Part shown: in pieces, positions 1 through 64,000 of the stretch
Layout: every line of letters starts with the position of its first letter
How positions within the stretch are numbered: the first letter of the stretch is position 1
Assembly (NCBI RefSeq): GCF_000429025.1
Contig: NZ_KE386835.1
Location: 372,001 to 436,000, forward strand
Length of the DNA: 64,000 bases
Reading direction: 5' to 3'
Source: Actinospineispora spinosispora DSM 44797
GTDB taxonomy: Bacteria; Actinomycetota; Actinomycetes; Mycobacteriales; Pseudonocardiaceae
Made by a program: the position numbers and the translations under genes
Notes under the pieces: generated by a model
What the model was told of the DNA's origin: nothing
Seen by the model: the letters and a program-made list of their open reading frames with translations, nothing else
The model's database searches: none

Positions 1-1
1 G

Positions 2-364
2 ACCAGCTATCTCGTCCTCCTTGTCGCCGGCGTCACACTCACCGCGCTGGTCGGGGTGATCCTCCGTCGCAGCGGCCAGTCGCTCCTGGAAGAGGTGTAT
101 TCCGCGCCACGTGCGGCGGGAATCACGCGCCTCGTCACGGTCGGGTTCCACCTGTTCGCACTCGGCATCCTGGCGATCATCTCGACGATCGACCCGCCGG
201 TGGACGGGCAGCTGCAGTCGATCGTCACGCGGCTCGGCGTGATCCTGCTCGTCCTCGCCGCCTCGTACGGCCTCACCCTGGTCGTGCTCGACCGCATCAA
301 GGAGTCACATCGCCGCGCGGAGCTGGACGAGGAGTTCACCTCGGCGATGCGCGCGCGTTCATGA
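2..364 (+). CDS. Membrane protein, 3' part only
   Basis: The reading frame is open from the first base, so the gene begins outside the window. A GTG at 56 could be an internal start, but the hydrophobic stretch before it (YLVLLVAGVTLTALVGVIL) looks like a genuine membrane segment. Two further segments follow, around LFALGILAIIS and LGVILLVLAASYGL, and the tail is short and charged (KESHRRAELDEEF). I do not recognise the family. Its stop codon overlaps the ATG of the following TetR gene (ATGA), so the two are probably co-transcribed and the TetR may control it. Confidence 0.7.
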   Translation, partial: TSYLVLLVAGVTLTALVGVILRRSGQSLLEEVYSAPRAAGITRLVTVGFHLFALGILAIISTIDPPVDGQLQSIVTRLGVILLVLAASYGLTLVVLDRIKESHRRAELDEEFTSAMRARS

Positions 365-1020
365 CCGGTCCGAAGTCGGAACGGACCAGGGAGCAGATCG
401 TGGCCGCCGCGCTACGACTGTTCCGCGAGCAGGGTTATCAGGGCACGACGATGCGCGCGGTCGCATCCGAGGCCGGCGTGTCGGTGGGTAACGCGTACTA
501 CTACTTCGCCTCGAAGGACGAGCTGGTCCAGGGGTTCTACGAAGAGATGCTGGCGGAGCAGCAGCGGGCCTGCGCCTCGGTGTTCGCCGCCAGCACCGAC
601 TTCGCCGAACGCCTGCGCGGCGTACTGCACGCCTGTTTCGACGCCGCCGAGCCGTACCACGAGTTCGCCGGCAAGTTCTTCGCCACCGCAGCACAGCCGG
701 ACAACCCGTTGTCGCCGTTCAGCACGACGTCGTCACCGGCGAGGGACGGCTCGATCGCCCTGTTCCGCGAGCTGATCGACGGGTCCTCGATGCGGATCGG
801 CCCCGAGCTGGGCGCCACCCTGCCCGAGCTGCTGTGGCTCTACGAGCTGGGCATCGTCCTGTACTGGGTGCATGACACGTCGGAGAACACCGCCCGGACC
901 CGCGCGCTGATCGAACACACCGTGCCGATGGTCACCCGACTCGTCCGCTTGTCCCGGCTCCCGGTGCTGCGCCCGCTGACCCGACAGACCGTGGACCTGA
1001 TCGGCATGCTCCGAGCCTGA
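361..1020 (+). CDS. TetR/AcrR family transcriptional regulator
   Basis: A 219-residue one-component regulator. Residues about 10-56 form the TetR DNA-binding domain: REQIVAAALRLFREQGY, then the recognition segment VSVGNAYYYFASKDEL. The helical ligand domain (about 75-200) is not specific enough to name an effector. Translation is coupled to the upstream membrane-protein gene by an ATGA overlap. No inverted repeat is visible at its own start, so the operator is probably upstream of the window, in front of the membrane gene. TetR membership is certain; the target is not known. Confidence 0.9.
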   Translation: MTGPKSERTREQIVAAALRLFREQGYQGTTMRAVASEAGVSVGNAYYYFASKDELVQGFYEEMLAEQQRACASVFAASTDFAERLRGVLHACFDAAEPYHEFAGKFFATAAQPDNPLSPFSTTSSPARDGSIALFRELIDGSSMRIGPELGATLPELLWLYELGIVLYWVHDTSENTARTRALIEHTVPMVTRLVRLSRLPVLRPLTRQTVDLIGMLRA

Positions 1021-1025
1021 GACGA

Positions 1026-1325
1026 CTACTTGGTCCCGAGCGAGGCGAGAGGTTTCGGCCCGGTCGGCAGCGGAACCTTGCCGCCGCCTCCCCCTCCGCC
1101 ACCGTCCGGCCCGCCGGTGCGCACCCAGATGCGGACGCGCTCGCCGGTGGGCACCCGCAGCCCGGGCTCGGGCTGTTGCGCGGCGACGACGCCCGCGCTG
1201 GTCGGAGTGTGAGCAGGGTCCTGGTCGACCGCCAGCAGGTGTGCGTCGAGCGCGGCGTCGTGGGCCACGGCCGGCGGCATTCCCACCAGTGCCGGGACCA
1301 CCGTGAGTTCTTCGCGTTGTCCCAT
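1026..1325 (-). CDS. Small single PASTA-domain protein
   Basis: About 99 residues. The core matches a PASTA unit: VVPALVGMPPAVAHDAAL is the usual 'vP.l.G....A...L' helix start, and AGVVAAQQPEPGLRVPTGE is the usual 'G.V..Q.P..G..v..G' turn. A run of eight glycines and a Pro/Lys tail follow. There is no signal peptide or membrane segment, unlike PknB or PBP proteins that carry PASTA repeats. The frame is open further upstream (ATG at 1376), but the longer version runs into the next gene, so the start at 1325 is a choice. It lies just downstream of the DUF899 gene on the same strand. Role unknown. Confidence 0.6.
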   Translation of the reverse strand: MGQREELTVVPALVGMPPAVAHDAALDAHLLAVDQDPAHTPTSAGVVAAQQPEPGLRVPTGERVRIWVRTGGPDGGGGGGGGKVPLPTGPKPLASLGTK

Positions 1326-1390
1326 GCCGAACCAGGGTAGGCAGCCCGCGCCGGATTCGCAGCGTAGAGACCTCATCAGTCCCAGCGGTA

Positions 1391-2041
1391 TCACCGATAG
1401 GTGTCGTGCACCCGCCACCAGTGACCCGGGCCGTCGGTACCCCGTCCCGACGGCTCCTCCCACGCCTCCTGCCGTCCGAGCGGCGTGAGATCGAGGTAGC
1501 GCAACGTGCCGATCAGCATGTCGCCGCCGCGGCCGTCGGTGAAGTAGGTGCGAAAGACCTGGTCACCGTCGCGCAGGAACACGCTGAACCCGTGATACAC
1601 CGGCGCGCCCATGTCAGCGCTGAAGTCGCTGCGCTCGACCGAGTACCAGGGCACCGACCAGCCCATCCGCTCCCGGTACTGGACCAGTTGAGCCAGCGGC
1701 GCGGGTGAGGTGAACACGAGCGTCGTGTCCCGCGCGTGCAGGTGGGCGAGGTGACCGACGTTGTCCGCGACCAGCGAGCAGCCGGGGCAGCGATGATCGG
1801 AGCCGGGCGACATCATGAAGTGGTAGACGATCAGCTGGCGCCGCCCCGCGAACAGATCGAGCAGCGTCGACGAACCGTTCGGGCCGTCGAACACGTACTC
1901 CTTGTCGATCGCCACCATCGGCAGCCGTCGACGCTCGGCGTTGAGCGCGTCCATCGCCCGGGTCAGTTCCTTCTCCTTGACCAGCAGCTTCGCGCGCTCG
2001 GTCCGCCATTCCGACTCCGACACGACACTCGGCAGGCCCAT
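1391..2041 (-). CDS. DUF899 family thioredoxin-like protein
   Basis: A 216-residue protein of the DUF899 family, which has a thioredoxin-like fold. Typical features are an N-terminal helical arm (VSESEWRTERAKLLVKEKEL), then FDGPNGSSTLLDLFAGRRQL, FMMSPGSDHRCPGCSLVAD with a CPGC-type motif, and a C-terminal YFTDGRGGDML segment. Substrate and partner are not known for the family. The ATG at 2041 is preferred over the one at 2053 because GGAGG at 2046-2050 sits five bases before it. A long perfect inverted repeat lies directly upstream of this ribosome site, so expression is probably repressor-controlled. Confidence 0.8.
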   Translation of the reverse strand: MGLPSVVSESEWRTERAKLLVKEKELTRAMDALNAERRRLPMVAIDKEYVFDGPNGSSTLLDLFAGRRQLIVYHFMMSPGSDHRCPGCSLVADNVGHLAHLHARDTTLVFTSPAPLAQLVQYRERMGWSVPWYSVERSDFSADMGAPVYHGFSVFLRDGDQVFRTYFTDGRGGDMLIGTLRYLDLTPLGRQEAWEEPSGRGTDGPGHWWRVHDTYR

Positions 2042-2051
2042 CGCTACCTCC

Positions 2052-2091
2052 ATATTAAACCAGACAGTTAATTAGCTACTTGGTTTAATAT
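2052..2091. promoter_or_regulatory. Inverted repeat, probable operator of the DUF899 gene
   Basis: Two perfect 11-base arms, ATATTAAACCA (2052-2062) and TGGTTTAATAT (2081-2091), are separated by 18 AT-rich bases that contain TTAATTA. The AT content is sharply unlike the surrounding GC-rich DNA. The repeat abuts the ribosome site of the DUF899 gene, which fits an operator overlapping a promoter. The regulator is not identified. Confidence 0.6.
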
Positions 2092-2129
2092 AGGCCGCGA
2101 ACACGCCGAGTCAAGCCCGCACCCGCCGA

Positions 2130-2996
2130 TCAGCCCCTGGGGGTGAAAACACCTTCCGACGGGAAGCAGCCTGCCTTCAGCAGGGTGCGCACCAGCGGAC
2201 GCACGAGCTCACCGAGCCGGACGGCCTCGTCCTCACCCAGTGCGCTCCACGGGCCACCGCCGAGCCGGTCCGTCTCGCCCTCGATCCGCTGCCGCAGCGC
2301 CTCCCCGACCTCGGTCAACGCAGGCTCGTCCCCGCTGTCCAGAACGCCCCGCTCGCGCAGCACGTCGGCCTCGGCGTCCCACTGCTCGTCGCTCCACCCA
2401 CGACTGGCCTTGGCGAAGGACGGCAGGAACCCCTTGCCGGTCGCGGTGTGGGTGATCAGCGCCTGCAGCCCGTTCAGATCGGCGTCCAGCAGCGCGGCGA
2501 GGTGCCCGTCGCCTCGATGCTCACGCAGGATGGAGATCGCGTGCCAGAGCACCAGGTGCGACTGCTCCGGCCAGTCGAGCTCGAGGTGCGCGGCCGCGAG
2601 CGGACGTCCCTCGCAGCAGCACAGCTGGGCGACGCGACGGGCCAGCTCGGCGGCCTCGGCGAGCTCCGGCGACGCGATCAGCTCGTCACCGAGCAGTCTG
2701 CGCAGCGCGGCGTCCACGGCCGCGAACCGCGCATCGACCAGCGCCGATGGCGTGGCCAGCGACCATGCCGCCGGGATGTGGCGGGCCACCATGTCGGGGT
2801 TGAAGTTGTAGAACGTGGCCGCGACCACGGAGGCCGAGACCGCGCCCATCGGGGCACCCCGGCCGGCGAAGTAGCACATCCGTCCCGGCTTGAGTCCCGC
2901 CGCGGCCAGGTACTGCTCGGTCTCCGGCGCGAAATAGGTCATCGCGTGGAACGGCTCCAGCCCACGCGCGATCCGTCCACTCACTATGTGATCCAC
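2130..2996 (-). CDS. SCO6745-type helical protein
   Basis: About 288 residues, mostly helical, resembling the actinobacterial family annotated as SCO6745 (function unknown). Recognisable parts are RIARGLEPFHAMTYFAPE near the N terminus, GRGAPMGAVSASVVAATFYN, HLVLWHAISILREHRGDGH, and LTEVGEALRQRIEGETDRL near the C terminus, which resembles a winged-helix end. No catalytic motif is apparent. The start is placed at the GTG at 2996 because the open frame further upstream runs through a dispersed palindrome that is unlikely to encode protein. Confidence 0.7.
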   Translation of the reverse strand: MDHIVSGRIARGLEPFHAMTYFAPETEQYLAAAGLKPGRMCYFAGRGAPMGAVSASVVAATFYNFNPDMVARHIPAAWSLATPSALVDARFAAVDAALRRLLGDELIASPELAEAAELARRVAQLCCCEGRPLAAAHLELDWPEQSHLVLWHAISILREHRGDGHLAALLDADLNGLQALITHTATGKGFLPSFAKASRGWSDEQWDAEADVLRERGVLDSGDEPALTEVGEALRQRIEGETDRLGGGPWSALGEDEAVRLGELVRPLVRTLLKAGCFPSEGVFTPRG

Positions 2997-3051
2997 GTGC
3001 CGGACGCTACCTCCGGAACCGACCGCCCGCTGACAACGGAGACCGCTTCCC

Positions 3052-3101
3052 ACCTCGTGAGTGTTCGGTGTGGCTATAGCCATACTCAACACTCACGAGG
3101 T
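3052..3101. repeat. Dispersed palindrome family 1, copy 1
   Basis: A 50-base near-perfect palindrome: ACCTCGTGAGTGTT at one end, GGCTATAGCC at the centre and AACACTCACGAGGT at the other end. Three mismatched pairs occur between the halves. Closely related copies lie at 26567-26612 and 45366-45413. This one sits between the divergent SCO6745-type gene and the GNAT gene. Confidence 0.85.
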
Positions 3102-3182
3102 TCTACCTGCGGGATATCGGGGTGACAGGCGCGCTAGGGTCCAGAGGTTCACACCTGGCGAACGCACTGAAGGACTGAGGCC

Positions 3183-3224
3183 ATGCTGGCGCCCACCACG
3201 GGCCGCCGGACGCCGCTGCGCTGA
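3183..3224 (+). other. Possible 13-codon leader peptide before the GNAT gene
   Basis: An ATG at 3183 opens a 13-codon frame (MLAPTTGRRTPLR) ending in TGA at 3222-3224. It lies about 50 bases before the GNAT start, after a TAGGGT hexamer (3135-3140) that could be a -10 element. GGGCCGC at the end of the leader can pair with GCGGCCC just after it, giving a hairpin across the stop codon followed by a T-rich stretch. This arrangement resembles a translational attenuator. It is an inference from layout only. Confidence 0.3.
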
Positions 3225-3277
3225 GCGGCCCGCTTCGTCCTGCTCTTTTCTGACCCGCTGAAAGGTCAATCCCAGCT

Positions 3278-4021
3278 GTGTTCGATCAGCTTCTGCACGA
3301 GTACCTGCGCGCCCTGATGGCGCCGGCCCACCGAGTGGGCCCGTTCCTGGTGTCGTTCGACGCCCACGACGCCGGACTGTTCCGCAACTACGCGGTACCC
3401 GACGACACCACCGTCCCGACCCAGAAGGAGGTCGACGAACTGGTCGCGGCGTTCACCGAACGTGGCCGGACGCCACGCTTCGAGTATCTGCCCGACCTGT
3501 GCCCCGAGGTGGAACCGGCGCTGCTCGCGGCGGGGTTCACCGTTGAACATCGCCTACCGATCATGACCTGTCCGCCCACCGAGGTCCGCTCACGTCCGGC
3601 GCCACCGGAGGTGGAGCTGCTGCTCGCGCACAGCGACGAGCAGCTGCGCGAGGTCGCCGAGGCGTGCAACGAGGCGTACCTGCAGCCAGGTGTCACCGAC
3701 CACGACGTCGCCCGGCTGCGCCGGACACTGGACCGCGGTGCTCTCGTCGTGCTGGCCGCCGACCGGGCGACCGGCCGAGGGGTCGGCGGCGGTCTGTGCG
3801 GCGCACCGCACAAGGGCGTCAGCGAGCTGGCGGCGATCGGCGTCCGCGCGCCGTTCCGTCGCCGGGGCATCGCCACCGCCATGACCGGGCTGCTGACCCG
3901 GTCCTGTCCCGCGGCCGGGATCAGCACGCCGTTCCTGACGCCCGAGGCCGAACCGGAGAAGTGCCTCTACGAGGCGATCGGGTATCGACAGGTCACCGAG
4001 ATCCTGCACATCTCTCGCTGA
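3278..4021 (+). CDS. GNAT family N-acetyltransferase
   Basis: A 247-residue protein with a C-terminal GNAT acetyl-CoA fold. The key element is AIGVRAPFRRRGIATAM (motif A, acetyl-CoA pyrophosphate loop, R-R-x-G-I-A), followed by the late segment TPFLTPEAEPEKCLYEAIGY (motif B, Y-E-A-I-G-Y). The N-terminal 100 residues look like a second, degenerate GNAT-like half, common in actinobacterial two-domain forms. The acceptor is unknown. The GTG start at 3278 follows AAAGG at 3261-3265. The 3' end overlaps the convergent P-loop kinase gene by 29 bases. Confidence 0.8.
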   Translation: MFDQLLHEYLRALMAPAHRVGPFLVSFDAHDAGLFRNYAVPDDTTVPTQKEVDELVAAFTERGRTPRFEYLPDLCPEVEPALLAAGFTVEHRLPIMTCPPTEVRSRPAPPEVELLLAHSDEQLREVAEACNEAYLQPGVTDHDVARLRRTLDRGALVVLAADRATGRGVGGGLCGAPHKGVSELAAIGVRAPFRRRGIATAMTGLLTRSCPAAGISTPFLTPEAEPEKCLYEAIGYRQVTEILHISR

Positions 4022-4493
4022 CCAGGGCCGCCAGCTGATCGACCACGGCATCCAATGGCCGCCTGGTGTCGATCTCCATCGTGGCGGACGCGCGGAGCAG
4101 CGGTTCGACCTCCGCCGTGTCCGCCACGATGCGGTCACGTTCCTCGGCGCTCTTGCCGAACGGGTTGGAGTCACGCCGCGCGATGCGGTCGAGCATCACC
4201 TCGACCGGCGCACTGAACAGCACGATGTGGCCGAACCTCGGATAGAAGTTCTCCTGGTTCCACACGGTGCCGGACAGGAACAACGGCTCCCCCGACCGCT
4301 CGTGCTCGACGAGGAGCGCATCGATCCGGTCCTCCCGCCACTGCGGTTCCGTGCCGGAGCCGTCGGGAAGCGGCAGGTCAGCGATCCAATCCCCGAAGTC
4401 GGTGTCGACGACGCGGTAGCCGCGCCCGGCGAGCCCGTCCAGCGCGGCCGACTTCCCCGTGCCTGACATACCCGTCACCAGGACAACCGTCAC
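3993..4493 (-). CDS. P-loop nucleotide kinase-like protein
   Basis: A 166-residue AAA/adenylate-kinase-like P-loop protein. The Walker A motif GMSGTGKSA is at residues 8-16, and the acid-rich VVDTDFGDW follows as in small-molecule kinases. LFLSGTVWNQENFYPRF and HIVLFSAPVEVMLDRIARR match the substrate-binding and base-specificity regions of shikimate- or dephospho-CoA-kinase-like enzymes. The length is right for a stand-alone kinase, but the substrate cannot be told. The start lies 55 bases from a divergent TetR gene and beside that gene's operator. Confidence 0.75.
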   Translation of the reverse strand: MTVVLVTGMSGTGKSAALDGLAGRGYRVVDTDFGDWIADLPLPDGSGTEPQWREDRIDALLVEHERSGEPLFLSGTVWNQENFYPRFGHIVLFSAPVEVMLDRIARRDSNPFGKSAEERDRIVADTAEVEPLLRASATMEIDTRRPLDAVVDQLAALVSERCAGSR

Positions 4494-4518
4494 CAGGTCA
4501 CCTTAGGCTGCTAAGGTC

Positions 4519-4536
4519 CAACCAACCACTTGGTTG
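4519..4536. promoter_or_regulatory. Inverted repeat, probable TetR operator
   Basis: CAACCAA (4519-4525) and TTGGTTG (4530-4536) are perfect arms around CCAC. The site lies immediately before the ribosome site GAGAGGAG of the TetR gene at 4549 and between it and the divergent kinase gene. Its size and place are typical of an autoregulatory TetR operator. Confidence 0.65.
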
Positions 4537-4548
4537 AGAGGAGTGCGC

Positions 4549-5106
4549 GTGACAGCGAGCGTCCTGAGGACCGGCAGTCGCCGGGACGATCTGGTGCTGG
4601 CGGCGTTCGAGCTCATCGCCCGGAAGGGCATGGAGGGGCTGCGGCTGCGGGAGGTCGCCCAGGCCGTGGGCCTCGATCACTCGACGCTGCACCACTACTT
4701 CCCGACCAAGGAAGACCTGATCGGCGAGGTCGTCAGCTATGCGACCGGTCAGCTCGCGGAGACGTTGCGGCTCGACGGGACGCCCGTCGAGCAGGTGACC
4801 CGGCATCTGAGGCTGACCGGCCGTGCCGTGCGGGACCGCACCGAGCTGTTCGTCGTACTGTGCGAGCTGAACCTGCGCGCCAACCGCGACCCCGCGATCC
4901 GGGCGATCATCGACCGCAGCGACCAGAACTGGCGCGGCCCCGTCGAGGCCCAGCTGGCACGGATGTCGTGGGCGCCGGGATTCGATCCGGCGACGATCGC
5001 GTCGCTGATCATCGCGGCGGTCAAGGGGACGATCCTCGACCCCGGTACCGCACCGGACGTGCTCGACCAACTCGAACGGCTACTCGTCCAGGCGCAGGCC
5101 CGATGA
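4549..5106 (+). CDS. TetR family transcriptional regulator
   Basis: A 185-residue regulator. The N-terminal DNA-binding domain reads DDLVLAAFELIARKGMEG, then LRLREVAQAVGLDHSTLHHY and FPTKEDLIGEVV. The GTG at 4549 is chosen because GAGAGGAG (4536-4543) is five bases upstream; a TTG at 4534 is in frame but lies inside the operator. The gene overlaps the YceI gene by ATGA, so regulator and YceI form one operon and YceI is the likely regulated function. The ligand is unknown. Confidence 0.9.
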   Translation: MTASVLRTGSRRDDLVLAAFELIARKGMEGLRLREVAQAVGLDHSTLHHYFPTKEDLIGEVVSYATGQLAETLRLDGTPVEQVTRHLRLTGRAVRDRTELFVVLCELNLRANRDPAIRAIIDRSDQNWRGPVEAQLARMSWAPGFDPATIASLIIAAVKGTILDPGTAPDVLDQLERLLVQAQAR

Positions 5107-5642
5107 CCCACGTCCCCGGATACCTCCCCGGCACCTGGACGATCGACCCGGCGCGCAGCATCGTGAGCTTCCGGATACGCCATCTGCTCGTCCACAAGGT
5201 CAGGGGCACGTTCGACCGGTTCACCGGCCTGATCGTCACCGACCAGCAGCCCGCGGCGTCCTCGGTGCACGTCGACATCGAGCCGGCCTCGCTGGACACC
5301 GGCAACGCGCACCGGGACCAGGGCACGCTGGCCAAGGACCCGTTCGACGTCGCGAGCCACCCGCTGATGACCTACCGCTCGACCGGCGTCGCGGTCGACG
5401 GTCAGTCGTGGCGGGTCGACGGCGAGCTCACCCTCCGAGGGGTGACCCGGGCCGTTCCGTTGCTGGTGCGGGAGACACGGTTCTTCCCCGACGCCGACGG
5501 TCGGCCCCGGGTCCGGGTCACGGCGACCAGCGCGATCGACCGGCAGGACTTCGGCGTGCGGTTCCCCGTCCCGCTGGACCGCCGCGGCGTCCTGGCCGGC
5601 AACCACATCTCCATCGACCTGGACGTCGAGGCCGTGCAGTAG
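5103..5642 (+). CDS. YceI family lipid-binding protein
   Basis: A 179-residue YceI-like protein. The family forms a lipocalin-like barrel that binds polyisoprenoid or amide-linked lipids. Diagnostic parts are GTWTIDPARSIVSFRIRHL at the N terminus, GTFDRFTG, TGNAHRDQGTLAKDPFDV, the FDV-ASHPLMTYRST segment, and LTLRGVTRAVPL. No signal peptide is present, so it should act in the cytoplasm, unlike E. coli YceI. The ATG overlaps the stop of the TetR gene. The stop at 5640-5642 faces the stop of a P450 gene one base away. Confidence 0.9.
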   Translation: MTHVPGYLPGTWTIDPARSIVSFRIRHLLVHKVRGTFDRFTGLIVTDQQPAASSVHVDIEPASLDTGNAHRDQGTLAKDPFDVASHPLMTYRSTGVAVDGQSWRVDGELTLRGVTRAVPLLVRETRFFPDADGRPRVRVTATSAIDRQDFGVRFPVPLDRRGVLAGNHISIDLDVEAVQ

Positions 5643-5643
5643 G

Positions 5644-6960
5644 TCAGATCGCGAACGGCATCCGCTTGATGCCGTTCAGGAAGTTCGACAGCAGGTACTC
5701 GGGCTCACCGACCATCCTGACATCGGGCATCCGGGTGAAGACCTCACGCAGCATGACGGTGATCTCGCGGCGCGCCAGGTTGGCGCCGAGGCAGAAGTGT
5801 GGGCCGGGGCCGCCGAACCCGAGGTGTGGGTTGGGCGAGCGGGTGATGTCGAAGCGGTCCGGGTCGGTGAAGACCGCTTCGTCCCGGTTGGCCGAGTTGT
5901 AGAACAGCAGCACCTTGTCCCCCGCGTGCAGCCGCAAGCCGTTGAGCTCACAGTCCCGGGTCACGTTGCGCCGGAACTGGATGACCGGGCAGGCGTGGCG
6001 CACGATCTCCTCGATCGCACCCGGGATGCGTGCGTCGAAGTCGGAGACGAGCAGTTCTCGCTGGTCGGGATGCTCGGTGAACAGCCGCAGCGCATGGGCG
6101 AGCACGGTGCGTGTGGTCTCGTTGCCCGCGACCACCAGCAGGATGAAGAATGTGCCGACCTCGCGAGGAGTGAGCCGGTCGCCGTCGATGTTGTTGGTGA
6201 CGAGCGCGGAGATCAGGTCGTCGCGGGGCTCGGCGACGCGCTGCTGACCCAGTTGACGGACCAGCTTCGTCAACGCCATACCCGCGCGGACCAGCCGCGC
6301 ACTGATCTTGACCACGCCGGCCGGGCTCACCCCGCCGGGCCGCAGCAGCTTCGCGCGCGGCACACCGGTGTACTCGGGGTCGTTGAAGCCGAGGATCGTG
6401 TTGGTCAGCCGCAGGACGGTGTCCTCGTGATCCTTCGGGATGCCCATCATGTCGCAGATGATCTCGATGGGCAGACGCTGCGCGACCTGCGTGATGAAGT
6501 CGTCCGCACCGTCGCGCAGCACGTCGTCGACGATGCGGGAGGCGCGGCGGGCCAGGTCGTCGGAGATCTTGCTGAGCAACCGGGGGGAGAACGCCCGGGA
6601 CACCACCTTGCGGATTCGGGCGTGCCGAGGGTCGTCCATGCTGATCATGGAGGTGAAGTACGGGTCCAGCCAGGCAGGCATGTCGATCAACGAGTTGGCC
6701 GAGGGCTCGCTGCTGAACAGTTCGGGGTGCCGGCTCACCTCACTCACGTCGGCGTGCCGCACCAGCCCGTAGAAGCCGGCTCGGCGCAGCTTGACCGGCA
6801 TGCGGTACTCGAACGGCAGGTAGGCGGGCCGGTCGAGGCGGCGCAGCTCGGCGAAGACCGCCATGCGTTCGCTCTCCGGGCGCGCCCAGAACTCGAGGTC
6901 GAGCAGGCCCGGACGGACCGGGTCGGGGGCGACGGTGCGCTGGTTCATCGGCTCGGCCAT
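5644..6960 (-). CDS. Cytochrome P450, CYP124/CYP125/CYP142-like
   Basis: About 438 residues, the normal size of a soluble bacterial P450. The I-helix oxygen-activation motif is VVAGNETTRTVLAHAL, the ExxR pair is in AIEEIVRHACPVIQFRR, and the haem-binding loop is FGGPGPHFCLGANLARR with the cysteine ligand. The end, NFLNGIKRMPF, resembles actinobacterial sterol- and fatty-acid-hydroxylating families CYP124, CYP125 and CYP142 by memory of those sequences. Electrons must come from an unlinked ferredoxin and reductase. ATG at 6960 or 6948 is possible; the latter overlaps the stop of the DUF2236 gene, so the two genes are one operon. Confidence 0.85.
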   Translation of the reverse strand: MAEPMNQRTVAPDPVRPGLLDLEFWARPESERMAVFAELRRLDRPAYLPFEYRMPVKLRRAGFYGLVRHADVSEVSRHPELFSSEPSANSLIDMPAWLDPYFTSMISMDDPRHARIRKVVSRAFSPRLLSKISDDLARRASRIVDDVLRDGADDFITQVAQRLPIEIICDMMGIPKDHEDTVLRLTNTILGFNDPEYTGVPRAKLLRPGGVSPAGVVKISARLVRAGMALTKLVRQLGQQRVAEPRDDLISALVTNNIDGDRLTPREVGTFFILLVVAGNETTRTVLAHALRLFTEHPDQRELLVSDFDARIPGAIEEIVRHACPVIQFRRNVTRDCELNGLRLHAGDKVLLFYNSANRDEAVFTDPDRFDITRSPNPHLGFGGPGPHFCLGANLARREITVMLREVFTRMPDVRMVGEPEYLLSNFLNGIKRMPFAI

Positions 6961-7829
6961 CCTGACCGTTGGAAGGCACGGCGGGCTTCCGTGCCGTAAC
7001 GGAGTCTCCTGGGCAACTTCGGCAGGATCGTGCGCAAGACCCACGCGACGCGGCGGAACCGGCGCTGGTCGGCGTCGGTCCACGGGTAGTCCATCTTGTC
7101 GCGCACCAGTGGCGGCATCAGCCCCCTGCTCACGAAGTTGACGAAACCGAACGCCGGTGGCGCCACGATCCGCCAGAGCCAGTCCGGCATCTCGTCCTGC
7201 GGGATGGTCCGAGGATTCCCGAACATGGCCTTACCGCGCAACGCCGTTTCGGTCGCCGTCAGCTCGTCGGCGATCATCCGGTCCAGGTACGCGCGGAAAC
7301 CGGCCAGGTCGGCCGGCATCGGCCGGCCGCTGAGCCCGTAGAGCCGGTACCAGTCACAACACTCCTGGTACAGCCGCTCCAGCTCGGCCGGGGTGGGCTG
7401 TCGGGCGTGGAAGTGCTCGATGCTGGCGAACAGCAGATACACGAACGTCGCGTGCGCCCAGTAGAAGACCTCCGGGTCGAGCGCGTGGTACCGCTTGCCG
7501 TTCTCGTCGACACCCTTGACGCCCTCATGACGGCGGCGCAGCTCGTCGGCCGTGTCGTGGCTGGCCTTGCCGTCGTACACGACGCCCATGATCAGCGGGG
7601 TCGACCGTCGGACACGCGCGATCGGCTCGGTGAAGAACACCGAGAGGTCCGGATCGGCGACCGACGCACCGATCGCCGGGTGCATGACCTGCAGCGTCGT
7701 GGCGACCCGCGCACCGACCTGGTAGCGGACGTCCCCGAGGTACCGCCAGATCAACGAGGAGGGCCCGAACGGCTCCACGACCCTGCCCCGTGCGGAGGCG
7801 GGGTCGTGCCGAGCTTCGGAGAGAGACAT
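6945..7829 (-). CDS. DUF2236 (MpaB/rubber-oxygenase-like) protein
   Basis: About 294 residues of the DUF2236 family, which includes the latex-clearing oxygenase fold and fungal MpaB. Conserved blocks are RVRRSTPLIMGVVYDG, ADELRRRHEGVKGVDENGKR, then ALDPEVFYWAHATFVYLLF. The two histidines in RRRH and YWAH match expected haem-ligand positions for the family. It is the first gene of an operon with the P450 and faces a TetR gene. The ATG at 7829 is preferred to one at 7853 because the operator then lies wholly upstream. Oxidation of a lipid or terpenoid is the best guess; the substrate is unknown. Confidence 0.8.
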   Translation of the reverse strand: MSLSEARHDPASARGRVVEPFGPSSLIWRYLGDVRYQVGARVATTLQVMHPAIGASVADPDLSVFFTEPIARVRRSTPLIMGVVYDGKASHDTADELRRRHEGVKGVDENGKRYHALDPEVFYWAHATFVYLLFASIEHFHARQPTPAELERLYQECCDWYRLYGLSGRPMPADLAGFRAYLDRMIADELTATETALRGKAMFGNPRTIPQDEMPDWLWRIVAPPAFGFVNFVSRGLMPPLVRDKMDYPWTDADQRRFRRVAWVLRTILPKLPRRLRYGTEARRAFQRSGWPSR

Positions 7830-7830
7830 A

Positions 7831-7863
7831 GATGCATAATTGCCTCTCTGCATCTTTGATGCA
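7831..7863. promoter_or_regulatory. Operator cluster between DUF2236/P450 and TetR
   Basis: Three copies of one hexamer occur in alternating orientation: GATGCA (7831-7836), TGCATC (7849-7854) and GATGCA (7858-7863). The last two make the 15-base palindrome TGCATCTTTGATGCA. The position between divergent start codons suits binding by the TetR protein encoded at 7913. Confidence 0.65.
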
Positions 7864-7912
7864 ACCCTGTGACGGGTACCGTGCGGCGGAACGACCTAGG
7901 ATCGGGGACATC

Positions 7913-8536
7913 ATGCTGAGTGAGCTGGTCGTCGACGCCGCGACGGACGACGAAGAACTAACCAGGCGACTGCTGGACGCGGCGCAGGACGAGCTGGTCG
8001 CCTTCGGCATCCGCCGCGCGAGCATGGAGAGCATCGCGGTCAAGGCCGGGCTGGCTCGCGCCACGCTGTACCGGCGGTTCAACAAGCAGCAGCTCGTCCG
8101 CTCGGTGGTGATGCGCCGGCTGCGTCGCAGTCTGGTGGAGATGGTGCGCGAGGTGGAGGCTCTGCCGACGGTCGACGAACGGCTGGTGGAGGCGTTCGTG
8201 TTCGGCACCCGCCAGTCCCGGGCGGATGACCTGCTGGCGCGGCTGCTGGAGTCCGAGCCGGAGACGGTGCTGCCGTATTTCACGACGCACTCGCACGTGA
8301 TGCTGGACCTGATGCGTTCGTTCCTGGCCGACCAGCTGCGCCGGTCCCCGGGGCCCGCGATCGAGGCGGATCCCGATGCGGCGGCCGAGATCATCATCCG
8401 TCTGGCGAGCTCGATCCGGCTGACGCCGGGCAGCCACATCCCCCTGGACTCGGATGAGGACCTGCGAACTTTCGCCTGGACCTACCTGGTCCCGCTGCTC
8501 CACACCCGACCAAGGTCCGGCCCCGCACGGCAGTGA
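7913..8536 (+). CDS. TetR family regulator of the P450/DUF2236 operon
   Basis: A 207-residue TetR protein. The DNA-binding region is TRRLLDAAQDELVAFGIRRA, followed by MESIAVKAGLARATLYRRF and NKQQLVRSV. The C-terminal half contains PYFTTHSHVMLDLMRSFLA, a common ligand-pocket helix in this group. The ATG at 7913 follows GGGGA at 7904-7908; an upstream ATG in frame would place the operator inside the coding region. It is divergent from DUF2236 with an operator cluster between them, so repression of the P450 operon and of itself is likely. Confidence 0.85.
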   Translation: MLSELVVDAATDDEELTRRLLDAAQDELVAFGIRRASMESIAVKAGLARATLYRRFNKQQLVRSVVMRRLRRSLVEMVREVEALPTVDERLVEAFVFGTRQSRADDLLARLLESEPETVLPYFTTHSHVMLDLMRSFLADQLRRSPGPAIEADPDAAAEIIIRLASSIRLTPGSHIPLDSDEDLRTFAWTYLVPLLHTRPRSGPARQ

Positions 8537-8659
8537 TCACTTCGCCGCCGGATCGGGTGGGGGCTGGTTGCTCTCGTCGGTGTCGCACTGGCGATGCGTG
8601 CTACGCCCAGCGGTGGTCGCGGTGGTGGGTGCACCACACACGTGGCAGCGAGTGCTCAT
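8537..8659 (-). CDS. Possible 40-residue C2HC zinc-ribbon-like peptide
   Basis: An ATG at 8659 is preceded by GAGGA five bases upstream and opens 40 codons ending at 8537. The peptide begins MSTRCHVCGAPTTATT and continues with THRQCD, so it has a CxxC pair and a HxxC pair spaced like a small zinc knuckle. It ends with a proline-rich tail. It lies after the CYP144-like gene on the same strand and exactly abuts the stop of the convergent TetR gene. It could be translated with the P450, but no homologue can be checked here. Confidence 0.45.
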   Translation of the reverse strand: MSTRCHVCGAPTTATTAGRSTHRQCDTDESNQPPPDPAAK

Positions 8660-8729
8660 CGGTGTCCTCGCAGACGACGGTGGAGTCGTCAGTCTTGCAC
8701 CGCGACCGGCCGAGCCGGGGACCGATCGC

Positions 8730-9959
8730 TCACCGGGCGATCTCGAGGACGAGTGTGTCGTGGCGGCGGACGAAGATGCTCGGGGTCCTGACCGGCGCGG
8801 TGTCCGGGGCGAGCGTCACGGTGGCGCTCTGCGCCAGCAGGGTGCTGAGCGCCACAGTCGCCTCCATTCGTGCGAGGTTCGCCCCGACACAGAAATGTGC
8901 GCCCCGGCCGAAGGCCAGGTGGCTGCGTAGGTTGGGGCGGTCGAGTATCAGGTCGTCCGGGCGTTCGAAGGTGTCCGCGTCTCGGTTCGCGGAGCCCCAG
9001 AGGAGCAGGATGTGGCTGCCGGCCGGCAGGGTCGCGCCGCCGAGCGTGGTCTCTGCCCGTACGTGCCGGTAGTGGCCCCGAAATGGCGATTCGAGGCGGA
9101 GTGCTTCTTCGAGGAACGCTCCGATGCGCGTCGGGTCCGCCCGGAGCTGGTCCTGCACGGCCGGGTGGGTGGCCAGCAGCCGGGCGCCGTTGGCGATGAG
9201 GCCCGCGGTGGATTCGCCGCCGGCCGCGACGAGCTGTACCAGCATGAGTATCGCGACCTCGTCGCTGATCGCGCCGTGCGCGGATGCTCTCGCCAGGTCA
9301 CCGATCAGGTCGTCGGGTGGGGTGGCGCATGCGGCTCGGTACTGGTCGGTGAGGTAGCCGACGAGCTCGACGGTGGAGGCCATCAGCTGTTCGAGGCGCT
9401 GGGCGGGCACGACGCCACCGAGTAGCTCGGTGCTGTCGTAGGCCCAGGTCAGCAGCTGCGGCACGTCCTCGGCCGGAAGCCCGATGAGGGTGGCGACCAC
9501 GGTCAGCGGCAGGCGGTCGGACATGTGCCGAGCCCAGTCGATCCGATCGCCGACGAGGCCGTCGCGCCACAGCTGCTCCACCTGCTGACCGACCTCACTG
9601 CGCATCGACTGGATCCGCCGCGCAACGAGGCTGGGTAGAACAAGTTTCCGATGCGCCGCATGGTCGGGCTCGTCGGCAGTCGCGAGCACGTGCACGGCGG
9701 ACTCGTCCGCCCCCATCGGGAACTCTCCCGCCGCCCCGTCACGCAGTACGACGAGGCTGGTCAGGTGAGACGAGAAGTCCTCGGTCCGCCGTGCCGCTTC
9801 AGCGACCAACGCCCAGCTGGACACCAGGAAGGTGTTGGTCCCAGGAATCCGCCGGACCGGCGCCTCCCGCCGCAGCGTCTCGAAGAACGGGTAGGGATCC
9901 TCGACCGTCGCCGGATCGAACAGGTCCAGCCCCACATCGCGCACACCCAAGGAAGACAC
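8730..9959 (-). CDS. Cytochrome P450, CYP144-like
   Basis: About 409 residues. Strong resemblance to mycobacterial CYP144 by memory: VHVLATADEPDHAAHRKLVL, the I-helix LVAAGGESTAG, SPFRGHYRHVR (ExxR region), SHILLLWGSANRD and the haem loop FGRGAHFCVGANLAR. The physiological substrate of CYP144 is not settled. The long open frame upstream crosses a minisatellite, so the GTG at 9959 is preferred; GTG at 9944 is also possible. A KstR-like palindrome lies nine bases upstream of the start. The gene stands alone apart from the small downstream ORF. Confidence 0.85.
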   Translation of the reverse strand: MSSLGVRDVGLDLFDPATVEDPYPFFETLRREAPVRRIPGTNTFLVSSWALVAEAARRTEDFSSHLTSLVVLRDGAAGEFPMGADESAVHVLATADEPDHAAHRKLVLPSLVARRIQSMRSEVGQQVEQLWRDGLVGDRIDWARHMSDRLPLTVVATLIGLPAEDVPQLLTWAYDSTELLGGVVPAQRLEQLMASTVELVGYLTDQYRAACATPPDDLIGDLARASAHGAISDEVAILMLVQLVAAGGESTAGLIANGARLLATHPAVQDQLRADPTRIGAFLEEALRLESPFRGHYRHVRAETTLGGATLPAGSHILLLWGSANRDADTFERPDDLILDRPNLRSHLAFGRGAHFCVGANLARMEATVALSTLLAQSATVTLAPDTAPVRTPSIFVRRHDTLVLEIAR

Positions 9960-9968
9960 CCACCCATC

Positions 9969-9992
9969 AAAACTAGAATACGTTCTAGTTTT
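9969..9992. promoter_or_regulatory. KstR-like palindromic operator
   Basis: AAAACTAGAA and TTCTAGTTTT are perfect 10-base arms around TACG. The core TAGAATACGTTCTA differs at one base from TnnAACnnGTTnnA, the motif published for the cholesterol regulator KstR. It overlaps the predicted -10 of the CYP144-like gene. The identity of the binding protein is inference. Confidence 0.6.
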
Positions 9993-10015
9993 AACGACGA
10001 AAGCCCACCGGTCAA
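9988..10015 (-). promoter_or_regulatory. Predicted promoter of the CYP144-like gene
   Basis: On the minus strand TTGACC (10010-10015) is followed after 16 bases by TAAAAC (9988-9993). The -10 overlaps the palindrome at 9969-9992, so a bound protein should block polymerase. Confidence 0.4.
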
Positions 10016-10080
10016 CACAAACACCAGCACAAGCACCAGCACTCGCGCAAAACCCACCAGGCCGCCATCCCCCAGAGCGA

Positions 10081-10208
10081 CCAGACCCAGCCAGAAACCC
10101 ACCCCACAGGCCAACCAGACCCAGCCAGAAACCCACCCCACAGGCCAACCAGACCCAGCCAGAAACCCACCCCACAGGCCAACCAGACCCAGCCAGAAAC
10201 CCACCCAG
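10081..10208. repeat. Minisatellite, 34-base unit, about 3.7 copies
   Basis: Units beginning CCAGACCCAGCCAGAAACCC start at 10081, 10115, 10149 and 10183; the last is partial. The copies are essentially identical, which indicates recent expansion. The unit length is not a multiple of three. It lies in the 370-base gene-free stretch between the CYP144-like gene and tRNA-Ala; long frames through it give only low-complexity Gly/Trp protein and are not genes. Confidence 0.9.
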
Positions 10209-10239
10209 AGGGTGACCAGGCCGAGTCAGGAACCAACCG

Positions 10240-10273
10240 CACCGTGGGGGGCTTGGGGGGCTCGGCCCCCCAA
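10240..10273. repeat. G-rich hairpin element, copy 1
   Basis: CACCGTGGGGGGC is followed by a hairpin TTGGGGGG-CTCG-CCCCCCAA. A nearly identical element lies at 17452-17487. Both are downstream of a stable RNA gene on the minus strand, here tRNA-Ala and there tmRNA. Confidence 0.7.
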
Positions 10274-10293
10274 TGCGATGACCACACGACAAA

Positions 10294-10320
10294 GGCTCAT
10301 GCTCTCCATGAGCATGAGCC
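10294..10320 (-). terminator. Hairpin terminator of tRNA-Ala
   Basis: GGCTCATGCT (10294-10303) pairs perfectly with AGCATGAGCC (10311-10320). On the minus strand it lies 12 bases beyond the tRNA 3' end and is followed by TTTGTC. Confidence 0.7.
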
Positions 10321-10331
10321 TCCGAGTCGGG

Positions 10332-10404
10332 TGGAGCTGAGGGGACTCGAACCCCTGACCCTCACACTGCCAGTGTGATGCGCTACCAGCTGCGCCACAG
10401 CCCC
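10332..10404 (-). tRNA. tRNA-Ala (GGC)
   Basis: A 73-base cloverleaf on the minus strand. The acceptor GGGGCTG pairs with CAGCTCC, the D arm is GCGC-AGCTGGTA-GCGC, the anticodon arm is TCACA-CTGGCAG-TGTGA with anticodon GGC, and the T arm is AGGGG-TTCGAGT-CCCCT. The discriminator is A and no CCA is encoded. A hairpin terminator follows. Confidence 0.95.
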
Positions 10405-10497
10405 AATAAGTTAAACCTACAGCACCCTCGTGGACGTCTGAAATCGGGGGGTGACATGGTCAGAGCTTGATCAATGTGGTAGTGCCCGGAAACGAAA

Positions 10498-10532
10498 CAG
10501 GGGCGGGTCGCCATGCCGGCGACCCGCCCCTG
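10498..10532 (-). terminator. Strong hairpin terminator after the DsbA-like gene
   Basis: CAGGGGCGGGTCGCC (10498-10512) pairs perfectly with GGCGACCCGCCCCTG (10518-10532) around five bases. On the minus strand the stem is followed by TTTCGTTT. It ends the MauE/DsbA operon. Confidence 0.85.
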
Positions 10533-10552
10533 CTCGGGTGTTGCGTGCGGTT

Positions 10553-11236
10553 CTACTTGTTCAGGTTGTCGACCCAGCTGCCGTCGGACAGGTCCTGGTA
10601 CTTGCCGTTCACGGTGACGGTGGGGGTACCGAAGCCCTCTTCGCCCTTGGCGCGGATCGAGGGGTCCTGGACGGCGCGCTTGGTCTCGGTGCCGACGGTC
10701 TTGCTGAACTTGGCGTCGGTCACGCATTTGGCGAAGCCGGCGGGTGCGCCGACCTGCTGGCCCTTGGTGATGAGTTCCTGGTCGGTGAGGCCCGCGGACA
10801 TCTCGGCGGGCTGCTCGTCGAACAGCTTCTTGTGGTAGGCCGGGAAGAAGCCTTCCTGGGCGGCGCACAGTGCGGCGCTCGCGGCGCGCTGCGAGTAGCC
10901 GTTGGGTGTGGTGGCGCGGTTCAGGATCGCCACGGGGTGGTAGACGACCTGGACCTTGCCGGCGTTGATGGCCTTGGCGAGGTCGTCACCGAACTGGCCT
11001 TCGAAGCGGCCGCAGATCGGGCACAGGAAGTCTTCGTACACGTCGACCTTGTTCGCCGCGGGCTTTCCGGCGACGACGGTCGCCCCCTGCACCGTGGCCG
11101 TGTAGTTGAGGCCGGAGTCGCCGTCGGACGAGCCGGGCGCTTTCAGCGTCATCAGCAGCCAGACGATCAACACCACGGCAACCAGCACACCGATCACGAT
11201 GTAACCGATGTTTGCCTTTCCGGTCTTGGCAGCCAC
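10553..11236 (-). CDS. DsbA-type membrane-anchored thioredoxin-fold protein
   Basis: A 227-residue protein with one N-terminal membrane anchor (IGYIVIGVLVAVVLIVWLLM) and an extracytoplasmic thioredoxin fold. The redox motif CPIC lies in VYEDFLCPICGRFEGQ, and the late cis-proline segment is GFGTPTVTVNGK. It should catalyse disulfide formation or exchange in exported proteins. The GTG at 11236 has GGAGGAGG about eight bases upstream and lies one base after the stop of the MauE-like gene, so the two form an operon. A strong terminator follows. Confidence 0.85.
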   Translation of the reverse strand: MAAKTGKANIGYIVIGVLVAVVLIVWLLMTLKAPGSSDGDSGLNYTATVQGATVVAGKPAANKVDVYEDFLCPICGRFEGQFGDDLAKAINAGKVQVVYHPVAILNRATTPNGYSQRAASAALCAAQEGFFPAYHKKLFDEQPAEMSAGLTDQELITKGQQVGAPAGFAKCVTDAKFSKTVGTETKRAVQDPSIRAKGEEGFGTPTVTVNGKYQDLSDGSWVDNLNK

Positions 11237-11237
11237 G

Positions 11238-11759
11238 TCAGGTTCCTCCTCCACCCGGGTCCGGGTCTGTTCCTCGAGTGAGCACGTTTTCGAGCGCGAA
11301 CAAGGTACGTGGCCGAATGATCAACCAAGCCGCGAGCACCAGGAACCCGGTGTCCCGCAATAGTTCCGTACCGTAACTGGTCTTGTCGGGGTCGACGGCG
11401 CCGCCGCCACCGAAGCAACCGCAGTCGATGGACAGGCCGCGCGCCCAGGCCTGGGTGACCCCCGCCATGAACGCGAGCAACACCAACCCGGAGATCACGG
11501 CGATGTGCCGGACACCGAGTCCGATCAGCAACAGCACGCCGAGCGCCAGCTCGAACCAGGGCAGCACGGCGGCTACCAGTTCGACCGCCGAGGGCGGCAG
11601 CACCTGGTAGGCGTGGACCGCCGCCCAGGTCTGCATCGGGTCCGCGGCTTTGATCGCACCGGACACGAGCCAGACGGCGGCCAGACCGAGGCGAGCGAGT
11701 GTTCCGACCACGTCACGCCAGGAACGACTCGTTACTCCATCCGAGGACACGACAGCCAC
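11238..11759 (-). CDS. MauE/DoxX-like membrane redox protein
   Basis: A 173-residue protein with four hydrophobic segments (for example LARLGLAAVWLVSGAIKAAD and LALGVLLLIGLGV) of the MauE/DoxX type. A cysteine motif, IDCGCFGGGG, lies between the third and fourth segments and is typical of MauE-like proteins that pass electrons between quinones and thiol oxidoreductases. The next gene encodes the DsbA-like partner. A VKOR/DsbB-like role of re-oxidising that partner is inferred from the pairing. Confidence 0.8.
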   Translation of the reverse strand: MAVVSSDGVTSRSWRDVVGTLARLGLAAVWLVSGAIKAADPMQTWAAVHAYQVLPPSAVELVAAVLPWFELALGVLLLIGLGVRHIAVISGLVLLAFMAGVTQAWARGLSIDCGCFGGGGAVDPDKTSYGTELLRDTGFLVLAAWLIIRPRTLFALENVLTRGTDPDPGGGGT

Positions 11760-11802
11760 CCGGTCAGACTAGCGATAGGTCAAGACGCCCTTACCAGCAC
11801 GG

Positions 11803-12669
11803 TCAGGTATGTGCACCGGCAACCGGCTCCGCGAACAAATCGTCCTCCCAGCCCTGCGGCGTCGCACCTGACCCACCACGCTCACCCACCACGAGCTGGA
11901 AGTGTTCAATCCCGAACTCGGGCCGGTGGACGAACGCGGCGAAGAAACCTTCGTCGAGGTTGACCTGGCTCCGGTACACGCGCAGCGCGGCGAGCTTGAC
12001 CGCCAGCTTGTCCTGGCCGTCGATCCGTGTGGTGATCACGTCGTCCGGCACACCGGGCATGTCATCGGCGATCTCGAACCCGGCCTCCTCCGCCATCCGC
12101 AGCACCGCCTCGCGCGGGATGACCGCCCAGTACACCTTGCTCACCTGCCACGGCTCGCCCAGCTCCGGGGCGTAGCCAGGGTCGGCGGCAGGGCCGATCG
12201 CGGCCATCGTGACCCGGTGTGCCTGGATGTGGTCGGGATGGCCGTAGCCACCGTTCTCGTCGTAGGTGACGACGACCGTGGGCCGCTCGGTGCGCAGCAC
12301 CTCGACCATCGCGCGCAGCGTGTCGGCCGGGTCGGCACGGTAGAACGACTTCGGGTCGTCGTTGTCCGGCGTACCGATCATGCCGCTGTCCCACCAGCGT
12401 CCGGCGCCGCCCAGCCACACGTGCTTGCTGATGCCCAGCTCGGCCAGTGCGGTGGCCAGCTCACCCTCGCGGTACTTGGCGAGCGCCTCGGGGCCCGCGG
12501 TGCGCAGGTAGGCGAGATCCTCGGCGACGACCTCGCCCCGCTCGCCCCTGGTACACGTGACCAGACAGATCGGCACACCCTCGGCGGCGTAGCGGGCGAT
12601 CGTGGCTCCGGTACCGGTGACCTCATCATCTGGGTGGGCGTGAACGAGCAACAGGCGGCGCGGCGTCAT
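11803..12669 (-). CDS. mshB: Mycothiol GlcNAc-Ins deacetylase MshB
   Basis: A 288-residue zinc amidase of the LmbE/PIG-L family. It removes acetate from GlcNAc-inositol in mycothiol synthesis. Motifs: LLLVHAHPDDEVTGTG (zinc-binding H-P-D-D-E) at the N terminus, TRGERGEVV, YDENGGYGHPDHIQAH (second zinc histidine) and FAAFVHRPEFGIEHFQLV near the end, all as in MshB rather than the mycothiol-conjugate amidase Mca. The ATG at 12669 starts directly at the conserved TPRRLLLVHAHPDD segment. Mycothiol is an actinobacterial thiol, which supports the assignment of the host. Confidence 0.92.
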   Translation of the reverse strand: MTPRRLLLVHAHPDDEVTGTGATIARYAAEGVPICLVTCTRGERGEVVAEDLAYLRTAGPEALAKYREGELATALAELGISKHVWLGGAGRWWDSGMIGTPDNDDPKSFYRADPADTLRAMVEVLRTERPTVVVTYDENGGYGHPDHIQAHRVTMAAIGPAADPGYAPELGEPWQVSKVYWAVIPREAVLRMAEEAGFEIADDMPGVPDDVITTRIDGQDKLAVKLAALRVYRSQVNLDEGFFAAFVHRPEFGIEHFQLVVGERGGSGATPQGWEDDLFAEPVAGAHT

Positions 12670-12825
12670 GAAGACAGTCGACCACAGGACACCGACATTT
12701 ATTTCCGATCCCCCACACTGTCGAGGTCCTCGGCCCATCGGTATCAACTATGCAACCAAAGTATTGACCGTCTCGACCACGGTCTCGCGTTCCGCCGCAC
12801 GCACGAAAGCGGCCGAGCGGACCGC

Positions 12826-12831
12826 TAGGTT
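12826..12831 (+). promoter_or_regulatory. -10 element for a leaderless kinase mRNA
   Basis: TAGGTT is followed after seven bases by the GTG start at 12839, the geometry of a leaderless transcript. No ribosome site is present. Confidence 0.5.
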
Positions 12832-12838
12832 CGATCTC

Positions 12839-14008
12839 GTGACCGCCAGCACGGCCGCGAGGCCCCGACGTACGCGACGGGAGTGGACCGTCGATCTCGC
12901 CGCCTTTCTGCTCGCGGCCGCGTTCGGCGTCTTCGGAGCCGTCACGCGCAACGAGGCGACCGCCTCACTGGTGCCCGCCTGGGTTCCGCTCGCCGACCAG
13001 GTCATCGGTGCGCTCGGCTGCGCCGCGCTGTGGCTGCACCGCAGGTGGCCGTTCCAACTGGCGCTCGTGGTGAGCGCGCTGAGTGCGGTCTCCACCACGA
13101 TCGGCGGCGCCTCGGCGGTCGCCCAGTTCGCGGTCGCGCTGCGAAGGCCACCCCGCGAGATCGCCGTCGTGACGATCGTCGGGATCGCGGCCTCACCGGT
13201 CTACGCCGTGCTCAGGCCGGATGCGGACATCTCGGTCACACTCATGGCGTCACTCGGTACCGCGATCACACTGGCGGTGCTCGGCTGGGCGTTGTTCGTC
13301 CGGCACCGCAGGCAGCTCATCGCGTCGCTGCGCGACCGTGCCAGCCGGGCCGAGACCGAGGCCCGGCTGCGCGCTGAGCAGGCTCAGGCTCAGGCGCGCG
13401 AGCAGATCGCCAGGGAGATGCACGACGTGCTCGGGCACCGGTTGTCGCTGCTCAGCGTGCATGCCGGCGCCCTCGAGTACCGCCGCGACGCCTCCCCGGC
13501 CGAGATCGCCGCCGCCGCGTCGGTGATCCGGTCGAGCGCGCATCAGGCGCTGCAGGAGCTGCGTTCGGTGATCGGGGTGCTGCGTGCCCCGGTCGGCGGC
13601 GAGCTGCCGCTGCCCACCCTGGTCGATGCGGAGGAACTGATCGCCGAGTCGCGCCGGGCCGGCATGCGGGTCACGTCGCGTTGGGACATCACCGACAGCA
13701 CCGCGATGACCGACGTCCTCGGCCGCACCGCGTACCGGATCGTCCAGGAGGGGCTGACGAACGCCCGCAAGCACGCGCCGGCGGCGGCGGTGACGGTTCA
13801 CCTGTCCGGGGCGCCCGGATCAGGGCTGACCGTCGAGGTCCACAACGGTGGCCCCGCCGGTGGGCCTGCCGACTCCGGGTCCGGCAGTGGACTGATCGGT
13901 CTTGCCGAACGCGCCTCGCTGGCCGGCGGGTACCTCGCCCACCAGCGCGGCGGCGCGGACGGCGGAGGGGGCTGGTGCCTGTGGGCCTGGCTACCGTGGG
14001 AGAAGTGA
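12839..14008 (+). CDS. NarL-type sensor histidine kinase
   Basis: A 389-residue kinase. Residues about 20-165 hold several membrane segments (such as VDLAAFLLAAAFGVFGAV and SLGTAITLAVLGWALFV) with only short loops, so it senses at or in the membrane. The HisKA_3 dimerisation segment REQIAREMHDVLGHRLSLL contains the phospho-acceptor histidine. The ATPase domain has EGLTNARKHA and ends SGLIGLAERA. The GTG at 12839 is chosen because of the leaderless promoter; frames further upstream reach the divergent mshB gene. The paired response regulator follows after seven bases. Signal unknown. Confidence 0.9.
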   Translation: MTASTAARPRRTRREWTVDLAAFLLAAAFGVFGAVTRNEATASLVPAWVPLADQVIGALGCAALWLHRRWPFQLALVVSALSAVSTTIGGASAVAQFAVALRRPPREIAVVTIVGIAASPVYAVLRPDADISVTLMASLGTAITLAVLGWALFVRHRRQLIASLRDRASRAETEARLRAEQAQAQAREQIAREMHDVLGHRLSLLSVHAGALEYRRDASPAEIAAAASVIRSSAHQALQELRSVIGVLRAPVGGELPLPTLVDAEELIAESRRAGMRVTSRWDITDSTAMTDVLGRTAYRIVQEGLTNARKHAPAAAVTVHLSGAPGSGLTVEVHNGGPAGGPADSGSGSGLIGLAERASLAGGYLAHQRGGADGGGGWCLWAWLPWEK

Positions 14009-14015
14009 GGAACCA

Positions 14016-14684
14016 GTGACCACCGCCGCTGTGCGAGTACTGCTCGCCGACGACGACGCCCTGTTGCGCGCCGGTCTGACCATGATGCTGGCCGGGTCCC
14101 CGGAGATCACGATCGTCGCGGAGGCGGCCGACGGCAGCCAGGTCGGCGGCCTGGTCGAGCAGCACCGACCCGACGTGGTGCTGATGGACATCCGCATGCC
14201 GATCATGGACGGACTCAGCGCGACCGAGGCGTTGCGCGCACGGCCGGACGCTCCCGAGGTGATCGTACTGACCACGTTCGACGCGGACGAGCACGTGTTG
14301 CGTGCTCTGCGCGCGGGCGCGGCCGGCTTCCTGCTCAAGGACACCCCGCCCGCCGACATCGTGACCGCGGTGTGCCGGGTCGCGCAGGGCCAGCCGGTGC
14401 TGTCGCCCTCGGTCACCCAGCTGCTGATCCAACGGGTCGCGGCCTCGGACACCGACGAGCGGCGCGACCGCGCGCTACGGCGTCTCGAGCTGCTCACCGA
14501 CCGGGAACGGGAGATCGCCGACGCTGTCGGCGAAGGCAAGTCGAACGCCGAGATCAGCCGTTCGCTCTACCTGAGCGTGCCGACGGTGAAGACGCACATC
14601 TCCCGCATCCTGACCAAGCTCGACCTCAACAACCGGGTCCAGATCGCGCTGCTGATCCACGACGCGGGAGACGCCCGACCCTAG
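14016..14684 (+). CDS. NarL/LuxR-type response regulator
   Basis: A 222-residue partner of the preceding kinase. The receiver domain (1-120) has the acidic cluster LLADDDALL, the phospho-acceptor aspartate in VVLMDIRMP, the conserved threonine in VLTTFDADEH and lysine in LLKDTPP. The C-terminal LuxR helix-turn-helix begins LTDREREIADAVGEG and includes YLSVPTVKTHISRIL. The GTG at 14016 is preceded by GTGAGG. The stop overlaps the convergent SDR gene by four bases. Targets are not visible. Confidence 0.92.
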   Translation: MTTAAVRVLLADDDALLRAGLTMMLAGSPEITIVAEAADGSQVGGLVEQHRPDVVLMDIRMPIMDGLSATEALRARPDAPEVIVLTTFDADEHVLRALRAGAAGFLLKDTPPADIVTAVCRVAQGQPVLSPSVTQLLIQRVAASDTDERRDRALRRLELLTDREREIADAVGEGKSNAEISRSLYLSVPTVKTHISRILTKLDLNNRVQIALLIHDAGDARP

Positions 14685-15382
14685 ACGACCGCCGCGTCGC
14701 TACGCTGCACACCGGCCGAGAGCTGCGCCTTCACCTGGCGGGTGACGTCGTCGGCGAGGACCTCGGGCTCGTCGTCGAGGATCGCCCGCATCGTCTGCTC
14801 GGCCACGCTGGCCGAGGTGATCTTCGGCGCGTCGGTCCAGGCGCTCAGGTCGGTGTCGACGAACCCGCAGTGCACGCCGACCACCAGGGTGCCCTGCTCG
14901 GACAGCGCGAGCCGCAGCGCGTTGGTCAACGACCACTGCGCCGACTTGGACGCCGCGTACCCCGGCGCCGCCGCGAGCGACCGCCAGGACGCCACGGACA
15001 GCATGTTCACCAGCGCCCCGCCCCCGTTGCGCGCGAGGACCGGTGCGAACGCCCTGGACACCGACCAGGTACCGAGGTAGTTGACCTCGATCTCCTCGCG
15101 GGCGCCGTCGAGCGAACCCTCCAGGAGCCCGGTCCCGCCCGCGATACCCGCGTTGTTGATCACGATGCTCGCGTCGCCGATCGTCTCCACGGCGGCCGCG
15201 ACCTGCTCCGGATCGGTCACGTCGAGCTGGATCGGGGTCAGGCGAGGGTTCGTGATGCTGCTCGGGTTCCGTGCTCCCGCGAACACCTGCTTCGCACCGT
15301 TGTACAGCAGAGCCTGCGCGAACGCGGCCCCGATCCCCCGGTTCGCGCCGGTCACCAGTGCTACTGCCCCGTCGATCCGCAT
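14681..15382 (-). CDS. Short-chain dehydrogenase/reductase
   Basis: A 233-residue classical SDR. Cofactor motif TGANRGIGAAF, NNAG in IVINNAGIAGG, catalytic serine in NMLSVASWRS, and the active YxxxK in GYAASKSAQWS. The spacing is that of a single-domain NADP(H) or NAD(H) oxidoreductase. It is divergent from the quinone oxidoreductase gene, and the interval contains a regulatory palindrome, so both may belong to one stress or detoxification response. Substrate not predictable. Confidence 0.88.
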   Translation of the reverse strand: MRIDGAVALVTGANRGIGAAFAQALLYNGAKQVFAGARNPSSITNPRLTPIQLDVTDPEQVAAAVETIGDASIVINNAGIAGGTGLLEGSLDGAREEIEVNYLGTWSVSRAFAPVLARNGGGALVNMLSVASWRSLAAAPGYAASKSAQWSLTNALRLALSEQGTLVVGVHCGFVDTDLSAWTDAPKITSASVAEQTMRAILDDEPEVLADDVTRQVKAQLSAGVQRSDAAVV

Positions 15383-15447
15383 GGTTGTCTCCGTTCTCGT
15401 TCGAGCTTAGTCCTGTAGTGCAACTTAGCTGACCGTGCAGCTGTTCC

Positions 15448-15478
15448 TTGACCTCGACAAATGTCGAGGTTGCAGGCT
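15448..15478 (+). promoter_or_regulatory. MerR-type promoter with internal palindrome
   Basis: TTGACC (15448-15453) and CAGGCT (15473-15478) are 19 bases apart. Between them lies a perfect palindrome, ACCTCGACA-AA-TGTCGAGGT (15451-15470). A long spacer filled by a dyad is the hallmark of promoters activated by MerR-family proteins such as SoxR. It drives the oxidoreductase at 15516. No MerR gene is in the window. Confidence 0.55.
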
Positions 15479-15515
15479 CGTGCCGACGAGGTCCGCACTA
15501 GCCCGGGAGTACTCG

Positions 15516-16499
15516 ATGTTCGCCATCCGCCAGTACGAGTTCGGCGCACCAGAGGTGCTGCGTTACGAGGAGCATCCGGATCCGCACGCGGGGCCCGGTC
15601 AGGTCCGGATCGCCGTGCGCGCCGCCGGGGTCCACCTGGTCGACACCACAATCCGCACCGGGATCGGCTCGGGGTCGTTCGCGCCGCCCGAGCTGCCGAT
15701 GACGCCGGGCCGCGAGGTCGCGGGTGTCGTGGACGAGCTGGGCGACGGTGTCGCCGCGAGCTGGCTCGGCGCCCGGGTGGTGGCGCATCTGGGGCCGGCG
15801 AGCGGCGGGTACGCGTCGCTCGCGGTGCGCGACGTCGCGTCGGTGCACCTGCTGCCGGAGACGGTCGACTTCGACGCAGGTGTGGCCATGATCGGAACGG
15901 GCCGTACGGCGATGGGCATCCTGGACGCGGCGCGGATCGAGGAGCGGGACGTCGTCCTGGTCATGGCGGCGGCCGGCGGGATCGGGAGCCTGCTCGTGCA
16001 GGCCGGACGGGCGGCCGGCGCGACCGTGGTGGGCTTGGCGGGCGGCCCGTCGAAGGTGGCTGTGGTCCGTGAGCTCGGGGCGGACATCGTCGTGGACTAC
16101 CGGCGTCCGGACTGGGCGGCGTCGGTCCGGGAGGCCTTGGACGGACGTGAGGTGAGCGTCGTGTGCGAGGGGGTGGGCGGCTCGCTCGGGACGGACGCCA
16201 TGCGGCTGCTCGGGGTGGGCGGTCGGCTGGTCATGTTCGGGTGGTCGTCCGGGCAAGGTGTTCCGACTCAGGTCACCGTGACCGACCTGATGGAGCGTGG
16301 ACTGACCGCGACGTGGGCGATCGGGCCCGGCATGCTGCGGCGGCGGTCGTTGCGGTCGTTAGAGGAGGAGGCGCTGGCTTCGGCTGCGTCCGGACGGTTG
16401 CGGCCTGTCGTTCAGCGGTTCGCGTTGCGTGATGCTGCTGAGGCTCATCGGGCGTTGGCCGGGCGCGAGTCGACGGGGAAGGTGGTTCTCGTGCCGTGA
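15516..16499 (+). CDS. Zinc-type alcohol dehydrogenase / quinone oxidoreductase
   Basis: A 327-residue medium-chain reductase of the quinone oxidoreductase group. Residues 1-120 form the GroES-like domain (GQVRIAVRAAGVHLVDT, TPGREVAGVVDELG). The Rossmann fold carries AAAGGIGSLLVQAGRAAGA and a C-terminal RDAAEAHRALAGRES, normal for the family. The catalytic-zinc cysteines are absent, as in quinone reductases. The ATG at 15516 has GGGAG about eight bases before it. Downstream lie two decayed copies of its last 75 bases. It is probably induced through the MerR-type promoter. Confidence 0.88.
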   Translation: MFAIRQYEFGAPEVLRYEEHPDPHAGPGQVRIAVRAAGVHLVDTTIRTGIGSGSFAPPELPMTPGREVAGVVDELGDGVAASWLGARVVAHLGPASGGYASLAVRDVASVHLLPETVDFDAGVAMIGTGRTAMGILDAARIEERDVVLVMAAAGGIGSLLVQAGRAAGATVVGLAGGPSKVAVVRELGADIVVDYRRPDWAASVREALDGREVSVVCEGVGGSLGTDAMRLLGVGGRLVMFGWSSGQGVPTQVTVTDLMERGLTATWAIGPGMLRRRSLRSLEEEALASAASGRLRPVVQRFALRDAAEAHRALAGRESTGKVVLVP

Positions 16500-16548
16500 G
16501 CATTCGTGGTCGCGGGGCGTGTCCTCGCTTGCCTACCACTTCGGCGAC

Positions 16549-16618
16549 ACCTCGCAGACCTTCGCGCTGCGTCGCAGACACTGCAGCATCTGCGACCCAA
16601 CACCAGCCTCTGCGAAGT
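16549..16618. repeat. 70-base palindromic element (family 2), copy A
   Basis: Outer arms ACCTCGCAGA and TCTGCGAAGT enclose an inner palindrome, GTCGCAGACACTG-CAGCATCTGCGAC. Copies B-E, all exactly 70 bases, are at 16979, 17308, 25049 and 54967. Confidence 0.85.
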
Positions 16619-16624
16619 CACCCG

Positions 16625-16700
16625 AAGCGTGACGCCGCCGCCGCACATCGGGCGTTGGCCGGGCGCGAGTCGGCAGGGGAAGGTCGTCCTCGCGCCGTGA
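16625..16700 (+). pseudogene. Decayed copy 1 of the oxidoreductase 3' end
   Basis: The last 75 bases of the gene ending at 16499 recur here, including CGGGCGTTGGCCGGGCGCGA and a final CTCGCGCCGTGA matching CTCGTGCCGTGA. One extra G after GTCGGCAG shifts the frame, so it cannot encode the same C terminus. Nothing upstream in this copy encodes the rest of the enzyme. Confidence 0.8.
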
Positions 16701-16734
16701 GCTGCGGAGCTTGTCCCCGCTGGCCGATCAGTGT

Positions 16735-16846
16735 CTTGGCGTGGCCGCCCGCAGTCAATCCCCGGCTTCGCCGGCCTCGCGCTGCTACGGGCTGTCCGAC
16801 GCACGGGGGCGAGGTTCCAGGATTGACAGCGGGCGACCACGCCAAG
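16735..16846. repeat. 112-base element with 27-base terminal inverted repeats
   Basis: The left end begins CTTGGCGTGGCCGCCCGC (16735) and the right end finishes GCGGGCGACCACGCCAAG (16846); the 27-base arms differ at two positions. The element is absent from the corresponding place in tandem copy 2 near 17165, so it behaves like a small insertion or a precise loss. Confidence 0.65.
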
Positions 16847-16978
16847 TGCGGGCCAGGATCGCGGGGAAAGGGGCAGTGTGCGTGTCCACTCCGACGTGGT
16901 GGCAAACCGAGGGCACTCTGTTGCGCACCGGGCTGCGCCTTCGCGCGCACCCCTCGCCCCGTCAACCACTTCGGCAAC

Positions 16979-17048
16979 ACCTCGCAGACCTCCACGCTGC
17001 GTCGCAGACACTGCAGCATCTGCGACACAACCCCAGCCTCTGCGAAGT
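16979..17048. repeat. 70-base palindromic element (family 2), copy B
   Basis: Same structure as copy A, with ACCTCGCAGA at the left and TCTGCGAAGT at the right. The inner GTCGCAGACACTG / CAGCATCTGCGAC is identical to copy A. Confidence 0.85.
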
Positions 17049-17055
17049 CACCGAA

Positions 17056-17129
17056 GCGTGATGCCGCCGCCGCGCATCGGGCGTTGGCCGGGCGCGAGTC
17101 GGCAGGGAAGCGTCGTTCTCGCGCCGTGA
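17056..17129 (+). pseudogene. Decayed copy 2 of the oxidoreductase 3' end
   Basis: A second repeat of the last 75 bases of the gene at 15516-16499, again with CGGGCGTTGGCCGGGCGCGA and CTCGCGCCGTGA. A one-base insertion near GGGAAGC shifts the frame. Sequence after it (17130-17290) matches that after copy 1 apart from the 112-base element, so copies 1 and 2 are a tandem duplication of roughly 0.4 kb. Confidence 0.8.
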
Positions 17130-17307
17130 GCTGCGGAGCGTGTCCCCACTGGCCGATCAGTGTCTTGGCGGCCAGGATCGCGAGGAAAGGGGCAGTGTGC
17201 GTGTCCGTCGCAGGTGGCGGCGAACCGATGGCGCCGTTTGTTGCGCACCGGGCTGCGCCCTCGCGCGTACACGCCGCACCCCTGGCCCCACTGACCACTT
17301 TCGCAAC

Positions 17308-17377
17308 ACCTCGCAGAGCGTCATGTCGCGTCGCAGACACTGCAGCATCTGCGACACAACACGTGGGTCTGCAAAGT
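17308..17377. repeat. 70-base palindromic element (family 2), copy C
   Basis: Left ACCTCGCAGA, right TCTGCAAAGT; the flank of the inner palindrome reads CATGTCGCGTCGCAGACACTG. It closes the third tandem unit. Around it, 16500-17545 contains no credible gene; long frames there are products of the repeats. Confidence 0.8.
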
Positions 17378-17451
17378 AAGCGAAGCGAAGGAAGCGAGCG
17401 AAGCGACGCTGGTCCAGGCCTAGAACAACCATCTCGGATGGTGAGGAGCAC

Positions 17452-17487
17452 GCACCGTGGGGGGCGAGGGGGGCTCGGCCCCCCTCT
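17452..17487. repeat. G-rich hairpin element, copy 2
   Basis: GCACCGTGGGGGGC is followed by GAGGGGGG-CTCGG-CCCCCCTC. It matches the element at 10240-10273 except for two paired bases in the stem (GA/TC instead of TT/AA), so the fold is conserved by compensating change. Confidence 0.7.
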
Positions 17488-17495
17488 ACAACGAC

Positions 17496-17536
17496 GAGAC
17501 GCCCCGGTCTGCGCTTTCCGCAGACAGGGGCGTCTC
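17496..17536 (-). terminator. tmRNA terminator
   Basis: GAGACGCCCC pairs with GGGGCGTCTC and an inner GTCTGCG pairs with CGCAGAC. On the minus strand it lies ten bases beyond the tmRNA 3' end and is followed by TCGTTGT. Confidence 0.8.
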
Positions 17537-17545
17537 AGCGTCGAG

Positions 17546-17925
17546 TGGAGGTGCCGGGAATCGAACCCGGGTCCTATGGCGCTTCACAAGGGCTTCTCCG
17601 TGTGCAGCCCGCGTTGCCTCTACTCGGATCCACCGGTCATGCGGGCGAGCCGGTGTGACGATCCCAGTCGCTGTTTGATGTTCCGTTCGACCCCGCGACC
17701 GGGTCGAACGGTAAGTCCCCTGAATGATGTCGGACACCGGAGCGGAGACATCCCCGGGCCAACAGGGTCTAGCTAATTACGCAGCAAGTGCGTAAGAAGC
17801 CTTGGACCCGGCCACCGAATGGTTGGCGCTTAATTGTTTTGCGACGGGTGGTTAACGAGCTCATCGTCGCCTTCCTCGACACGCTTCCCCTTGATCGACG
17901 TCCACAGTCGAAACCGTTCACCCCC
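17546..17925 (-). ncRNA. ssrA: tmRNA
   Basis: A 380-base tmRNA for rescue of stalled ribosomes. The 5' end GGGGGTGAACGGTTTCGACT pairs with the 3' end CACCTCC plus A, and the T arm is CCGGG-TTCGATT-CCCGG. No CCA is encoded. The tag frame resumes at GCC (17825-17827) and stops with TAA (17777-17779). It encodes ANHSVAGSKASYALAA, with the usual ALAA degradation end. smpB lies 1.6 kb upstream on the same strand, with an amidohydrolase and a sigma-factor gene between. Confidence 0.95.
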
Positions 17926-17992
17926 TGGGTGTTGTTTGGCAACCTGACCAGCATAACGCGTCTGTCCATCGGGATCATCCCGGTGGCGTCGG

Positions 17993-18649
17993 TCAGGCCG
18001 CGGTGAGGCGTTCGCGCAGGCGGCGCAGGCCGTCGGCGGTGTAGCGCTTCACGGCTCCGGGGCTGAGCTGCATGACATCGGCGGCTTCGGCGACGCTGAG
18101 CTGCCATTGCATGCGGATCACGACGGCTTCGCGTTCGCGTGGTGGTAGTTCGGCCAGTGCGGCTCGGACCGCCAGTGCGTCGGCGACCTGGCTGGAGACG
18201 TCGGGGCGGCCGCTGGGCAGGTCGGGCTGGTCGCCGTCGCTGTCGGTGACCGCGTTGTCGCGTTCCGGGATGACCGAGCGCAGCTCACGGTTGACCTCGT
18301 TGCACACGGCGGTGACCAGGTAGGCGTCGAGGTTGCTGATCTCCGGCTGGTCCTTCTGCTGGCGACGCAGGATCTTCTCGAAGGCGCGTTGCACGACGTC
18401 CTCGGCTCGGCTGTGGTCGCCGACCTTGCGCGCCGCGAGGCGGACCAGGGTCGGGGTCTTGAGCCGGTAGGTCTCGACGAGCCGTCGTTCGAACTCGGCC
18501 GCGAGTGCCCTGGAAACCCGGCGAATGCCGCCCCGGCCGGTTGGCACCAGGCCGAGGACCGTGCCGTGGCCTCGGTCGGCTAGCTGGCGTAGCAGCAGTC
18601 CGAGCGGGGCGAACTCGTCGGTGAGCTCGTCGTCAGCGATCTCGGTCAT
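17993..18649 (-). CDS. ECF-like sigma-70 family sigma factor
   Basis: A 218-residue sigma factor with regions 2 and 4 only. Region 2 includes LVRLAARKVGDHSRAEDVVQ and NLDAYLVTAVCNEVNREL. Region 4 includes ELPPREREAVVIRMQ and the recognition helix segment SVAEAADVMQLSPGAVKRY. An arginine-rich N-terminal extension of about 60 residues precedes region 2. No anti-sigma gene is adjacent. It starts six bases after the amidohydrolase stop, so it is transcribed with smpB and that enzyme, just before ssrA. The regulon is unknown. Confidence 0.85.
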   Translation of the reverse strand: MTEIADDELTDEFAPLGLLLRQLADRGHGTVLGLVPTGRGGIRRVSRALAAEFERRLVETYRLKTPTLVRLAARKVGDHSRAEDVVQRAFEKILRRQQKDQPEISNLDAYLVTAVCNEVNRELRSVIPERDNAVTDSDGDQPDLPSGRPDVSSQVADALAVRAALAELPPREREAVVIRMQWQLSVAEAADVMQLSPGAVKRYTADGLRRLRERLTAA

Positions 18650-18655
18650 CCTCGG

Positions 18656-19570
18656 CTAGACCCCCAGTAGGCGGGCGGGTGTGTCGTGCAGGACCCGGCG
18701 CAGGAAGCCCGCACCGAGCCGGTCATCGGCGGCGGCCCAGCCGTGGATGGCGCGCAGCTGTTCGGCGTACTGGTAGGGCAGCTGCGGGTAGTCGCTGCCG
18801 AGCACGATCTTGTCACCGAGGTCGACGAGCAGCGCGGGCCAGTTGTCCGGCAGCGGCGCCACCATGTCGGCGGTGAACGCGGTGCCGACCATCGTCGTGT
18901 CGAGGTAGACGTTCTCGAACCGCTCGGCCAGGCCCAGCGCGGCCAGGTAGTCCGGCATGCCGGCGTGCGCGAGTACCGCGACCAGGTCGGGATGCGCGGT
19001 CAGCACCTGTTCGAACACGTCGAGCCCGGTGTGGTCACCCCGCAGCGGGCCGTGTCCACAGTGGACGACCGCGGGCACGCCCGCTTCGGCGATCAGCGCC
19101 CAGGCCGGGTCGAGCAGCGGGTCGAGCGGGTCGAACGCCCCGACCTGGACGTGCACCTTGATGCAGCGCGCACCCGCGTCGAGCGCCGCGCCGAGGTAGT
19201 CGGCGACGCCGGGCTCCGGGTACATCGTCGCGGTTGGGACCGCTTCGGGAGTGCGCGCGGCGAAGTCGAGCACCCAGGAGTTCAGCCACTGCGCCATGTC
19301 CGGTTTGTGCGGGTAGACCAGCGGCGCGAACGTCTGGACGCCGAGCGCGCGCAGGACGTCGACCCTGGTGTCCTCGTCGAACCGGTAGGTGATCGGCCAC
19401 GGACGGCCGTAGTTGTGCTCGGCCCGGTCGAAGTACGCCCACACCTTGCGCAGCATCGGTTCGGGCAGGAAGTGCACGTGGATGTCGACGAGGCCGGGTA
19501 GCCCGAGCTCGGCGGTCCAGCGCGGTACGTCGGCGTCGTCGACGGGTGGCGCGGGCAGGGCCACGCTCAC
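18656..19570 (-). CDS. Amidohydrolase (amidohydro_2) family metal-dependent hydrolase
   Basis: A 304-residue TIM-barrel hydrolase or decarboxylase. The first metal motif is [11 protein letters not shown] (HxH); further ligands are in [17 protein letters not shown] and LAHAGMPDY, and the late aspartate is in [12 protein letters not shown]. This pattern is that of the amidohydro_2 group (ACMSD-like). The GTG start overlaps the smpB stop (GTGA), so expression is coupled to smpB. No substrate can be named and no metabolic neighbour helps. Confidence 0.85.
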
Positions 19571-20040
19571 GCGATGCCTTTGGCCCGACGGCCGAACGCT
19601 TTGCTCATCTCCCGCTGCGCGTCGCGCTTCGCCATGTCCTGGCGCTTGTCGTAGGCCTTCTTACCGCGCGCGAGCGCCAGCTCGACCTTGACCTTGCCGT
19701 CGGTGAAGTACATCCGCAGCGGCACCAGGGTCAGGCCGCCCTCGTGCGTCTTGCCGATCAACCGCTCGATCTCGGAACGGTGCAGCAGCAGCTTGCGGGT
19801 GCGACGGGCCTCGTGGTTGGTCCAGCTGCCGTGCGTGTACTCGGGGATGTGGACGTTGCGCAGGAAGATCTCGCCGTCGTCCACGGTGGCGAACGCATCG
19901 ACGAGCGAGGCGCGCCCGAGCCGCAGACTCTTCACCTCGGTGCCCATCAGCATGATGCCGGCCTCGTAGGTGTCCAGAATCGTGTAGTCGTGCCGTGCCT
20001 TCTTGTTGGACACGATCACCTTTTCGCCCCGCTCTTGCAT
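19567..20040 (-). CDS. smpB: SsrA-binding protein SmpB
   Basis: A 157-residue SmpB, the tmRNA partner that places it in the stalled ribosome. Characteristic segments are [53 protein letters not shown] and the basic tail [19 protein letters not shown]. The ATG at 20040 lies six bases after TAGTCT, fitting a leaderless mRNA, though GGAGG is present very close to it. In actinobacteria smpB usually follows ftsX directly; here three genes on the other strand intervene. The downstream amidohydrolase overlaps it. Confidence 0.95.
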
Positions 20041-20046
20041 ACCTCC

Positions 20047-20052
20047 AGACTA
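20047..20052 (-). promoter_or_regulatory. -10 element of smpB
   Basis: On the minus strand TAGTCT lies six bases before the smpB ATG. It suggests that smpB has its own promoter here rather than reading through from ftsX. Confidence 0.4.
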
Positions 20053-20123
20053 CGTGTTCACGAACGCACACGGTTTCGAGTATTCGGCTCCGCCGACGCA
20101 CCCGGTGCTGGTTGCCTGTACCG

Positions 20124-20921
20124 ATGGACTCCGATCTGACCCGCAAGGCCGTGCTGGTCGGCGCGGTGCTCGCGGTCGCGTTCGTCGCCTTCAGCTGTCT
20201 GCTGATGGTGCGGCCGGCGGGCGTGTCGAGCTTCTTCGGTCTGGTCCAGACCAGGGCACACCACAAGGGGCGGTCCGAGGACTCGGAGTCCGCCGAGCCG
20301 AGCGGCGCCTCGGTCAGCCTGCCGTGCAGCACGCTGGTCACGGACGAGTCGAGCCTGACCGAGGTACTCGCCTCGGCCGCGCCGGATGCGGTGATCTGTG
20401 TTCGCCGCAAGGCCGGTTCGGCGGCGGGTCACGTGCTCGAGGGCGCCGACAAGATCCTGACCGGGGCCCCGAAGCAGACGAAGCTGCACACCACCGGCTA
20501 TTCGTTCCAGGACAACCAGGGCGGCGACAACGCCACGATCTCCTGCGGGACCATCCACAAGACCGCGGGCGGCACCGGCACGTACGACAACCCGATCACC
20601 GTCGCGGTGCCGGGTCATGCCGGTCAGGGCGTCGAGACGCCGTGCGGGACCAGGATCTACGTGCCGAGATACGAGAAGTACTTCCTCGTCGAGGACACCG
20701 GAGCCACGAAGTACTCCGACGCCCACCACATCGACATCTACGTCGGCGGCGAGGGCACGTCGGCTTCGGCGTCGAAGAAGTGCATGGACCCGGTCACCAC
20801 CGAGGACGGCAGTCCGGTGGCCGCGACGATCAATCCCCCGTCCGGGCTGAAGGTGATGCCCGGGCCCATCACGCACGGCGGTAAGTGTGTCGTCGGCGGC
20901 TCCAGTTCGGAGAGCAACTGA
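20124..20921 (+). CDS. Membrane-anchored protein with 3D/double-psi-barrel-like domain
   Basis: A 265-residue protein with one N-terminal membrane segment (AVLVGAVLAVAFVAFSCLLM). The exported part ends with a pattern like 3D or double-psi beta-barrel domains: GTYDNPITVAVPG, CGTRIYVPRYEKYFLVEDTG, then HHIDIYVGG. The paired aspartates in VEDTG and HIDIY match positions found in lytic transglycosylase-type folds, but a catalytic role is not shown. It starts a three-gene plus-strand group inserted between smpB and ftsX and is followed directly by a membrane-protein gene. Confidence 0.6.
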   Translation: MDSDLTRKAVLVGAVLAVAFVAFSCLLMVRPAGVSSFFGLVQTRAHHKGRSEDSESAEPSGASVSLPCSTLVTDESSLTEVLASAAPDAVICVRRKAGSAAGHVLEGADKILTGAPKQTKLHTTGYSFQDNQGGDNATISCGTIHKTAGGTGTYDNPITVAVPGHAGQGVETPCGTRIYVPRYEKYFLVEDTGATKYSDAHHIDIYVGGEGTSASASKKCMDPVTTEDGSPVAATINPPSGLKVMPGPITHGGKCVVGGSSSESN

Positions 20922-21758
20922 ATGGGTACGCAGGCGTCAACGGAGCGCCATCGACGACTCGACCTCGCCCGGTACGTCGCGTCCGTCGGGCTGTGCGCGT
21001 CGATCGGGACCAGCGTGCTGTACCTCGTCTTCGGACTCGGGACGCTGCCCTTCGGGTTCGCCTCGTCGGCGATGGCACACAGCCTGCTGTGGATCTGGCT
21101 GATGCCGTGCGCACAGCTCTACGCGGTCCTGGCGCTCATCACGTGCTCGCGGACGCACTGCGCGTTCGCCACCGGGCTCATGGCGATCGGCGCGGTGGCG
21201 TTCGAGATCGGGGTCCGCCCGTCGAACGGTTCGGCGCCTGATGCGGGTTCGGCCGAGGTTGTCGCCGGGCTCGTTCCCGACCTGCTCGTCGTGGTCGCAC
21301 TGGCTTACCTGGCCGGTCACCGTGACTGGTGGGATGCGGACTGGTCATGGGGGACCTGGCAGGAGTGGCTGTTCGTCATCGCTCTGCCGGTCACCGTTCT
21401 GCGGTTCCTGGTCATGCTCGCGGGCACTCTCCTGTCGGGGGTGGCGGGCCTCACCGGCGTCGGGGCGGTGGCCCTGATGGCCGGACCCGTGATCGCCGCG
21501 CGGTTCTACCGGCAGTCCCTCGCCCCTGACGCTCCGAGCGATACCCGCACGACCGGGCTCGCGCTGCTCCTGGTCGCTCTGCTGCCCGTGGTCGCCATCC
21601 AGGCCTACAGCGGCGCCCACCTGTCGAGCCCGGAGAGAGCCGTCGTCGCTCCGGCGACCGCGTCATCGATCGCCTGCGGTATCGGGCTGCTCGTCGTGGG
21701 CTGTGTGTGGCTGCTCGGCGCCCGCGCCGGACGGAAGGAGCCGGAACCCAACCGATAG
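20922..21758 (+). CDS. Polytopic membrane protein of unknown family
   Basis: A 278-residue protein with about seven hydrophobic segments, for example LLWIWLMPCAQLYAVLALIT, VPDLLVVVALAYLAG, FVIALPVTVLRFLVMLAGTL and GIGLLVVGCVWLLGA. The ATG follows the upstream stop without a gap, so the two genes are co-translated. I do not recognise the family. The next gene encodes a degenerate kinase with a membrane anchor; the three may form one membrane complex. Confidence 0.75.
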   Translation: MGTQASTERHRRLDLARYVASVGLCASIGTSVLYLVFGLGTLPFGFASSAMAHSLLWIWLMPCAQLYAVLALITCSRTHCAFATGLMAIGAVAFEIGVRPSNGSAPDAGSAEVVAGLVPDLLVVVALAYLAGHRDWWDADWSWGTWQEWLFVIALPVTVLRFLVMLAGTLLSGVAGLTGVGAVALMAGPVIAARFYRQSLAPDAPSDTRTTGLALLLVALLPVVAIQAYSGAHLSSPERAVVAPATASSIACGIGLLVVGCVWLLGARAGRKEPEPNR

Positions 21759-21818
21759 CCGCGCCGCTGCGTCGTACCGGTCGTGCATCCCACGATCGAC
21801 AGCTCGGAGGCAGCGACC

Positions 21819-23414
21819 ATGGACACGACACCGGCCCGGTTCGGCCCGTTCCAGGTGATTCGTCGGCTCGGGGACGGCAGGCTCGGGCAGGTCCACCTCG
21901 GCCGGTCGGATGGCGGCGCGCTCGCGGTCATCGAGCTGCTGCCGACCGACGGCCGCCGTCACGCCATCGCCGACGAGATCGCCGCCCTGCGGGCGGTCCA
22001 CGCGTCGTGGACCGCCTCGGTGCTGGCCGCCGACCCGACGGCGACGCTGCCCTGGGTGGCCACCGAGTACGTGCCCGGTCGTTCGCTGCACGAGGCGGTG
22101 AGCCGGTCCGGTCCACTGCCCGAGGCGGCCGTGCGCATCCTGGCCGGCCGGTTCGCCGAGGCGCTGACCGCGCTGCACGGCGCCGGTCTGGTCCACCGGG
22201 AGATCACCCCGGCGAGCGTGCTGCTCGGTCCCGACGGCCCTCGGCTCGCGTTCTTCGGAGTTCCGGCTCCCGTGCCGGGCTATCGGGCGCCGGAGCAGCT
22301 GCGCGGCGAACCGGTGGGCCCGGCGGCCGACATCTTCTCCCTCGGCGGTGTGCTCACCTTCGCCGCCACCGGCCACGGCCCATTCGAGACGGACCGTCGC
22401 ATCTGGACGATCCTGGACGGCGCGCCGAACCTGGCCGCGGTCGCTGAGCCACTTCGACCGTTGCTGCGGGACTGCCTGAGCGCGACCGCCGCGGCACGTC
22501 CGACGGCGGCCGACCTCGCGGGCGGTCTCGCGCTGACGTCCGGTCGGGCGTTCACCCCGCGAACGGTCGCCGCGACACCTCCGACGCCGGGGGTGCCGCC
22601 CCGGTTCGCCCCGCCGTGCCCGCCACCGGCCGACCCCGCCCCATCCCGGCGAACGGGTAAGAAACCACTGGCCGTCGCCGCATGCGTCACCTCGGCCCTC
22701 GTCGTGATCGGGCTCGTCGCGGTCTCCGGCCGGATCGTGGACTCGCTGACCGCGACGGGTCGGGCGGTACCGCACTACGCGACGGTCAGCGACCTCAGCG
22801 CGGCCATCGAACGGAAGGTCGGTACCGAGCACACCGTGCGGGTCAGGGACGTGACGGTGGTCGAGAACGCCCCGTCCGCACCGCCCGAAGCCATCGGCAT
22901 GTGGTCCGAGACGGACACCGAGCTACAGCTGGACGCCGGCAGGACCGCGTCGCGATCGGTCATGCGTGACCACTCCCCCGGCCTCTCGGACAGCGCGACC
23001 ACGTTCGTCTCGGTGGACGGTCACACCTGGATACGCGACTCGACGGACCAGGCATGGACACCGATCGCCTCGGACGTCGCGCTGGGTGGAAGCCGCGAGG
23101 CCATCCGTGATCTGGTCGACCCGGTCCTACCGGTCGCCCGCATGGGCGACGCGGTGAGCATCGTCGAGTCGGCGGAGGAGCTGGTCGACGGCGTGCGTGC
23201 GCGCCGCTACACCCTTCGCGTCGACGTGGCGCGCGCCCTCGGCCGGGAGATCGACGACCTGCAGGTCTGGCTGGACGCCGACGACCACCCGCTGCGCACG
23301 CTCGCGGTGGCGCACCCGACGGACACGTCCACCGTGCGGGGCGAGACGACCTACCGGGGGTGGGGCGATCCGGTCGAGATCACCCCGCCACCCGCCGACC
23401 AGATCGCGCACTAG
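21819..23414 (+). CDS. Ser/Thr protein kinase-like pseudokinase with exported domain
   Basis: A 531-residue PknB-like architecture: cytoplasmic kinase fold (8-250), Pro-rich linker, one membrane segment (ACVTSALVVIGLVAVSG) and a 200-residue exported domain like LppX/LprG lipid-binding lipoproteins. The kinase motifs are broken. The VAIK lysine is replaced (LAVIELL), HRD is HRE with the lysine and asparagine also lost (HREITPASVLL), and DFG is FFG (LAFFGVP). The substrate lobe landmark GYRAPEQL remains. Catalysis is therefore unlikely. GGAGG eight bases before ATG 21819 fixes the start. The stop overlaps ftsX convergently. Confidence 0.8.
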   Translation: MDTTPARFGPFQVIRRLGDGRLGQVHLGRSDGGALAVIELLPTDGRRHAIADEIAALRAVHASWTASVLAADPTATLPWVATEYVPGRSLHEAVSRSGPLPEAAVRILAGRFAEALTALHGAGLVHREITPASVLLGPDGPRLAFFGVPAPVPGYRAPEQLRGEPVGPAADIFSLGGVLTFAATGHGPFETDRRIWTILDGAPNLAAVAEPLRPLLRDCLSATAAARPTAADLAGGLALTSGRAFTPRTVAATPPTPGVPPRFAPPCPPPADPAPSRRTGKKPLAVAACVTSALVVIGLVAVSGRIVDSLTATGRAVPHYATVSDLSAAIERKVGTEHTVRVRDVTVVENAPSAPPEAIGMWSETDTELQLDAGRTASRSVMRDHSPGLSDSATTFVSVDGHTWIRDSTDQAWTPIASDVALGGSREAIRDLVDPVLPVARMGDAVSIVESAEELVDGVRARRYTLRVDVARALGREIDDLQVWLDADDHPLRTLAVAHPTDTSTVRGETTYRGWGDPVEITPPPADQIAH

Positions 23415-24310
23415 AGCCGTACGTAGAGCCTCAGGGTGACGTACCCGGTGATCGCCGCGATGCCGGTACCCAGCAGGAACAGCCACGGTGACACCGCGAG
23501 GATGTCGCCGTACTGGATCACCGGGATCACGCCGTCGCCGAAGCCGCTGCGGATGGCCTGGTCCAGGAACAGTCCCTTGCCCAGCATCAGGCTGGCCACG
23601 GCCAGCGCGGTACCCACGATGCCGGTCGTCGCCGCCTCCAGCAGGAACGGCAGCTGCGTGTACCAGCGGGTCGCACCGACCAGCCGCATGACACCGACCT
23701 CGGTCCGCCGGTTGTACGCGGACAGCTGCACCATGTTCGAGATCAGCAGTGCCGCGGCGACGACCTCGATCAGCGCGAGGGTGAACACGACGTCCCGGAT
23801 GGTCCGCAGGAAGCTGAACAGCCGCTCCACGACGTCGCGCTGGTCGGTGATGCGGGCGACGCCGACCTTGCCGGTCAGCACCTTGGACAGCTGCGCCGAC
23901 TGGGTCGGGTCGACAAGCTTGACCCGCAGCGACGCCGGCAGCCCCTGCGGGCGAGCCAGCGCCGCGAGGGTCTGTCCCTGGAACAGCCGCTGGAACCGGG
24001 CGTAGGCCTGCTGCTGGTTCTCGTAGGTCACCCCGGCGACCAGCGGCGAGCTCTTCAGCTCGTCGCGCAGGCCGGAACAGATGCTCTGGCTGCAGTCCTG
24101 GTCGCGCGTCGAGACGTCCAGGGTGAGGGACACGACCAGCTCCAGCCGGTCGCCGTAGAGCTGCTCTGTCTGGTCGATCGTGTGGACGGCCAGCAGGCCG
24201 GTGCCGAGAAGGCCGAGTGAGATGGCGGTGGTCAGGACCATCGCGATGGTCATCGTGACGTTGCGCCGAAGACCGGTGACGACCTCGCGGAACAGGAAGT
24301 TGAAGCGCAT
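23411..24310 (-). CDS. ftsX: Cell-division ABC permease FtsX
   Basis: A 299-residue FtsX. Four membrane segments flank a large extracellular loop after the first (VVSLTLDVSTRDQDCSQSIC), with the two cysteines seen in actinobacterial FtsX. The C-terminal half has RRTEVGVMRLVGATRWY, a conserved cytoplasmic loop that contacts FtsE. FtsEX activates cell-wall hydrolases at the septum. The ATG directly follows the ftsE stop (TAG-ATG). The 3' end overlaps the convergent pseudokinase gene by four bases, so the usual link to smpB is broken. Confidence 0.95.
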   Translation of the reverse strand: MRFNFLFREVVTGLRRNVTMTIAMVLTTAISLGLLGTGLLAVHTIDQTEQLYGDRLELVVSLTLDVSTRDQDCSQSICSGLRDELKSSPLVAGVTYENQQQAYARFQRLFQGQTLAALARPQGLPASLRVKLVDPTQSAQLSKVLTGKVGVARITDQRDVVERLFSFLRTIRDVVFTLALIEVVAAALLISNMVQLSAYNRRTEVGVMRLVGATRWYTQLPFLLEAATTGIVGTALAVASLMLGKGLFLDQAIRSGFGDGVIPVIQYGDILAVSPWLFLLGTGIAAITGYVTLRLYVRL

Positions 24311-25000
24311 CTATCTGCCGATCCCGTAGACGCCTCGGGTCTCGTCCCTGATGACCTTGCCCATCTCCAGCTCGACCACGCGACGCCGCATCGAGTCGAC
24401 GATCGAATGGTCGTGGGTCGCCATCAGCACGGTGGTCCCGGTGCGGTTGATCCGTTCCAGCAACAGCATGATGTCCTGGCTGGTGTCCGGGTCGAGGTTT
24501 CCGGTCGGCTCGTCGGCCAGCAGCACCAGCGGCCGGTTCACGAACGCCCTGGCCACCGCGACGCGCTGCTGCTCGCCGCCGGACAGCTCGTTCGGCATGC
24601 GGTTCGCCTTGCCCTCGAGACCGACCAGTTCCAGCACCTCGGGGACGACCTTCTGCACGGTGCGCGCCGGCTTGCCGATCACCTCGAGCGCGAATGCGAC
24701 GTTCTCCGCGACGTTCTTGTTCGGCAGCAGCCGGAAGTCCTGGAACACGCAGCCCACCCGCTGGCGGAGCCTGGGGACCCGTCGGCGCGGCAGCGTGGCC
24801 ACGTTCCAGTCGGCCACGTACACGTCGCCGGACGAGGGCACGTCCTCCCGCAGCAGTAACCGCAGGAAGGTCGACTTGCCGGAGCCCGAGGGGCCGATCA
24901 GGAAGACGAACTCGCCCTTGCCAATGTCCACCGAGACCGAGTCCAGCGCGGGGCGCGTGGAGGTCTTGTAGGACTTGGAGACGTTCTCCAGCCGAATCAC
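24311..25000 (-). CDS. ftsE: Cell-division ATP-binding protein FtsE
   Basis: A 229-residue ABC ATPase, the normal FtsE length. Walker A is GPSGSGKST, the Q loop [13 protein letters not shown], the signature [14 protein letters not shown], Walker B LVLLADEP and the H loop MATHDHSIV. It energises FtsX. The GTG at 25000 is chosen over upstream codons because TAGGCT lies eight bases before it and no ribosome site exists, so the mRNA is probably leaderless. A 70-base palindromic element lies just upstream. Confidence 0.95.
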
Positions 25001-25008
25001 GGAGTGTG

Positions 25009-25014
25009 AGCCTA
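25009..25014 (-). promoter_or_regulatory. -10 element of ftsE
   Basis: TAGGCT on the minus strand, eight bases before the GTG of ftsE; it fits leaderless transcription of ftsEX. Confidence 0.5.
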
Positions 25015-25048
25015 CTGGGCTCGTTGTCGGCAACCGCGGGCCCAGCCC

Positions 25049-25118
25049 ACTTCGCAGACCTTCGTGCTGCGTCGCAGACGTTGGAACATCTGCGACGCGA
25101 CATGAAACTCTGCGAGGT
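25049..25118. repeat. 70-base palindromic element (family 2), copy D
   Basis: ACTTCGCAGA at the left and TCTGCGAGGT at the right, with inner GTCGCAGACG / CATCTGCGAC. Its right edge touches the stop codon of a GNAT fragment. Together with the ftsE promoter it fills the ftsE upstream region. Confidence 0.85.
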
Positions 25119-25243
25119 CACCGCTCGGTGTCGCCGAGCCGCATCATCAGCACGTCAAAAACGGGGGCACCGTCCCACATCGGCTGCAACGTGGCCGTCT
25201 TGCGCCAGCCCCAACGCTCGTACGCTCGGTAGGCGGAGCCGTT
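25118..25243 (-). pseudogene. GNAT acetyltransferase C-terminal fragment
   Basis: The minus-strand frame encodes [20 protein letters not shown] and then [16 protein letters not shown], which is the final part of a GNAT fold (Y-x-x-W-G-W-R and a hydrophobic last strand). Upstream of about 25243 the frame stops looking like GNAT and no acetyl-CoA motif is found, so only the end of the gene remains. Confidence 0.5.
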
Positions 25244-25403
25244 GTGCGGTTTCGGCGCGTTCCAGACGATCGTGCAGGTGCTGATCCAGGATGCGCCGTC
25301 GCGCCTGACCTGGGGGCTGCTGTGCGACGGTCCGGACACGGCTCCGGGCGAGGTCCGCCGCGTGTGCGCTCAGTTCGCCTCAGGCTTCACGCCGACGCGT
25401 TAG
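25240..25403 (+). pseudogene. Possible C-terminal fragment of an unknown protein
   Basis: The plus-strand frame encodes [20 protein letters not shown] and ends [18 protein letters not shown] at the TAG just before the prfB stop. Codon use is natural, but a stop lies shortly upstream and no start with a ribosome site is visible. I do not recognise the family. It may be a remnant joined to the GNAT fragment. Confidence 0.3.
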
Positions 25404-26515
25404 CGGGCGGCGTCCTGCTGGCGGCGCCAGCGGATGCCGGCCTCGATGAAGCCGTCGATCTCACCGTCGAGGACCGCGCTGGGGTTGCCGACCTCGAACT
25501 CGGTGCGCAGGTCCTTGACCATCTGGTACGGGTGCAGCACGTAGGAGCGCATCTGGTTGCCCCAGCTGGAGCCGGTGTCCTTCAGCGCGTCCATCTTCGC
25601 CTGCTCCTCCTGCCTGCGCCGCTCCAGCAGCTTGGCCTGCAGGACCAGCATCGCGCTGGCCTTGTTCTGCAGCTGCGACCGCTCGTTCTGACACGAGACC
25701 ACGATGCCGGTCGGGAGGTGGGTCAGGCGGACCGCGGAGTCGGTCGTGTTGACGCCCTGGCCGCCGGGGCCGGACGAGCGGTAGACGTCGACGCGCAGTT
25801 CCTTCTCGTCGATCTCGACGTGGTCGCTCTTCTCGACGACCGGCGCGACCTCGACCCCGGCGAACGAGGTCTGGCGGCGGCCCTGGTTGTCGAACGGCGA
25901 GATGCGGACGAGCCGGTGGGTGCCCTGCTCGACGGACAACGTGCCGTAGGCGAACGGGGCGTGTACGGCGAAGGTGGCGGACTTGATGCCTGCCTCTTCC
26001 GCGTGTGAGGTGTCGTAGACGTCGACCGGGTACTCGTGGCGCTCGGCCCAGCGCAGGTACATTCGCATGAGCATCTCGGCGAAGTCGGCGGCGTCCACCC
26101 CGCCCGCCTCGGAGCGGATCGTGACGAGCGCGTCACGCGGGTCGTACTCGCCGGACAGCAAGGTGCGGACCTCGAGCGACTCGATGTCCTTGCGCAGCGA
26201 CTCACGCTCGGCGTCGGCGTCGGCGAGCGCGGACTCACCCTCGGCGCCGTCGGTCTCCTCGGCCAGCTCGTACAGGACCGGCAGGTCGTCGAGCCGACGC
26301 CGGATGCCGGTGATGTGCCGCAGCTGGGCCTGGGCCCTGGACAACCGGCTGGTCACCGCCTGGGCGTTCTCCTGGTCGTTCCACAGGTCGGGCGCGCCGG
26401 CCTGCTCGGAGAGTTCCTCGACGTCGGCACGCAGCTTCGCGATGTCGAGCACCGCTTCGATCCCGTCGAGGGTGCCGCTCAGGTTCTTGAGTTCTGCCGA
26501 AACATCGAGGTTCAC
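25400..26515 (-). CDS. prfB: Peptide chain release factor 2
   Basis: A 371-residue RF2, which ends translation at UGA and UAA. The codon-recognition tripeptide SPF is in [18 protein letters not shown], and the catalytic GGQ is in [18 protein letters not shown]. The ORF is continuous, so the programmed frameshift known from E. coli prfB is absent. The GTG at 26515 follows TACCCT after eight bases and lacks a ribosome site. It is the first gene of the prfB-ftsEX-smpB-ssrA block; a gap of about 400 bases with gene fragments separates it from ftsE. Confidence 0.96.
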
Positions 26516-26523
26516 AACGATTC

Positions 26524-26529
26524 AGGGTA
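26524..26529 (-). promoter_or_regulatory. -10 element of prfB
   Basis: TACCCT on the minus strand, eight bases before the GTG start; leaderless geometry. Confidence 0.4.
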
Positions 26530-26566
26530 TATGCGACGTCCCGCCGAGTGGCAAGCGGTGTTCAGG

Positions 26567-26612
26567 CTCGTGAGTGTTGAGTGTGGCTATAGCCATACTC
26601 AACACTCACGAG
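26567..26612. repeat. Dispersed palindrome family 1, copy 2
   Basis: CTCGTGAGTGTTGAGT at the left mirrors ACTCAACACTCACGAG at the right, with GGCTATAGCC at the centre; one pair in 23 is mismatched. The pyrD stop codon (26606-26608) lies inside the right arm. Confidence 0.85.
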
Positions 26613-27694
26613 GTGGGCTGGGTGCCTACGGCGTCGGCGATCGAGGTGTAGCCCGCCTCACGGGTCAGGCGGGCCAGGTCGCGGTGCAGGGTGCGCGGCC
26701 ACAGCGGGCCGCCGTAGATGAACGCCGTATAGGCCTGCACGAGCGTCGCACCGGCCCGGATGCGGGCGAAGGCGTCCTCGGCGTCCTCGATCCCCCCGGC
26801 GGCGACCAGCACCAGCCGATCACCCACCCGCGCGCGCAGCCGGGTCAGCACCTCCAGCGAACGCGCCTTGAGCGGAGCACCCGACACCCCGCCCGCGCCC
26901 AGGTCCTCGACGCCGGCAGCGAGCCCGGCACGGGAGATGGTGGTGTTCGTGGCGATGATGCCGTCGAGACCGAGCTCCACGGCGAGGTCGGCCACCGCGT
27001 CGATGTCGTCGTCGGCCAGGTCGGGCGCGATCTTGACCAGCAGCGGGACCCGGCGCGGCCCCGCGTCGTCGAGTGTCTTGCGCACGGCGGCGAGCAGCGG
27101 GCGCAGGTGGTGGACCGACTGCAGGTTGCGCAGGCCCGGTGTGTTCGGCGAGCTGACGTTGACCACCAGGTACTCGGCGACGTCGGCGAGCATCGCCGCG
27201 CTGATCACGTAGTCGGCGACCGCCTCGTCCTCCGGCACGACCTTCGTCTTGCCGATGTTGACCCCGACCACGACACCTCGGCCCTGGTCCCGGGCGGCAA
27301 GCCGCGCCGCGGCGGCTGCCGCGCCCGCGTTGTTGAAGCCCATCCGATTGAGCAGCGCGCGATCGGACGTGAGCCGGAACAGGCGGGGCAGCGGGTTGCC
27401 CGGCTGCGCCTGCGCGGTGACCGTCCCGACCTCGACGAACGCGAAACCCAGCGCGCCGAGGCCGTCGACGCCGACGCCGTCCTTGTCGAAACCGGCGGCG
27501 AGACCGAGCGGGCCGGGCAGGTCCATGCCGAGCGCGTGCACCCGCAGGATCGGGTCGCGCGGCGTCAACCACCGGGCGAGCAGCATCCGCAGCGGCGCGA
27601 GCATCCCGGCGAACCGGATCAGGGCGAAACCCCAGTGGTGCGCGGTCTCGGCGGAGATTCGCCGGACGACGAGTGAGAACAGGACTCTGTACAC
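26606..27694 (-). CDS. pyrD: Dihydroorotate dehydrogenase (quinone), class 2
   Basis: A 362-residue class 2 PyrD, which oxidises dihydroorotate to orotate with quinone in pyrimidine synthesis at the membrane. The N terminus has the amphipathic membrane-association helix ([18 protein letters not shown]). FMN and substrate motifs: [44 protein letters not shown] with the catalytic serine, and IATNTTISR. The GTQPTS end is followed by a TGA inside a palindromic repeat. It is not linked to other pyrimidine genes here. Confidence 0.95.
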
Positions 27695-27729
27695 GGAACT
27701 CTCTCGTCGCTTCCTGAGCAGCCTGACGG

Positions 27730-28248
27730 CTAGTCGATCGGTATCGCGTCCAGCAGGGCAAGTACCGCTCTATTGTGCGCTACCGCGAACTCGGCGATCG
27801 CCTGGTCGTACGGCGCCGGTTTGCTGCGTTCGGCGGCTTCCTTGACCGCCAGCTCCGCCACGGCGAGCCGCGCCGAGTACGCCTCGAGCCCCTTCGAGAC
27901 GAGCGTCCGACGCTGCCGCGTGGTCAACGAACCGGCGTGTTGCAGCCGCAGGATCAACGGGCTGCGCAGCTGGTCAGCCCCGTCCCCGGCGAGTAACCAG
28001 GTCTTGAACGCACGCTTGCCGGCCGGGGTGATCACGTACTGCTGCGACGCCCTCGGACCCTGTTCGCCCAGCTTGAGCAGTCCTTCCTCGGCGAGAGCCG
28101 GCAGCTCCCGGTACACCTGGCTGCGGGTGACCGAGAAGAACGTGCCGAATCTCTCAGCCGCGGCGGCGACCATCTGCCCTCCGGTCATCGGGCCGGTGTG
28201 CAGCAGCCCCAGCAACGCGGCGGCGGTCGCGTTCACCGAGTGACTCAT
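27730..28248 (-). CDS. PadR family transcriptional regulator
   Basis: A 172-residue PadR protein. The winged helix begins [20 protein letters not shown], continues [20 protein letters not shown] and has a wing [17 protein letters not shown]. The C-terminal half is the PadR dimerisation helix region. ATG 28248 is preferred, since codons upstream lie in the intergenic region. The gene is divergent from the large ABC operon and could control it; a palindrome at 28439 lies between them. Confidence 0.85.
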
Positions 28249-28438
28249 CAGCCCGCTCACAGGATCATCCCGAGATTCACGTCCGTCACACGGCCACCGT
28301 GCCACGGTCCCGCCAGTGCTGTCCACAGTGGTCGCCACCCACTCAGGTGGCCCACTCGGGCAGCGACCTATACTCCCGCGCAGTGGACGGGGGCTGGGGC
28401 TAGGACTGCTGAAGCGGACGTCGACGGCGAGTGTGAAT

Positions 28439-28454
28439 CCGGATACTGATCCGG
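28439..28454. promoter_or_regulatory. Palindrome upstream of the ABC operon
   Basis: CCGGAT and ATCCGG are perfect arms around ACTG, followed by CTTTTGCTT. It lies 43 bases before the first permease start and downstream of a TAGGAC hexamer (28401-28406). It could be an operator in the leader or a weak attenuator. The rest of the 248-base gap shows nothing else. Confidence 0.35.
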
Positions 28455-28496
28455 CTTTTGCTTGGATTGTCGGCTCGGACGAGGAGCGAGGCGCCC

Positions 28497-29474
28497 ATGG
28501 CCGGATTCCTATCGCGCAGGCTGGCGAACTATCTGGTGCTGTGCGTGCTGGCGACCTTCCTCGCCTACGCGCTGGCGTCCATGACGTTCCGCCCGCTGGA
28601 CGCGCTGTCGCAACGTCAACCACCTCCGCCACCGAGCACGATCGAGGCCAAGCGCCTCGAGCTGCACCTGGACCAGCCGATCCCGGTGCGGTTCGCCACG
28701 TGGGCGCAGGGCGTCATCCACGGCGACTTCGGCCACACCGTGCTGAGTGCGCCGATCATCGACGAGCTGGGCAGGCGGGTCGGCATCAGCCTGCGGCTGT
28801 TCCTGCTCGGCACGATCATCGGTGTCGTGCTCGGGGTTCTGCTCGGTGTCGCGGCGGCGATCAAGCAGTACAAGATCTTCGACCACGTCAGCACCTTCCT
28901 GTCGTTCCTGATCCTGTCGACACCGGTGTTCGTGATCGGCACGCTGCTGAAAGTTGCGTGGCTACCCGTCAACCAGGCGGCCGGGACCCAGCTGCTCGCG
29001 TTCAACGGCGAGGCCACCACCGGTTTCACCGGCGGTTTCGGGGAGATACTCGTCGACCGAATACAACATCTGGTGCTGCCGACGATCTCCATCGCGCTCG
29101 GGCTGATCGCCTACTACAGCCGCTACCAGCGCAACGCGATGCTCGACGTGCTCGGCAGCGACTTCCTCCGCACCGCGCAGGCCAAGGGCCTGACCAGGCG
29201 GAAAGCGCTGTTCACGCACGGACTGCGTACCGCGTTGATCCCGATGGCGACGCTGTTCGCGTTCGGGTTCGGCCTGCTGGTGACCGGCGGCGTGTTCACC
29301 GAGCGGATCTTCGGCTGGTTCGGCATGGGTGACTGGCTGATCGTCGGGGTGCAGACGCAGGACGCCAACATCATCGCCACGGTGACGCTGTTCATCGCGG
29401 TGATGGTGCTGATCTCCGGCTGGCTGTCCGACGTCATCTACGCAGCGCTCGATCCCCGGGTGCGGGTGAGGTGA
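28497..29474 (+). CDS. Peptide-type ABC transporter permease (DppB/OppB-like)
   Basis: A 325-residue permease with six membrane segments. It starts like OppB/DppB (FLSRRLANYLVLCVLATFLAY), has the periplasmic loop IHGDFGHTV, and carries the cytoplasmic EAA-like loop DFLRTAQAKGLTRRKALFTH that docks on the ATPase. The ATG at 28497 has GAGGAG about ten bases upstream. It is the first gene of an operon of eight. It imports oligopeptides or similar solutes by family analogy; the substrate is unknown. Confidence 0.92.
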   Translation: MAGFLSRRLANYLVLCVLATFLAYALASMTFRPLDALSQRQPPPPPSTIEAKRLELHLDQPIPVRFATWAQGVIHGDFGHTVLSAPIIDELGRRVGISLRLFLLGTIIGVVLGVLLGVAAAIKQYKIFDHVSTFLSFLILSTPVFVIGTLLKVAWLPVNQAAGTQLLAFNGEATTGFTGGFGEILVDRIQHLVLPTISIALGLIAYYSRYQRNAMLDVLGSDFLRTAQAKGLTRRKALFTHGLRTALIPMATLFAFGFGLLVTGGVFTERIFGWFGMGDWLIVGVQTQDANIIATVTLFIAVMVLISGWLSDVIYAALDPRVRVR

Positions 29475-29478
29475 ACCG

Positions 29479-30426
29479 ATGAGTACCGCTGGAACCTCCG
29501 CCACCGAGCTGACCGGCGACGGCGTCGCACCGGACGAGACGCTCGGGGCGACCTCGGCGACCCGCGGCCGGCTGGTCCTGCGCCGCCTGTCGCGCAGCCG
29601 GCTGGGCATGGCGGGCGCGATCGTGCTCGCGCTGCTGTTCCTCGGCGCGTTCATCGTGCCGCTGTTCTACCCCTACGACTACCGCATGCAGGACGACAAC
29701 GCGCTGCTGACGCTGCCGTCGCCGCAGCACTGGTTCGGCACCACGAAGCTCGGCGAGGACCTGTTCGCGCAGTGCATGCGCGGGCTGCAGAAGTCGCTGC
29801 TCATCGGTCTGCTGGTCGCGGTCATCTCCACGGCGGTCGCGTCGGTGGTCGGCACGATCGCCGGGTACTTCGGCGGCGTCACCGACCGCGTCACGATGTG
29901 GGTCGTCGACCTGCTGCTGGTGCTGCCGTCGTTCCTCATCGTGGCGATCCTGAGCCCCGCGTTCCGGGGCAAGTCGTGGCTGCTGCTGGTGCTGCTGCTG
30001 TCCGCGTTCGGCTGGATGATCATGTCGCGGATCGTGCGGGGCATGACGTTGACGCTGCGCGAACGCGAGTACGTGCTGGCGGCGAAGTTCATGGGGATGC
30101 CGGCGTGGCGGATCATCGCCAGGCACATCATCCCGAACATGGCATCGTTGTTGATCATCGACATGACCGTCGGTGTCGGTGTGGCGATCCTCGCGGAGAC
30201 CTCGTTGAGCTTCTTCGGCTTCGGCATCCAGCCGCCGGACGTGTCGCTGGGCACGTTGATCGCGTCCGGCACGGACTCGGCGCTCACGTTCACCTGGCTG
30301 TTCAGCTTCCCCGCCGGGCTGCTGATCGTGACGGTGCTCGCGGTGAACTTCCTCGGCGACGCGGTGCGCGACGCGTTGGACCCGACGTCGACCAGGGCCC
30401 GGCGCACGAAGCGGGCCGCCCGATGA
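29479..30426 (+). CDS. Peptide-type ABC transporter permease (DppC/OppC-like)
   Basis: A 315-residue second permease. A long polar N terminus precedes [20 protein letters not shown], the usual OppC start. [16 protein letters not shown] matches the family GTD..GRD..S segment, and the EAA loop is [18 protein letters not shown]. It pairs with the preceding permease to form the channel. The ATG is preceded by GAGGTG, four bases after the upstream stop, and its stop overlaps the ATPase gene (ATGA). Confidence 0.92.
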
Positions 30427-32483
30427 GCGAACCGATCCTCCAGGTCAGCGACCTGCGGGTGTCGTTCCCCAGCGAGGCCGGCGAGGTGCGCGCGGTCCGA
30501 GGGGTGAACTTCACCGTCGGGGCCGGCGAGGTGCTCGGCATCGTCGGCGAGTCCGGGTCGGGCAAGTCGGTGTCCGCGCTGGCCACCATGGGTCTTCTGC
30601 CGCCGCAGGCCGAGGTCGCCGGTTCCATCCGGTTCCGGGGCGAGGAGCTGCTGGGCCGCTCGGACGTCGCCATGTCGCGCATCCGGGGTAAGCGGATCTC
30701 GATGGTGTTCCAGGATCCGCTGTCCGCGCTCACCCCGATCTTCACCGTCGGCGACCAGGTCGCCGAGGCGTTGCTCGTGCACAGCCAGGGTGCGATGTCG
30801 AAGAAGGCCGCGGCGCAACGGGCCGTCGAGCTGCTCGACGTCGTCGGTATCCCGCGCGCTGCGGACCGCGCGAAGGCGTTCCCACACGAGTTCTCCGGCG
30901 GCATGCGCCAGCGCGTGGTGATCGCCATCGCGATCGCCAACAACCCCGACCTGATCATCGCCGACGAGCCGACCACCGCGTTGGACGTGACGGTGCAGGC
31001 CCAGGTGCTCGACGTGCTGCGCACCGCGCGGGAGCTGACCGGCGCGGGGCTGCTGCTGATCACCCACGACCTGGGTGTCGTGGCCGGCGTCGCCGACCGG
31101 GTGCAGGTGATGTACGCCGGGCGGGTCGTGGAGACGGCGCCGGTCGACGACATCTTCAGTGCGCCGCGCATGCCCTACACGCTGGGGCTGCTCGGCTCGC
31201 TGCCCCGCCTGGACGCCGACCGGCGCGAACCGCTGGTGCCGATCGAGGGCCAGCCGCCGTCGATGGTCGATCTCGAACCGGGTTGTCCGTTCGTGCCGCG
31301 CTGCCCGCTGGCCGTCGACCAGTGCCGCGAGGAGGAACCCGCTCTCGAGGGCAACGGGCACGGCACCGCGTGCTGGCGGGCGGGTGAGCTGGTCGAGTCG
31401 GAGCCGGACGCGGCCGAGCTGTTCGGGGTGTCCCCGGAGGTCGCAGCCGACGTCACGCCCCGTAATGACGACCTCGTGCTCAAGGTGACCGACCTGGCCA
31501 GGCACTATCCGCTCACCAAGGGCACCGTGTTCCGCCGCCAGGTGGGCACGGTCCGCGCGGTGGACGGCGTGTCGTTCGAGCTGCGGACCGGTGAGGTGCT
31601 CGCGCTGGTCGGCGAGTCCGGCTGCGGCAAGACGTCCACGCTGATGGAGATCCTCGGCTTGGGGAAGCCGACCGAAGGCAGCATCGAGGTGCTCGGCCGC
31701 GACGTCACCGGCCTGGGCCGCGCCGAGAAGCACGCGATCCGGCGGGACCTGCAGGTCGTCTTCCAGGACCCGATGGCCTCGCTCGACCCCCGCCTGCCGA
31801 TCGGCGACGTGATCGCCGAGCCGATGCAGGTGCACGGGGTGCCCACGCAGCGTCGGACCGAGCGCGTGCGCGAGCTGTTGCGGCTGGTCGGACTGCGTCC
31901 CGAGCATGCGGAGCGCTACCCAGCCGAGTTCTCCGGCGGTCAGCGTCAACGCATCGGCATCGCCCGCGCGCTCGCGCTGGAACCGAAGGTGCTGGTCCTC
32001 GACGAGCCGGTGTCCGCGCTGGACGTGTCGATCCAGGCCGGGGTGATCAACCTGCTCGACGAGCTGAAACACCGCCTGGGGCTGGCTTACCTCTTCGTCG
32101 CGCACGACCTGTCCGTCGTGCGTCATCTCGCGGACCGGGTCGCCGTGATGTACCTCGGCAAGATCATCGAGATCGGATCGGTCGACTCGGTGTTCCGCTC
32201 GCCGTACCACCCGTACACGCAGGCACTGCTGTCCGCGATCCCGATCCCGGACCCCGCCGTGGAACGTGGCCGCGAACGGATCCTGCTGCGCGGCGACCTG
32301 CCGAGCCCCGCCGATCCCCCGTCGGGCTGCCGGTTCCGCACCCGCTGTCCCCTCTTCACCACGCTGGGCCCCCTGGCCCAGCAGTTGTGCATCGACGAGC
32401 AACCCCCTCGCGCCGCCCCGCCCGATGTCGAGTCCGATCATGAAGTCGCCTGCCATCACGCGCGGGTCAAGGAGGTTGTGTGA
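30423..32483 (+). CDS. Fused double ABC ATPase (OppD-OppF type)
   Basis: A 686-residue protein holding both nucleotide-binding domains of a peptide importer. First half: Walker [10 protein letters not shown], signature FSGGMRQRV, Walker B LIIADEP. Second half: Walker [10 protein letters not shown], signature FSGGQRQRI, Walker B LVLDEP. Each half ends with the cysteine-rich extension of oligopeptide ATPases ([14 protein letters not shown] and CRFRTRCPL). It drives the two permeases upstream. It overlaps neighbours on both sides (ATGA and GTGA), so translation is coupled through to the binding proteins. Confidence 0.94.
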
Positions 32484-34153
32484 ACGCCCGCCTGATTGTC
32501 GTTGCGGTCGCGGCGCTGCTCGCGCTGGCCGGCTGCTCGGGCAGTCACAGACTCCCGCCACCGTCGGGAGCCGGAGCCGGGGCGGGGGTCAGCGACATCG
32601 GCGTCAAACCGCGCGACGAGGTGCGTGACGGCGGTGACCTGCGCTGGCCGCTGGACAGGATGCCGGACAACTTCAACTACCTGCAGTTCAGCGGCGCCAC
32701 CGAACAGACCGCGAGCGTCGTCCGTGCTGTGCTGCCGACACTGTTCTCCGGCACCGCGAGCGGCGGCACCCGGATCAACCCGGACTACCTCACCTCGGCG
32801 AGCGTCACGTCCACCACACCGCAGACGGTCACCTACTGGATCAACCCGAAGGCCGTCTGGAGCAACGGGACCCCGATCACCTGGCACGACTTCGACGCGC
32901 AGTGGCGCGCGCTGAACGGCAGCGACCCGGCCTACCAGGCGGCAGGCCAGACCGGATACCGAGACATCGCCTCGGTCCAGCCCGGGACCGACAACAAGCA
33001 GGTCATCGTCACCTTCTCCCGCACCTACGCGGAGTGGAAGGGACTGTTCAGCCCGCTGTACCCGGCGGCGGCCAACTCCGATCCGGCGCTGTTCAACTCC
33101 GGCTGGATCAACCGGATGCCCTACACAGCGGGCCCGTTCCAGCTGGACTCGATCAACCCGGCAACCAAGACGATCACCCTGAAGCGCAGCGACAACTGGT
33201 GGGGCGCACCGGCAAAGCTGAACCGGATCATCTTCCGGGTGCTCGACCGGGGTGCCCTGCCGGACGCGCTGGCCGCCAACCAGATCGACTTCTACAAGAT
33301 CGGGTCCAGCGTCGACCTGCTCAAACGCGCTCAGTCGCTGCCCGGCATCACGATCCGGCAGTCACCGGACCGCGAGTACAACCAGATCACGTTCAACGGC
33401 TCCCCCGGCAGCGTCATGGCCGACCAGGCGCTGCGCCAGGCCATCGCCAAGGGCATCGACAGGGTCGCCATCGCCACCCAGCTGGTCGGCCAGATCGTGC
33501 CGAACCCGCAGGCCGACGGCAACCACATCTACGCGTTCGGTTCGAGGCGCTACCGCGACAACTCCGACGTCCTGCCGTTCAACACGGTCGCCGCCGGTCA
33601 GGAACTGGACGCGCTCGGCTGGGTGCAGAACGCCCCGAACGCCATCCGCATCAAGAACGGCAGACCCCTGCGGCTCCAGCTCGTCGAGGGCACGCCGGAC
33701 CCGGTCAGCGAACAGATCAACGAGCTCGTCCGCACCCAGCTGCGCCAGATCGGCGTCGACGTGTACATCCGGCAGGTCCCGCTCACCCAGCTGTCGAACC
33801 AGTACCGGGCAGGCGACTTCGACCTCACCACGTTCGCCTGGCAGAACGGCAGCACCCCGTTCAGCAGCAGCCGCGGCCTGTACGCGAAACCCGACGGCCG
33901 CAACGTGCAACAGAACTACGGCCGCATCTACAGCCCCGAGATCGACGCCCTGTACAGCCAGGGCCTCGCGGAGCTGGACGACGGCAAACGAGCGTCGATC
34001 GCCAACCGCATCGACCGGCTGATCTGGGCCGAGGTCCACCACCTGCCCCTGTATCCGAGCACCGGGACCTACGCGGTGCGCTCCAACCTGGCCAACTTCG
34101 GCGCGCCCGGCTTCGCCGACGTCGACTACATCAACGCGGGGTACCTCAAGTGA
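32480..34153 (+). CDS. Family 5 solute-binding lipoprotein, paralogue 1
   Basis: A 557-residue extracytoplasmic receptor (SBP_bac_5). The signal peptide ends in the lipobox LALAGC with the lipidated cysteine at 19. The mature protein starts with the motif shared by all five paralogues, here [17 protein letters not shown], then NFNYLQF. Domain landmarks are [34 protein letters not shown] and [16 protein letters not shown] at 32471-32475 precedes the GTG at 32480, which overlaps the ATPase stop. The ligand is unknown; a peptide is likely by family. Confidence 0.93.
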
Positions 34154-35832
34154 TCAACCGACGCCGAGCCTTACAGGGCGGCAGCCTGCTCGCCGCTTCG
34201 CTCTTCCTCGCCGCGTGCGGCGGCAGCTCCGGCGGCCAGCTGAGCAGCGCGGGGCAGGGCGCCGGGCACAGCGACATCAACGCGAAGCCCCGTGACCAGG
34301 TTCGCGATGGCGGCGATCTGCGGTTCCCGCTGGACTACCTGCCGAGCAACTTCAACTACAACCACTTCGACGGCGCCGATGTCGAAGGGTTCCTCGTCGA
34401 GACCGCGCTCATGCCGAACCTTTTTCCGAGCACACAGGACGGTGGGTTCCGCCTCAATCCGGATTACCTGACCTCTGCGGAGCTGACCTCAACGTCACCG
34501 CAAGTCGTCACCTACACGATCAACCCGAAGGCTGTTTGGAGTGACGGCACCCCCATCACCTGGCGTGACTTCGAAGCACAGTGGAAAGCTCTCAACGGGA
34601 GCAACCCGGCCTTCCTCATCGCCAGCAAGACGGGCTACGAAGACATCTCATCGGTAGCCAGGGGCAGGGACGACAAGCAGGCTGTCGTGACCTTTGCCCG
34701 AGTGTTCTCCGAATGGCAGGCGCTGTTCAGTTTGTTGTACCCGGTGACAACCAATTCCGACCCGGTTGCCTTCAACAGCAGCTGGGTCAAGAAGTTCCAG
34801 GCAACAGCGGGACCATTCAAGGTCACCGCATTCGATCAAACAGCCCAGACACTCACCCTGAGCAGGAACGAACGCTGGTGGGGCACGCCCGCCAAACTGG
34901 ATCGCATCATCTTCAAAGTCGTTGACCGCTCCGCACTCGCCGACGCGATGGCCAACAACGAGTTGGACTTCTATCCGATTGGATCGAGCGTCGACTTGAT
35001 GCGCCGCGCGCAGACCACACCCGGCGCTGTGATCCGCGAATCGCCTGAGCGGCTCTACAACCAGATCACGTTCAACGGAGCGCCCGGGGCGATCCTGTCC
35101 GATGTGCAGCTGCGGCAGGCTATCGCCAGGGGAATCGATCGCCATGAGATCGCGCGTCGGCTGATCGGCCAGATCGTGCCCCAGGCGTTCACCCTGGACA
35201 ACCACATTTACGCGTACGGCGCGGCTCACTACCAGGACAACTCGGGTGTGGTGGCCTTCGATCAGGCCGCGGCCAATCGCGAGCTCGATGCGCTCGGTTG
35301 GACCCGGCCGGCGCCAACCGCGATCCGTGTCAAGAACGGTCGCCCGCTTCAACTGCGACAGGTCGGAGACGCGGCGAACCCGATCGGCGATTTGATCGAT
35401 CGCACCGTGGCCGATCAACTCAGCCAGATCGGAGTAGGCACGACTTCGATCAGACTGAGTAGCCCGCAGAAGAACGACGCGATCCACTCCGGTGATTTCG
35501 ACCTGATCGGGTTCGGTTGGCAAAGCACCTCCACCCCGTTCAGCAGCAGCCGGGGGCTCTACGCCGAGCCACTCGGCGATGCGGTGCAGCAGAACTACGG
35601 TCGCATCTTCAGTCCAGAGATCACCGCACTGTTCGAACAAGGCATCCGTGAGCTCGACGAGACCAAGCGGGCCGACATTGGAAACAAGGTCGACAAACTG
35701 ATCTGGCAGGAGGTCCATCACCTGCCGCTCTATCCCGGAACCGGCGCCTACGCGGTCCGCTCCACACTCGCCAACTTCGGGGCGCCGGGCTTCGCGGACA
35801 TCGACTTCGTCAACGCCGGGTTCGTCAAGTGA
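34150..35832 (+). CDS. Family 5 solute-binding lipoprotein, paralogue 2
   Basis: A 560-residue receptor, second in the array. Unlike the others its signal has a twin-arginine-like start ([10 protein letters not shown]) before the lipobox LFLAAC (Cys 23), so it may use the Tat route. The shared motif [17 protein letters not shown] follows. Landmarks are NPKAVWSDGTPITWRDFEAQ, WWGTPAKLDRIIFK and LRQAIARGIDR. From about 34380 to 35700 its codons use A or T in third position more often than its neighbours. GTG overlaps the previous stop. Confidence 0.93.
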   Translation: MINRRRALQGGSLLAASLFLAACGGSSGGQLSSAGQGAGHSDINAKPRDQVRDGGDLRFPLDYLPSNFNYNHFDGADVEGFLVETALMPNLFPSTQDGGFRLNPDYLTSAELTSTSPQVVTYTINPKAVWSDGTPITWRDFEAQWKALNGSNPAFLIASKTGYEDISSVARGRDDKQAVVTFARVFSEWQALFSLLYPVTTNSDPVAFNSSWVKKFQATAGPFKVTAFDQTAQTLTLSRNERWWGTPAKLDRIIFKVVDRSALADAMANNELDFYPIGSSVDLMRRAQTTPGAVIRESPERLYNQITFNGAPGAILSDVQLRQAIARGIDRHEIARRLIGQIVPQAFTLDNHIYAYGAAHYQDNSGVVAFDQAAANRELDALGWTRPAPTAIRVKNGRPLQLRQVGDAANPIGDLIDRTVADQLSQIGVGTTSIRLSSPQKNDAIHSGDFDLIGFGWQSTSTPFSSSRGLYAEPLGDAVQQNYGRIFSPEITALFEQGIRELDETKRADIGNKVDKLIWQEVHHLPLYPGTGAYAVRSTLANFGAPGFADIDFVNAGFVK

Positions 35833-37478
35833 GGGCGCGGTTGGCCGTGCTGCTCGCGGTCAGCGCGGTCGCGTTGGCTGCCTGTGGCGGCGGGACGTCG
35901 ACGCTGACCAAGACCACTCAGCAGATCGACGTCAACCCGCACCCCCGCGACGACGTCCGGGACGGCGGCACGCTGCGGCTGCCGCTGGACATCTTCCCGA
36001 ACAACTACAACTACAACCAGATCGACGGCACCAACAGCGACATCTCGAACCTGTCCGAGGCGTTGCTGCCGTGGCCGTTCACCCTGGCCCCCGACGGCAC
36101 CGACGTGATCAACCGGGACCTGCTCACGTCAGGGGAGGTCACCTCGACCTCGCCGCAGGTCGTCACCTACACGATCAACCCGAAGGCCACCTGGAACGAC
36201 GGCACGCCGATCAGCTGGCGGGACTTCGAGGCGTACTGGAAATCGCAGAACGGGCGCGATCCGGCCTATCTGACCTCGGGGACGACCGGATACCAGGACA
36301 TCACCTCGGTCGCGCGGGGAGTGGATGACAAACAGGCGGTCGTGACGTTCGGCAAGCCCTTCGCCGAGTGGAAGAACCTGTTCAGCCCGTTCATGCCCGC
36401 GTCGGTCACCTCGACGCCGGTCGCCTTCAACACCGCGTGGAAGACCAGCATGCCGGTGAGCGCGGGGCCGTTCACCATCGAGTCGATCGACCAGACCCGC
36501 AAGACGATCACGTTGAAGCGGGACCCGAAGTGGTGGGGCACGCCGGCGAAGCTGGATCGGATCATCTTCTCCCAGTACGACCGCAGCGCCCTGCCCGATG
36601 CGCTGGCGAACAACGAGCTGGACGCCTTCGACATCGGCAGCGACCTCAACCTGCTCCGCAGAGCACAGACCACACCGGGGGCAGTGGTCCGTGACGCTCC
36701 CTCCGGATACCGCTACCAGGTCACGCTGAACGGCGGTGGCGGCGCGTTGCTGTCCGACGCGAGACTGCGCCAGGCGATCGCCCAGGGCATCGACCGCGCC
36801 GCGGTGACCACGCAGATGATCGGCCAGATCGAGCCCGACGCGAAACCGGACGGCAACCATCTCTACATGCCGGGCACCAAGGACTACCAGGACAACGCCG
36901 GGGCGCTCCCCTATGACCCGGCGCATGCCGAGCAGGTACTCGACTCGCTCGGCTGGGTCCGCAACGGCGCGGTCAGGCAGAAGGACGGCAAGCAGCTGAC
37001 GCTTCGCCTCGTGTTCGGCGAGGCGGTCACGAACGTCGACGTCGGCAAGGCGATCCAGAATCAGCTGGCGAAGATCGGGGTAACCGTCGAGCTGCACCAG
37101 CTACCGGTCACCGAGCTGTTCCCCAACATCACGACCGGCAACTTCGACATGGCGTTCTTCGCCTGGAGCTACAACGGCAGCCCGCTGAGCAACTCGTTCA
37201 ACATCTACGGCAGCCCGATCGGCAACCTCGTCCAGGAGAACTACGGACGGGTCGGCACACCAGAGATCGACGCGCAGTTCACGCAGGGCATCTCCGAGCT
37301 GGACGACGCCAAGCGGGCGCAGCTCGGCAACAACGCCGATCGCCTGATCTGGCAGCAGGCGCACAGCGTCATGCTCTACGCCCGGCCCGGCGCCGTCGCG
37401 ATCCGGAGCAACGTCGCCAACTTCGGGGCCTTCGGGCTCGCCAACCGCAACTACATCGACGCGGGGTTTCTGAAGTGA
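35829..37478 (+). CDS. Family 5 solute-binding lipoprotein, paralogue 3
   Basis: A 549-residue receptor. Lipobox VALAAC gives Cys 19. The shared motif reads PRDDVRDGGTLRLPLD followed by NNYNYNQIDGTNSD. Landmarks are NPKATWNDGTPISWRDFEAY, WWGTPAKLDRIIFSQYD and LRQAIAQGIDR. It is closest to paralogue 4: both share NSDI, LFGE- or VFGE-type strands and the QQAHSVM segment near the end, so they come from the most recent duplication. GTGA overlaps at both ends. Confidence 0.93.
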   Translation: MRARLAVLLAVSAVALAACGGGTSTLTKTTQQIDVNPHPRDDVRDGGTLRLPLDIFPNNYNYNQIDGTNSDISNLSEALLPWPFTLAPDGTDVINRDLLTSGEVTSTSPQVVTYTINPKATWNDGTPISWRDFEAYWKSQNGRDPAYLTSGTTGYQDITSVARGVDDKQAVVTFGKPFAEWKNLFSPFMPASVTSTPVAFNTAWKTSMPVSAGPFTIESIDQTRKTITLKRDPKWWGTPAKLDRIIFSQYDRSALPDALANNELDAFDIGSDLNLLRRAQTTPGAVVRDAPSGYRYQVTLNGGGGALLSDARLRQAIAQGIDRAAVTTQMIGQIEPDAKPDGNHLYMPGTKDYQDNAGALPYDPAHAEQVLDSLGWVRNGAVRQKDGKQLTLRLVFGEAVTNVDVGKAIQNQLAKIGVTVELHQLPVTELFPNITTGNFDMAFFAWSYNGSPLSNSFNIYGSPIGNLVQENYGRVGTPEIDAQFTQGISELDDAKRAQLGNNADRLIWQQAHSVMLYARPGAVAIRSNVANFGAFGLANRNYIDAGFLK

Positions 37479-39124
37479 GGGCGCGGCTGATCGTGCTGCT
37501 CGCCGTCAGCGCGCTGGCCTTGACGGCCTGCGGCGGCGGGTCGGCGGTCCAGGACCGGACGGTCCACCCGATCGACATCAACCCGCACCCGCGCGACCAG
37601 ATCCGGGACGGCGGCACGCTGCGGCTGCCGATCGACATCTTCCCGAACAACTACAACTACAACCAGGTCGACGGCACCAACAGCGACATCCTCGCCATCA
37701 CCGAGGCGACGCTGCCTTATCAGTTCACCACGATGCCGGACGGCGGCGTGGTGCTGAACCACGACTACCTGACCTCGGCCGTACTGACCTCCACGGCACC
37801 GCAGGTGGTGACCTACACGATCAACCCGAAGGCCACCTGGAGCGACGGCACACCGTTCAGTTGGCGTGACTTCGAGTCCTACTGGAAGTCACTGAACGGC
37901 AGCAACCCCGCCTACCTGGTCTCGGGCACCGTCGGCTACCAGGACATCACCTCGGTGACCCGAGGCGTCGACGACAAACAGGCCGTCGTCACGTTCGGCA
38001 AGCCGTTCGCCGAGTGGCAGGGCCTATTCAGCCCGTTCGCACCGTCCTCGCTCACCTCGACCCCCGAGGCGTTCAACACGGCGTGGAAGTCCACACTGCC
38101 GGTCACAGCGGGGCCGTTCACGATCGACTCGATCGACCAGACCCGCAAGACCGTCACGCTGAAACGGGACCCGAAGTGGTGGGGCACCCCGGCGAAACTG
38201 GACCGGATCATCTTCACCCAGTACGAGCAGAGCGCACAGGCCGATGCGCTGGCCAACAACGAGCTCGACTACTACGAGATCGGCGCCGATCTCAACCTGC
38301 TGCGCCGCGCTCAGACCACACCCGGTGCCGTCGTCCGTGACGCCCCGTCCCAGTACAGCTACCAGGTCACGATGAACGGTGCCGGCGGGGCGCTGCTCTC
38401 CGATCTGCCGCTGCGTCAGGCTGTCGTGCAGGGCATCGACCGCACGGCGATCACCAAGCAGATGATCGGCCAGATCGAGCCGGACGCCAAGCCCAACGGC
38501 AACCACCTGTACAACCCGGGGTCCAAGTACTACCAGGACCACGCCGGTGAGCTGCCATTCGATCGGGCGAAGGCGGAGCAGACCCTCGACTCGCTCGGCT
38601 GGGTCCGGGCAGGGGCCGGCAGGCAGAAGGACGGCAAGCAGCTGACGCTGCGGCTGGTGTTCGGAGAGTCCCCCACCAACCAGGACATCGCCAAGGCGAT
38701 CCAGAACCAGCTCGCCCAGATCGGCGTCACGGTCGAGCTGCACCAGCTCGGCGTCGCGGAGCTGTTCCCGAACATCACGACCGGCAACTTCGACCTGGCG
38801 TTCTTCGGTTGGGGTACGACCTCGAGCCCGCTGAGCAGCTCGGTGAACATCTACGGCAGCCCGATCGGCGACAACGTCCGGGAGAACTACGGGCGCATCG
38901 GCACGCCGGAGATCGATGCGCTGTACGACCAAGGCATCACCCAGCTCGACGACACGAAACGAGCGGAGATCGGCAACCGGATCGACAAGCTCGTGTGGCA
39001 GCAGGCCCACAGTGTCATGATCTACACCCGTCCGGGCGCGGTCGCGGTGCGCGGCAACCTGGCCAACTTCGGCACGTTCGGGCTCGCCGATCGCAACTAC
39101 ATCGATGCGGGGTTCCTGAAGTGA
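37475..39124 (+). CDS. Family 5 solute-binding lipoprotein, paralogue 4
   Basis: A 549-residue receptor of exactly the length of paralogue 3. Lipobox LALTAC, Cys 19. The shared motif is PRDQIRDGGTLRLPID, then NNYNYNQVDGTNSD. Landmarks are NPKATWSDGTPFSWRDFESY, WWGTPAKLDRIIFTQYE and LRQAVVQGIDR. Differences from paralogue 3 cluster around residues 230-280 and in the pocket-lining segment DLAFFGWGTTSSPLS, which may reflect different ligands. GTGA overlaps at both ends. Confidence 0.93.
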   Translation: MRARLIVLLAVSALALTACGGGSAVQDRTVHPIDINPHPRDQIRDGGTLRLPIDIFPNNYNYNQVDGTNSDILAITEATLPYQFTTMPDGGVVLNHDYLTSAVLTSTAPQVVTYTINPKATWSDGTPFSWRDFESYWKSLNGSNPAYLVSGTVGYQDITSVTRGVDDKQAVVTFGKPFAEWQGLFSPFAPSSLTSTPEAFNTAWKSTLPVTAGPFTIDSIDQTRKTVTLKRDPKWWGTPAKLDRIIFTQYEQSAQADALANNELDYYEIGADLNLLRRAQTTPGAVVRDAPSQYSYQVTMNGAGGALLSDLPLRQAVVQGIDRTAITKQMIGQIEPDAKPNGNHLYNPGSKYYQDHAGELPFDRAKAEQTLDSLGWVRAGAGRQKDGKQLTLRLVFGESPTNQDIAKAIQNQLAQIGVTVELHQLGVAELFPNITTGNFDLAFFGWGTTSSPLSSSVNIYGSPIGDNVRENYGRIGTPEIDALYDQGITQLDDTKRAEIGNRIDKLVWQQAHSVMIYTRPGAVAVRGNLANFGTFGLADRNYIDAGFLK

Positions 39125-40788
39125 GAGTTCGGCTCGTCGTCGCGCTGGTCGCCGCGTCCCTGGTCCTGACCGCCTGCGGGGGCAGCGGCGGTGACCGGCT
39201 CAGCACGCCGAGCCACGGCACGCAGGACATCAACCCGAAGGACCCCGCGACCCTGCGCGACGGCGGTGACCTGCGCATCGCGGTCGACTATCTGCCGAAC
39301 AACTACAACTGGAACCAGATCGACGGTCACGACGACGAGGGCCGACAGGTCGCGTCCGCGCTGATGCCGCAGGCGTTCAAGGACGCGCCGGACGGCGGCG
39401 TGGCGTTGAACACCGACTACGTGACGTCCGCCGAGGTGATCTCCACGTCGCCGCAGGTCGTGCGCTATCACGTCAACGACAAGGCGGTGTGGTCGAGCGG
39501 TCGGCCGATCGACTGGCGCGACTTCGCTGCTCAGGTCAGCGCCAACAACGCGCACGATCCGGCGTATCTGGTCGCCGACAAGTCCGGCTACGACCAGGTC
39601 GCGAAGGTCGAACGCGGCGAGACCGACAAGGACGTGCTGGTCACCTTCGCCCGTCCGTACTCGGAGTGGCAGGGCCTGTTCTATGCGCTCTACCCCGAGG
39701 AGACCAACTCCGATCCCTCGGCCTTCAACACCGGCTGGCTCGCGGCGCCGAAGGAGACGGCGGGCGCATTCAAGGTCGGCGCCGTCGACCAGGTGGCGAA
39801 GACCATCACGCTGGTCCGCAACGAGCGCTGGTGGGGTGACAAACCCCGGCTGGACCGGGTCATCTTCACCGCCACCGCCCGCCAGGCGTTCGCCGACCGG
39901 CTGGCGAACAACGAGATCGACATCTACGAGATCGGCTCGGACGTCGACCTGTACCAGCGGGCGCGCACGATTCCCGGCGCCGAGGTCCGGCAGGCGACGC
40001 CGAAGCAGTACCTGCACATCACGTTCAACGGCGCGCCGAACGCGCGACTCGCGGACGTGCGCCTGCGTCAGGCGGTCGCCAGGGGGATCGACACCCGCGC
40101 GATCGCCCAGCGGATCATCGGCCCGATCGTCCCGATGCTGACCCCGATGGGTAACCACATCTATCCGATCGGCTCCACGGGGTATCGGGACAACTCGGGA
40201 CCGCAGCACTTCGACCAGGCCGCCGCCGGCCGGCAACTGGACGCGTTGGGCTGGGTCCGACCGTCGCCGACCGCCGTCCGTGCGAAGGACGGCCAGCCGC
40301 TTCAGCTCACGATGCTGATCTCCAGCGGCAACCCGATCGCCGAGCAGGTCGGCAAGATCGTTCTGGACCAGCTCGCGCAGATCGGGGTGCAGGTCGTCCT
40401 GAACGCCGTCCCGCTGAACCAGTTCTTCCCCAGCTACGTCAACGTGGGCAACTTTGACCTGACGACGTTCCAGTGGGTGCAGAACTCGGCGCCGTTCTCC
40501 AACAGCCTCAACGTCTTCCAGGAGCCCACGGGCACCGACATCGGCAACAACTTCGGCCGGGTGTACGACCCGAGGATCGGTCCGCTGTTCGCCAAGGGGT
40601 TCGCCGAGCTGGACGATGCGAAGCGGATCGAGATCGGCAACGAGATCGACCGGGTCATCTGGGAGGAGGTCCACGACCTGCCGCTCTACCCGCAGACCGG
40701 CGCGTTCGCGGTCCGCTCGACCCTGGCGAACTTCGGCGCGAAGGGCCTAGCCGACTGGGACTACGTCCACGCCGGCTACACCCAGTGA
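39121..40788 (+). CDS. Family 5 solute-binding lipoprotein, paralogue 5
   Basis: A 555-residue receptor, last in the array and the most divergent. Lipobox LVLTAC, Cys 19. The shared motif is DPATLRDGGDLRIAVD, then NNYNWNQIDGHDDE. Landmarks are NDKAVWSSGRPIDWRDFAAQ (other copies have NPK), WWGDKPRLDRVIFT and LRQAVARGIDT. The GTG overlaps the stop of paralogue 4. A hairpin about 75 bases downstream may end the operon. Confidence 0.93.
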   Translation: MRVRLVVALVAASLVLTACGGSGGDRLSTPSHGTQDINPKDPATLRDGGDLRIAVDYLPNNYNWNQIDGHDDEGRQVASALMPQAFKDAPDGGVALNTDYVTSAEVISTSPQVVRYHVNDKAVWSSGRPIDWRDFAAQVSANNAHDPAYLVADKSGYDQVAKVERGETDKDVLVTFARPYSEWQGLFYALYPEETNSDPSAFNTGWLAAPKETAGAFKVGAVDQVAKTITLVRNERWWGDKPRLDRVIFTATARQAFADRLANNEIDIYEIGSDVDLYQRARTIPGAEVRQATPKQYLHITFNGAPNARLADVRLRQAVARGIDTRAIAQRIIGPIVPMLTPMGNHIYPIGSTGYRDNSGPQHFDQAAAGRQLDALGWVRPSPTAVRAKDGQPLQLTMLISSGNPIAEQVGKIVLDQLAQIGVQVVLNAVPLNQFFPSYVNVGNFDLTTFQWVQNSAPFSNSLNVFQEPTGTDIGNNFGRVYDPRIGPLFAKGFAELDDAKRIEIGNEIDRVIWEEVHDLPLYPQTGAFAVRSTLANFGAKGLADWDYVHAGYTQ

Positions 40789-40861
40789 CTCCCTCCAACA
40801 CACAGCGACCGCACCCCGCACAGGTGCGGCAGTCCGCGCACCAAGATCACCACCGCGTGAT

Positions 40862-40887
40862 GGCTGTTTCGGGGCCGAAAATCAGCC
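40862..40887 (+). terminator. Possible terminator of the ABC operon
   Basis: GGCTG-TTTCGG pairs with CCGAAA-ATCAGCC around two G. The stem is imperfect and lacks a T run, so the call is weak. It is the only hairpin between the last binding protein and hrpB. Confidence 0.35.
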
Positions 40888-40920
40888 GCCAGACGGTGAT
40901 GATCATGAAACTTGGCCTCA

Positions 40921-43374
40921 GTGCGACTGCCGACGACGCTTCCTGAGCTCCCCGTTCGGGAGGCGCTGGACGCTGTGACCGGGACGCTCGCCGCGCACGG
41001 GACGGCGGTGCTGGTGGCGCCTCCCGGGACCGGTAAGACGACGCTCGTGCCGCTCGCGCTCGGCGCGGAGAACAACGGTCGGGTGCTGGTCGCCGAGCCG
41101 CGCCGGTTGGCGGCGCGGGCCGCCGCCGCGCGGATGGCGGCGTTGCTCGGCGAACCGGTCGGGCAGAGCGTCGGCTACTCGGTGCGTGGCGACTCGAAGG
41201 TCTCCGCGCGCACCCAGGTCGAGGTCGTGACGTCGGGGCTGTTGCTGCGCAGGTTGGCCGCCGATCCGGAGCTGACCGGCGTGGGTGCCGTCCTGCTGGA
41301 CGAGTGCCACGAGCGGCACCTCGACGCGGACCTGCTGCTGGCGCTGCTGCTCGACGCCCGCGCGGGCCTGCGCCCCGACCTGCGGCTGCTGGCCACCTCC
41401 GCGACCGTGGCGACCGGCAGGCTGGCCGCGATCCTGGGTGACGCCCCGGTGCTGGAGGTCGACGCGCGCACCTTCCCGGTCACCACGGCGTACCAGCCTC
41501 CGCTGCGCGGCGAGAAGATCGAGGCCTGCGTGGCCCGCACCGTGCGGACCGCGCTGGCCGACGGTGACGGTGACGTGCTCGCGTTCCTGCCGGGTGTCGC
41601 GGAGATTCGACGCACCGCCGCCGCGTTGTCCGGGCTGGACGCCGACGTCCTGCCGCTGCACGGGCGGCTGCCGCGCGACGAGCAGGACACGGCGCTGCGA
41701 CCGGGACCTCGGCGCCGGGTCGTGCTCGCCACCGCCGTCGCCGAGTCGAGCCTGACGGTGCCCGGGGTGCGTGCCGTGGTGGATGCCGGGCTGGCCAGGA
41801 CACCGAGGGTCGATCATCGACGTGGGCTGGCCGGCCTGGTGACCGTCCGGGTGTCGAACGCGGTCGCCGACCAGCGAGCCGGGCGTGCCGGCCGGGAGGC
41901 GCCCGGGCGGGTGTACCGCTGCTGGCCGGAGAGCGAGCTGCTCGCGCGGTATCCGGAACCGGAGATCCGCGCCGCCGACCTGACCCGGCTCGCGCTGGAC
42001 CTCGCCTGCTGGGGCACCCCGGACGGCAGCGGTCTGCGCTGGTGGGACGCCCCGCCGGACGGTCCGCTGCGCGCCGGCCAGCAGGTACTGCGGGCGCTCG
42101 GCGCGATCGACGAACGGGGTGCCGCCACCGATCGCGGCAAGCGCATGGCCGGCCTCGGGCTGCATCCGAGGCTCGCCCGCGCGCTGCTGGACGGCGCGGA
42201 ACTGGTCGGTGCCAGGGCCGCCGCCGAGGTGGTGGCGTTGCTGGACGACGACACCCTGGCCAAGGGCGCCGAGATCGACGTGGAGCTGTCCCGCCTGCGC
42301 GCGGGCACAGCCCCGGCCGCACCACTCTGGCGCAAGGCCACCACCCGCCTCACCAACCAACTCCGCTCCCCCCATGGCACGAATGTGCCGCGGGATGGTG
42401 GTGGGAGCGGGGCCTTGGTGGTGGGGCTGGCGTATCCGGAGCGGCTGGCCCGGCGGCGTGCGGGTGGGGGTGGGGTGTTCCTCATGGCGGGCGGGACCGG
42501 GGTGGAGCTGCCGGCCGGCAGTCCGCTCGCGTCGGCGGAGTGGCTCGCGGTGGCGGTCGCGGATCGGACCCCGGGAGCGGAGAACGCACGGGCACGGCTG
42601 GCCGCCGTCGCCGACCGTGAGCTCGCCGAGCTGGCGGCGCCCGCGCTGCTCACCGAAGGCGACGAGGTGCGGTGGGACGGCGGCGACGTCGTCGCGCGGC
42701 ACGTCCGGAAGCTGGGCGCGATCGTGCTGGCCCAGAAGCGGCTGGCGAACCCCGACGGCGCGGCGCTGCGGGCCGCGCTGCTGGACGGTCTGAGGCTCGA
42801 AGGAACCGGTCTGCTGCGCTGGACCGATACCGCGCGACGACTGCGCGACCGGCTCACCACCCTGCACCGGGTGTTCGGTGAGTCCTGGCCGGACGTCACC
42901 GACGACGCGTTGCTCGCCGACCCGGACCGCTGGTGGAGCGGCCCGTTCGGCTCCGCTCGCTCCAGGGCCGACCTGGCCCGGATCGATGCCGGCACCGTGC
43001 TGCGCTCGGTGCTCGACTGGAGACAGGCCGCCGAGCTGGACGAGCTGGCACCGGAGCGGCTCCAGGTTCCAACCGGATCCCGCATCGCGCTGGACTACTC
43101 GGGTGACCAGCCGGTGCTCGCGGTGAAGGTCCAGGAGGTGTTCGGCTGGACGGCGAGCCCGACGGTCGCCGGTGGCCGCTTGCCGGTGCTGCTGCACCTG
43201 CTGTCCCCCGCCGGGCGCCCGGCCGCCGTCACCTCGGACCTCACGTCCTTCTGGACCGGTGGATATCCACAGGTCCGCGCCGAGCTACGCGGTCGCTACC
43301 CGAAGCACGACTGGCCGGAGGACCCGCTGTCGGCGACGCCGTCGACGCGTCCCCGGCGCCGGTCGGGCTCCTAG
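40921..43374 (+). CDS. hrpB: ATP-dependent RNA helicase HrpB
   Basis: An 817-residue DEAH-type helicase of the HrpB family. Walker A is APPGTGKTTLVP, motif Ia AEPRRLAARAAAAR, motif II DECHERHLDADL, motif III LLATSATV, and motif VI QRAGRAGREAPG. The C-terminal HrpB-specific region ends TSFWTGGYPQVRAELRGRYP, KHDWPEDP. Its role in bacteria is poorly defined; single deletions are often silent. The GTG at 40921 begins LPTTLPELPVREAL, the usual HrpB start; TTG at 40912 is also in frame. The stop overlaps the convergent DUF2087 gene. Confidence 0.93.
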   Translation: MRLPTTLPELPVREALDAVTGTLAAHGTAVLVAPPGTGKTTLVPLALGAENNGRVLVAEPRRLAARAAAARMAALLGEPVGQSVGYSVRGDSKVSARTQVEVVTSGLLLRRLAADPELTGVGAVLLDECHERHLDADLLLALLLDARAGLRPDLRLLATSATVATGRLAAILGDAPVLEVDARTFPVTTAYQPPLRGEKIEACVARTVRTALADGDGDVLAFLPGVAEIRRTAAALSGLDADVLPLHGRLPRDEQDTALRPGPRRRVVLATAVAESSLTVPGVRAVVDAGLARTPRVDHRRGLAGLVTVRVSNAVADQRAGRAGREAPGRVYRCWPESELLARYPEPEIRAADLTRLALDLACWGTPDGSGLRWWDAPPDGPLRAGQQVLRALGAIDERGAATDRGKRMAGLGLHPRLARALLDGAELVGARAAAEVVALLDDDTLAKGAEIDVELSRLRAGTAPAAPLWRKATTRLTNQLRSPHGTNVPRDGGGSGALVVGLAYPERLARRRAGGGGVFLMAGGTGVELPAGSPLASAEWLAVAVADRTPGAENARARLAAVADRELAELAAPALLTEGDEVRWDGGDVVARHVRKLGAIVLAQKRLANPDGAALRAALLDGLRLEGTGLLRWTDTARRLRDRLTTLHRVFGESWPDVTDDALLADPDRWWSGPFGSARSRADLARIDAGTVLRSVLDWRQAAELDELAPERLQVPTGSRIALDYSGDQPVLAVKVQEVFGWTASPTVAGGRLPVLLHLLSPAGRPAAVTSDLTSFWTGGYPQVRAELRGRYPKHDWPEDPLSATPSTRPRRRSGS

Positions 43375-43919
43375 ACGTCGATCCAGCCGCCGGAGCGCCA
43401 GTACTCGCCGCCGTCGCGGTCGAGCAGGCTCTCGTCGACCAGGTAGCGGCGCAAGGTCACGTAGTCGACCGGGCCGCCTTCCGACCAGGCCCGCAGGACC
43501 GTGTCCACCTCGCGTTCGGAGTAGTGCACGCCCGGCTCGAACGACGTCACCAGGTGCTCGAGGACGGTCCGCCGCCTGCCGCGCTGCCCTGGCAGGCCGA
43601 CGAGCCTGCCGTCCCGCACGAACGTGCGGACCAGCTGCTCGACCTTCGGATCGGCGTAGCCGAGCTTCTCGACGACCGGCGGCGCGGTCGCGTCCCTGGC
43701 GACCTGCTTGAACAGCTCGCTGCGCAGCAGGTAGCCGTCCGGCGCGTCCTCGACCAGCCCGCCGGAATGCAGCCGCCGCAGCGCGCTCGCCACGTCCTTG
43801 GCGGGCAGGCCGGACGCCTCGAGGATCTCGTCGGGGGTCCGCGCGCCGAGCGCCAGCGCGGCGACCACCCGGAGCCGCTCCGGCTCCGCCAGCAGCCCGA
43901 CCAGTTCAGCGGCGTTCAC
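43371..43919 (-). CDS. ArsR-like HTH protein with DUF2087 domain
   Basis: A 182-residue protein. Residues 1-65 form a winged helix (LAEPERLRVVAALALGARTP, then ASALRRLHSGGLVED). The C-terminal DUF2087 domain includes RRTVLEHLVTSFEPGVHYSE and VTLRRYLVDESLLDRDGGEY, strongly diagnostic. Such proteins are thought to be transcription factors, but no inducer is known. A strong hairpin lies between this gene and the upstream MFS gene on the same strand, so they are separate units. Confidence 0.88.
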   Translation of the reverse strand: MNAAELVGLLAEPERLRVVAALALGARTPDEILEASGLPAKDVASALRRLHSGGLVEDAPDGYLLRSELFKQVARDATAPPVVEKLGYADPKVEQLVRTFVRDGRLVGLPGQRGRRRTVLEHLVTSFEPGVHYSEREVDTVLRAWSEGGPVDYVTLRRYLVDESLLDRDGGEYWRSGGWIDV

Positions 43920-43935
43920 GCCGAAGGACTCTAGG

Positions 43936-43982
43936 CCATGCCCCGCGGATCATGACGTTCGACCATGATCCACGGGGCATGG
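43936..43982 (-). terminator. Terminator of the MFS gene
   Basis: A 19-base stem from CCATGCCCCGCGGATCATG (43936-43954) and CATGATCCACGGGGCATGG (43964-43982), with one mismatched pair and a nine-base loop. It sits 35 bases after the MFS stop on the minus strand. Confidence 0.7.
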
Positions 43983-44017
43983 GTCGGAGACGGATTATCA
44001 GGTGACGCGGGTGCCCA

Positions 44018-45283
44018 TCATGTGGCTGCCTCCTTCCCGTGCTCGACTTCCGACGCCGGACGGACGCCGGTTCGGATCAGGGGCCGGGCGAGCAGCAGCA
44101 GACTCACGGCGAGCAGCCCGCCGGCGAACAGGTAGACGACCGACGGGCTGGTCAGCTCGGCCACCGGGCCGGCGAGCCCGGCGCCGATCGGCATGAGCCC
44201 CCAGGTCAGAACCCGGTAGCCGTTGGTGACGCGGCCCAGCATCGGTGCCGAGGTGAGCCGTTGGCGGCGGGTCGCGGACAGGACGTTCCAGCCACCGGAG
44301 CCCAGCCCGACCAGCACGTAGGCGAGCCAGCCGATGGGAGACCAGGACACGGCGCCGAGCAGCAGGAACCCGGCGGCGAGCACCGCCATCGACGCCACCA
44401 TCACCGGTCCGTCCCCGAATCGCGCCGCCGGCCCGGGCACCATGCGCGCGGCGACGAGTGTGCCGACGCCCATCGCCACCCACAGGGTCGGCACGGCGGC
44501 GGGAGCGATGCCGAGCACCTCGACGGCGTACAGCGCCATCACCGCGTTCGCGGCCGCGACCGCCACCGCCGCGCACAGCACCGCCGTCACCAGGATCCGC
44601 AGACCGCGCTGCCGGAACAGGTAGCGAACGCCGTCGCGGACCTCGCCGCCGAGGCCGCTGACCGGCGACCAGGTCCGGGGTGAACGCGGCAACCCCGCCG
44701 CGACGAGGCCCGCCACCAGGAACGACAGCCCGTCGAGCGCGAAACACACGGCCGGCTGCCACAGGAACAGAGCGCCCGCGATCAGCGGTCCGGCGACGTC
44801 CAGCGCGGCTGTCTCGATGCTGACGAAGTGCCCGTTGCCCTTCTCCAGGTCATCGGGTCCGGCGAGCTGCACCAACAACCGTTGCGCGGCCGGGTCGGCG
44901 AACGTCTCGGCGGCCGTCACGACGAACGCCGCCACGACCAGCACCCACACGCCCGCGACACCGGTCGCCACGGCACCGGCGAGCAGCAGCGTCACGACAG
45001 CGCGCAGCCCGTGCGCGGCCACCAGCACCCAGCGCGGCTGCCACCGGTCGACTAGTGCACCCGCCGGCAGGGCGACCAGCAGCCAGGGCAGCACCTCGGC
45101 GACCGCGACGGCGGACACGGCCAGCGGATCGCGGGTACTCACCGCGGCGAAGAGCGGCAGCGCGGCGATCCGGACACCGTCGCCGACCATCGAGGTGGAC
45201 CAGACGGCCGTCAACCGCCGGAAGCCCCGCGAGCCGACACCGCTCGCGGTACTGGGCCCCCCGACGTGGTCACGCACAACCAC
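44018..45283 (-). CDS. MFS transporter (EntS-like exporter)
   Basis: A 421-residue transporter with about 12 membrane segments. Start FRRLTAVWSTSMVGDGVRIA, then LVALPAGALVDRWQPRWVL (MFS motif A region after helix 2), and AETFADPAAQRLLVQL, a signature of the MFS_3 group that includes the siderophore exporter EntS and macrolide pumps. A symmetrical TWSPVSGLGGEVRDGVRYL loop precedes the second half. Substrate unknown. No regulator is adjacent; the 130-base upstream gap contains a dispersed palindrome. Confidence 0.88.
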   Translation of the reverse strand: MVVRDHVGGPSTASGVGSRGFRRLTAVWSTSMVGDGVRIAALPLFAAVSTRDPLAVSAVAVAEVLPWLLVALPAGALVDRWQPRWVLVAAHGLRAVVTLLLAGAVATGVAGVWVLVVAAFVVTAAETFADPAAQRLLVQLAGPDDLEKGNGHFVSIETAALDVAGPLIAGALFLWQPAVCFALDGLSFLVAGLVAAGLPRSPRTWSPVSGLGGEVRDGVRYLFRQRGLRILVTAVLCAAVAVAAANAVMALYAVEVLGIAPAAVPTLWVAMGVGTLVAARMVPGPAARFGDGPVMVASMAVLAAGFLLLGAVSWSPIGWLAYVLVGLGSGGWNVLSATRRQRLTSAPMLGRVTNGYRVLTWGLMPIGAGLAGPVAELTSPSVVYLFAGGLLAVSLLLLARPLIRTGVRPASEVEHGKEAAT

Positions 45284-45365
45284 TCGAGACTAAGCAGCCC
45301 CCGAAGCCAACCGGTAACTCTTTACCCGCGGCGGCGGCCGGCACCCCGCACACCGAGAACCAGGA

Positions 45366-45413
45366 CCTCGTGAGTGTTGAGTATGGCTATGGCCATACTC
45401 AACACTCACGAGG
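45366..45413. repeat. Dispersed palindrome family 1, copy 3
   Basis: CCTCGTGAGTGTTGAGTATG mirrors CATACTCAACACTCACGAGG; only the central pair is mismatched, making it the most perfect copy. It lies four bases beyond the stop of the acyl-CoA dehydrogenase gene. Confidence 0.88.
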
Positions 45414-45417
45414 GAAG

Positions 45418-46455
45418 TCAGCCGATCGTGAGCTGGGCCAGGCGTTCGCGGTGGGCGTCGGCCGTGCCGTAGGCACCGGACAGACGCTTGGCGCGCTTGT
45501 AGTAGAAGTGCGCCTCGTGTTCCCAGGTGTAGCCGATGCCGCCGTGGTACTGGATCATCGCGCCGGTCACCAGCTGCGCGGTGTCACTCGCCTTCGACTT
45601 CGCCACCGCGACAGCGAGCGCCACCGCATCGTCGGCCGCCGAACCGGTGTCCAGCGCGTTCGCCGCGTAGAGCACCGCGTGCTCGGCCATCGTGACGCCC
45701 ACGTGCAGGTCCGCCATGGTGTGCTTGATCGCCTGGAACGAACCCACCGGCACACCGAACTGCTTGCGCTCCCGGTCGTAGTCCACGGTCCGGGTCAACG
45801 CCTCGCGTGCGATCCCGACCAGGTCCGCCGCCACCAGCACCGCCGCCCGCGCGGCCAGCTCGTCACGCACCTCGGACGTGGCGCCGGGCAGCGGCTCGCC
45901 GACACCGTCGGCCAGGGTGACCGTCGACAGCCGGGAGGTTCCGTCGAAGCTGGCGAGCCTGCGGGTGGTCACCTCGTCCTGGCGAAGCAATCGCAGCCCG
46001 AACGAGTCGGCGACCACGAGCGCGTCGGCAACGTCGGCGTACTCGACGGCAGGCCAGCCCTCCTCGGCGGAACCACGCAGCGCGAGCGCTCCGACGGCCT
46101 CACCGGCGGCGAACCGAGGCAGCCACTGCTTCTGCTGGCTCGCCGAACCCGCCAGCCGGATCGCCTCGGCGGCGAGCACGGTGCCCCGCCACGGCCCCGG
46201 CGCGACCCCGGCGCCCAGCTCACGGGCGATCACCTGTGCATCGACCAGGCCGAGACCCAGCCCGTCGTGCTCCTCGGGCACGAGCGCGGCGAGCCAGCCC
46301 TGCTCTCCCATCGCCTTCCACAGCACAGCGGGGTTGCCGTCGCCGTCGGGGTCCTCGACGACCGCGCGCACCGCCTCGAGGTCAAACTTGCCGGACAGGA
46401 AGTCCCGGACCGCCGCACCGAAGTCGCGCTGGTCATCGGTCAGTGCAAAGAACAT
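45418..46455 (-). CDS. Acyl-CoA dehydrogenase family protein (small subunit type)
   Basis: A 345-residue acyl-CoA dehydrogenase-like protein starting MFFALTDDQRDFGAAVRDFL. The C-terminal helix domain is complete (VPVGSFQAIKHTMADLHVGV, MIQYHGGIGYTWEHEAHFYY). The middle beta domain is short and lacks the usual FAD-binding W-x-T/S motif of the larger partner. This matches the non-catalytic beta subunits of actinobacterial alpha2-beta2 dehydrogenases such as FadE28. The partner gene is 12 bases upstream. Involvement in steroid or branched-lipid side chains is a family-based guess. Confidence 0.85.
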   Translation of the reverse strand: MFFALTDDQRDFGAAVRDFLSGKFDLEAVRAVVEDPDGDGNPAVLWKAMGEQGWLAALVPEEHDGLGLGLVDAQVIARELGAGVAPGPWRGTVLAAEAIRLAGSASQQKQWLPRFAAGEAVGALALRGSAEEGWPAVEYADVADALVVADSFGLRLLRQDEVTTRRLASFDGTSRLSTVTLADGVGEPLPGATSEVRDELAARAAVLVAADLVGIAREALTRTVDYDRERKQFGVPVGSFQAIKHTMADLHVGVTMAEHAVLYAANALDTGSAADDAVALAVAVAKSKASDTAQLVTGAMIQYHGGIGYTWEHEAHFYYKRAKRLSGAYGTADAHRERLAQLTIG

Positions 46456-46467
46456 GTCGAGGCCCCC

Positions 46468-47640
46468 TTACCTGGGAAGACCGAGCACACGCTCGGCCAC
46501 GATCGAACGCTGCACCTGCGAGGACCCGCCCCAGATGGTGACCGAGCGGGACCACATCGCCTGCGCGTGCATCGCGGACAGGTCGAGACCGGGGACCGGC
46601 TCGCCCACGGTCGCGTCCGGCCCGAGCACGTCATCGAAGACCTCCCACAGGTCCTGGAACGTCTCGGACCACTGCAACTTGGTCATCGACGCCTCGAAGC
46701 CCAGGTCACGGCCCTGCTCGACCTGCGTCAGGACGTGCATCGCGTGGTAGCGCAGGCACTCCAGCTCAGTGAGGACCCTGGCCAGCTTCGACCGGAGCAC
46801 CGGGTCCTGGTCGCGCCCGAGCGTGCGCGCCACCTCGACGATCTCGTCGTACTGGCGGCGGAACTCGGTGTACTGCGACATCCCGGACGCGCCGCGCTCG
46901 AAGGACAGCAACAGCATCGCGGTGCGCCAGCCGTCGCCGATCTCGCCGAGGCACGCACTCGCCGGCACCCGCGCGTCGGTGAAGAACACCTCGCCGAACT
47001 CGCTGGCCCCGCTCATCTGCTTGAGCGGTCGGGCCTCGACGCCCGGCTGGTTCATGTCGATCAGCAGCATCGAGATGCCTCGGTGCTTCTCCGAGCCGGG
47101 CTCGGTGCGCACCATCGTGAAGATCTTGTCGCCGTGCACGGCGTTGGTCGTCCACACCTTCTGACCGTTGATCACGAAGTCGTCGCCGTCGCGGACACCC
47201 TTCGTGGTCAGTGCCGCGAGGTCGGAGCCTGCGCCGGGCTCGGAGAAGCCCTGGCACCAGATGACCTCGTTGCGCAGCATCGGCCCGATGATCTCCTTAC
47301 GCTGCTCATCGGTGCCGATCGCCATGACCGTGGGCGCGAGGAACGTCAGACCGAGCGGGTTGACCGTCTGCGGCGCGCGGGCCAGCACCATCTCCTCGTC
47401 GTAGATGGCCTTCATGCCCGGTGTGCCGCCCCGGCCGCCGAACTCGGTGGGCCACTGGATGCCGGCGAACCCGGCGAGCGCCTTCTCCCGTTCCCAGTCC
47501 CGGCGCAGCTCGAAGCTCTCGTTGTCCGGCAGCGTCCCCCAGAACCCGGGCTTGGCCCATTCCTCCGGGATGTTCGCGCTCAGCCAGGCGCGCAACTCGT
47601 CACGGAACCGCTCTTCATCAGCGGTGTAGCTCAGGTCCAT
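46468..47640 (-). CDS. Acyl-CoA dehydrogenase (FadE-type, catalytic partner)
   Basis: A 390-residue FAD-dependent dehydrogenase. It starts MDLSYTADEERFRDELRAWL. The FAD and substrate motifs are WCQGFSEPGAGSDLAAL, VINGQKVWTT and MLLLSFERGASGM, and the end is IWGGSSQVQRSIVAERVLGL. It introduces a 2,3 double bond into an acyl-CoA. The ATG at 47640 has AGGGAGG eight bases before it. With the following small dehydrogenase it likely forms a heterotetramer. A short palindrome in the promoter suggests TetR control. Confidence 0.92.
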   Translation of the reverse strand: MDLSYTADEERFRDELRAWLSANIPEEWAKPGFWGTLPDNESFELRRDWEREKALAGFAGIQWPTEFGGRGGTPGMKAIYDEEMVLARAPQTVNPLGLTFLAPTVMAIGTDEQRKEIIGPMLRNEVIWCQGFSEPGAGSDLAALTTKGVRDGDDFVINGQKVWTTNAVHGDKIFTMVRTEPGSEKHRGISMLLIDMNQPGVEARPLKQMSGASEFGEVFFTDARVPASACLGEIGDGWRTAMLLLSFERGASGMSQYTEFRRQYDEIVEVARTLGRDQDPVLRSKLARVLTELECLRYHAMHVLTQVEQGRDLGFEASMTKLQWSETFQDLWEVFDDVLGPDATVGEPVPGLDLSAMHAQAMWSRSVTIWGGSSQVQRSIVAERVLGLPR

Positions 47641-47689
47641 CCGGACCGCCTCCCTGCGGATGCCCGACGTGGTGCTACCCACCTTGACA

Positions 47690-47701
47690 TACTCGTCAGT
47701 A
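47690..47701. promoter_or_regulatory. Short palindrome upstream of the acyl-CoA dehydrogenase operon
   Basis: TACT-CGTC-AGTA, which reads TACTGACGAGTA towards the dehydrogenase genes. Spaced TACT/AGTA dyads are common operators for TetR regulators of fatty-acid genes in actinobacteria. It lies in the interval shared with the ECF sigma gene. Confidence 0.35.
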
Positions 47702-47751
47702 ACTTCGCGCGTCAGCCTCTGTCCGACACACGCTGCCTATGATCGACCGCC

Positions 47752-48642
47752 GTGGCAATACCAGCGTCCGAGGTCGCCCTGTTCGAGGGGCAGCGCACTC
47801 GCCTGTTCGGGCTGGCGTACCGGATGCTCGGTTCGGCGACCGAGGCCGAGGACGTCGTGCAGGACGTCTATCTGCGCTGGCACGGCGCGCACCACGAGAC
47901 GATCCAGGCGCCTTCGGCGTGGCTCGCCAAGGTCGCCACCAACCTGTGCCTGACCCGGCTCACCTCGGCGCGGGCACGGCGCGAACGGTACGTCGGACCC
48001 TGGCTGCCCGAGCCGGTGCTCACCGCCACCGGTGCGCTCGGCCCCCTGGAGACCGTCGAGCAGCGCGAGTCCGTCTCGATGGGCGTGCTGCTCCTGCTGG
48101 AACGACTCAGCCCGCTGGAGCGGGCGGTGCTGGTGCTGCGCGACGCCTTCGGGCACCGTCATCGGGAGATCGCCGACGTACTGGGCATCGCCGAGGACCA
48201 TTCCCGTCAGCTGCACCACCGGGCACGTCAGCACGTGGCCGCCGAGCGGGTGCGGTTCGAGAACGACCCAGAGCGGCACCAGGCGCTCGTGCGGCGGTTC
48301 TTCGACGCGGCCCTGCACGGCGACGTGGCCACGCTCGAACAGCTCCTCGCCGAGGACGTGGTGTCCTGGGCCGACGGCGGCGGGGCGACCACGGCGGCCC
48401 GTCGCCCGATCACCGGCAGGCCCGCGGTGCTGCGCTACCTGCTGGGGATAGCGCACCGGCCGGAGGCCGTCCGGGTCACGGTCGAGATCGCGGAGATCAA
48501 CGGCGGCACCGCCGTGCTGCCCCGGCTGGACGGCACGGTGCTGGCGGTTCTGGTTCCCGAGATCAGCGCGGGACTGGTCAGCCGCATCCGTCTGGTCCTC
48601 AATCCCGCCAAGCTCAGGTACCTGACCGCTCAGCTGGAGTGA
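47752..48642 (+). CDS. ECF41-type sigma factor (SigJ-like)
   Basis: A 296-residue sigma factor. Region 2 includes LAYRMLGSATEAEDVVQDVY; region 4 includes LSPLERAVLVLRDAFGHRHR. A C-terminal SnoaL-like domain (about 185-296) replaces an anti-sigma factor. Both ECF41 hallmarks are present: the linker motif VGPWLPEPV and the late NPAKL. In this group the SnoaL tail controls sigma activity. The GTG follows TATGAT after eight bases, so the mRNA is probably leaderless. The likely target is the oxidoreductase gene directly downstream. Confidence 0.92.
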   Translation: MAIPASEVALFEGQRTRLFGLAYRMLGSATEAEDVVQDVYLRWHGAHHETIQAPSAWLAKVATNLCLTRLTSARARRERYVGPWLPEPVLTATGALGPLETVEQRESVSMGVLLLLERLSPLERAVLVLRDAFGHRHREIADVLGIAEDHSRQLHHRARQHVAAERVRFENDPERHQALVRRFFDAALHGDVATLEQLLAEDVVSWADGGGATTAARRPITGRPAVLRYLLGIAHRPEAVRVTVEIAEINGGTAVLPRLDGTVLAVLVPEISAGLVSRIRLVLNPAKLRYLTAQLE

Positions 48643-48661
48643 CCACCGTCACTCGCCCGGC

Positions 48662-48689
48662 TGTCACGGTTTGAGCCTGTCCCCGGTTC
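48662..48689 (+). promoter_or_regulatory. Possible ECF41-dependent promoter
   Basis: TGTCACG (48662-48668) matches the published ECF41 -35 TGTCACA at six of seven bases. The downstream CGG around 48684-48686 is only a partial match to the CGTC -10. It lies 28 bases before the oxidoreductase ATG. Confidence 0.35.
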
Positions 48690-48696
48690 CCTGTTC

Positions 48697-49800
48697 ATGA
48701 CCCATCGCATCGTCATCCTCGGCGCCGGGTACGCAGGTCTGGGCGCAGCCACCCGCGCGGCCCGGCTGCTGCGGCCCGCCGACGTCGAGCTGACCCTGGT
48801 GAACCGCACGGATCGGTTCGTCGAACGGGTCCGACTGCACCAGCTGGCCACCGGGCAGCCGCTACCCGACCGGCCGCTGAGCGCCGTTCTCGCCGGGACC
48901 GGGGTCCGTCTCGTGGTCGCCCCGGTCGTCGGCATCGACCCGGGCGCCGGAGAGGTGCGGTTGGACGGCCGGGACCTGCGCTACGACACGCTCGTGTACG
49001 CGTTGGGCAGCGGCACCGCTGTCGACGATGTGCCGGGGGTCGGCACCCACGCGTTCACCGTCGGCGATCTCGACGGTGCGCAACGGCTGCGGGCGCGTCT
49101 GTCCGCGCTCGACCCGAACGGCACCGTCCTGGTCGTCGGCGGCGGTCTCACCGGTCTGGAGACGGCCACCGAGATCGCCGAGGCCCGGCCGGACCTGCGC
49201 GTCACGCTGGTCTGTTCCGGCCAGTTCTGCGGGTGGCTCTCCGAACGGGCGCGTCGCCACGTGCGCCGGGTGTTCGACCGGATGGGCATCGAGGTGCTGC
49301 GGGACAGCCGCGTCACGCGGGTGGGCGGGGACGGCGTGGTGCTCGACGACACGAGGCGGGTGCCCTCGGACGTCGTCGTGTGGACGGCGGGCTTCGCGGT
49401 ATCCGGGCTGGCCACGGCGGCCGGGCTGGCCACCGATCGACGCGGCCGGCTGCTCGTGGACGACCGGCTGCGCTCGACGTCGCATCGGAACGTGTACGGG
49501 GTCGGGGACGCGGCGGCCGCACCGACACCGGATGGCCGGGAGACTCGGATGTCCTGCCAGACGGGCCTGCCGATGGGCCGGTACGCCGCGGCCGAGATCG
49601 CCAGGACCCACGCGGGCCACCGGTCGAAGCCGATCCGGATCCGCTACGTGTGGCAGAACATCAGCCTGGGCCGCCGCGACGGCGTCACCCAGTTCACCAG
49701 GTCCGACGACAGCCCGGTCCAGGCGGTGCTCACCGGGCGGCTCTCCGCGCGGTTCAAGGAAGCCATCACGGTCAGCGCGGCCTGGCTGGCCAGTCGCTGA
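48697..49800 (+). CDS. FAD-dependent NAD(P)H oxidoreductase (NDH-2-like)
   Basis: A 367-residue pyridine-nucleotide-disulfide-type flavoprotein. FAD motif VILGAGYAGLGAATRAARL at the N terminus, NAD(P)H motif VVGGGLTGLETATEIAEA in the middle, and a late FAD segment NVYGVGDAAAAPTPDG. No redox-active cysteine pair is present, so it resembles type II NADH dehydrogenases and related quinone reductases. Genes of this kind are frequent partners of ECF41 sigma factors. It faces the phosphatase gene convergently. Confidence 0.88.
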   Translation: MTHRIVILGAGYAGLGAATRAARLLRPADVELTLVNRTDRFVERVRLHQLATGQPLPDRPLSAVLAGTGVRLVVAPVVGIDPGAGEVRLDGRDLRYDTLVYALGSGTAVDDVPGVGTHAFTVGDLDGAQRLRARLSALDPNGTVLVVGGGLTGLETATEIAEARPDLRVTLVCSGQFCGWLSERARRHVRRVFDRMGIEVLRDSRVTRVGGDGVVLDDTRRVPSDVVVWTAGFAVSGLATAAGLATDRRGRLLVDDRLRSTSHRNVYGVGDAAAAPTPDGRETRMSCQTGLPMGRYAAAEIARTHAGHRSKPIRIRYVWQNISLGRRDGVTQFTRSDDSPVQAVLTGRLSARFKEAITVSAAWLASR

Positions 49801-49803
49801 GCG

Positions 49804-50526
49804 TCACTCGGTCAGACGCGCCCGCAGGGTGGCGAGCTCGTCCGACGGCATGCCGTGGCGCAGCAGCCAGCCCTCGGCGGCGCCGTCCGGGTCCAGGTCG
49901 GCCAGCAGAGCCGTCATGACCTGGGGCGGGCAGCGGTAGAGGTCGATGTCGGCCGGGTCGATCTGGTACTCGGTGCCGACGCCTCGGCGCAGCACTGCTT
50001 CGAGGGCCTCGTTGGACAGCGCGTAGTCCTCGATGACCGCTTCCCTGCGCACCCCGACGGCGTCCTCCACGAGCGCGCAGAACACCCCGGTCCGGTCCTT
50101 GCCCGCCGCGCAGTGCACCAGGGCGGGACCGGCGTCCGGCTCGGTGAGCAGCCGCACGGCGGCCAGCATGTTCTCCGGACGGTCCGCGAGGTAGCCGCGG
50201 TAGTTGAACAGCTTCGGGTCCTCGTCGTCCCTCGGGATCGGCCGCTGCCCGGTCGGCAGCACGGTCAGGTGCTCGGTGCGCACTCCGGCGCGTTCCATCG
50301 GGGTCGGTCCGTCTCGGTCGACCTCCTTCGGCGAACGCAGGTCGATGACCGTGCGGATGCCGAACTTCTCGACCAGGAACTCGACGTCCGACTCGGTCAG
50401 CTCGTGCAGCCGCGCGCTGCGCAGCACCTGCCCGAACCGCGTGTGGCCGCCCCCGGTCAGTGGCAGACCGCCGAGGTCCCTGACGTTCTCCACACCTTCG
50501 AGCCGCACCCAGCGCTGTTCCGTCAC
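49804..50526 (-). CDS. Tyrosine-protein-phosphatase-like protein
   Basis: A 240-residue phosphatase of the Y_phosphatase3 / MptpB type. The N-terminal motif ENVRDLGGLPLTGGG and the P loop HCAAGKDRTGVF (CX5R with lysine and aspartate, as in MptpB) are clear. The general acid aspartate is probably in DDEDPKLFNYRGYL. The GTG at 50526 lies 17 bases after the stop of the ligase-kinase fusion, so it is probably co-transcribed. Substrates could be phosphoproteins or phosphoinositides, as reported for MptpB. Confidence 0.88.
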   Translation of the reverse strand: MTEQRWVRLEGVENVRDLGGLPLTGGGHTRFGQVLRSARLHELTESDVEFLVEKFGIRTVIDLRSPKEVDRDGPTPMERAGVRTEHLTVLPTGQRPIPRDDEDPKLFNYRGYLADRPENMLAAVRLLTEPDAGPALVHCAAGKDRTGVFCALVEDAVGVRREAVIEDYALSNEALEAVLRRGVGTEYQIDPADIDLYRCPPQVMTALLADLDPDGAAEGWLLRHGMPSDELATLRARLTE

Positions 50527-50543
50527 CGGGCCAGTCTCCCCCG

Positions 50544-52157
50544 CTATCGAGGCAGTCGCAGTGTGATCGTGGTCCCGTCCCCTGGGGTGGTGCGCACCTC
50601 CAGCGCGGCGGGCGGCCCGGGTGCGGCGGCCAGCCGTTCCCGGACGTCGGCGACGGTGTCGGCCAGGCGTTCCCGGTCCATTCCCACGTCGTCGGCGACC
50701 GTCACGACGCACCCCTTCCGGCCGGCCTGGGCCGTGATGGACACCGTGCCGCCGCTCGGCGTGCCCTCGATGCCGTGCCGCACCGCGTTCTCCACCAGCT
50801 GCTGCACCGCGAGGAAGGGCAGCGGCACATCGAGCAGCTCGGGGTCGACCCGGCGCACCACGTGCAGCCGATCACCGAACCGGGCGCCCTCGACCGCGAG
50901 GTAACGATCGACGTTTGCGAGCTCGGCGCCGAGTGTCGTCGCCTCACCGCCGGCCCGGAACGAGTAGCGGGTGTAGGCGGCGAACTCATGCAGCAGCTCG
51001 CGCGCCCGGTTCGGGTCGGTGCGGATGTAGGAGGCGATCGTGGTGAGCGTGTTGTAGACGAAGTGCGGTGAGATCTGGGCCCGCAGCGCCCGCACCTCGG
51101 CCTGCGCCAGCCGGACCGCCTCGTCCAGCGCGGCCAGGTCACCGGCACCCGACCGAGCCTCGGCGTCGGACGTCGCCTCGCCGAGCACCCATGGGCCGCT
51201 CACGCTGGCCGGGTGCGCGTCGGCAAGCAGACCCAGCCAGCTCGCGTTCCGCAGCCGCCCGTCGATCCCGCGCCGCCGGTAGGACACCTCGCCGACCAGC
51301 GCCGGAGTCACCCAGCGCACGTCCACCACGTCGGCGGGCGGATCGACGAACGGGCAGTCGGCGCTGCCCAGCCCGGCCAGCCGTTCACTCAGCTCCGCGC
51401 GGGCCCAGCGGTCGAGCCCGGTCCCCACGCGGCCCGCGTAACGCAGCCCGGACGCTCCCGGCACGCCGACCAGCAGGGCGCCCGGTTCGGCGCCGTGTGC
51501 TTTCGGGATCCAGCCGCCCAGCACGACGTCCTGGTTCTGCCGGGGCAGGGTCTGCACCCACGCCCGGGTCCGCCTGCCCGGCTGGTAGCGCGAGTCGAGC
51601 CGTTTGGCGAGCACCCCGGACAGGCCGTGCAGCTGCGCCGCGTGCAGCACCGTCTGACCGTCGGTGTCGACGAAGAACGGCGGCAGCTGCGCGGGGAGAC
51701 CGTCGAGGTTCAGCTCCCCCAGCAGCTCGCGGCGACGGCGGAACGGCAGGTCGAGCGTGGACTGCCCGTCGGCGTAGAGGAGGTCGGTCAGATAGAACGC
51801 GACCGGGACCTTGCCCAGCAGCGCCGGTGACGGCTTCGACGCGGCGGTCCGCTGCCGCAGCAGCGCGGTGCTCGGCCGCTGGAGCCGGTCGAGCGCGACG
51901 ATCTTCCCGTCCAGCACCAGCGGGCCGTGCCGGTCGGCGAGCAGCGCGAGAGGGGCCAGGTCCGGGTAGCCGGCGGTGATCGACCGGTCCGAACCGCTCA
52001 GCAACCGGGCCCGTCCGGGCGTCAGATAGGCGATCGTGCGCAGGCCGTCCCAGTAGAACTCGAACGCCCACGCCGACCCGGCCGGCATCGCACCGTCGGC
52101 GGCGAGCATCGGCCGGATCGGCTGAATGCTCGGATCGGGCGGCGGGCAGGCCTGCAC
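50544..52157 (-). CDS. Inactive DNA-ligase module fused to LytS-type histidine kinase
   Basis: A 537-residue cytoplasmic fusion. Residues 12-315 align with LigD-type ATP-dependent DNA ligases, both the adenylation domain (PMLAADG, AWAFEFYWDG) and the OB fold (VGEVSYRR, DGRLRNASWLGL). Catalytic residues are lost: the motif I lysine is Tyr35, the motif III glutamate is Lys85 (DGK), the motif IV glutamate is Ser180 (SGVLAK), and the motif V lysines are Gln202 and Leu204 (WVQTL). Residues 355-537 are a His_kinase (PF06580) type: AQISPHFVYNTL with His365, then VENAVRHG. GTG 52157 follows TAGGCT after seven bases. A phosphatase gene follows; no response regulator is near. Confidence 0.85.
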   Translation of the reverse strand: MQACPPPDPSIQPIRPMLAADGAMPAGSAWAFEFYWDGLRTIAYLTPGRARLLSGSDRSITAGYPDLAPLALLADRHGPLVLDGKIVALDRLQRPSTALLRQRTAASKPSPALLGKVPVAFYLTDLLYADGQSTLDLPFRRRRELLGELNLDGLPAQLPPFFVDTDGQTVLHAAQLHGLSGVLAKRLDSRYQPGRRTRAWVQTLPRQNQDVVLGGWIPKAHGAEPGALLVGVPGASGLRYAGRVGTGLDRWARAELSERLAGLGSADCPFVDPPADVVDVRWVTPALVGEVSYRRRGIDGRLRNASWLGLLADAHPASVSGPWVLGEATSDAEARSGAGDLAALDEAVRLAQAEVRALRAQISPHFVYNTLTTIASYIRTDPNRARELLHEFAAYTRYSFRAGGEATTLGAELANVDRYLAVEGARFGDRLHVVRRVDPELLDVPLPFLAVQQLVENAVRHGIEGTPSGGTVSITAQAGRKGCVVTVADDVGMDRERLADTVADVRERLAAAPGPPAALEVRTTPGDGTTITLRLPR

Positions 52158-52164
52158 AGCCGGC

Positions 52165-52170
52165 AGCCTA
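52165..52170 (-). promoter_or_regulatory. -10 element of the ligase-kinase fusion gene
   Basis: TAGGCT on the minus strand, seven bases before the GTG at 52157, with no ribosome site; leaderless geometry. It supports this start over codons lying in the palindrome further upstream. Confidence 0.5.
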
Positions 52171-52190
52171 TCCGCCCCGGACACACCAAA

Positions 52191-52236
52191 GCCGTGAGTG
52201 TTCCGGGCTGCCGGGGCAACTCGGAACACTCACGGC
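52191..52236. repeat. Palindrome related to family 1; probable terminator
   Basis: GCCGTGAGTGTTCCG and CGGAACACTCACGGC form a perfect 15-base stem around 16 bases. The outer CGTGAGTGTT is shared with family 1, but the centre differs. It follows the small exported protein gene, so it probably ends that transcript. Confidence 0.7.
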
Positions 52237-52252
52237 TGACGGATGTGTCCGG

Positions 52253-52651
52253 TTAGCAGGTACCGCTGCCGCCGAGCAGACCACCCAGCGTCGCCAGCAG
52301 ACCGGAGACCACGCCGCAGCTGCGGTTCGGAGTCGCCTGCGGTGCCTGCGCGGATGCTCCACCGAAGGACGTCGTGACCGCGCCACCGGGGCCGCTGCCG
52401 CCACGCTGAGCGGAGATGCCGCCCTGGCCGCCGTTGTCAGCGGGCAGCGCGTTGGTGTAGCGGTACTGGTTCGGGTCCCGGGGGTCCTGCATGGACACCG
52501 CGACCGGGTGGTCGGCCACACCGGACTGCGGACCACCGGCGAACGGCCGGTTCTTCGAGTCGTTGGAGTGGGCATTGAACGCGATGATGCCGATGACCAG
52601 CGCGAGGGCCGCGGCGGCGAGCGCGCCTACCACCCCAAAGGAACGCAGCAC
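52253..52651 (-). CDS. Small exported or membrane-anchored protein
   Basis: A 132-residue protein with one hydrophobic segment near the N terminus (GVVGALAAAALALVIGIIAF) and a low-complexity exported part rich in Gly, Ser, Ala and Asn. Two cysteines remain, in NRSCGVVSG and at the very end (GGSGTC), so a disulfide or a lipid-independent surface tether is possible. The GTG at 52651 is chosen because GGAG lies six bases upstream. I do not recognise the family. Confidence 0.7.
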   Translation of the reverse strand: MLRSFGVVGALAAAALALVIGIIAFNAHSNDSKNRPFAGGPQSGVADHPVAVSMQDPRDPNQYRYTNALPADNGGQGGISAQRGGSGPGGAVTTSFGGASAQAPQATPNRSCGVVSGLLATLGGLLGGSGTC

Positions 52652-52718
52652 AACTTGCTCCACTCGTGTGAGGGTACTTACCCATGTTAACGACTGACTT
52701 AGGTATGAGTTACTCGAC

Positions 52719-53099
52719 TCACACGGAAGGGTGACGATGATGGTCGGGCACTGCTCTGACCAGGTGCTCGGCATACCCGAATGCCTGATCGGCCAGTGCC
52801 ACCAGGTGACCGCTGGTAACCCGATAGAGCATTCGACGTCCCTCCCGATGCGAACTCACCAGGCCGGCCAGTCGTAGCCGCCCCAGGTGCTGGGAGACCG
52901 ACGACCGGGATGCCGCGACCTGCGCGGTCAAGGTACCGACATCCTGCTCGCCGCCGGCAAGCAGCCGGATCAAGCTCAGCCTGGTGGGGTCGGCGAGATG
53001 TGTGAGCACCTGAGCGGCGACTGCGAGCACCTCGCCGTCACTGCCGTCATCGGGCTGTCGCACAGCACTTGCCGTTGCCATGTCGTTGTGCGCGCGCAT
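52719..53099 (-). CDS. ArsR/SmtB family metalloregulator
   Basis: A 126-residue winged-helix repressor. DNA-binding region: LADPTRLSLIRLLAGGEQDV, then AASRSSVSQHLGRLRLAGLV and a wing SHREGRRMLYRV. The C-terminal helix ends with a His-rich tail (PDHHRHP), and Asp/His pairs on that helix resemble the alpha-5 zinc site of SmtB and CzrA. It is divergent from a cation efflux gene. Zinc, cobalt or nickel release of repression is expected. ATG 53081 is an alternative start. Confidence 0.88.
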   Translation of the reverse strand: MRAHNDMATASAVRQPDDGSDGEVLAVAAQVLTHLADPTRLSLIRLLAGGEQDVGTLTAQVAASRSSVSQHLGRLRLAGLVSSHREGRRMLYRVTSGHLVALADQAFGYAEHLVRAVPDHHRHPSV

Positions 53100-53137
53100 G
53101 GTTGCATATTGGCCTTGAGCAGCGGACTATCGCAAGT

Positions 53138-54187
53138 ATGAGCGAACACCACGGCCACGGGCACTCTCATGGACACGGCCATGGGCACGGTCGATGGGCC
53201 CGCGTCCGGGACGTTCTCGGCGCGCACAGCCACGACAGCGCCGACCGCGTCGACGACGCTCTGCGCACCAGCTCGCTGGGGCTGCGCACGGTCGGCTGGT
53301 CGTTCGGCGTGCTCGCGCTGACCGCCGCACTGCAGCTCGTCGTGGTCGCGGTGACCGGTTCGGTCGCGCTGCTCGGCGACACGATCCACAACATCGCGGA
53401 CGCGCTGACCGCTGTGCCGCTCGCGGTCGCGTTCCTGCTCGGGCGGCGTCCGGCGACCAGCCGCTACACCTACGGTCTGGGCCGCTCGGAGGACCTGGCC
53501 GGGGTGATCGTGGTGCTGGTGGTCGCGGCCTCCGCCGCGCTGGCCGGCTACCAGGCGATCCATCGGCTGCTGCACCCACAGCCGATCACCCATCTCTGGG
53601 CAGTCGCGCTGGCCGGCCTGGTCGGGTTCGTGGGCAACGAGGTCGTGGCTCGGCTACGCATCCGGGTCGGCAGACGGATCGGGTCGGCTGCTCTGGTCGC
53701 CGACGGCATCCACGCCAGGACCGACGGCTTCACCTCACTCGCCGTCGTGCTCGGCGCGGCCGGTGTCGCGCTCGGCCTGCCACTCGCGGACCCGGTGATC
53801 GGCCTGCTCATCTCGGTGATGATCCTGTTCGTCGCCAAGGACGCGGCGCGTGACGTGCTGCACCGTCTGATGGACGCGGTCGACCCGCACTCGGTCGCGC
53901 TGGCCACCAGGACCGCGGCCGACGTGCCCGGGGTGCTCGGCTCCGGCCGGCTGCGCATGCGGTGGATCGGGCACCGGCTGCACGCCGAGCTGGCGGTGGC
54001 GGTCCGGCCGGACGAGTCCGTCGAGAACGCCCACCGCATCGCGCACCGGGTCGAGCACGCTCTGGTGCACGCGGTCCCCCGGCTGGCGTCGGCGACCGTC
54101 CACGTCGAGCCGGCCAGCCGAGCGGCGGAGGCGCACGACGAACTGGCCCATCATGGCCACGATCGAGGGACCCACCACGGCTCGTGA
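53138..54187 (+). CDS. Cation diffusion facilitator (zinc-type exporter)
   Basis: A 349-residue CDF exporter. A His-rich N terminus (HHGHGHSHGHGHGHG) precedes six membrane segments. Both metal-site motifs HxxxD are present: DTIHNIADAL in helix 2 and DGIHARTDGF in helix 5, typical of Zn-CDFs. The C-terminal cytoplasmic domain carries VHVEP and another His-rich tail. It exports metal by proton exchange. The ATG at 53138 is about 40 bases from the divergent ArsR start, so one operator can serve both genes. Confidence 0.93.
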   Translation: MSEHHGHGHSHGHGHGHGRWARVRDVLGAHSHDSADRVDDALRTSSLGLRTVGWSFGVLALTAALQLVVVAVTGSVALLGDTIHNIADALTAVPLAVAFLLGRRPATSRYTYGLGRSEDLAGVIVVLVVAASAALAGYQAIHRLLHPQPITHLWAVALAGLVGFVGNEVVARLRIRVGRRIGSAALVADGIHARTDGFTSLAVVLGAAGVALGLPLADPVIGLLISVMILFVAKDAARDVLHRLMDAVDPHSVALATRTAADVPGVLGSGRLRMRWIGHRLHAELAVAVRPDESVENAHRIAHRVEHALVHAVPRLASATVHVEPASRAAEAHDELAHHGHDRGTHHGS

Positions 54188-54205
54188 CATGCCAAGATCG
54201 ACGAC

Positions 54206-54958
54206 ATGACAGTCGTGCTGGTACATGGCAACCCGGAGACCGAGGCGATCTGGGGCCCGCTGATCAAGGAGCTGGGCCGCGATGACGTCATCTGCCTGTC
54301 ACCGCCCGGATTCGGCGCCCCCGTGCCGGACGGGTTCGGCGCCACGATGCTGGAGTACCGCGACTGGCTGGCCGGTGAGCTGGAGAAGCTCGGCGAGCCG
54401 GTGCACCTGATCGGGCACGACTGGGGCGGCGGGCACGTCATGAACGTCGTGCTGAGCCGCCCCGACCTGATCCGCAGCTGGATCGTCGACGTCGTCGGGC
54501 TGTACGACGAGGAGTACGTCTGGCACGACCTCGCCCAGGTGTGGCAGACGCCCGAGGCCGGGGAACGGCTCGTCGACACGATGATGAACGCGACCGTCGA
54601 GGAGAAGGTCGAACGGTTCGGCGCGCTGGGCATGCCGGCGGATGCCGCGCGCCAGATGGCCGACTGGCAGAACGACGACATGGGCCGCTGCATCCTGACG
54701 CTGTACCGCTCGGCGACCGCGCCGCACCTGAAGCCGTTCCGCGAGAACCTGCCCGCTGCCGCCTCCCGCCCCGGGCTCAACATCCTGGCGACCGAGGACC
54801 ACTACGTCGGCTCGGACGAGCTTCGCCGCCGCGCCGCCGCACGGGCGGGCGCCAGCACCGAGGTGCTGGAGGGCCTCGGCCACTGGTGGATGCTGCAGGA
54901 CCCGGCACGCGGCGCCGAGGTGATCAACCGCTTCCTGAGCCTGGTAGGCGGCGACTAG
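54206..54958 (+). CDS. Alpha/beta hydrolase, aspartate-nucleophile type
   Basis: A 250-residue alpha/beta hydrolase. The oxyanion segment VLVHGNPETEAIWG and the nucleophile elbow LIGHDWGGGHV (Asp, not Ser) are those of haloalkane dehalogenases and epoxide hydrolases. The acid is probably the aspartate in LATEDHYVG, and the base histidine lies in GLGHWWMLQDP. No second domain is present. Substrate unknown. It follows the CDF gene by 18 bases. A 70-base palindrome follows the stop. Confidence 0.87.
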   Translation: MTVVLVHGNPETEAIWGPLIKELGRDDVICLSPPGFGAPVPDGFGATMLEYRDWLAGELEKLGEPVHLIGHDWGGGHVMNVVLSRPDLIRSWIVDVVGLYDEEYVWHDLAQVWQTPEAGERLVDTMMNATVEEKVERFGALGMPADAARQMADWQNDDMGRCILTLYRSATAPHLKPFRENLPAAASRPGLNILATEDHYVGSDELRRRAAARAGASTEVLEGLGHWWMLQDPARGAEVINRFLSLVGGD

Positions 54959-54966
54959 ACGACGCC

Positions 54967-55036
54967 ACTTCGCAGAAGTTCATGTCGCGTCGCAAATGCT
55001 GCAGTGTCTGCGACGCGACACGTAGCTCTGCGAGGT
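54967..55036. repeat. 70-base palindromic element (family 2), copy E
   Basis: ACTTCGCAGA at the left and TCTGCGAGGT at the right, with GTCGCGTCGCAAATG opposite GTCTGCGACGCGAC. It fills the gap between two convergent genes, one base from the stop of the MmyB-type regulator, so it could terminate both. Confidence 0.85.
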
Positions 55037-55037
55037 C

Positions 55038-55925
55038 TCACTCGGGGAATGCGCATGCCTCCAACGCCGAGGCCGTCGCGGTGTCGGCCGGGGTGTACGT
55101 GGTCAGACGAAGCTGCGAACGCTGTCCCAGCCAGAGATGGGTGAAGTCGAAACTGAGCAGCCCGGCGTCCCGGTGCCGGAACTGCTTGGCGTGGTTGCGC
55201 ATCGGCTGCACCTCGTGTTGGGTCCACAGCACCTCGAACTCGCTGGACGCCTCGCGCAGCCGTTTGACCAGTGCCTTCCAGCTCGGCTCGGCGACGTGTT
55301 CGGTCATCTGGGCCCGGAACTCCGCGACGGCGACCGGCATGCGCTGCTCCCAGTTGTGCAGCCGGGCACGCCACGCCGGGTTCGTGAAGCACTGCAGCAA
55401 CGAGTTGCGCTCGGAGAACGGCAGGTCGTCGATCTCCATCAGCCAGTTGTAGGAGCGGTTGTACGCCAGGATGTCGGTGCGCGCGTTCTGCACCACGGCG
55501 GGCATCGGCGCGAGCTTCGCCAGAATGGCGTGGATCGCCGGGGACACGGCAGCGCATTCCTGGTAGGCGGCGGGCTCGGGTGCTCCGGCCAGCGCGAACA
55601 GGTGGCTGCATTCGTACGGGTCCAGCCGCAGTGTGCCGGCGATCGCCCTGAGCACCTGTTCCGACGCCCTGATGTCACGCCCCTGCTCGAGCCAGGTGTA
55701 CCAGGTGACCCCGACACCGGCGAGCTGCGCGACCTCCTCACGGCGCAGCCCCGGGGTGCGCCGTCGACCGGCGAGCGGCAGCCCCACTTCCTCCGGGCTG
55801 ATCCGTTCGCGTCTGCTGCGCAGGAATCCCGCGAGCTCGGCACGCCGGATCGCGCCGGGCCCGCGCACGTCCGGTCCATTCACCCGAGGGCTCACCACCG
55901 CGCTGTCCACGTCCTCCACTGTCAC
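55038..55925 (-). CDS. XRE-family regulator with MmyB-like ligand domain
   Basis: A 295-residue regulator. The XRE helix-turn-helix (about 15-85) has TPGLRREEVAQLAGVGVTWY and TWLEQGRDIRASEQVLRAIA. The C-terminal MmyB-like (MLTR) domain, a PAS-like pocket reported to bind fatty acids, has the signature ILAYNRSYNWLM and later LLSFDFTHLWLG. The GTG at 55925 follows a GGGGGGAGG ribosome site. It is divergent from an MFS pump, and both ends of the interval carry the same palindromic operator, so it probably represses both. Confidence 0.88.
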   Translation of the reverse strand: MTVEDVDSAVVSPRVNGPDVRGPGAIRRAELAGFLRSRRERISPEEVGLPLAGRRRTPGLRREEVAQLAGVGVTWYTWLEQGRDIRASEQVLRAIAGTLRLDPYECSHLFALAGAPEPAAYQECAAVSPAIHAILAKLAPMPAVVQNARTDILAYNRSYNWLMEIDDLPFSERNSLLQCFTNPAWRARLHNWEQRMPVAVAEFRAQMTEHVAEPSWKALVKRLREASSEFEVLWTQHEVQPMRNHAKQFRHRDAGLLSFDFTHLWLGQRSQLRLTTYTPADTATASALEACAFPE

Positions 55926-55943
55926 ACCACCTCCCCCCGATAA

Positions 55944-55965
55944 CCAGGTACCACCTGATACCTGG
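55944..55965. promoter_or_regulatory. Operator site 1 (MmyB-type regulator side)
   Basis: CCAGGTA and TACCTGG are perfect arms separated by eight bases (CCACCTGA). The spacing and arms match site 2 near the MFS gene. Confidence 0.6.
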
Positions 55966-55997
55966 CACCGCACACCCTCGGGGCCGACTTCGCACAC

Positions 55998-56047
55998 CCC
56001 AGCGTGCACTTCGCACAGGTCGGGACGTGTGTGAAGTGCACGCTGGG
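55998..56047. repeat. 50-base hairpin in the divergent interval
   Basis: CCCAGCGTGCACTTCGCACA pairs with TGTGTGAAGTGCACGCTGGG, one mismatch in 20, around ten bases. It separates the two operator sites and may insulate the two transcripts. Confidence 0.65.
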
Positions 56048-56059
56048 TGCGCGGCGTCA

Positions 56060-56099
56060 CCGCGCAGCGGTCCGCGCGGACCGCGCAGCGGTCCGCGCG
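56060..56099. repeat. Direct repeat, two 19-base units
   Basis: CCGCGCAGCGGTCCGCGCG occurs twice with two bases between. Function not evident. Confidence 0.6.
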
Positions 56100-56106
56100 C
56101 CGGAAG

Positions 56107-56128
56107 CCAGGTATCACCGGATACCTGG
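56107..56128. promoter_or_regulatory. Operator site 2 (MFS side)
   Basis: CCAGGTAT and ATACCTGG are perfect arms around CACCGG, the same motif as site 1. It lies about 50 bases before the MFS start, at promoter position. Confidence 0.6.
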
Positions 56129-56176
56129 ATAAAGCGCACCTGGTACCCGTGTCGGATCAGTCGGAACGTAGTAGTC

Positions 56177-57625
56177 GTGACGATTCCAACCACGCGTCCC
56201 GCACTGCACATCGGGTCGGGCGATCCCACGACCTCAGCCACTTCGCTCACCGGCCCGGGGTTGTTCACCCTGCTGCTCGGCGCCGCACTCGCGCCGATCG
56301 ATCTGTTCATCGTCAACGTCGCGCTGCCCACGATCCAGGCCGATGTGCGGGCATCCCCTGCGACCCTGGAATGGGTCGTCGCCGGGTACGGCATCGGGTT
56401 CGCGCTGCTGCTGGTGATCGGTGGCCGGCTCGGCGACGCGTTCGGCAGGCGCCGGCTGTTCACGGTCGGGCTGGCCGCGTTCACCGTGACCTCGCTCGCC
56501 TGCGGTCTGGCCCCGAACGCGCTCGTCCTGGTGCTCGCCAGGGCGGCACAGGGTGCGGCGGCCGCGTTGTTGGTGCCCCAGGTGTTGTCGATCATCCAGG
56601 CGACCACCCACGGCGAACGACGGGCCAGGACGCTCGGGTACTACGGCGCGACCGGAGGCCTGTCGATGGTCATCGGCCAGCTGCTCGGCGGTGTCCTGGT
56701 CTCGGCGGACGTGGCCGGCCTGGGGTGGCGGCCGATCTTCCTGGTGAACGTGCCGATCGGGTTGGTCGCGATGGTGCTGGCCCAGCGGACCCTGCCGGAG
56801 ACCCGCGCGAGCGACCCGATCGGCGTGGACCTGCTCGGCACCGGGCTGTTCGGCGTCTCGCTGCTGACCCTGCTGGTGCCGCTGATGGAGGGCCAGGGAC
56901 TCGGTTGGCCCGTCTGGTGCTGGGTCCTGCTCTCGGCGTCGCCGTTCGTGTTCGCGCTGTTCGTCGCGGTCGAGCTCCGGGTGGAGCGCAGGGGCCGGGT
57001 GCCGCTGCTGCCGCCCTCGGTGCTGCGCGTCCCGACGATGCGGCGCGGGCTGGTCATCGCGCTGCCGTTCTTCGCCGGCTTCGGCGGCTTCATGTTCGTC
57101 TACGCGCTGGTACTGCAGAACGGGCTGCACCTGGGACCGCTGCGCTCCGGGCTGGCGCTCACCCCGCTCGCGGTGGCGTTCCTGGCCGCGACGTTGGTCA
57201 CCAGCCGGTTGGTGCACCGCTACGGCCGCCGGGTGCTGGTCGCGGGTGCTCTGCTGCTGGTCGTGTCGCTCGTGATCCTGGCCGGGACCGCGCTGGTCGG
57301 CTGGCCAGGACTCGGTGTGCTGGAGCTGATGCCCGGCACGGTGCTGTTCGGGGTCGGGCAGGGGCTGATCGCACCGACGCTGTTCCGGCTGGTCCTGTCG
57401 CAGGTTCCGGCCGGGAGCGCGGGCGTGGGCAGCGGGATGCTGACCACCACCCAGCAGACGGCTCTGGCTCTCGGGGTGGCGTTGCTCGGGAGCCTGTTCG
57501 TCGGGCTCAGTGCTCCGGACGCACTCGGGTTTCAGCACGCTCTGCTCGTCGTGAGCGGCGTGCAGGCGTTGGTCGCCGCGGCGCTGGCCGTCCTGGTGCT
57601 CGGTCTGCCGGACCCGCGCGGCTGA
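56177..57625 (+). CDS. MFS drug transporter (EmrB/QacA-like, 14 TMS)
   Basis: A 482-residue DHA2-type exporter with about 14 membrane segments. Motif D is in LAPIDLFIVNVALPTIQ, motif A in GRLGDAFGRRRLFTVG, motif B in LARAAQGAAAALLVPQ and motif C in GATGGLSMVIGQLLGG. The expected export is of hydrophobic drugs or metabolites. The GTG at 56177 is preferred because earlier codons would cover operator site 2. A bidirectional terminator follows the stop. Confidence 0.9.
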   Translation: MTIPTTRPALHIGSGDPTTSATSLTGPGLFTLLLGAALAPIDLFIVNVALPTIQADVRASPATLEWVVAGYGIGFALLLVIGGRLGDAFGRRRLFTVGLAAFTVTSLACGLAPNALVLVLARAAQGAAAALLVPQVLSIIQATTHGERRARTLGYYGATGGLSMVIGQLLGGVLVSADVAGLGWRPIFLVNVPIGLVAMVLAQRTLPETRASDPIGVDLLGTGLFGVSLLTLLVPLMEGQGLGWPVWCWVLLSASPFVFALFVAVELRVERRGRVPLLPPSVLRVPTMRRGLVIALPFFAGFGGFMFVYALVLQNGLHLGPLRSGLALTPLAVAFLAATLVTSRLVHRYGRRVLVAGALLLVVSLVILAGTALVGWPGLGVLELMPGTVLFGVGQGLIAPTLFRLVLSQVPAGSAGVGSGMLTTTQQTALALGVALLGSLFVGLSAPDALGFQHALLVVSGVQALVAAALAVLVLGLPDPRG

Positions 57626-57636
57626 CCACTCGCGCA

Positions 57637-57679
57637 CAGCAAAATGGCCCCCGGCGTGATGCCGGGGGCCATTTTGCTG
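57637..57679. terminator. Bidirectional terminator between the MFS gene and tRNA-fMet 1
   Basis: Perfect 19-base stem: CAGCAAAATGGCCCCCGGC with GCCGGGGGCCATTTTGCTG around GTGAT. The A and T runs make it work for both strands. Confidence 0.92.
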
Positions 57680-57682
57680 TAG

Positions 57683-57756
57683 TAGCGGGGACAGGATTCG
57701 AACCTGTGACCTCTGGGTTATGAGCCCAGCGAGCTACCGAGCTGCTCCACCCCGCG
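57683..57756 (-). tRNA. tRNA-fMet (CAT), initiator, copy 1
   Basis: A 74-base tRNA with anticodon CAT in loop CTCATAA. Initiator hallmarks: three G-C pairs in the anticodon stem (CTGGG / CCCAG) and an unpaired first base (C1 against T72). No CCA is encoded. Identical to copies 2 and 3. Confidence 0.95.
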
Positions 57757-57840
57757 ATGCGATTACTAGTTTACACACCGACCAACGGGCCGTGCACGGG
57801 CCCCCACGAGCAGGTGTCGCGAGCAAATCCCGACACAGCA

Positions 57841-57876
57841 AATCGGCCCCCGGCGAGTTATCGCCAGGGGCCGATT
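57841..57876 (-). terminator. Terminator of tRNA-fMet copy 2
   Basis: AATCGGCCCCCGGCGA pairs with TCGCCAGGGGCCGATT around GTTA, one G-U-like mismatch. On the minus strand it follows the tRNA. Confidence 0.8.
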
Positions 57877-57883
57877 CGGGTAG

Positions 57884-57957
57884 TAGCGGGGACAGGATTC
57901 GAACCTGTGACCTCTGGGTTATGAGCCCAGCGAGCTACCGAGCTGCTCCACCCCGCG
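57884..57957 (-). tRNA. tRNA-fMet (CAT), initiator, copy 2
   Basis: Same 74 bases as copy 1, with the initiator-specific GGG/CCC anticodon stem. It has its own terminator. Confidence 0.95.
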
Positions 57958-58046
57958 TTGCAATTACCAGCCTACACACCGACCAATGGTCGACATCGAC
58001 CACCCCCGCTATGCGTCGGTCGTGATCGATATTTCCGCATAACGCA

Positions 58047-58082
58047 AATCGGCCCCCGGCGAGTTATCGCCAGGGGCCGATT
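58047..58082 (-). terminator. Terminator of tRNA-fMet copy 3
   Basis: Sequence identical to the hairpin at 57841-57876, showing that tRNA and terminator were duplicated together. Confidence 0.8.
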
Positions 58083-58089
58083 CGAGTGG

Positions 58090-58163
58090 TAGCGGGGACA
58101 GGATTCGAACCTGTGACCTCTGGGTTATGAGCCCAGCGAGCTACCGAGCTGCTCCACCCCGCG
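58090..58163 (-). tRNA. tRNA-fMet (CAT), initiator, copy 3
   Basis: Third identical 74-base initiator tRNA. Copies are spaced about 203 bases apart and all are on the minus strand. Confidence 0.95.
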
Positions 58164-58222
58164 TTGCAATTACCAGCCTACACACCGGCAATCGGGCAAC
58201 GCGGGGTGGGTCACCTGTCCGA

Positions 58223-61198
58223 TCAGCTCCCCGGGACCGGCGCCGGAGCAGCCGGCGCGGCCGGGGCGGGCTGCGCGGGTGCGGGCTGACCGGCGGCCGG
58301 AGCGGCCGGCTGGCTCGAGCTGGCCTGGTTGAACTCCTTGACCGCCTTGTCCAGGTCCGACAGCGCCGTGCCCTGACCCTGGAAGTCACCGGACTGCTGA
58401 GCGGCGCGCAGCTTGCTCAGCGCGTTGTTGATGTCCGAGACCGCCGCCTGCATCCCCGCGGACGCCGCCCCGCCGGTCCCACCGATCACCGGCGAACTAC
58501 CCGGGTTCGGCTTCGGCGCCGACGCGGTGGCTCCCGCGCCGAACACCTCGTCGAGCGCGGCACTCACCGTCGGCTGGAAGCCGATGCGATCGCCGTACGC
58601 GATCAGCACCCGGGCCAGCTGCGGATAGGACGTCTCCGCCTGCCCCGCTCTCTCGATGTAGATCGGCTCGAAGTACAACAGACCGCCACCGGTGATCGGC
58701 AAGGTCAGCAGGTTGCCGTACGAGGTCTGCGTCTGCCCCTGTTTCAGCAGGTTGATCGCGGTACTGACGGTCGGCGACGAGACCAGCTGCTGCTGGACCT
58801 GCTGCGGGCCTCTCGTCTGTGTGTCAGCCGGCAGCTGCAGCACGGTGATCTTGCCGTAGGACGCCGGATCGGAGCTCACCGAGATGTAGGACGCCAAGAT
58901 CTGTCTCCGCAGACCGACCATCGCGCTGGTCAGCTGGAAACTGGCGCCTTCCTGACCCGGCAAACCCGCCAGCACGTAGTACGGCGGCTGTGGCTCCGCC
59001 GTGTTCGGCGACGGACTCGCCTCGGTCGGGTCGTTCGGGACGTCCCAGAACGAGGTCGTGGTGAAGAACTCACCCGGGTCCGCCACGTGGTACTTGGCGA
59101 GCAGCTGACGCTGCACCTTGAACTGGTCCTCCGGGTACCGGAAGTGGTCCCGCAGGTCCTTGCTGATCTCCGACGCCGGCTTCACCGTGCCCGGGAACAC
59201 CTTCTCCCACGTCTTGAGCACCGGGTCCTTCTCGTCGAAGGCGTACAGCGTCACGGTGCCGTCGTAGGCGTCCACGGTGGCCTTGACCGAGTTGCGCAGG
59301 TAGCTGACCGTGCGGTCGGGCTGGCGCCGGACCCCGGGCAGCGTGTCCTGGGTCGCGTCCCCGAGCGAGGTCTGCTCCGCGTACGGATAGTCGTCCAGCG
59401 TGGTGTAGCCGTCGACGATCCACTGGATCTTGCCGTCCACCACAGCCGGGTACGGGTCCCCGTCCAGGGTGAGCCACGGTGCGACCTGCTCGACCCGCTT
59501 GCTCGGATCACGGACGAACAGAATCTTCGAGTCCTCGTTGATCGAGCCGTTGAACAGAATGTTCCGCTCGCCGTAGGACAACGAGAACACCAACCGGTTG
59601 AACAGGCTGCCGATCGACACGCCGCCCTTACCGGTATAGGTGGAAGCGCTGGTGTCGGAATCGTATTCACGCGGCGGAACACCCTGCGGTGAGCCGACGA
59701 TGGAATAGTTGTTGCCCATCAGCTCGCCGTAGTAGATGCGAGGCTGATCGGCCTTGATCGGGCCGATGGTGCCGCTCGTGTCGGTCACCATGAAGTCCGG
59801 ATAACCGCCCTGGCCGCCGCCCTCGTCGAGCGGCGAGTTCACCTTGTTCGCGGGAGCGGCGACGAAACCGTTTCCGTGGGTGTAGACCATGTGCTGGTTG
59901 ATCCAGTCGGTCTGGTTACCGGCGAGCTGACTCGGATTCAGCTCGCGCGCGCCCACGATGTAGTCCTGGGTCTGACCGTTGAACGAGTAACGGTCGATGT
60001 CCAGCTTCTCCGGGAATCCGTAGAAGTTCTTGCGCTGCTGCAGCTGCGTGAAGGTCTTGGACAGCAGGCTCGGGTCCAGCACCCGCAGGTTCGGGATCGT
60101 GTCGGAGTCCTGCCGGACCTCGGCGGGCGGTTTGGTCGAGATGCCCGTGTAGGGCTCGTACTTGACCTGCTCGCCCGGGATCAGCCCGTAGGCCTGCTGG
60201 GTCGCCGTGATGTTGCGCTGGATCGGCAGTGCCTCACGCACGTTCGCGTTCGGCTTGACCACGAACTGCTCGAGCACGGCCGGCCATGCGGCGCCGACCA
60301 GCACGCTCGACAGCACCAGCAGCGCGATCGAGATCGAGGGGAGCTGCAGGTTGTGGCGGAACACGGCGGCGAAGAACGCGGCGGCACAGATCAACGAGAT
60401 GAACAACAAGATGATCTTCGCGGGGAGCACGGCGTTCAGGTCCGTGTAGCTGGCACCCGCGAACACCCGTCCGTCGCCGGAGGGGTGGAGCAGCAGGCCG
60501 TAGCGGTCGAACCAGTACGCGACCGCCTTGAGCAGCACGAAGATCCCGGCGAGCACCGCGAGCTGGGCCCGCGCGGCCACCGCGACCTGGCCGGCCCGGC
60601 CGGTCAGCCGGATACCACCGAAGATGTAGTGGGTGATGAGAGCCAGCACGAAGCACAGCGCCACCGCGACGAACAGCAGGTTCAGCGCCCAGCGGTAGAA
60701 CGGCAGCTGGAACGCGTAGAAACTGACGTCGGCACCGAACACCGGGTCGGCGACACCGAACGAGGTGCTGTGCAGGAAGGTCTGCGTGGTCTGCCAGTCA
60801 CCCTGAGCCGCGAGGCCGGCGATGATCGCGATGACCAGCGGAACGCCGATCGCGAAGACCCGCAGGCGTTGGATGATGACGGTTCGGTATCGGGCGACCG
60901 GGTCCTCCGGACCACTGACCGGAACGAACACCGGCCGGGATCGGAATGCCACCGCGAGCGTCGCCGCTGTCAATCCCGCAAACACAGCGGCCACTACGAC
61001 GAACTGCGCGATCCGGGTGAGCACGATGGTGCTCAGCACCTCTCGATAACCCACCTCCCCGAACCACAGCCAATAGACGTAGAAGTCGAGCAGTCGCGAG
61101 CCGGCGAGAAGCGCTACCAGCACCACCCCGCCGACGATGAGCAGCAATCGAGTTCGCCGGGACAGCGCGGGAGCCCCAGTCGGGGGCGACATCGCCAC
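58223..61198 (-). CDS. UPF0182 family large membrane protein
   Basis: A 991-residue UPF0182 protein, matching the mycobacterial Rv3193c type. Seven membrane segments occupy the first 330 residues (for example LLLIVGGVVLVALLAGSRLL and RWALNLLFVAVALCFVLALI). A large exported domain follows with family segments FYGFPEKLDIDRYSFNG and MVYTHGNGFVAAPANK, and the tail is rich in Ala and Pro. Function is unknown. The GTG at 61198 has GGAG about ten bases before it; ATG 61192 is an alternative. It is divergent from the PPA1309 gene. Confidence 0.92.
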   Translation of the reverse strand: MAMSPPTGAPALSRRTRLLLIVGGVVLVALLAGSRLLDFYVYWLWFGEVGYREVLSTIVLTRIAQFVVVAAVFAGLTAATLAVAFRSRPVFVPVSGPEDPVARYRTVIIQRLRVFAIGVPLVIAIIAGLAAQGDWQTTQTFLHSTSFGVADPVFGADVSFYAFQLPFYRWALNLLFVAVALCFVLALITHYIFGGIRLTGRAGQVAVAARAQLAVLAGIFVLLKAVAYWFDRYGLLLHPSGDGRVFAGASYTDLNAVLPAKIILLFISLICAAAFFAAVFRHNLQLPSISIALLVLSSVLVGAAWPAVLEQFVVKPNANVREALPIQRNITATQQAYGLIPGEQVKYEPYTGISTKPPAEVRQDSDTIPNLRVLDPSLLSKTFTQLQQRKNFYGFPEKLDIDRYSFNGQTQDYIVGARELNPSQLAGNQTDWINQHMVYTHGNGFVAAPANKVNSPLDEGGGQGGYPDFMVTDTSGTIGPIKADQPRIYYGELMGNNYSIVGSPQGVPPREYDSDTSASTYTGKGGVSIGSLFNRLVFSLSYGERNILFNGSINEDSKILFVRDPSKRVEQVAPWLTLDGDPYPAVVDGKIQWIVDGYTTLDDYPYAEQTSLGDATQDTLPGVRRQPDRTVSYLRNSVKATVDAYDGTVTLYAFDEKDPVLKTWEKVFPGTVKPASEISKDLRDHFRYPEDQFKVQRQLLAKYHVADPGEFFTTTSFWDVPNDPTEASPSPNTAEPQPPYYVLAGLPGQEGASFQLTSAMVGLRRQILASYISVSSDPASYGKITVLQLPADTQTRGPQQVQQQLVSSPTVSTAINLLKQGQTQTSYGNLLTLPITGGGLLYFEPIYIERAGQAETSYPQLARVLIAYGDRIGFQPTVSAALDEVFGAGATASAPKPNPGSSPVIGGTGGAASAGMQAAVSDINNALSKLRAAQQSGDFQGQGTALSDLDKAVKEFNQASSSQPAAPAAGQPAPAQPAPAAPAAPAPVPGS

Positions 61199-61350
61199 AA
61201 CGCACGCTCCAGAGTTTCGGTTGTCCTGCTGTGCCGCGCAGCCGTGTTGGCGCCAATCGCCTCGCGTTGGGCACGGATCACATGTCAGTTGTCCTCCCAA
61301 CTCTAGAGATGGTCGTTTCAGTTCCCGAGGCGGATGGGAGGATGTCGCCA

Positions 61351-61917
61351 ATGGAAATCGGTGAGAACACCCCGTCTGATTGGTCCGCGTGGCTCCCGGC
61401 GGCCACGCGCGAGGTCGAGGACTTCCTCTCCGAGGCCGGCTGGGACCAGCCCACTCAGCTGTTTGCCCTGGTACCCACGATTGAGCTGGTCGCGGCCGAG
61501 CCCGACCTCGCCGAGCGTCTACCCGCCGCGGAGGGGTTGACCCCGATCGCCCAGGAACCGCTCACCGACGACGATCTCGCCGAGACACTGGCCGGAATTT
61601 TTTGGCCCGATGAGGTGATCGGCTGCGCGCTCGCGCAGGAGATCGTCGTACTCCCGCCCGAGGCGGAGGCGGAGCTGGACAAGGCGGTCGCCGACGTGGA
61701 CGCCGACGAGCTGAACCAGGTCGCCGTCCGGGTCGCCCAGCAACATCCCGACCGCCGCGACGCCCGCCTGGTGGTCGGCGTGCTGCGCTCGGGTCAGTAC
61801 TGCTGCCTGCTGCGCCTGAAGGGCACCGGCGACACTCCGGACGAGCTGGTGGAGCACCCCGACCTGGCCCCCAACATGGTCAACGCGCTACTCAGGACCC
61901 TGGACATCGACGCCTGA
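61351..61917 (+). CDS. PPA1309 family protein
   Basis: A 188-residue soluble acidic protein of the actinobacterial PPA1309 family. Conserved parts are LFALVPTIELVAAEPDLAER, LAGIFWPDEVIGCALAQEIV, RVAQQHPDRRDARLVVGVLR and the last segment LAPNMVNALLRTLDIDA. No enzymatic motif is known. The ATG at 61351 has GGGAGG nine bases upstream; ATG 61342 would lie too close to it. Position between UPF0182 and PDZ-Lon genes is conserved in actinobacteria. Confidence 0.85.
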   Translation: MEIGENTPSDWSAWLPAATREVEDFLSEAGWDQPTQLFALVPTIELVAAEPDLAERLPAAEGLTPIAQEPLTDDDLAETLAGIFWPDEVIGCALAQEIVVLPPEAEAELDKAVADVDADELNQVAVRVAQQHPDRRDARLVVGVLRSGQYCCLLRLKGTGDTPDELVEHPDLAPNMVNALLRTLDIDA

Positions 61918-61927
61918 ACACGGGTGG

Positions 61928-62476
61928 CTACTCGAAGGCGCGCAGGTAGTCGTTGGTGACCTTGCGCTGGACCAGGCGGGCCACCGGGGAGCCGAGGCGG
62001 GAGTACCAGGTCGCCGGGCGGGAGAAGGCCCGCACCACCGCCCACACATCACCCTGCTGGTCGCGCTCGACGAGGAAGGCCTCCTCGCCGGACTCGGGGT
62101 GACCGGGAAGGGTCCCGTAGCCGAAGCCGGTCCGGTCCGACTCGTCGACCGTGTAGATGATCCGGCACGGGGCGACGATCTTGATCGGACCGAGCCCGGT
62201 GACGACCAGGACGGTGTGTTCGGGCTTGGGCGGGATGTCGGCGGGGAAGACGGTCAGGCCGGCGCGGCGCTGCATGCCCCAGGTGAACACCGTGGTGCGC
62301 GCATCGTGGAAGACCTCGTCCCCGTGCCCGACACGCACCCGCCGCTCGACGTGGTGGTAGCCGTCCGGCAGGACTGCCCGGCGGGTGCCCTCCAGGTCGG
62401 GATAGGTCACCTGGGCCGCCTCCGCGCGCCGGAGGTGCCGGGCCAGTCGTTCCGTCGTCGCACCCACAGGAGGCAC
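61928..62476 (-). CDS. DUF1990 family protein
   Basis: A 182-residue DUF1990 protein. Diagnostic segments: TYPDLEGTRRAVLPDGYHHV, ARTTVFTWGMQRRAGLTVFP, RIIYTVDESDRTGFGYGTLP and HPESGEEAFLVERDQQGDVW. The family fold is predicted to be a lipid- or small-molecule-binding helix-grip type, without known role. It lies 13 bases after the PDZ-Lon gene on the same strand and is probably co-transcribed with it. Confidence 0.9.
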   Translation of the reverse strand: MPPVGATTERLARHLRRAEAAQVTYPDLEGTRRAVLPDGYHHVERRVRVGHGDEVFHDARTTVFTWGMQRRAGLTVFPADIPPKPEHTVLVVTGLGPIKIVAPCRIIYTVDESDRTGFGYGTLPGHPESGEEAFLVERDQQGDVWAVVRAFSRPATWYSRLGSPVARLVQRKVTNDYLRAFE

Positions 62477-62489
62477 AGTATCGGTCGCG

Positions 62490-63524
62490 TCAGCAGCCCG
62501 GTACCGGCTTGCCCGCCTTCAACGCCTCGAGGCCGTTGACCGCGTCGGTCAGCGTGGCCACCTTGATCAGCTGCATGCCGTCCGGCACGGCGCTCTTCGC
62601 CTCGGCGCAGTTGTTGGCGGGCACCAGGAAGACCGTCGCGCCCGCCTCCTTCGCGCCGATCATCTTGAACGGGATGCCGTTGATCTCGCCGACCGCGCCC
62701 GACTCGTCGATCGTGCCGGTGCCGGCGACGAACTTGCCGCCGGTCAGGTCGTCCGGTGTCATCTTGTCGATGATCGCCAGCGTGAACATCAAGCCTGCTG
62801 ACGGGCCGCCGACGTCATCGAGCGCGACGTTGATCTGGTACGGGGCGAGCGGTTCGGCCTGCGGGACGATGCCGAAGAAGCCCTGCGGCCGCTCCGGTGG
62901 CGAGCCGGGGCGCAGGCCGACGGTCACCGTGCCGTTCGCGGGAGGTGCCGCGCCACGCTGGTAGGTGATCGGGACCTGGTCACCGGGCCGCGTCTTGGCC
63001 AGGATCTCCCTGACCTGACCAGCCGACGTGACGGTCTGGCCGTTGACCGTGATCAGCCGGTCCCCGGTCTTCAGCACCGTGCCGGCGGGCGCGTCGGTCG
63101 TCAGCTCGCTGACCGTCACCTTGACCGGCTCCTTCAGGAACTTGAGCGCGGCGGCCTGCGCGAGGTTCTCCGAGCTGGAGAACTGCTCGTTGTTCGACTG
63201 GGTCACCTGCGCCTCGGTCAGCCCCGGCGGATAGATGAGCGCCCTCGGGATGACCTGATGCTGGCTGGACAGCCAGAACTGGACGGCGTTCACCGCGGTC
63301 AGACCGTCGGTGACGGTCACCGTGGTCATGTTGAGGTGCCCGGTGGTCGGATAGGACTGCCTGCCGTTCAGCGAGACGACGGACTTGCCGTCGACCTGAC
63401 CCAGCGTGTCGATGCTCGGCCCGGGGCCCATGGCCACCAACGGCACCGGCACCGTCACACCGATGACGCAGACCACCAGTAACAGAACCAGGCCGACCAT
63501 CATGGTTAACGTGCGACGACTCAC
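62490..63524 (-). CDS. PDZ and Lon-type protease domain protein (YlbL-like)
   Basis: A 344-residue membrane-anchored serine protease of the YlbL / Rv3194c type. An N-terminal anchor (MMVGLVLLLVVCVIGVTVPV) precedes a PDZ domain (about 130-205, GTVLKTGDRLITVNGQTV). The C-terminal S16 Lon-like domain has the catalytic serine in VGGPSAGLMFTL and lysine in FKMIGAKEAGATV. It probably degrades membrane or exported substrates. It starts divergently from the DUF2342 metalloprotease gene, as in mycobacteria. Confidence 0.92.
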   Translation of the reverse strand: MSRRTLTMMVGLVLLLVVCVIGVTVPVPLVAMGPGPSIDTLGQVDGKSVVSLNGRQSYPTTGHLNMTTVTVTDGLTAVNAVQFWLSSQHQVIPRALIYPPGLTEAQVTQSNNEQFSSSENLAQAAALKFLKEPVKVTVSELTTDAPAGTVLKTGDRLITVNGQTVTSAGQVREILAKTRPGDQVPITYQRGAAPPANGTVTVGLRPGSPPERPQGFFGIVPQAEPLAPYQINVALDDVGGPSAGLMFTLAIIDKMTPDDLTGGKFVAGTGTIDESGAVGEINGIPFKMIGAKEAGATVFLVPANNCAEAKSAVPDGMQLIKVATLTDAVNGLEALKAGKPVPGC

Positions 63525-63584
63525 CGGTTTAGCCTACGGCTGATCTCCTGAGGTTTCGTCGGCACCGCCGCGTACGGTGGTGGT

Positions 63585-64000
63585 ATGAGCGACACGCCGT
63601 TCGGATTCGGCCCGGCGGACCGGGATAAGGACCGAGACAAGGATCGGGACCGCAAGGACCGAGAATCGGGCAGCGGCGGCTCTTCTGAAGGGCCGGCCGA
63701 CCCGTTCGGTTTCGGCATGGGCGGGATCCCCGGCATGCCGGGCGGGTTCCCCATGCCCGGGATGCCGGGCGGCCCGGGAGGCGGGAACTTCGACATGGGC
63801 CAGCTCGGCCAGATGTTCAGCCAGCTCGGGCAGATGCTGAGCCAGGCGGGCACGTCGAGCGGCCCGGTCAACTACGACCTGGCCAAGCAGATCGCGGTGC
63901 AGCAGCTCACCTCGTCCTCGCGCCCGACCGCCGAGCAGCGCAAGGCCGTCGAGGACGCGTTCTCGCTCGCCGAGCTGTGGCTCGACCCGGTCACGGCGTT
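63585..64000 (+). CDS. DUF2342 zinc-dependent metalloprotease-like protein, 5' part
   Basis: The frame runs off the window. After SDTPFGFGPADRDKDRD comes a highly charged and then Gly/Met/Pro-rich segment, followed by GGNFDMGQLGQMFSQLG and the folded part NYDLAKQIAVQQL. The end, VEDAFSLAELWLDP, is typical of DUF2342 proteins annotated as zinc-dependent metalloproteases. The HExxH motif lies beyond the window. Orthologue position next to PDZ-Lon matches Rv3195. Confidence 0.8.
   Translation, partial: MSDTPFGFGPADRDKDRDKDRDRKDRESGSGGSSEGPADPFGFGMGGIPGMPGGFPMPGMPGGPGGGNFDMGQLGQMFSQLGQMLSQAGTSSGPVNYDLAKQIAVQQLTSSSRPTAEQRKAVEDAFSLAELWLDPVTA

Follow-up and report, generated by a model that had tools for sequence, protein, structure and literature searches.

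A LigD-type pseudoligase joined to a LytS-type transmitter in Pseudonocardia and its sister genera

Among described signalling proteins, the phosphotransferase ChpT has a domain resembling an ATPase that was not found to hold ATP (PMC3433190), and DivL is a histidine kinase that has been turned into a non-catalytic signalling component (excerpts of PMC4211667). As for DNA ligases, crystals of LigD with the K481M substitution still hold ATP, only the Lys having been changed there (accessible part of PMC8656161). As judged from titles and the openings of abstracts, searches of the open-licence literature found no description of a ligase-kinase fusion, and term searches within PMC7719229, PMC4558063, PMC10211241 and PMC5124664 showed none, in line with a first-pass annotation, which knew of no described kinase with such an architecture.

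In this study, we analyzed such a fusion in the window, a DNA stretch of 64,000 nucleotides. Positions 50544-52157 form one uninterrupted frame of 537 amino acids; coordinates and length had been given correctly before, and the strand is minus. The reading of the protein as a LigD-type ligase half followed by a LytS-type transmitter is fully supported by its sequence. The first-pass annotation had gone further and taken the dead ligase for the sensor of a histidine kinase: the joining of a dead ligase to a transmitter stands, but a working kinase appears doubtful because the G1 and G2 boxes have been lost. The features of the locus are as follows.

50544..52157, minus strand: fusion gene, 537 aa, GTG start at 52157, stop codon at 50544-50546
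51543..52118, minus strand: nucleotidyltransferase (NTase) half of the pseudoligase, residues 14-205 (Pfam PF01068; phmmer; Foldseek)
51198..51542, minus strand: OB-fold half, residues 206-320 (Pfam PF04679 at 225-312; strands in the structural model)
52053..52055, minus strand: motif I codon, Tyr35 replacing the AMP-accepting Lys (alignment; no Lys in 61/61 fusions)
51117..51197, minus strand: variable linker, residues 321-347 (pLDDT <50 at 323-339; dN highest of five segments in 9/12 pairs)
50952..51116, minus strand: DHp (helix-pair) domain, residues 348-402 (PF06580 at 353-431; model helices 338-359, 364-380 and 382-399)
51063..51065, minus strand: codon of the phospho-acceptor His365 (HFxxN in 61/61; the Asn at H+4 is residue 369)
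50547..50951, minus strand: degenerate ATPase (CA) domain, residues 403-537 (Asn457 of the N-box retained; G1 box, G2 box and lid stretch missing)
52165..52170, minus strand: TAGGCT, resembling a -10 element, 7 nt upstream of the GTG (signature of a leaderless promoter)
52192..52235, minus strand: perfect 14-bp inverted repeat, terminator-like, found by eye between the upstream gene and the fusion
49804..50493, minus strand: tyrosine-phosphatase gene (PF13350), 50 bp downstream of the fusion

The start at 52157 is backed by the -10-like element. With several candidate starts per gene allowed, the same signature lies ahead of a start in 23 of the 24 main-lineage Pseudonocardia fusion loci, against a background of 107 among 23152 ATG/GTG codons in these loci (gaps 6-8), and it precedes the start in two of the three genomes of the window lineage. 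The inverted repeat resembles a terminator of the gene that lies upstream. Two further observations concern the surroundings: a 173-aa open frame upstream of the fusion (52253-52774, minus strand) had no Pfam match, and five consecutive frames follow an oligopeptide ABC-transporter gene at 32621-40788, all four of those tested being solute-binding proteins (SBP_bac_5).

The domain search that had been suggested placed DNA_ligase_A_M (3e-17), DNA_ligase_A_C (2e-16) and His_kinase (9e-22) above their gathering scores, in agreement with the adenylation domain, OB fold and LytS-type half that had been read from the sequence. An NTase plus OB fold was recovered by Pfam, phmmer and Foldseek and in the structural model. 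The phmmer search matched the ligase half to 6NHX, 6NHZ and 1VS0 over residues 14-319 (E about 1e-54), and the top Foldseek match of the model (mean pLDDT 88) was 1vs0_B (E 1.9e-30, 39% identity); with the whole model as query, ligases filled the 50 matches listed. The superposition on 1vs0_B gave a TM-score of 0.60 by target length and an rmsd of 12; in our interpretation, the two subdomains stand at another angle to each other in the model. A second model, of the P. dioxanivorans orthologue, had a mean pLDDT of 78. As in LytS-type kinases, PF06580 (77.6 bits) occurs together with a phospho-acceptor His, His365, and the HATPase_c match was marginal (28.0 bits against a gathering score of 26.4). 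No membrane helix was seen on reading the sequence, as had been noted before.

The ligase half lacks the motif I Lys, the Glu of motifs III and IV and the motif V Lys of ATP-dependent DNA ligases of the LigD type. The window protein reads EFYWDG in motif I (Tyr35 for Lys), LDGKIV in motif III (Lys85 for Glu), LSGVLAKR in motif IV (Ser180 for Glu) and WVQTL in motif V (Gln202 for Lys), in agreement with the motif losses called at first, and it falls below the cut-off of the NCBIfam model NHEJ_ligase_lig (194.2 versus 227.75 bits). The motif I residue in 61 distinct full-length fusions was Ala in 39, Gly in eight, Ser in five, Leu in three, Val and Thr in two each and Tyr in one, and one further row, which escaped the motif I pattern, reads Thr. 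Lys was thus found in 0/61, which rules out the possibility that motif I is intact elsewhere in the fusion family. A first count of this motif had covered 38 proteins, as the gene call of L066 lacks motif I; its twin L048 has it. Some fusions retain the motif IV Glu (3/38) or a motif V Lys (2/38).

Comparison with 19 ligases (L023 left out; positions counted if at least 94% conserved in these ligases) showed that 20 highly conserved positions were lost in 38 fusions and that 44 stay conserved in both sets. The lost positions include K35, D37, R55, E85, E180 and K202, although 18 of the 19 ligases had been picked by a Lys-containing pattern, so that their Lys is not independent evidence. R55 presumably belongs to the nucleotide pocket. 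Given that LigD with K481M holds ATP, a missing Lys would by itself be compatible with nucleotide sensing, but the absence of the other motif residues speaks against such a role. Because the lost positions include motif residues expected to hold the nucleotide, ATP, which had been named as a candidate input, is unlikely to be the ligand sensed by the pseudoligase.

To describe the distribution of the fusion, a profile of 19 fusions was searched against 390 genomes of the family, the best three candidates per genome being scored among the matches listed, so that a much diverged fusion could escape. Full-length matches were present in 81 of the 390 genomes (rows counted by hand; two of the 81 contain a stop codon). 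Pseudonocardia, the window's own genus, contributed 53 of 62 genomes, the remainder having the ligase part only (five) or weaker matches only (four, among them G027, where part of the ligase half is matched at 54% identity). Actinomycetospora (g27) had the fusion in 16 of 18 genomes, with one more cut by a contig end, and the sister genera g37 and g67 in 10/11 and 2/2 (12/13 together). Across the 42 other genera of the family that were covered (297 genomes), the search detected no full-length fusion; the best match there (E 2.6e-109) was ligase-only, compared with E 5.7e-149 for the weakest full-length fusion. Samples from the order (397 genomes) and the phylum (396) yielded none outside the known genera at E up to 1e-100; one ligase-only match beyond them, in genus g30, keeps the Lys. 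A profile scan of genome contigs gave at least 80 loci with at least 13 fusions, most of the rest being kinase-only matches.

The 61 distinct full-length fusions include the window protein and two from genome G412, and they rule out an assembly artefact as well as the frameshift that the first-pass annotation had named as a way in which its reading could fail. Neighbourhood and alignment counts refer to 38 loci plus the window, L076 and L091 having been left out of 40 loci; both are in the set of 61 and agree with it. In the ligase-half tree, 38 fusions formed one clan against 20 ligases (100/99); the canonical kinases, 23 in number, likewise grouped as one clan in the tree of the kinase half (99/95). 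L197, which lacks the Lys pattern and is part of the second fusion of G412, stood outside the ligase tree. The trees of both halves fit one fusion event, and a single fusion would be the simplest reading. The aligned sequences thus show a LigD-type ligase that lacks the motif I Lys and further residues of the catalytic motifs, has retained NTase and OB fold and is joined, apparently through one event, to an actinobacterial LytS-type transmitter.

The window transmitter is 60% identical (residues 308-537) to a canonical LytS-type kinase of the same genome, L021, and its DHp domain 82% identical to that of this kinase. HFxxN, that is the phospho-acceptor His and the Asn at H+4, was found in 61/61 distinct fusions, so that no DivL-like replacement of the His occurs. 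The ATPase domain is different. Canonical kinases have the N, G1 and G2 boxes in 23/23 cases when a broadened G2 pattern is used (a narrow one missed five of the 23), whereas the same pattern found G2 in 0/39 aligned fusions. The window protein keeps the N-box only: Asn457 is present, as is His365, both as annotated before, and the G1 (DxGxG) and G2 boxes are missing together with the intervening lid stretch. The Asn is absent as well from the two closest relatives of the window protein (G011, G325), and in main-lineage Pseudonocardia the Asn is lost in 24/24 and the lid region shortened, with pseudoligase and His kept. A G1-like pattern occurs in three of these 24 proteins: L094 and L095 have it at the site, where they read DRGHG, and L067 has it elsewhere. 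Asn and G1, but not G2, are retained in all 12 aligned fusions from the sister genera, of which there are three. The working sensor kinase that was first proposed could point to Asn457, to the HATPase_c match just over its cut-off and to these 12 proteins; however, the missing boxes and lid of the window protein, the loss of the Asn in its closest relatives and the further decay in the main lineage make this explanation very doubtful. With N and G1 in place, the fusions of Actinomycetospora and of the Ku-linked genera g37 and g67 would be the likeliest to act as autokinases. Elsewhere, the kinase half is probably dead too and its ATP site probably lost. The kept fold, His and H+4 Asn next to a degenerate ATPase would bring the protein closer to a phosphotransferase or phosphatase of the Spo0B/ChpT kind than to an autokinase.

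Conservation within the helix pair was uneven in the main lineage. Identity of its 24 proteins to the canonical-kinase consensus was 0.06 before the His, 0.67 from the His to the end of helix 1, 0.80 in the loop and start of helix 2, 0.30 at the end of helix 2, 0.49 over residues 405-430 and 0.24 over 431-470. The values were flatter in the 15 other fusions, including that of the window (0.65 before the His, 0.58 after it, 0.79 in the loop, 0.78 at the end of helix 2, 0.67 over 405-430 and 0.57 over 431-470). Therefore, selective conservation around the His is a main-lineage result. Regulators of histidine kinases dock on the stretch from the His to the start of helix 2; however, this stretch is also the dimer core, and its conservation does not prove regulator docking.

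Estimates of dN/dS (Nei-Gojobori without GC-bias correction, hand-chosen pairs) were 0.12-0.36 for the ligase half, 0-0.24 for DHp and 0.12-1.17 for the end of the CA domain in ten pairs outside the window lineage, and 0.14-0.21 in four pairs of canonical kinases. These ratios demonstrate purifying selection on the coding sequences of the ligase half and DHp. The window lineage (three genomes) evolves faster than the rest: its two pairs gave 0.42 and 0.63 for the ligase half, 0.49 and 0.52 for DHp, 0.70 and 0.67 for the CA end, and 0.48 and 0.66 for the whole protein. Such whole-protein ratios, together with neighbours that differ from those of the main lineage, might suggest a decaying remnant whose function has already been lost in the window's own lineage. 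We consider this highly improbable, as the open frame is kept in all three genomes, the -10 signature precedes the start in two of them, and the window protein gave a high-confidence model.

With regard to gene neighbourhood, Ku lies directly upstream of the fusion on the same strand in 10/10 fusions of g37, with about 0.3-0.4 kb between domain matches and gaps of 21-85 bp between the genes in the five of five measured (one Ku was confirmed by Pfam). It is convergent with a fusion in both g67 genomes, the other fusion of G412 having no Ku beside it. In Actinomycetospora, Ku was found 8.0-13.7 kb from the fusion on the same contig in 15 of 16 cases and on another contig in the 16th. The fusion was near Ku in none of seven Pseudonocardia genomes (0/7). 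Based on the position of the gene at or near Ku in the sister genera, the fusion may link DNA breaks to gene regulation. In the main lineage, an HAD hydrolase gene directly follows the fusion in 22 of 24 loci and a GH65 gene in the other two; GH65 comes next after HAD, and the gaps between fusion and neighbour are 25-280 bp. A divergent DUF3516 helicase lies directly upstream in 22 of 24, the order being helicase, fusion, HAD hydrolase and GH65 (L057-L071, L073, L075, L089, L090, L092-L096). These neighbours say nothing on DNA breaks. The window lineage has a different locus with the tyrosine phosphatase downstream in 3/3, in the other two genomes after a NIPSNAP gene. A role in phage defence was rejected, since PADLOC returned no match.

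Some Ku regions of the sister genera contain other pseudoligases. In all three Actinomycetospora loci examined and in one g67 genome, a second, separate degenerate ligase adjoins Ku or is found no more than about 1 kb from it (L208:3946-4647, L207:10996-11685, L209:4719-5459 and L206:1007-1564). It has no motif I Lys (EVDWAG, EVDWSG or EVRWTG) and is NTase-only in L206 and L208, the two in which the frames were delimited; the counterpart in the window genome, L022, about 50% identical, keeps the Lys. The second pseudoligase-transmitter fusion of G412 (L206:2672-3934) is convergent with Ku, and its C-terminal end looks frameshifted.

Ku linkage bears also on a non-signalling alternative, in which DHp would only dimerise and the protein would be a two-headed binder of DNA ends or Ku that bridges or protects breaks. 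This scaffold would agree with the kept ligase fold and lost catalytic residues, with the decayed ATPase of main-lineage Pseudonocardia and with the finding that a LytTR gene adjoins the fusion in 0/16 genomes. On the other hand, a dimeriser has no evident need of a phospho-acceptor His and an H+4 Asn, which are kept in 61/61, and in the main lineage the stretch after the His is kept more than the rest. We regard the scaffold as possible but rather unlikely.

If the transmitter does signal, a partner would be expected among the LytTR regulators, although, in contrast to LytS-type kinases, the fusion has no LytTR gene beside it. In the window genome there are two proteins with PF06580 and two with LytTR; of the latter, one alone has a receiver domain, and its gene belongs to the operon of the canonical kinase. 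In three of the 16 genomes, all of sister genera, the sole LytTR lies close to the canonical kinase; the remaining 13 have 2-5 LytTR matches, and the partner is not unique there. Judging from these counts and positions in the window and sister-genus genomes, the regulator of the canonical kinase would be the likeliest partner of the fusion. The fusion could also tune this system without carrying phosphate, either by binding the phosphorylated LytTR regulator as a DivL-like reader, for which DivL itself is a precedent (accessible part of PMC4211667), or by pairing with the canonical LytS kinase through DHp. The close DHp similarity in the window genome and the presence in 16/16 genomes of a PF06580 protein scoring higher than the fusion are consistent with this possibility. 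However, DivL has a Tyr in place of the His, which is never replaced in the fusion, and the DHp of three main-lineage examples is only 49-55% identical to that of the window genome's canonical kinase; the possibility is therefore quite unlikely in our opinion.

The explanation that we favor, tentatively and a little short of an even chance, is a clade-specific signalling adaptor made from two dead enzymes, in which a pseudoligase would govern a phosphotransferase or phosphatase devoid of kinase activity. The pseudoligase half would dock on Ku and/or on DNA with nicks or breaks, which it would leave unsealed, and its state would be passed via the linker to the DHp dimer. The dimer would not phosphorylate itself; like Spo0B and ChpT with their regulators, on which this step is modelled, it would exchange phosphate with the LytTR regulator of the parental LytS/LytTR operon or strip phosphate from it, and DNA-break status would thereby be coupled to a metabolic two-component system. 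The absence of the motif I Lys (0/61), the invariant HFxxN (61/61), the 20 lost versus 44 kept ligase positions, the main-lineage identity contrast, the dN/dS values, the receiver-LytTR in the canonical operon and the Ku linkage in sister genera argue for the adaptor. Against it stand the lack of Ku proximity in the seven Pseudonocardia genomes, the much weaker helix-pair contrast in the 15 other fusions, the several LytTR in 13 of 16 genomes and the faster evolution of the window lineage. The full relay, in which DNA ends are read by a pseudoligase associated with Ku and LytTR phosphorylation is set by a DHp dimer devoid of kinase activity, so that end-joining is coupled to central metabolism, seems on the unlikely side to us. 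If true, DNA damage would reach two-component signalling by a route distinct from RecA/LexA; we know of no LytTR regulator that takes DNA breaks as its input. If the adaptor holds, a DNA-repair enzyme fold would have been recruited as a non-catalytic input for phospho-signalling, both enzymes being retired while other features were kept. The gradient among genera, from N and G1 kept in the sister genera to the Asn lost in the main lineage, makes stepwise kinase loss directly testable.

Compared with known systems, the fusion would, as judged from its sequence, share with ChpT and Spo0B a dimeric helix pair with a phospho-acceptor His; PMC3433190 describes these two proteins without a ligase domain. 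DivL has lost its His (Tyr instead, in the excerpts available), whereas the His of the fusion is invariant. Of the actinobacterial LytS-type kinase and LytTR regulator of the same genome (L021/L201), the kinase is close in sequence, at the 60% and 82% identity given above for residues 308-537 and DHp; unlike this kinase, the fusion has a pseudoligase for its N-terminal part, has lost G1, G2 and the lid and has no adjoining LytTR. Finally, the mycobacterial LigD ligase domain (PDB 1VS0, 6NHX and 6NHZ) shares its fold with the ligase half and is 38-39% identical to it, but the fusion has lost the motif I Lys, the motif III and IV Glu and the motif V Lys, and its ligase half is joined to a transmitter.
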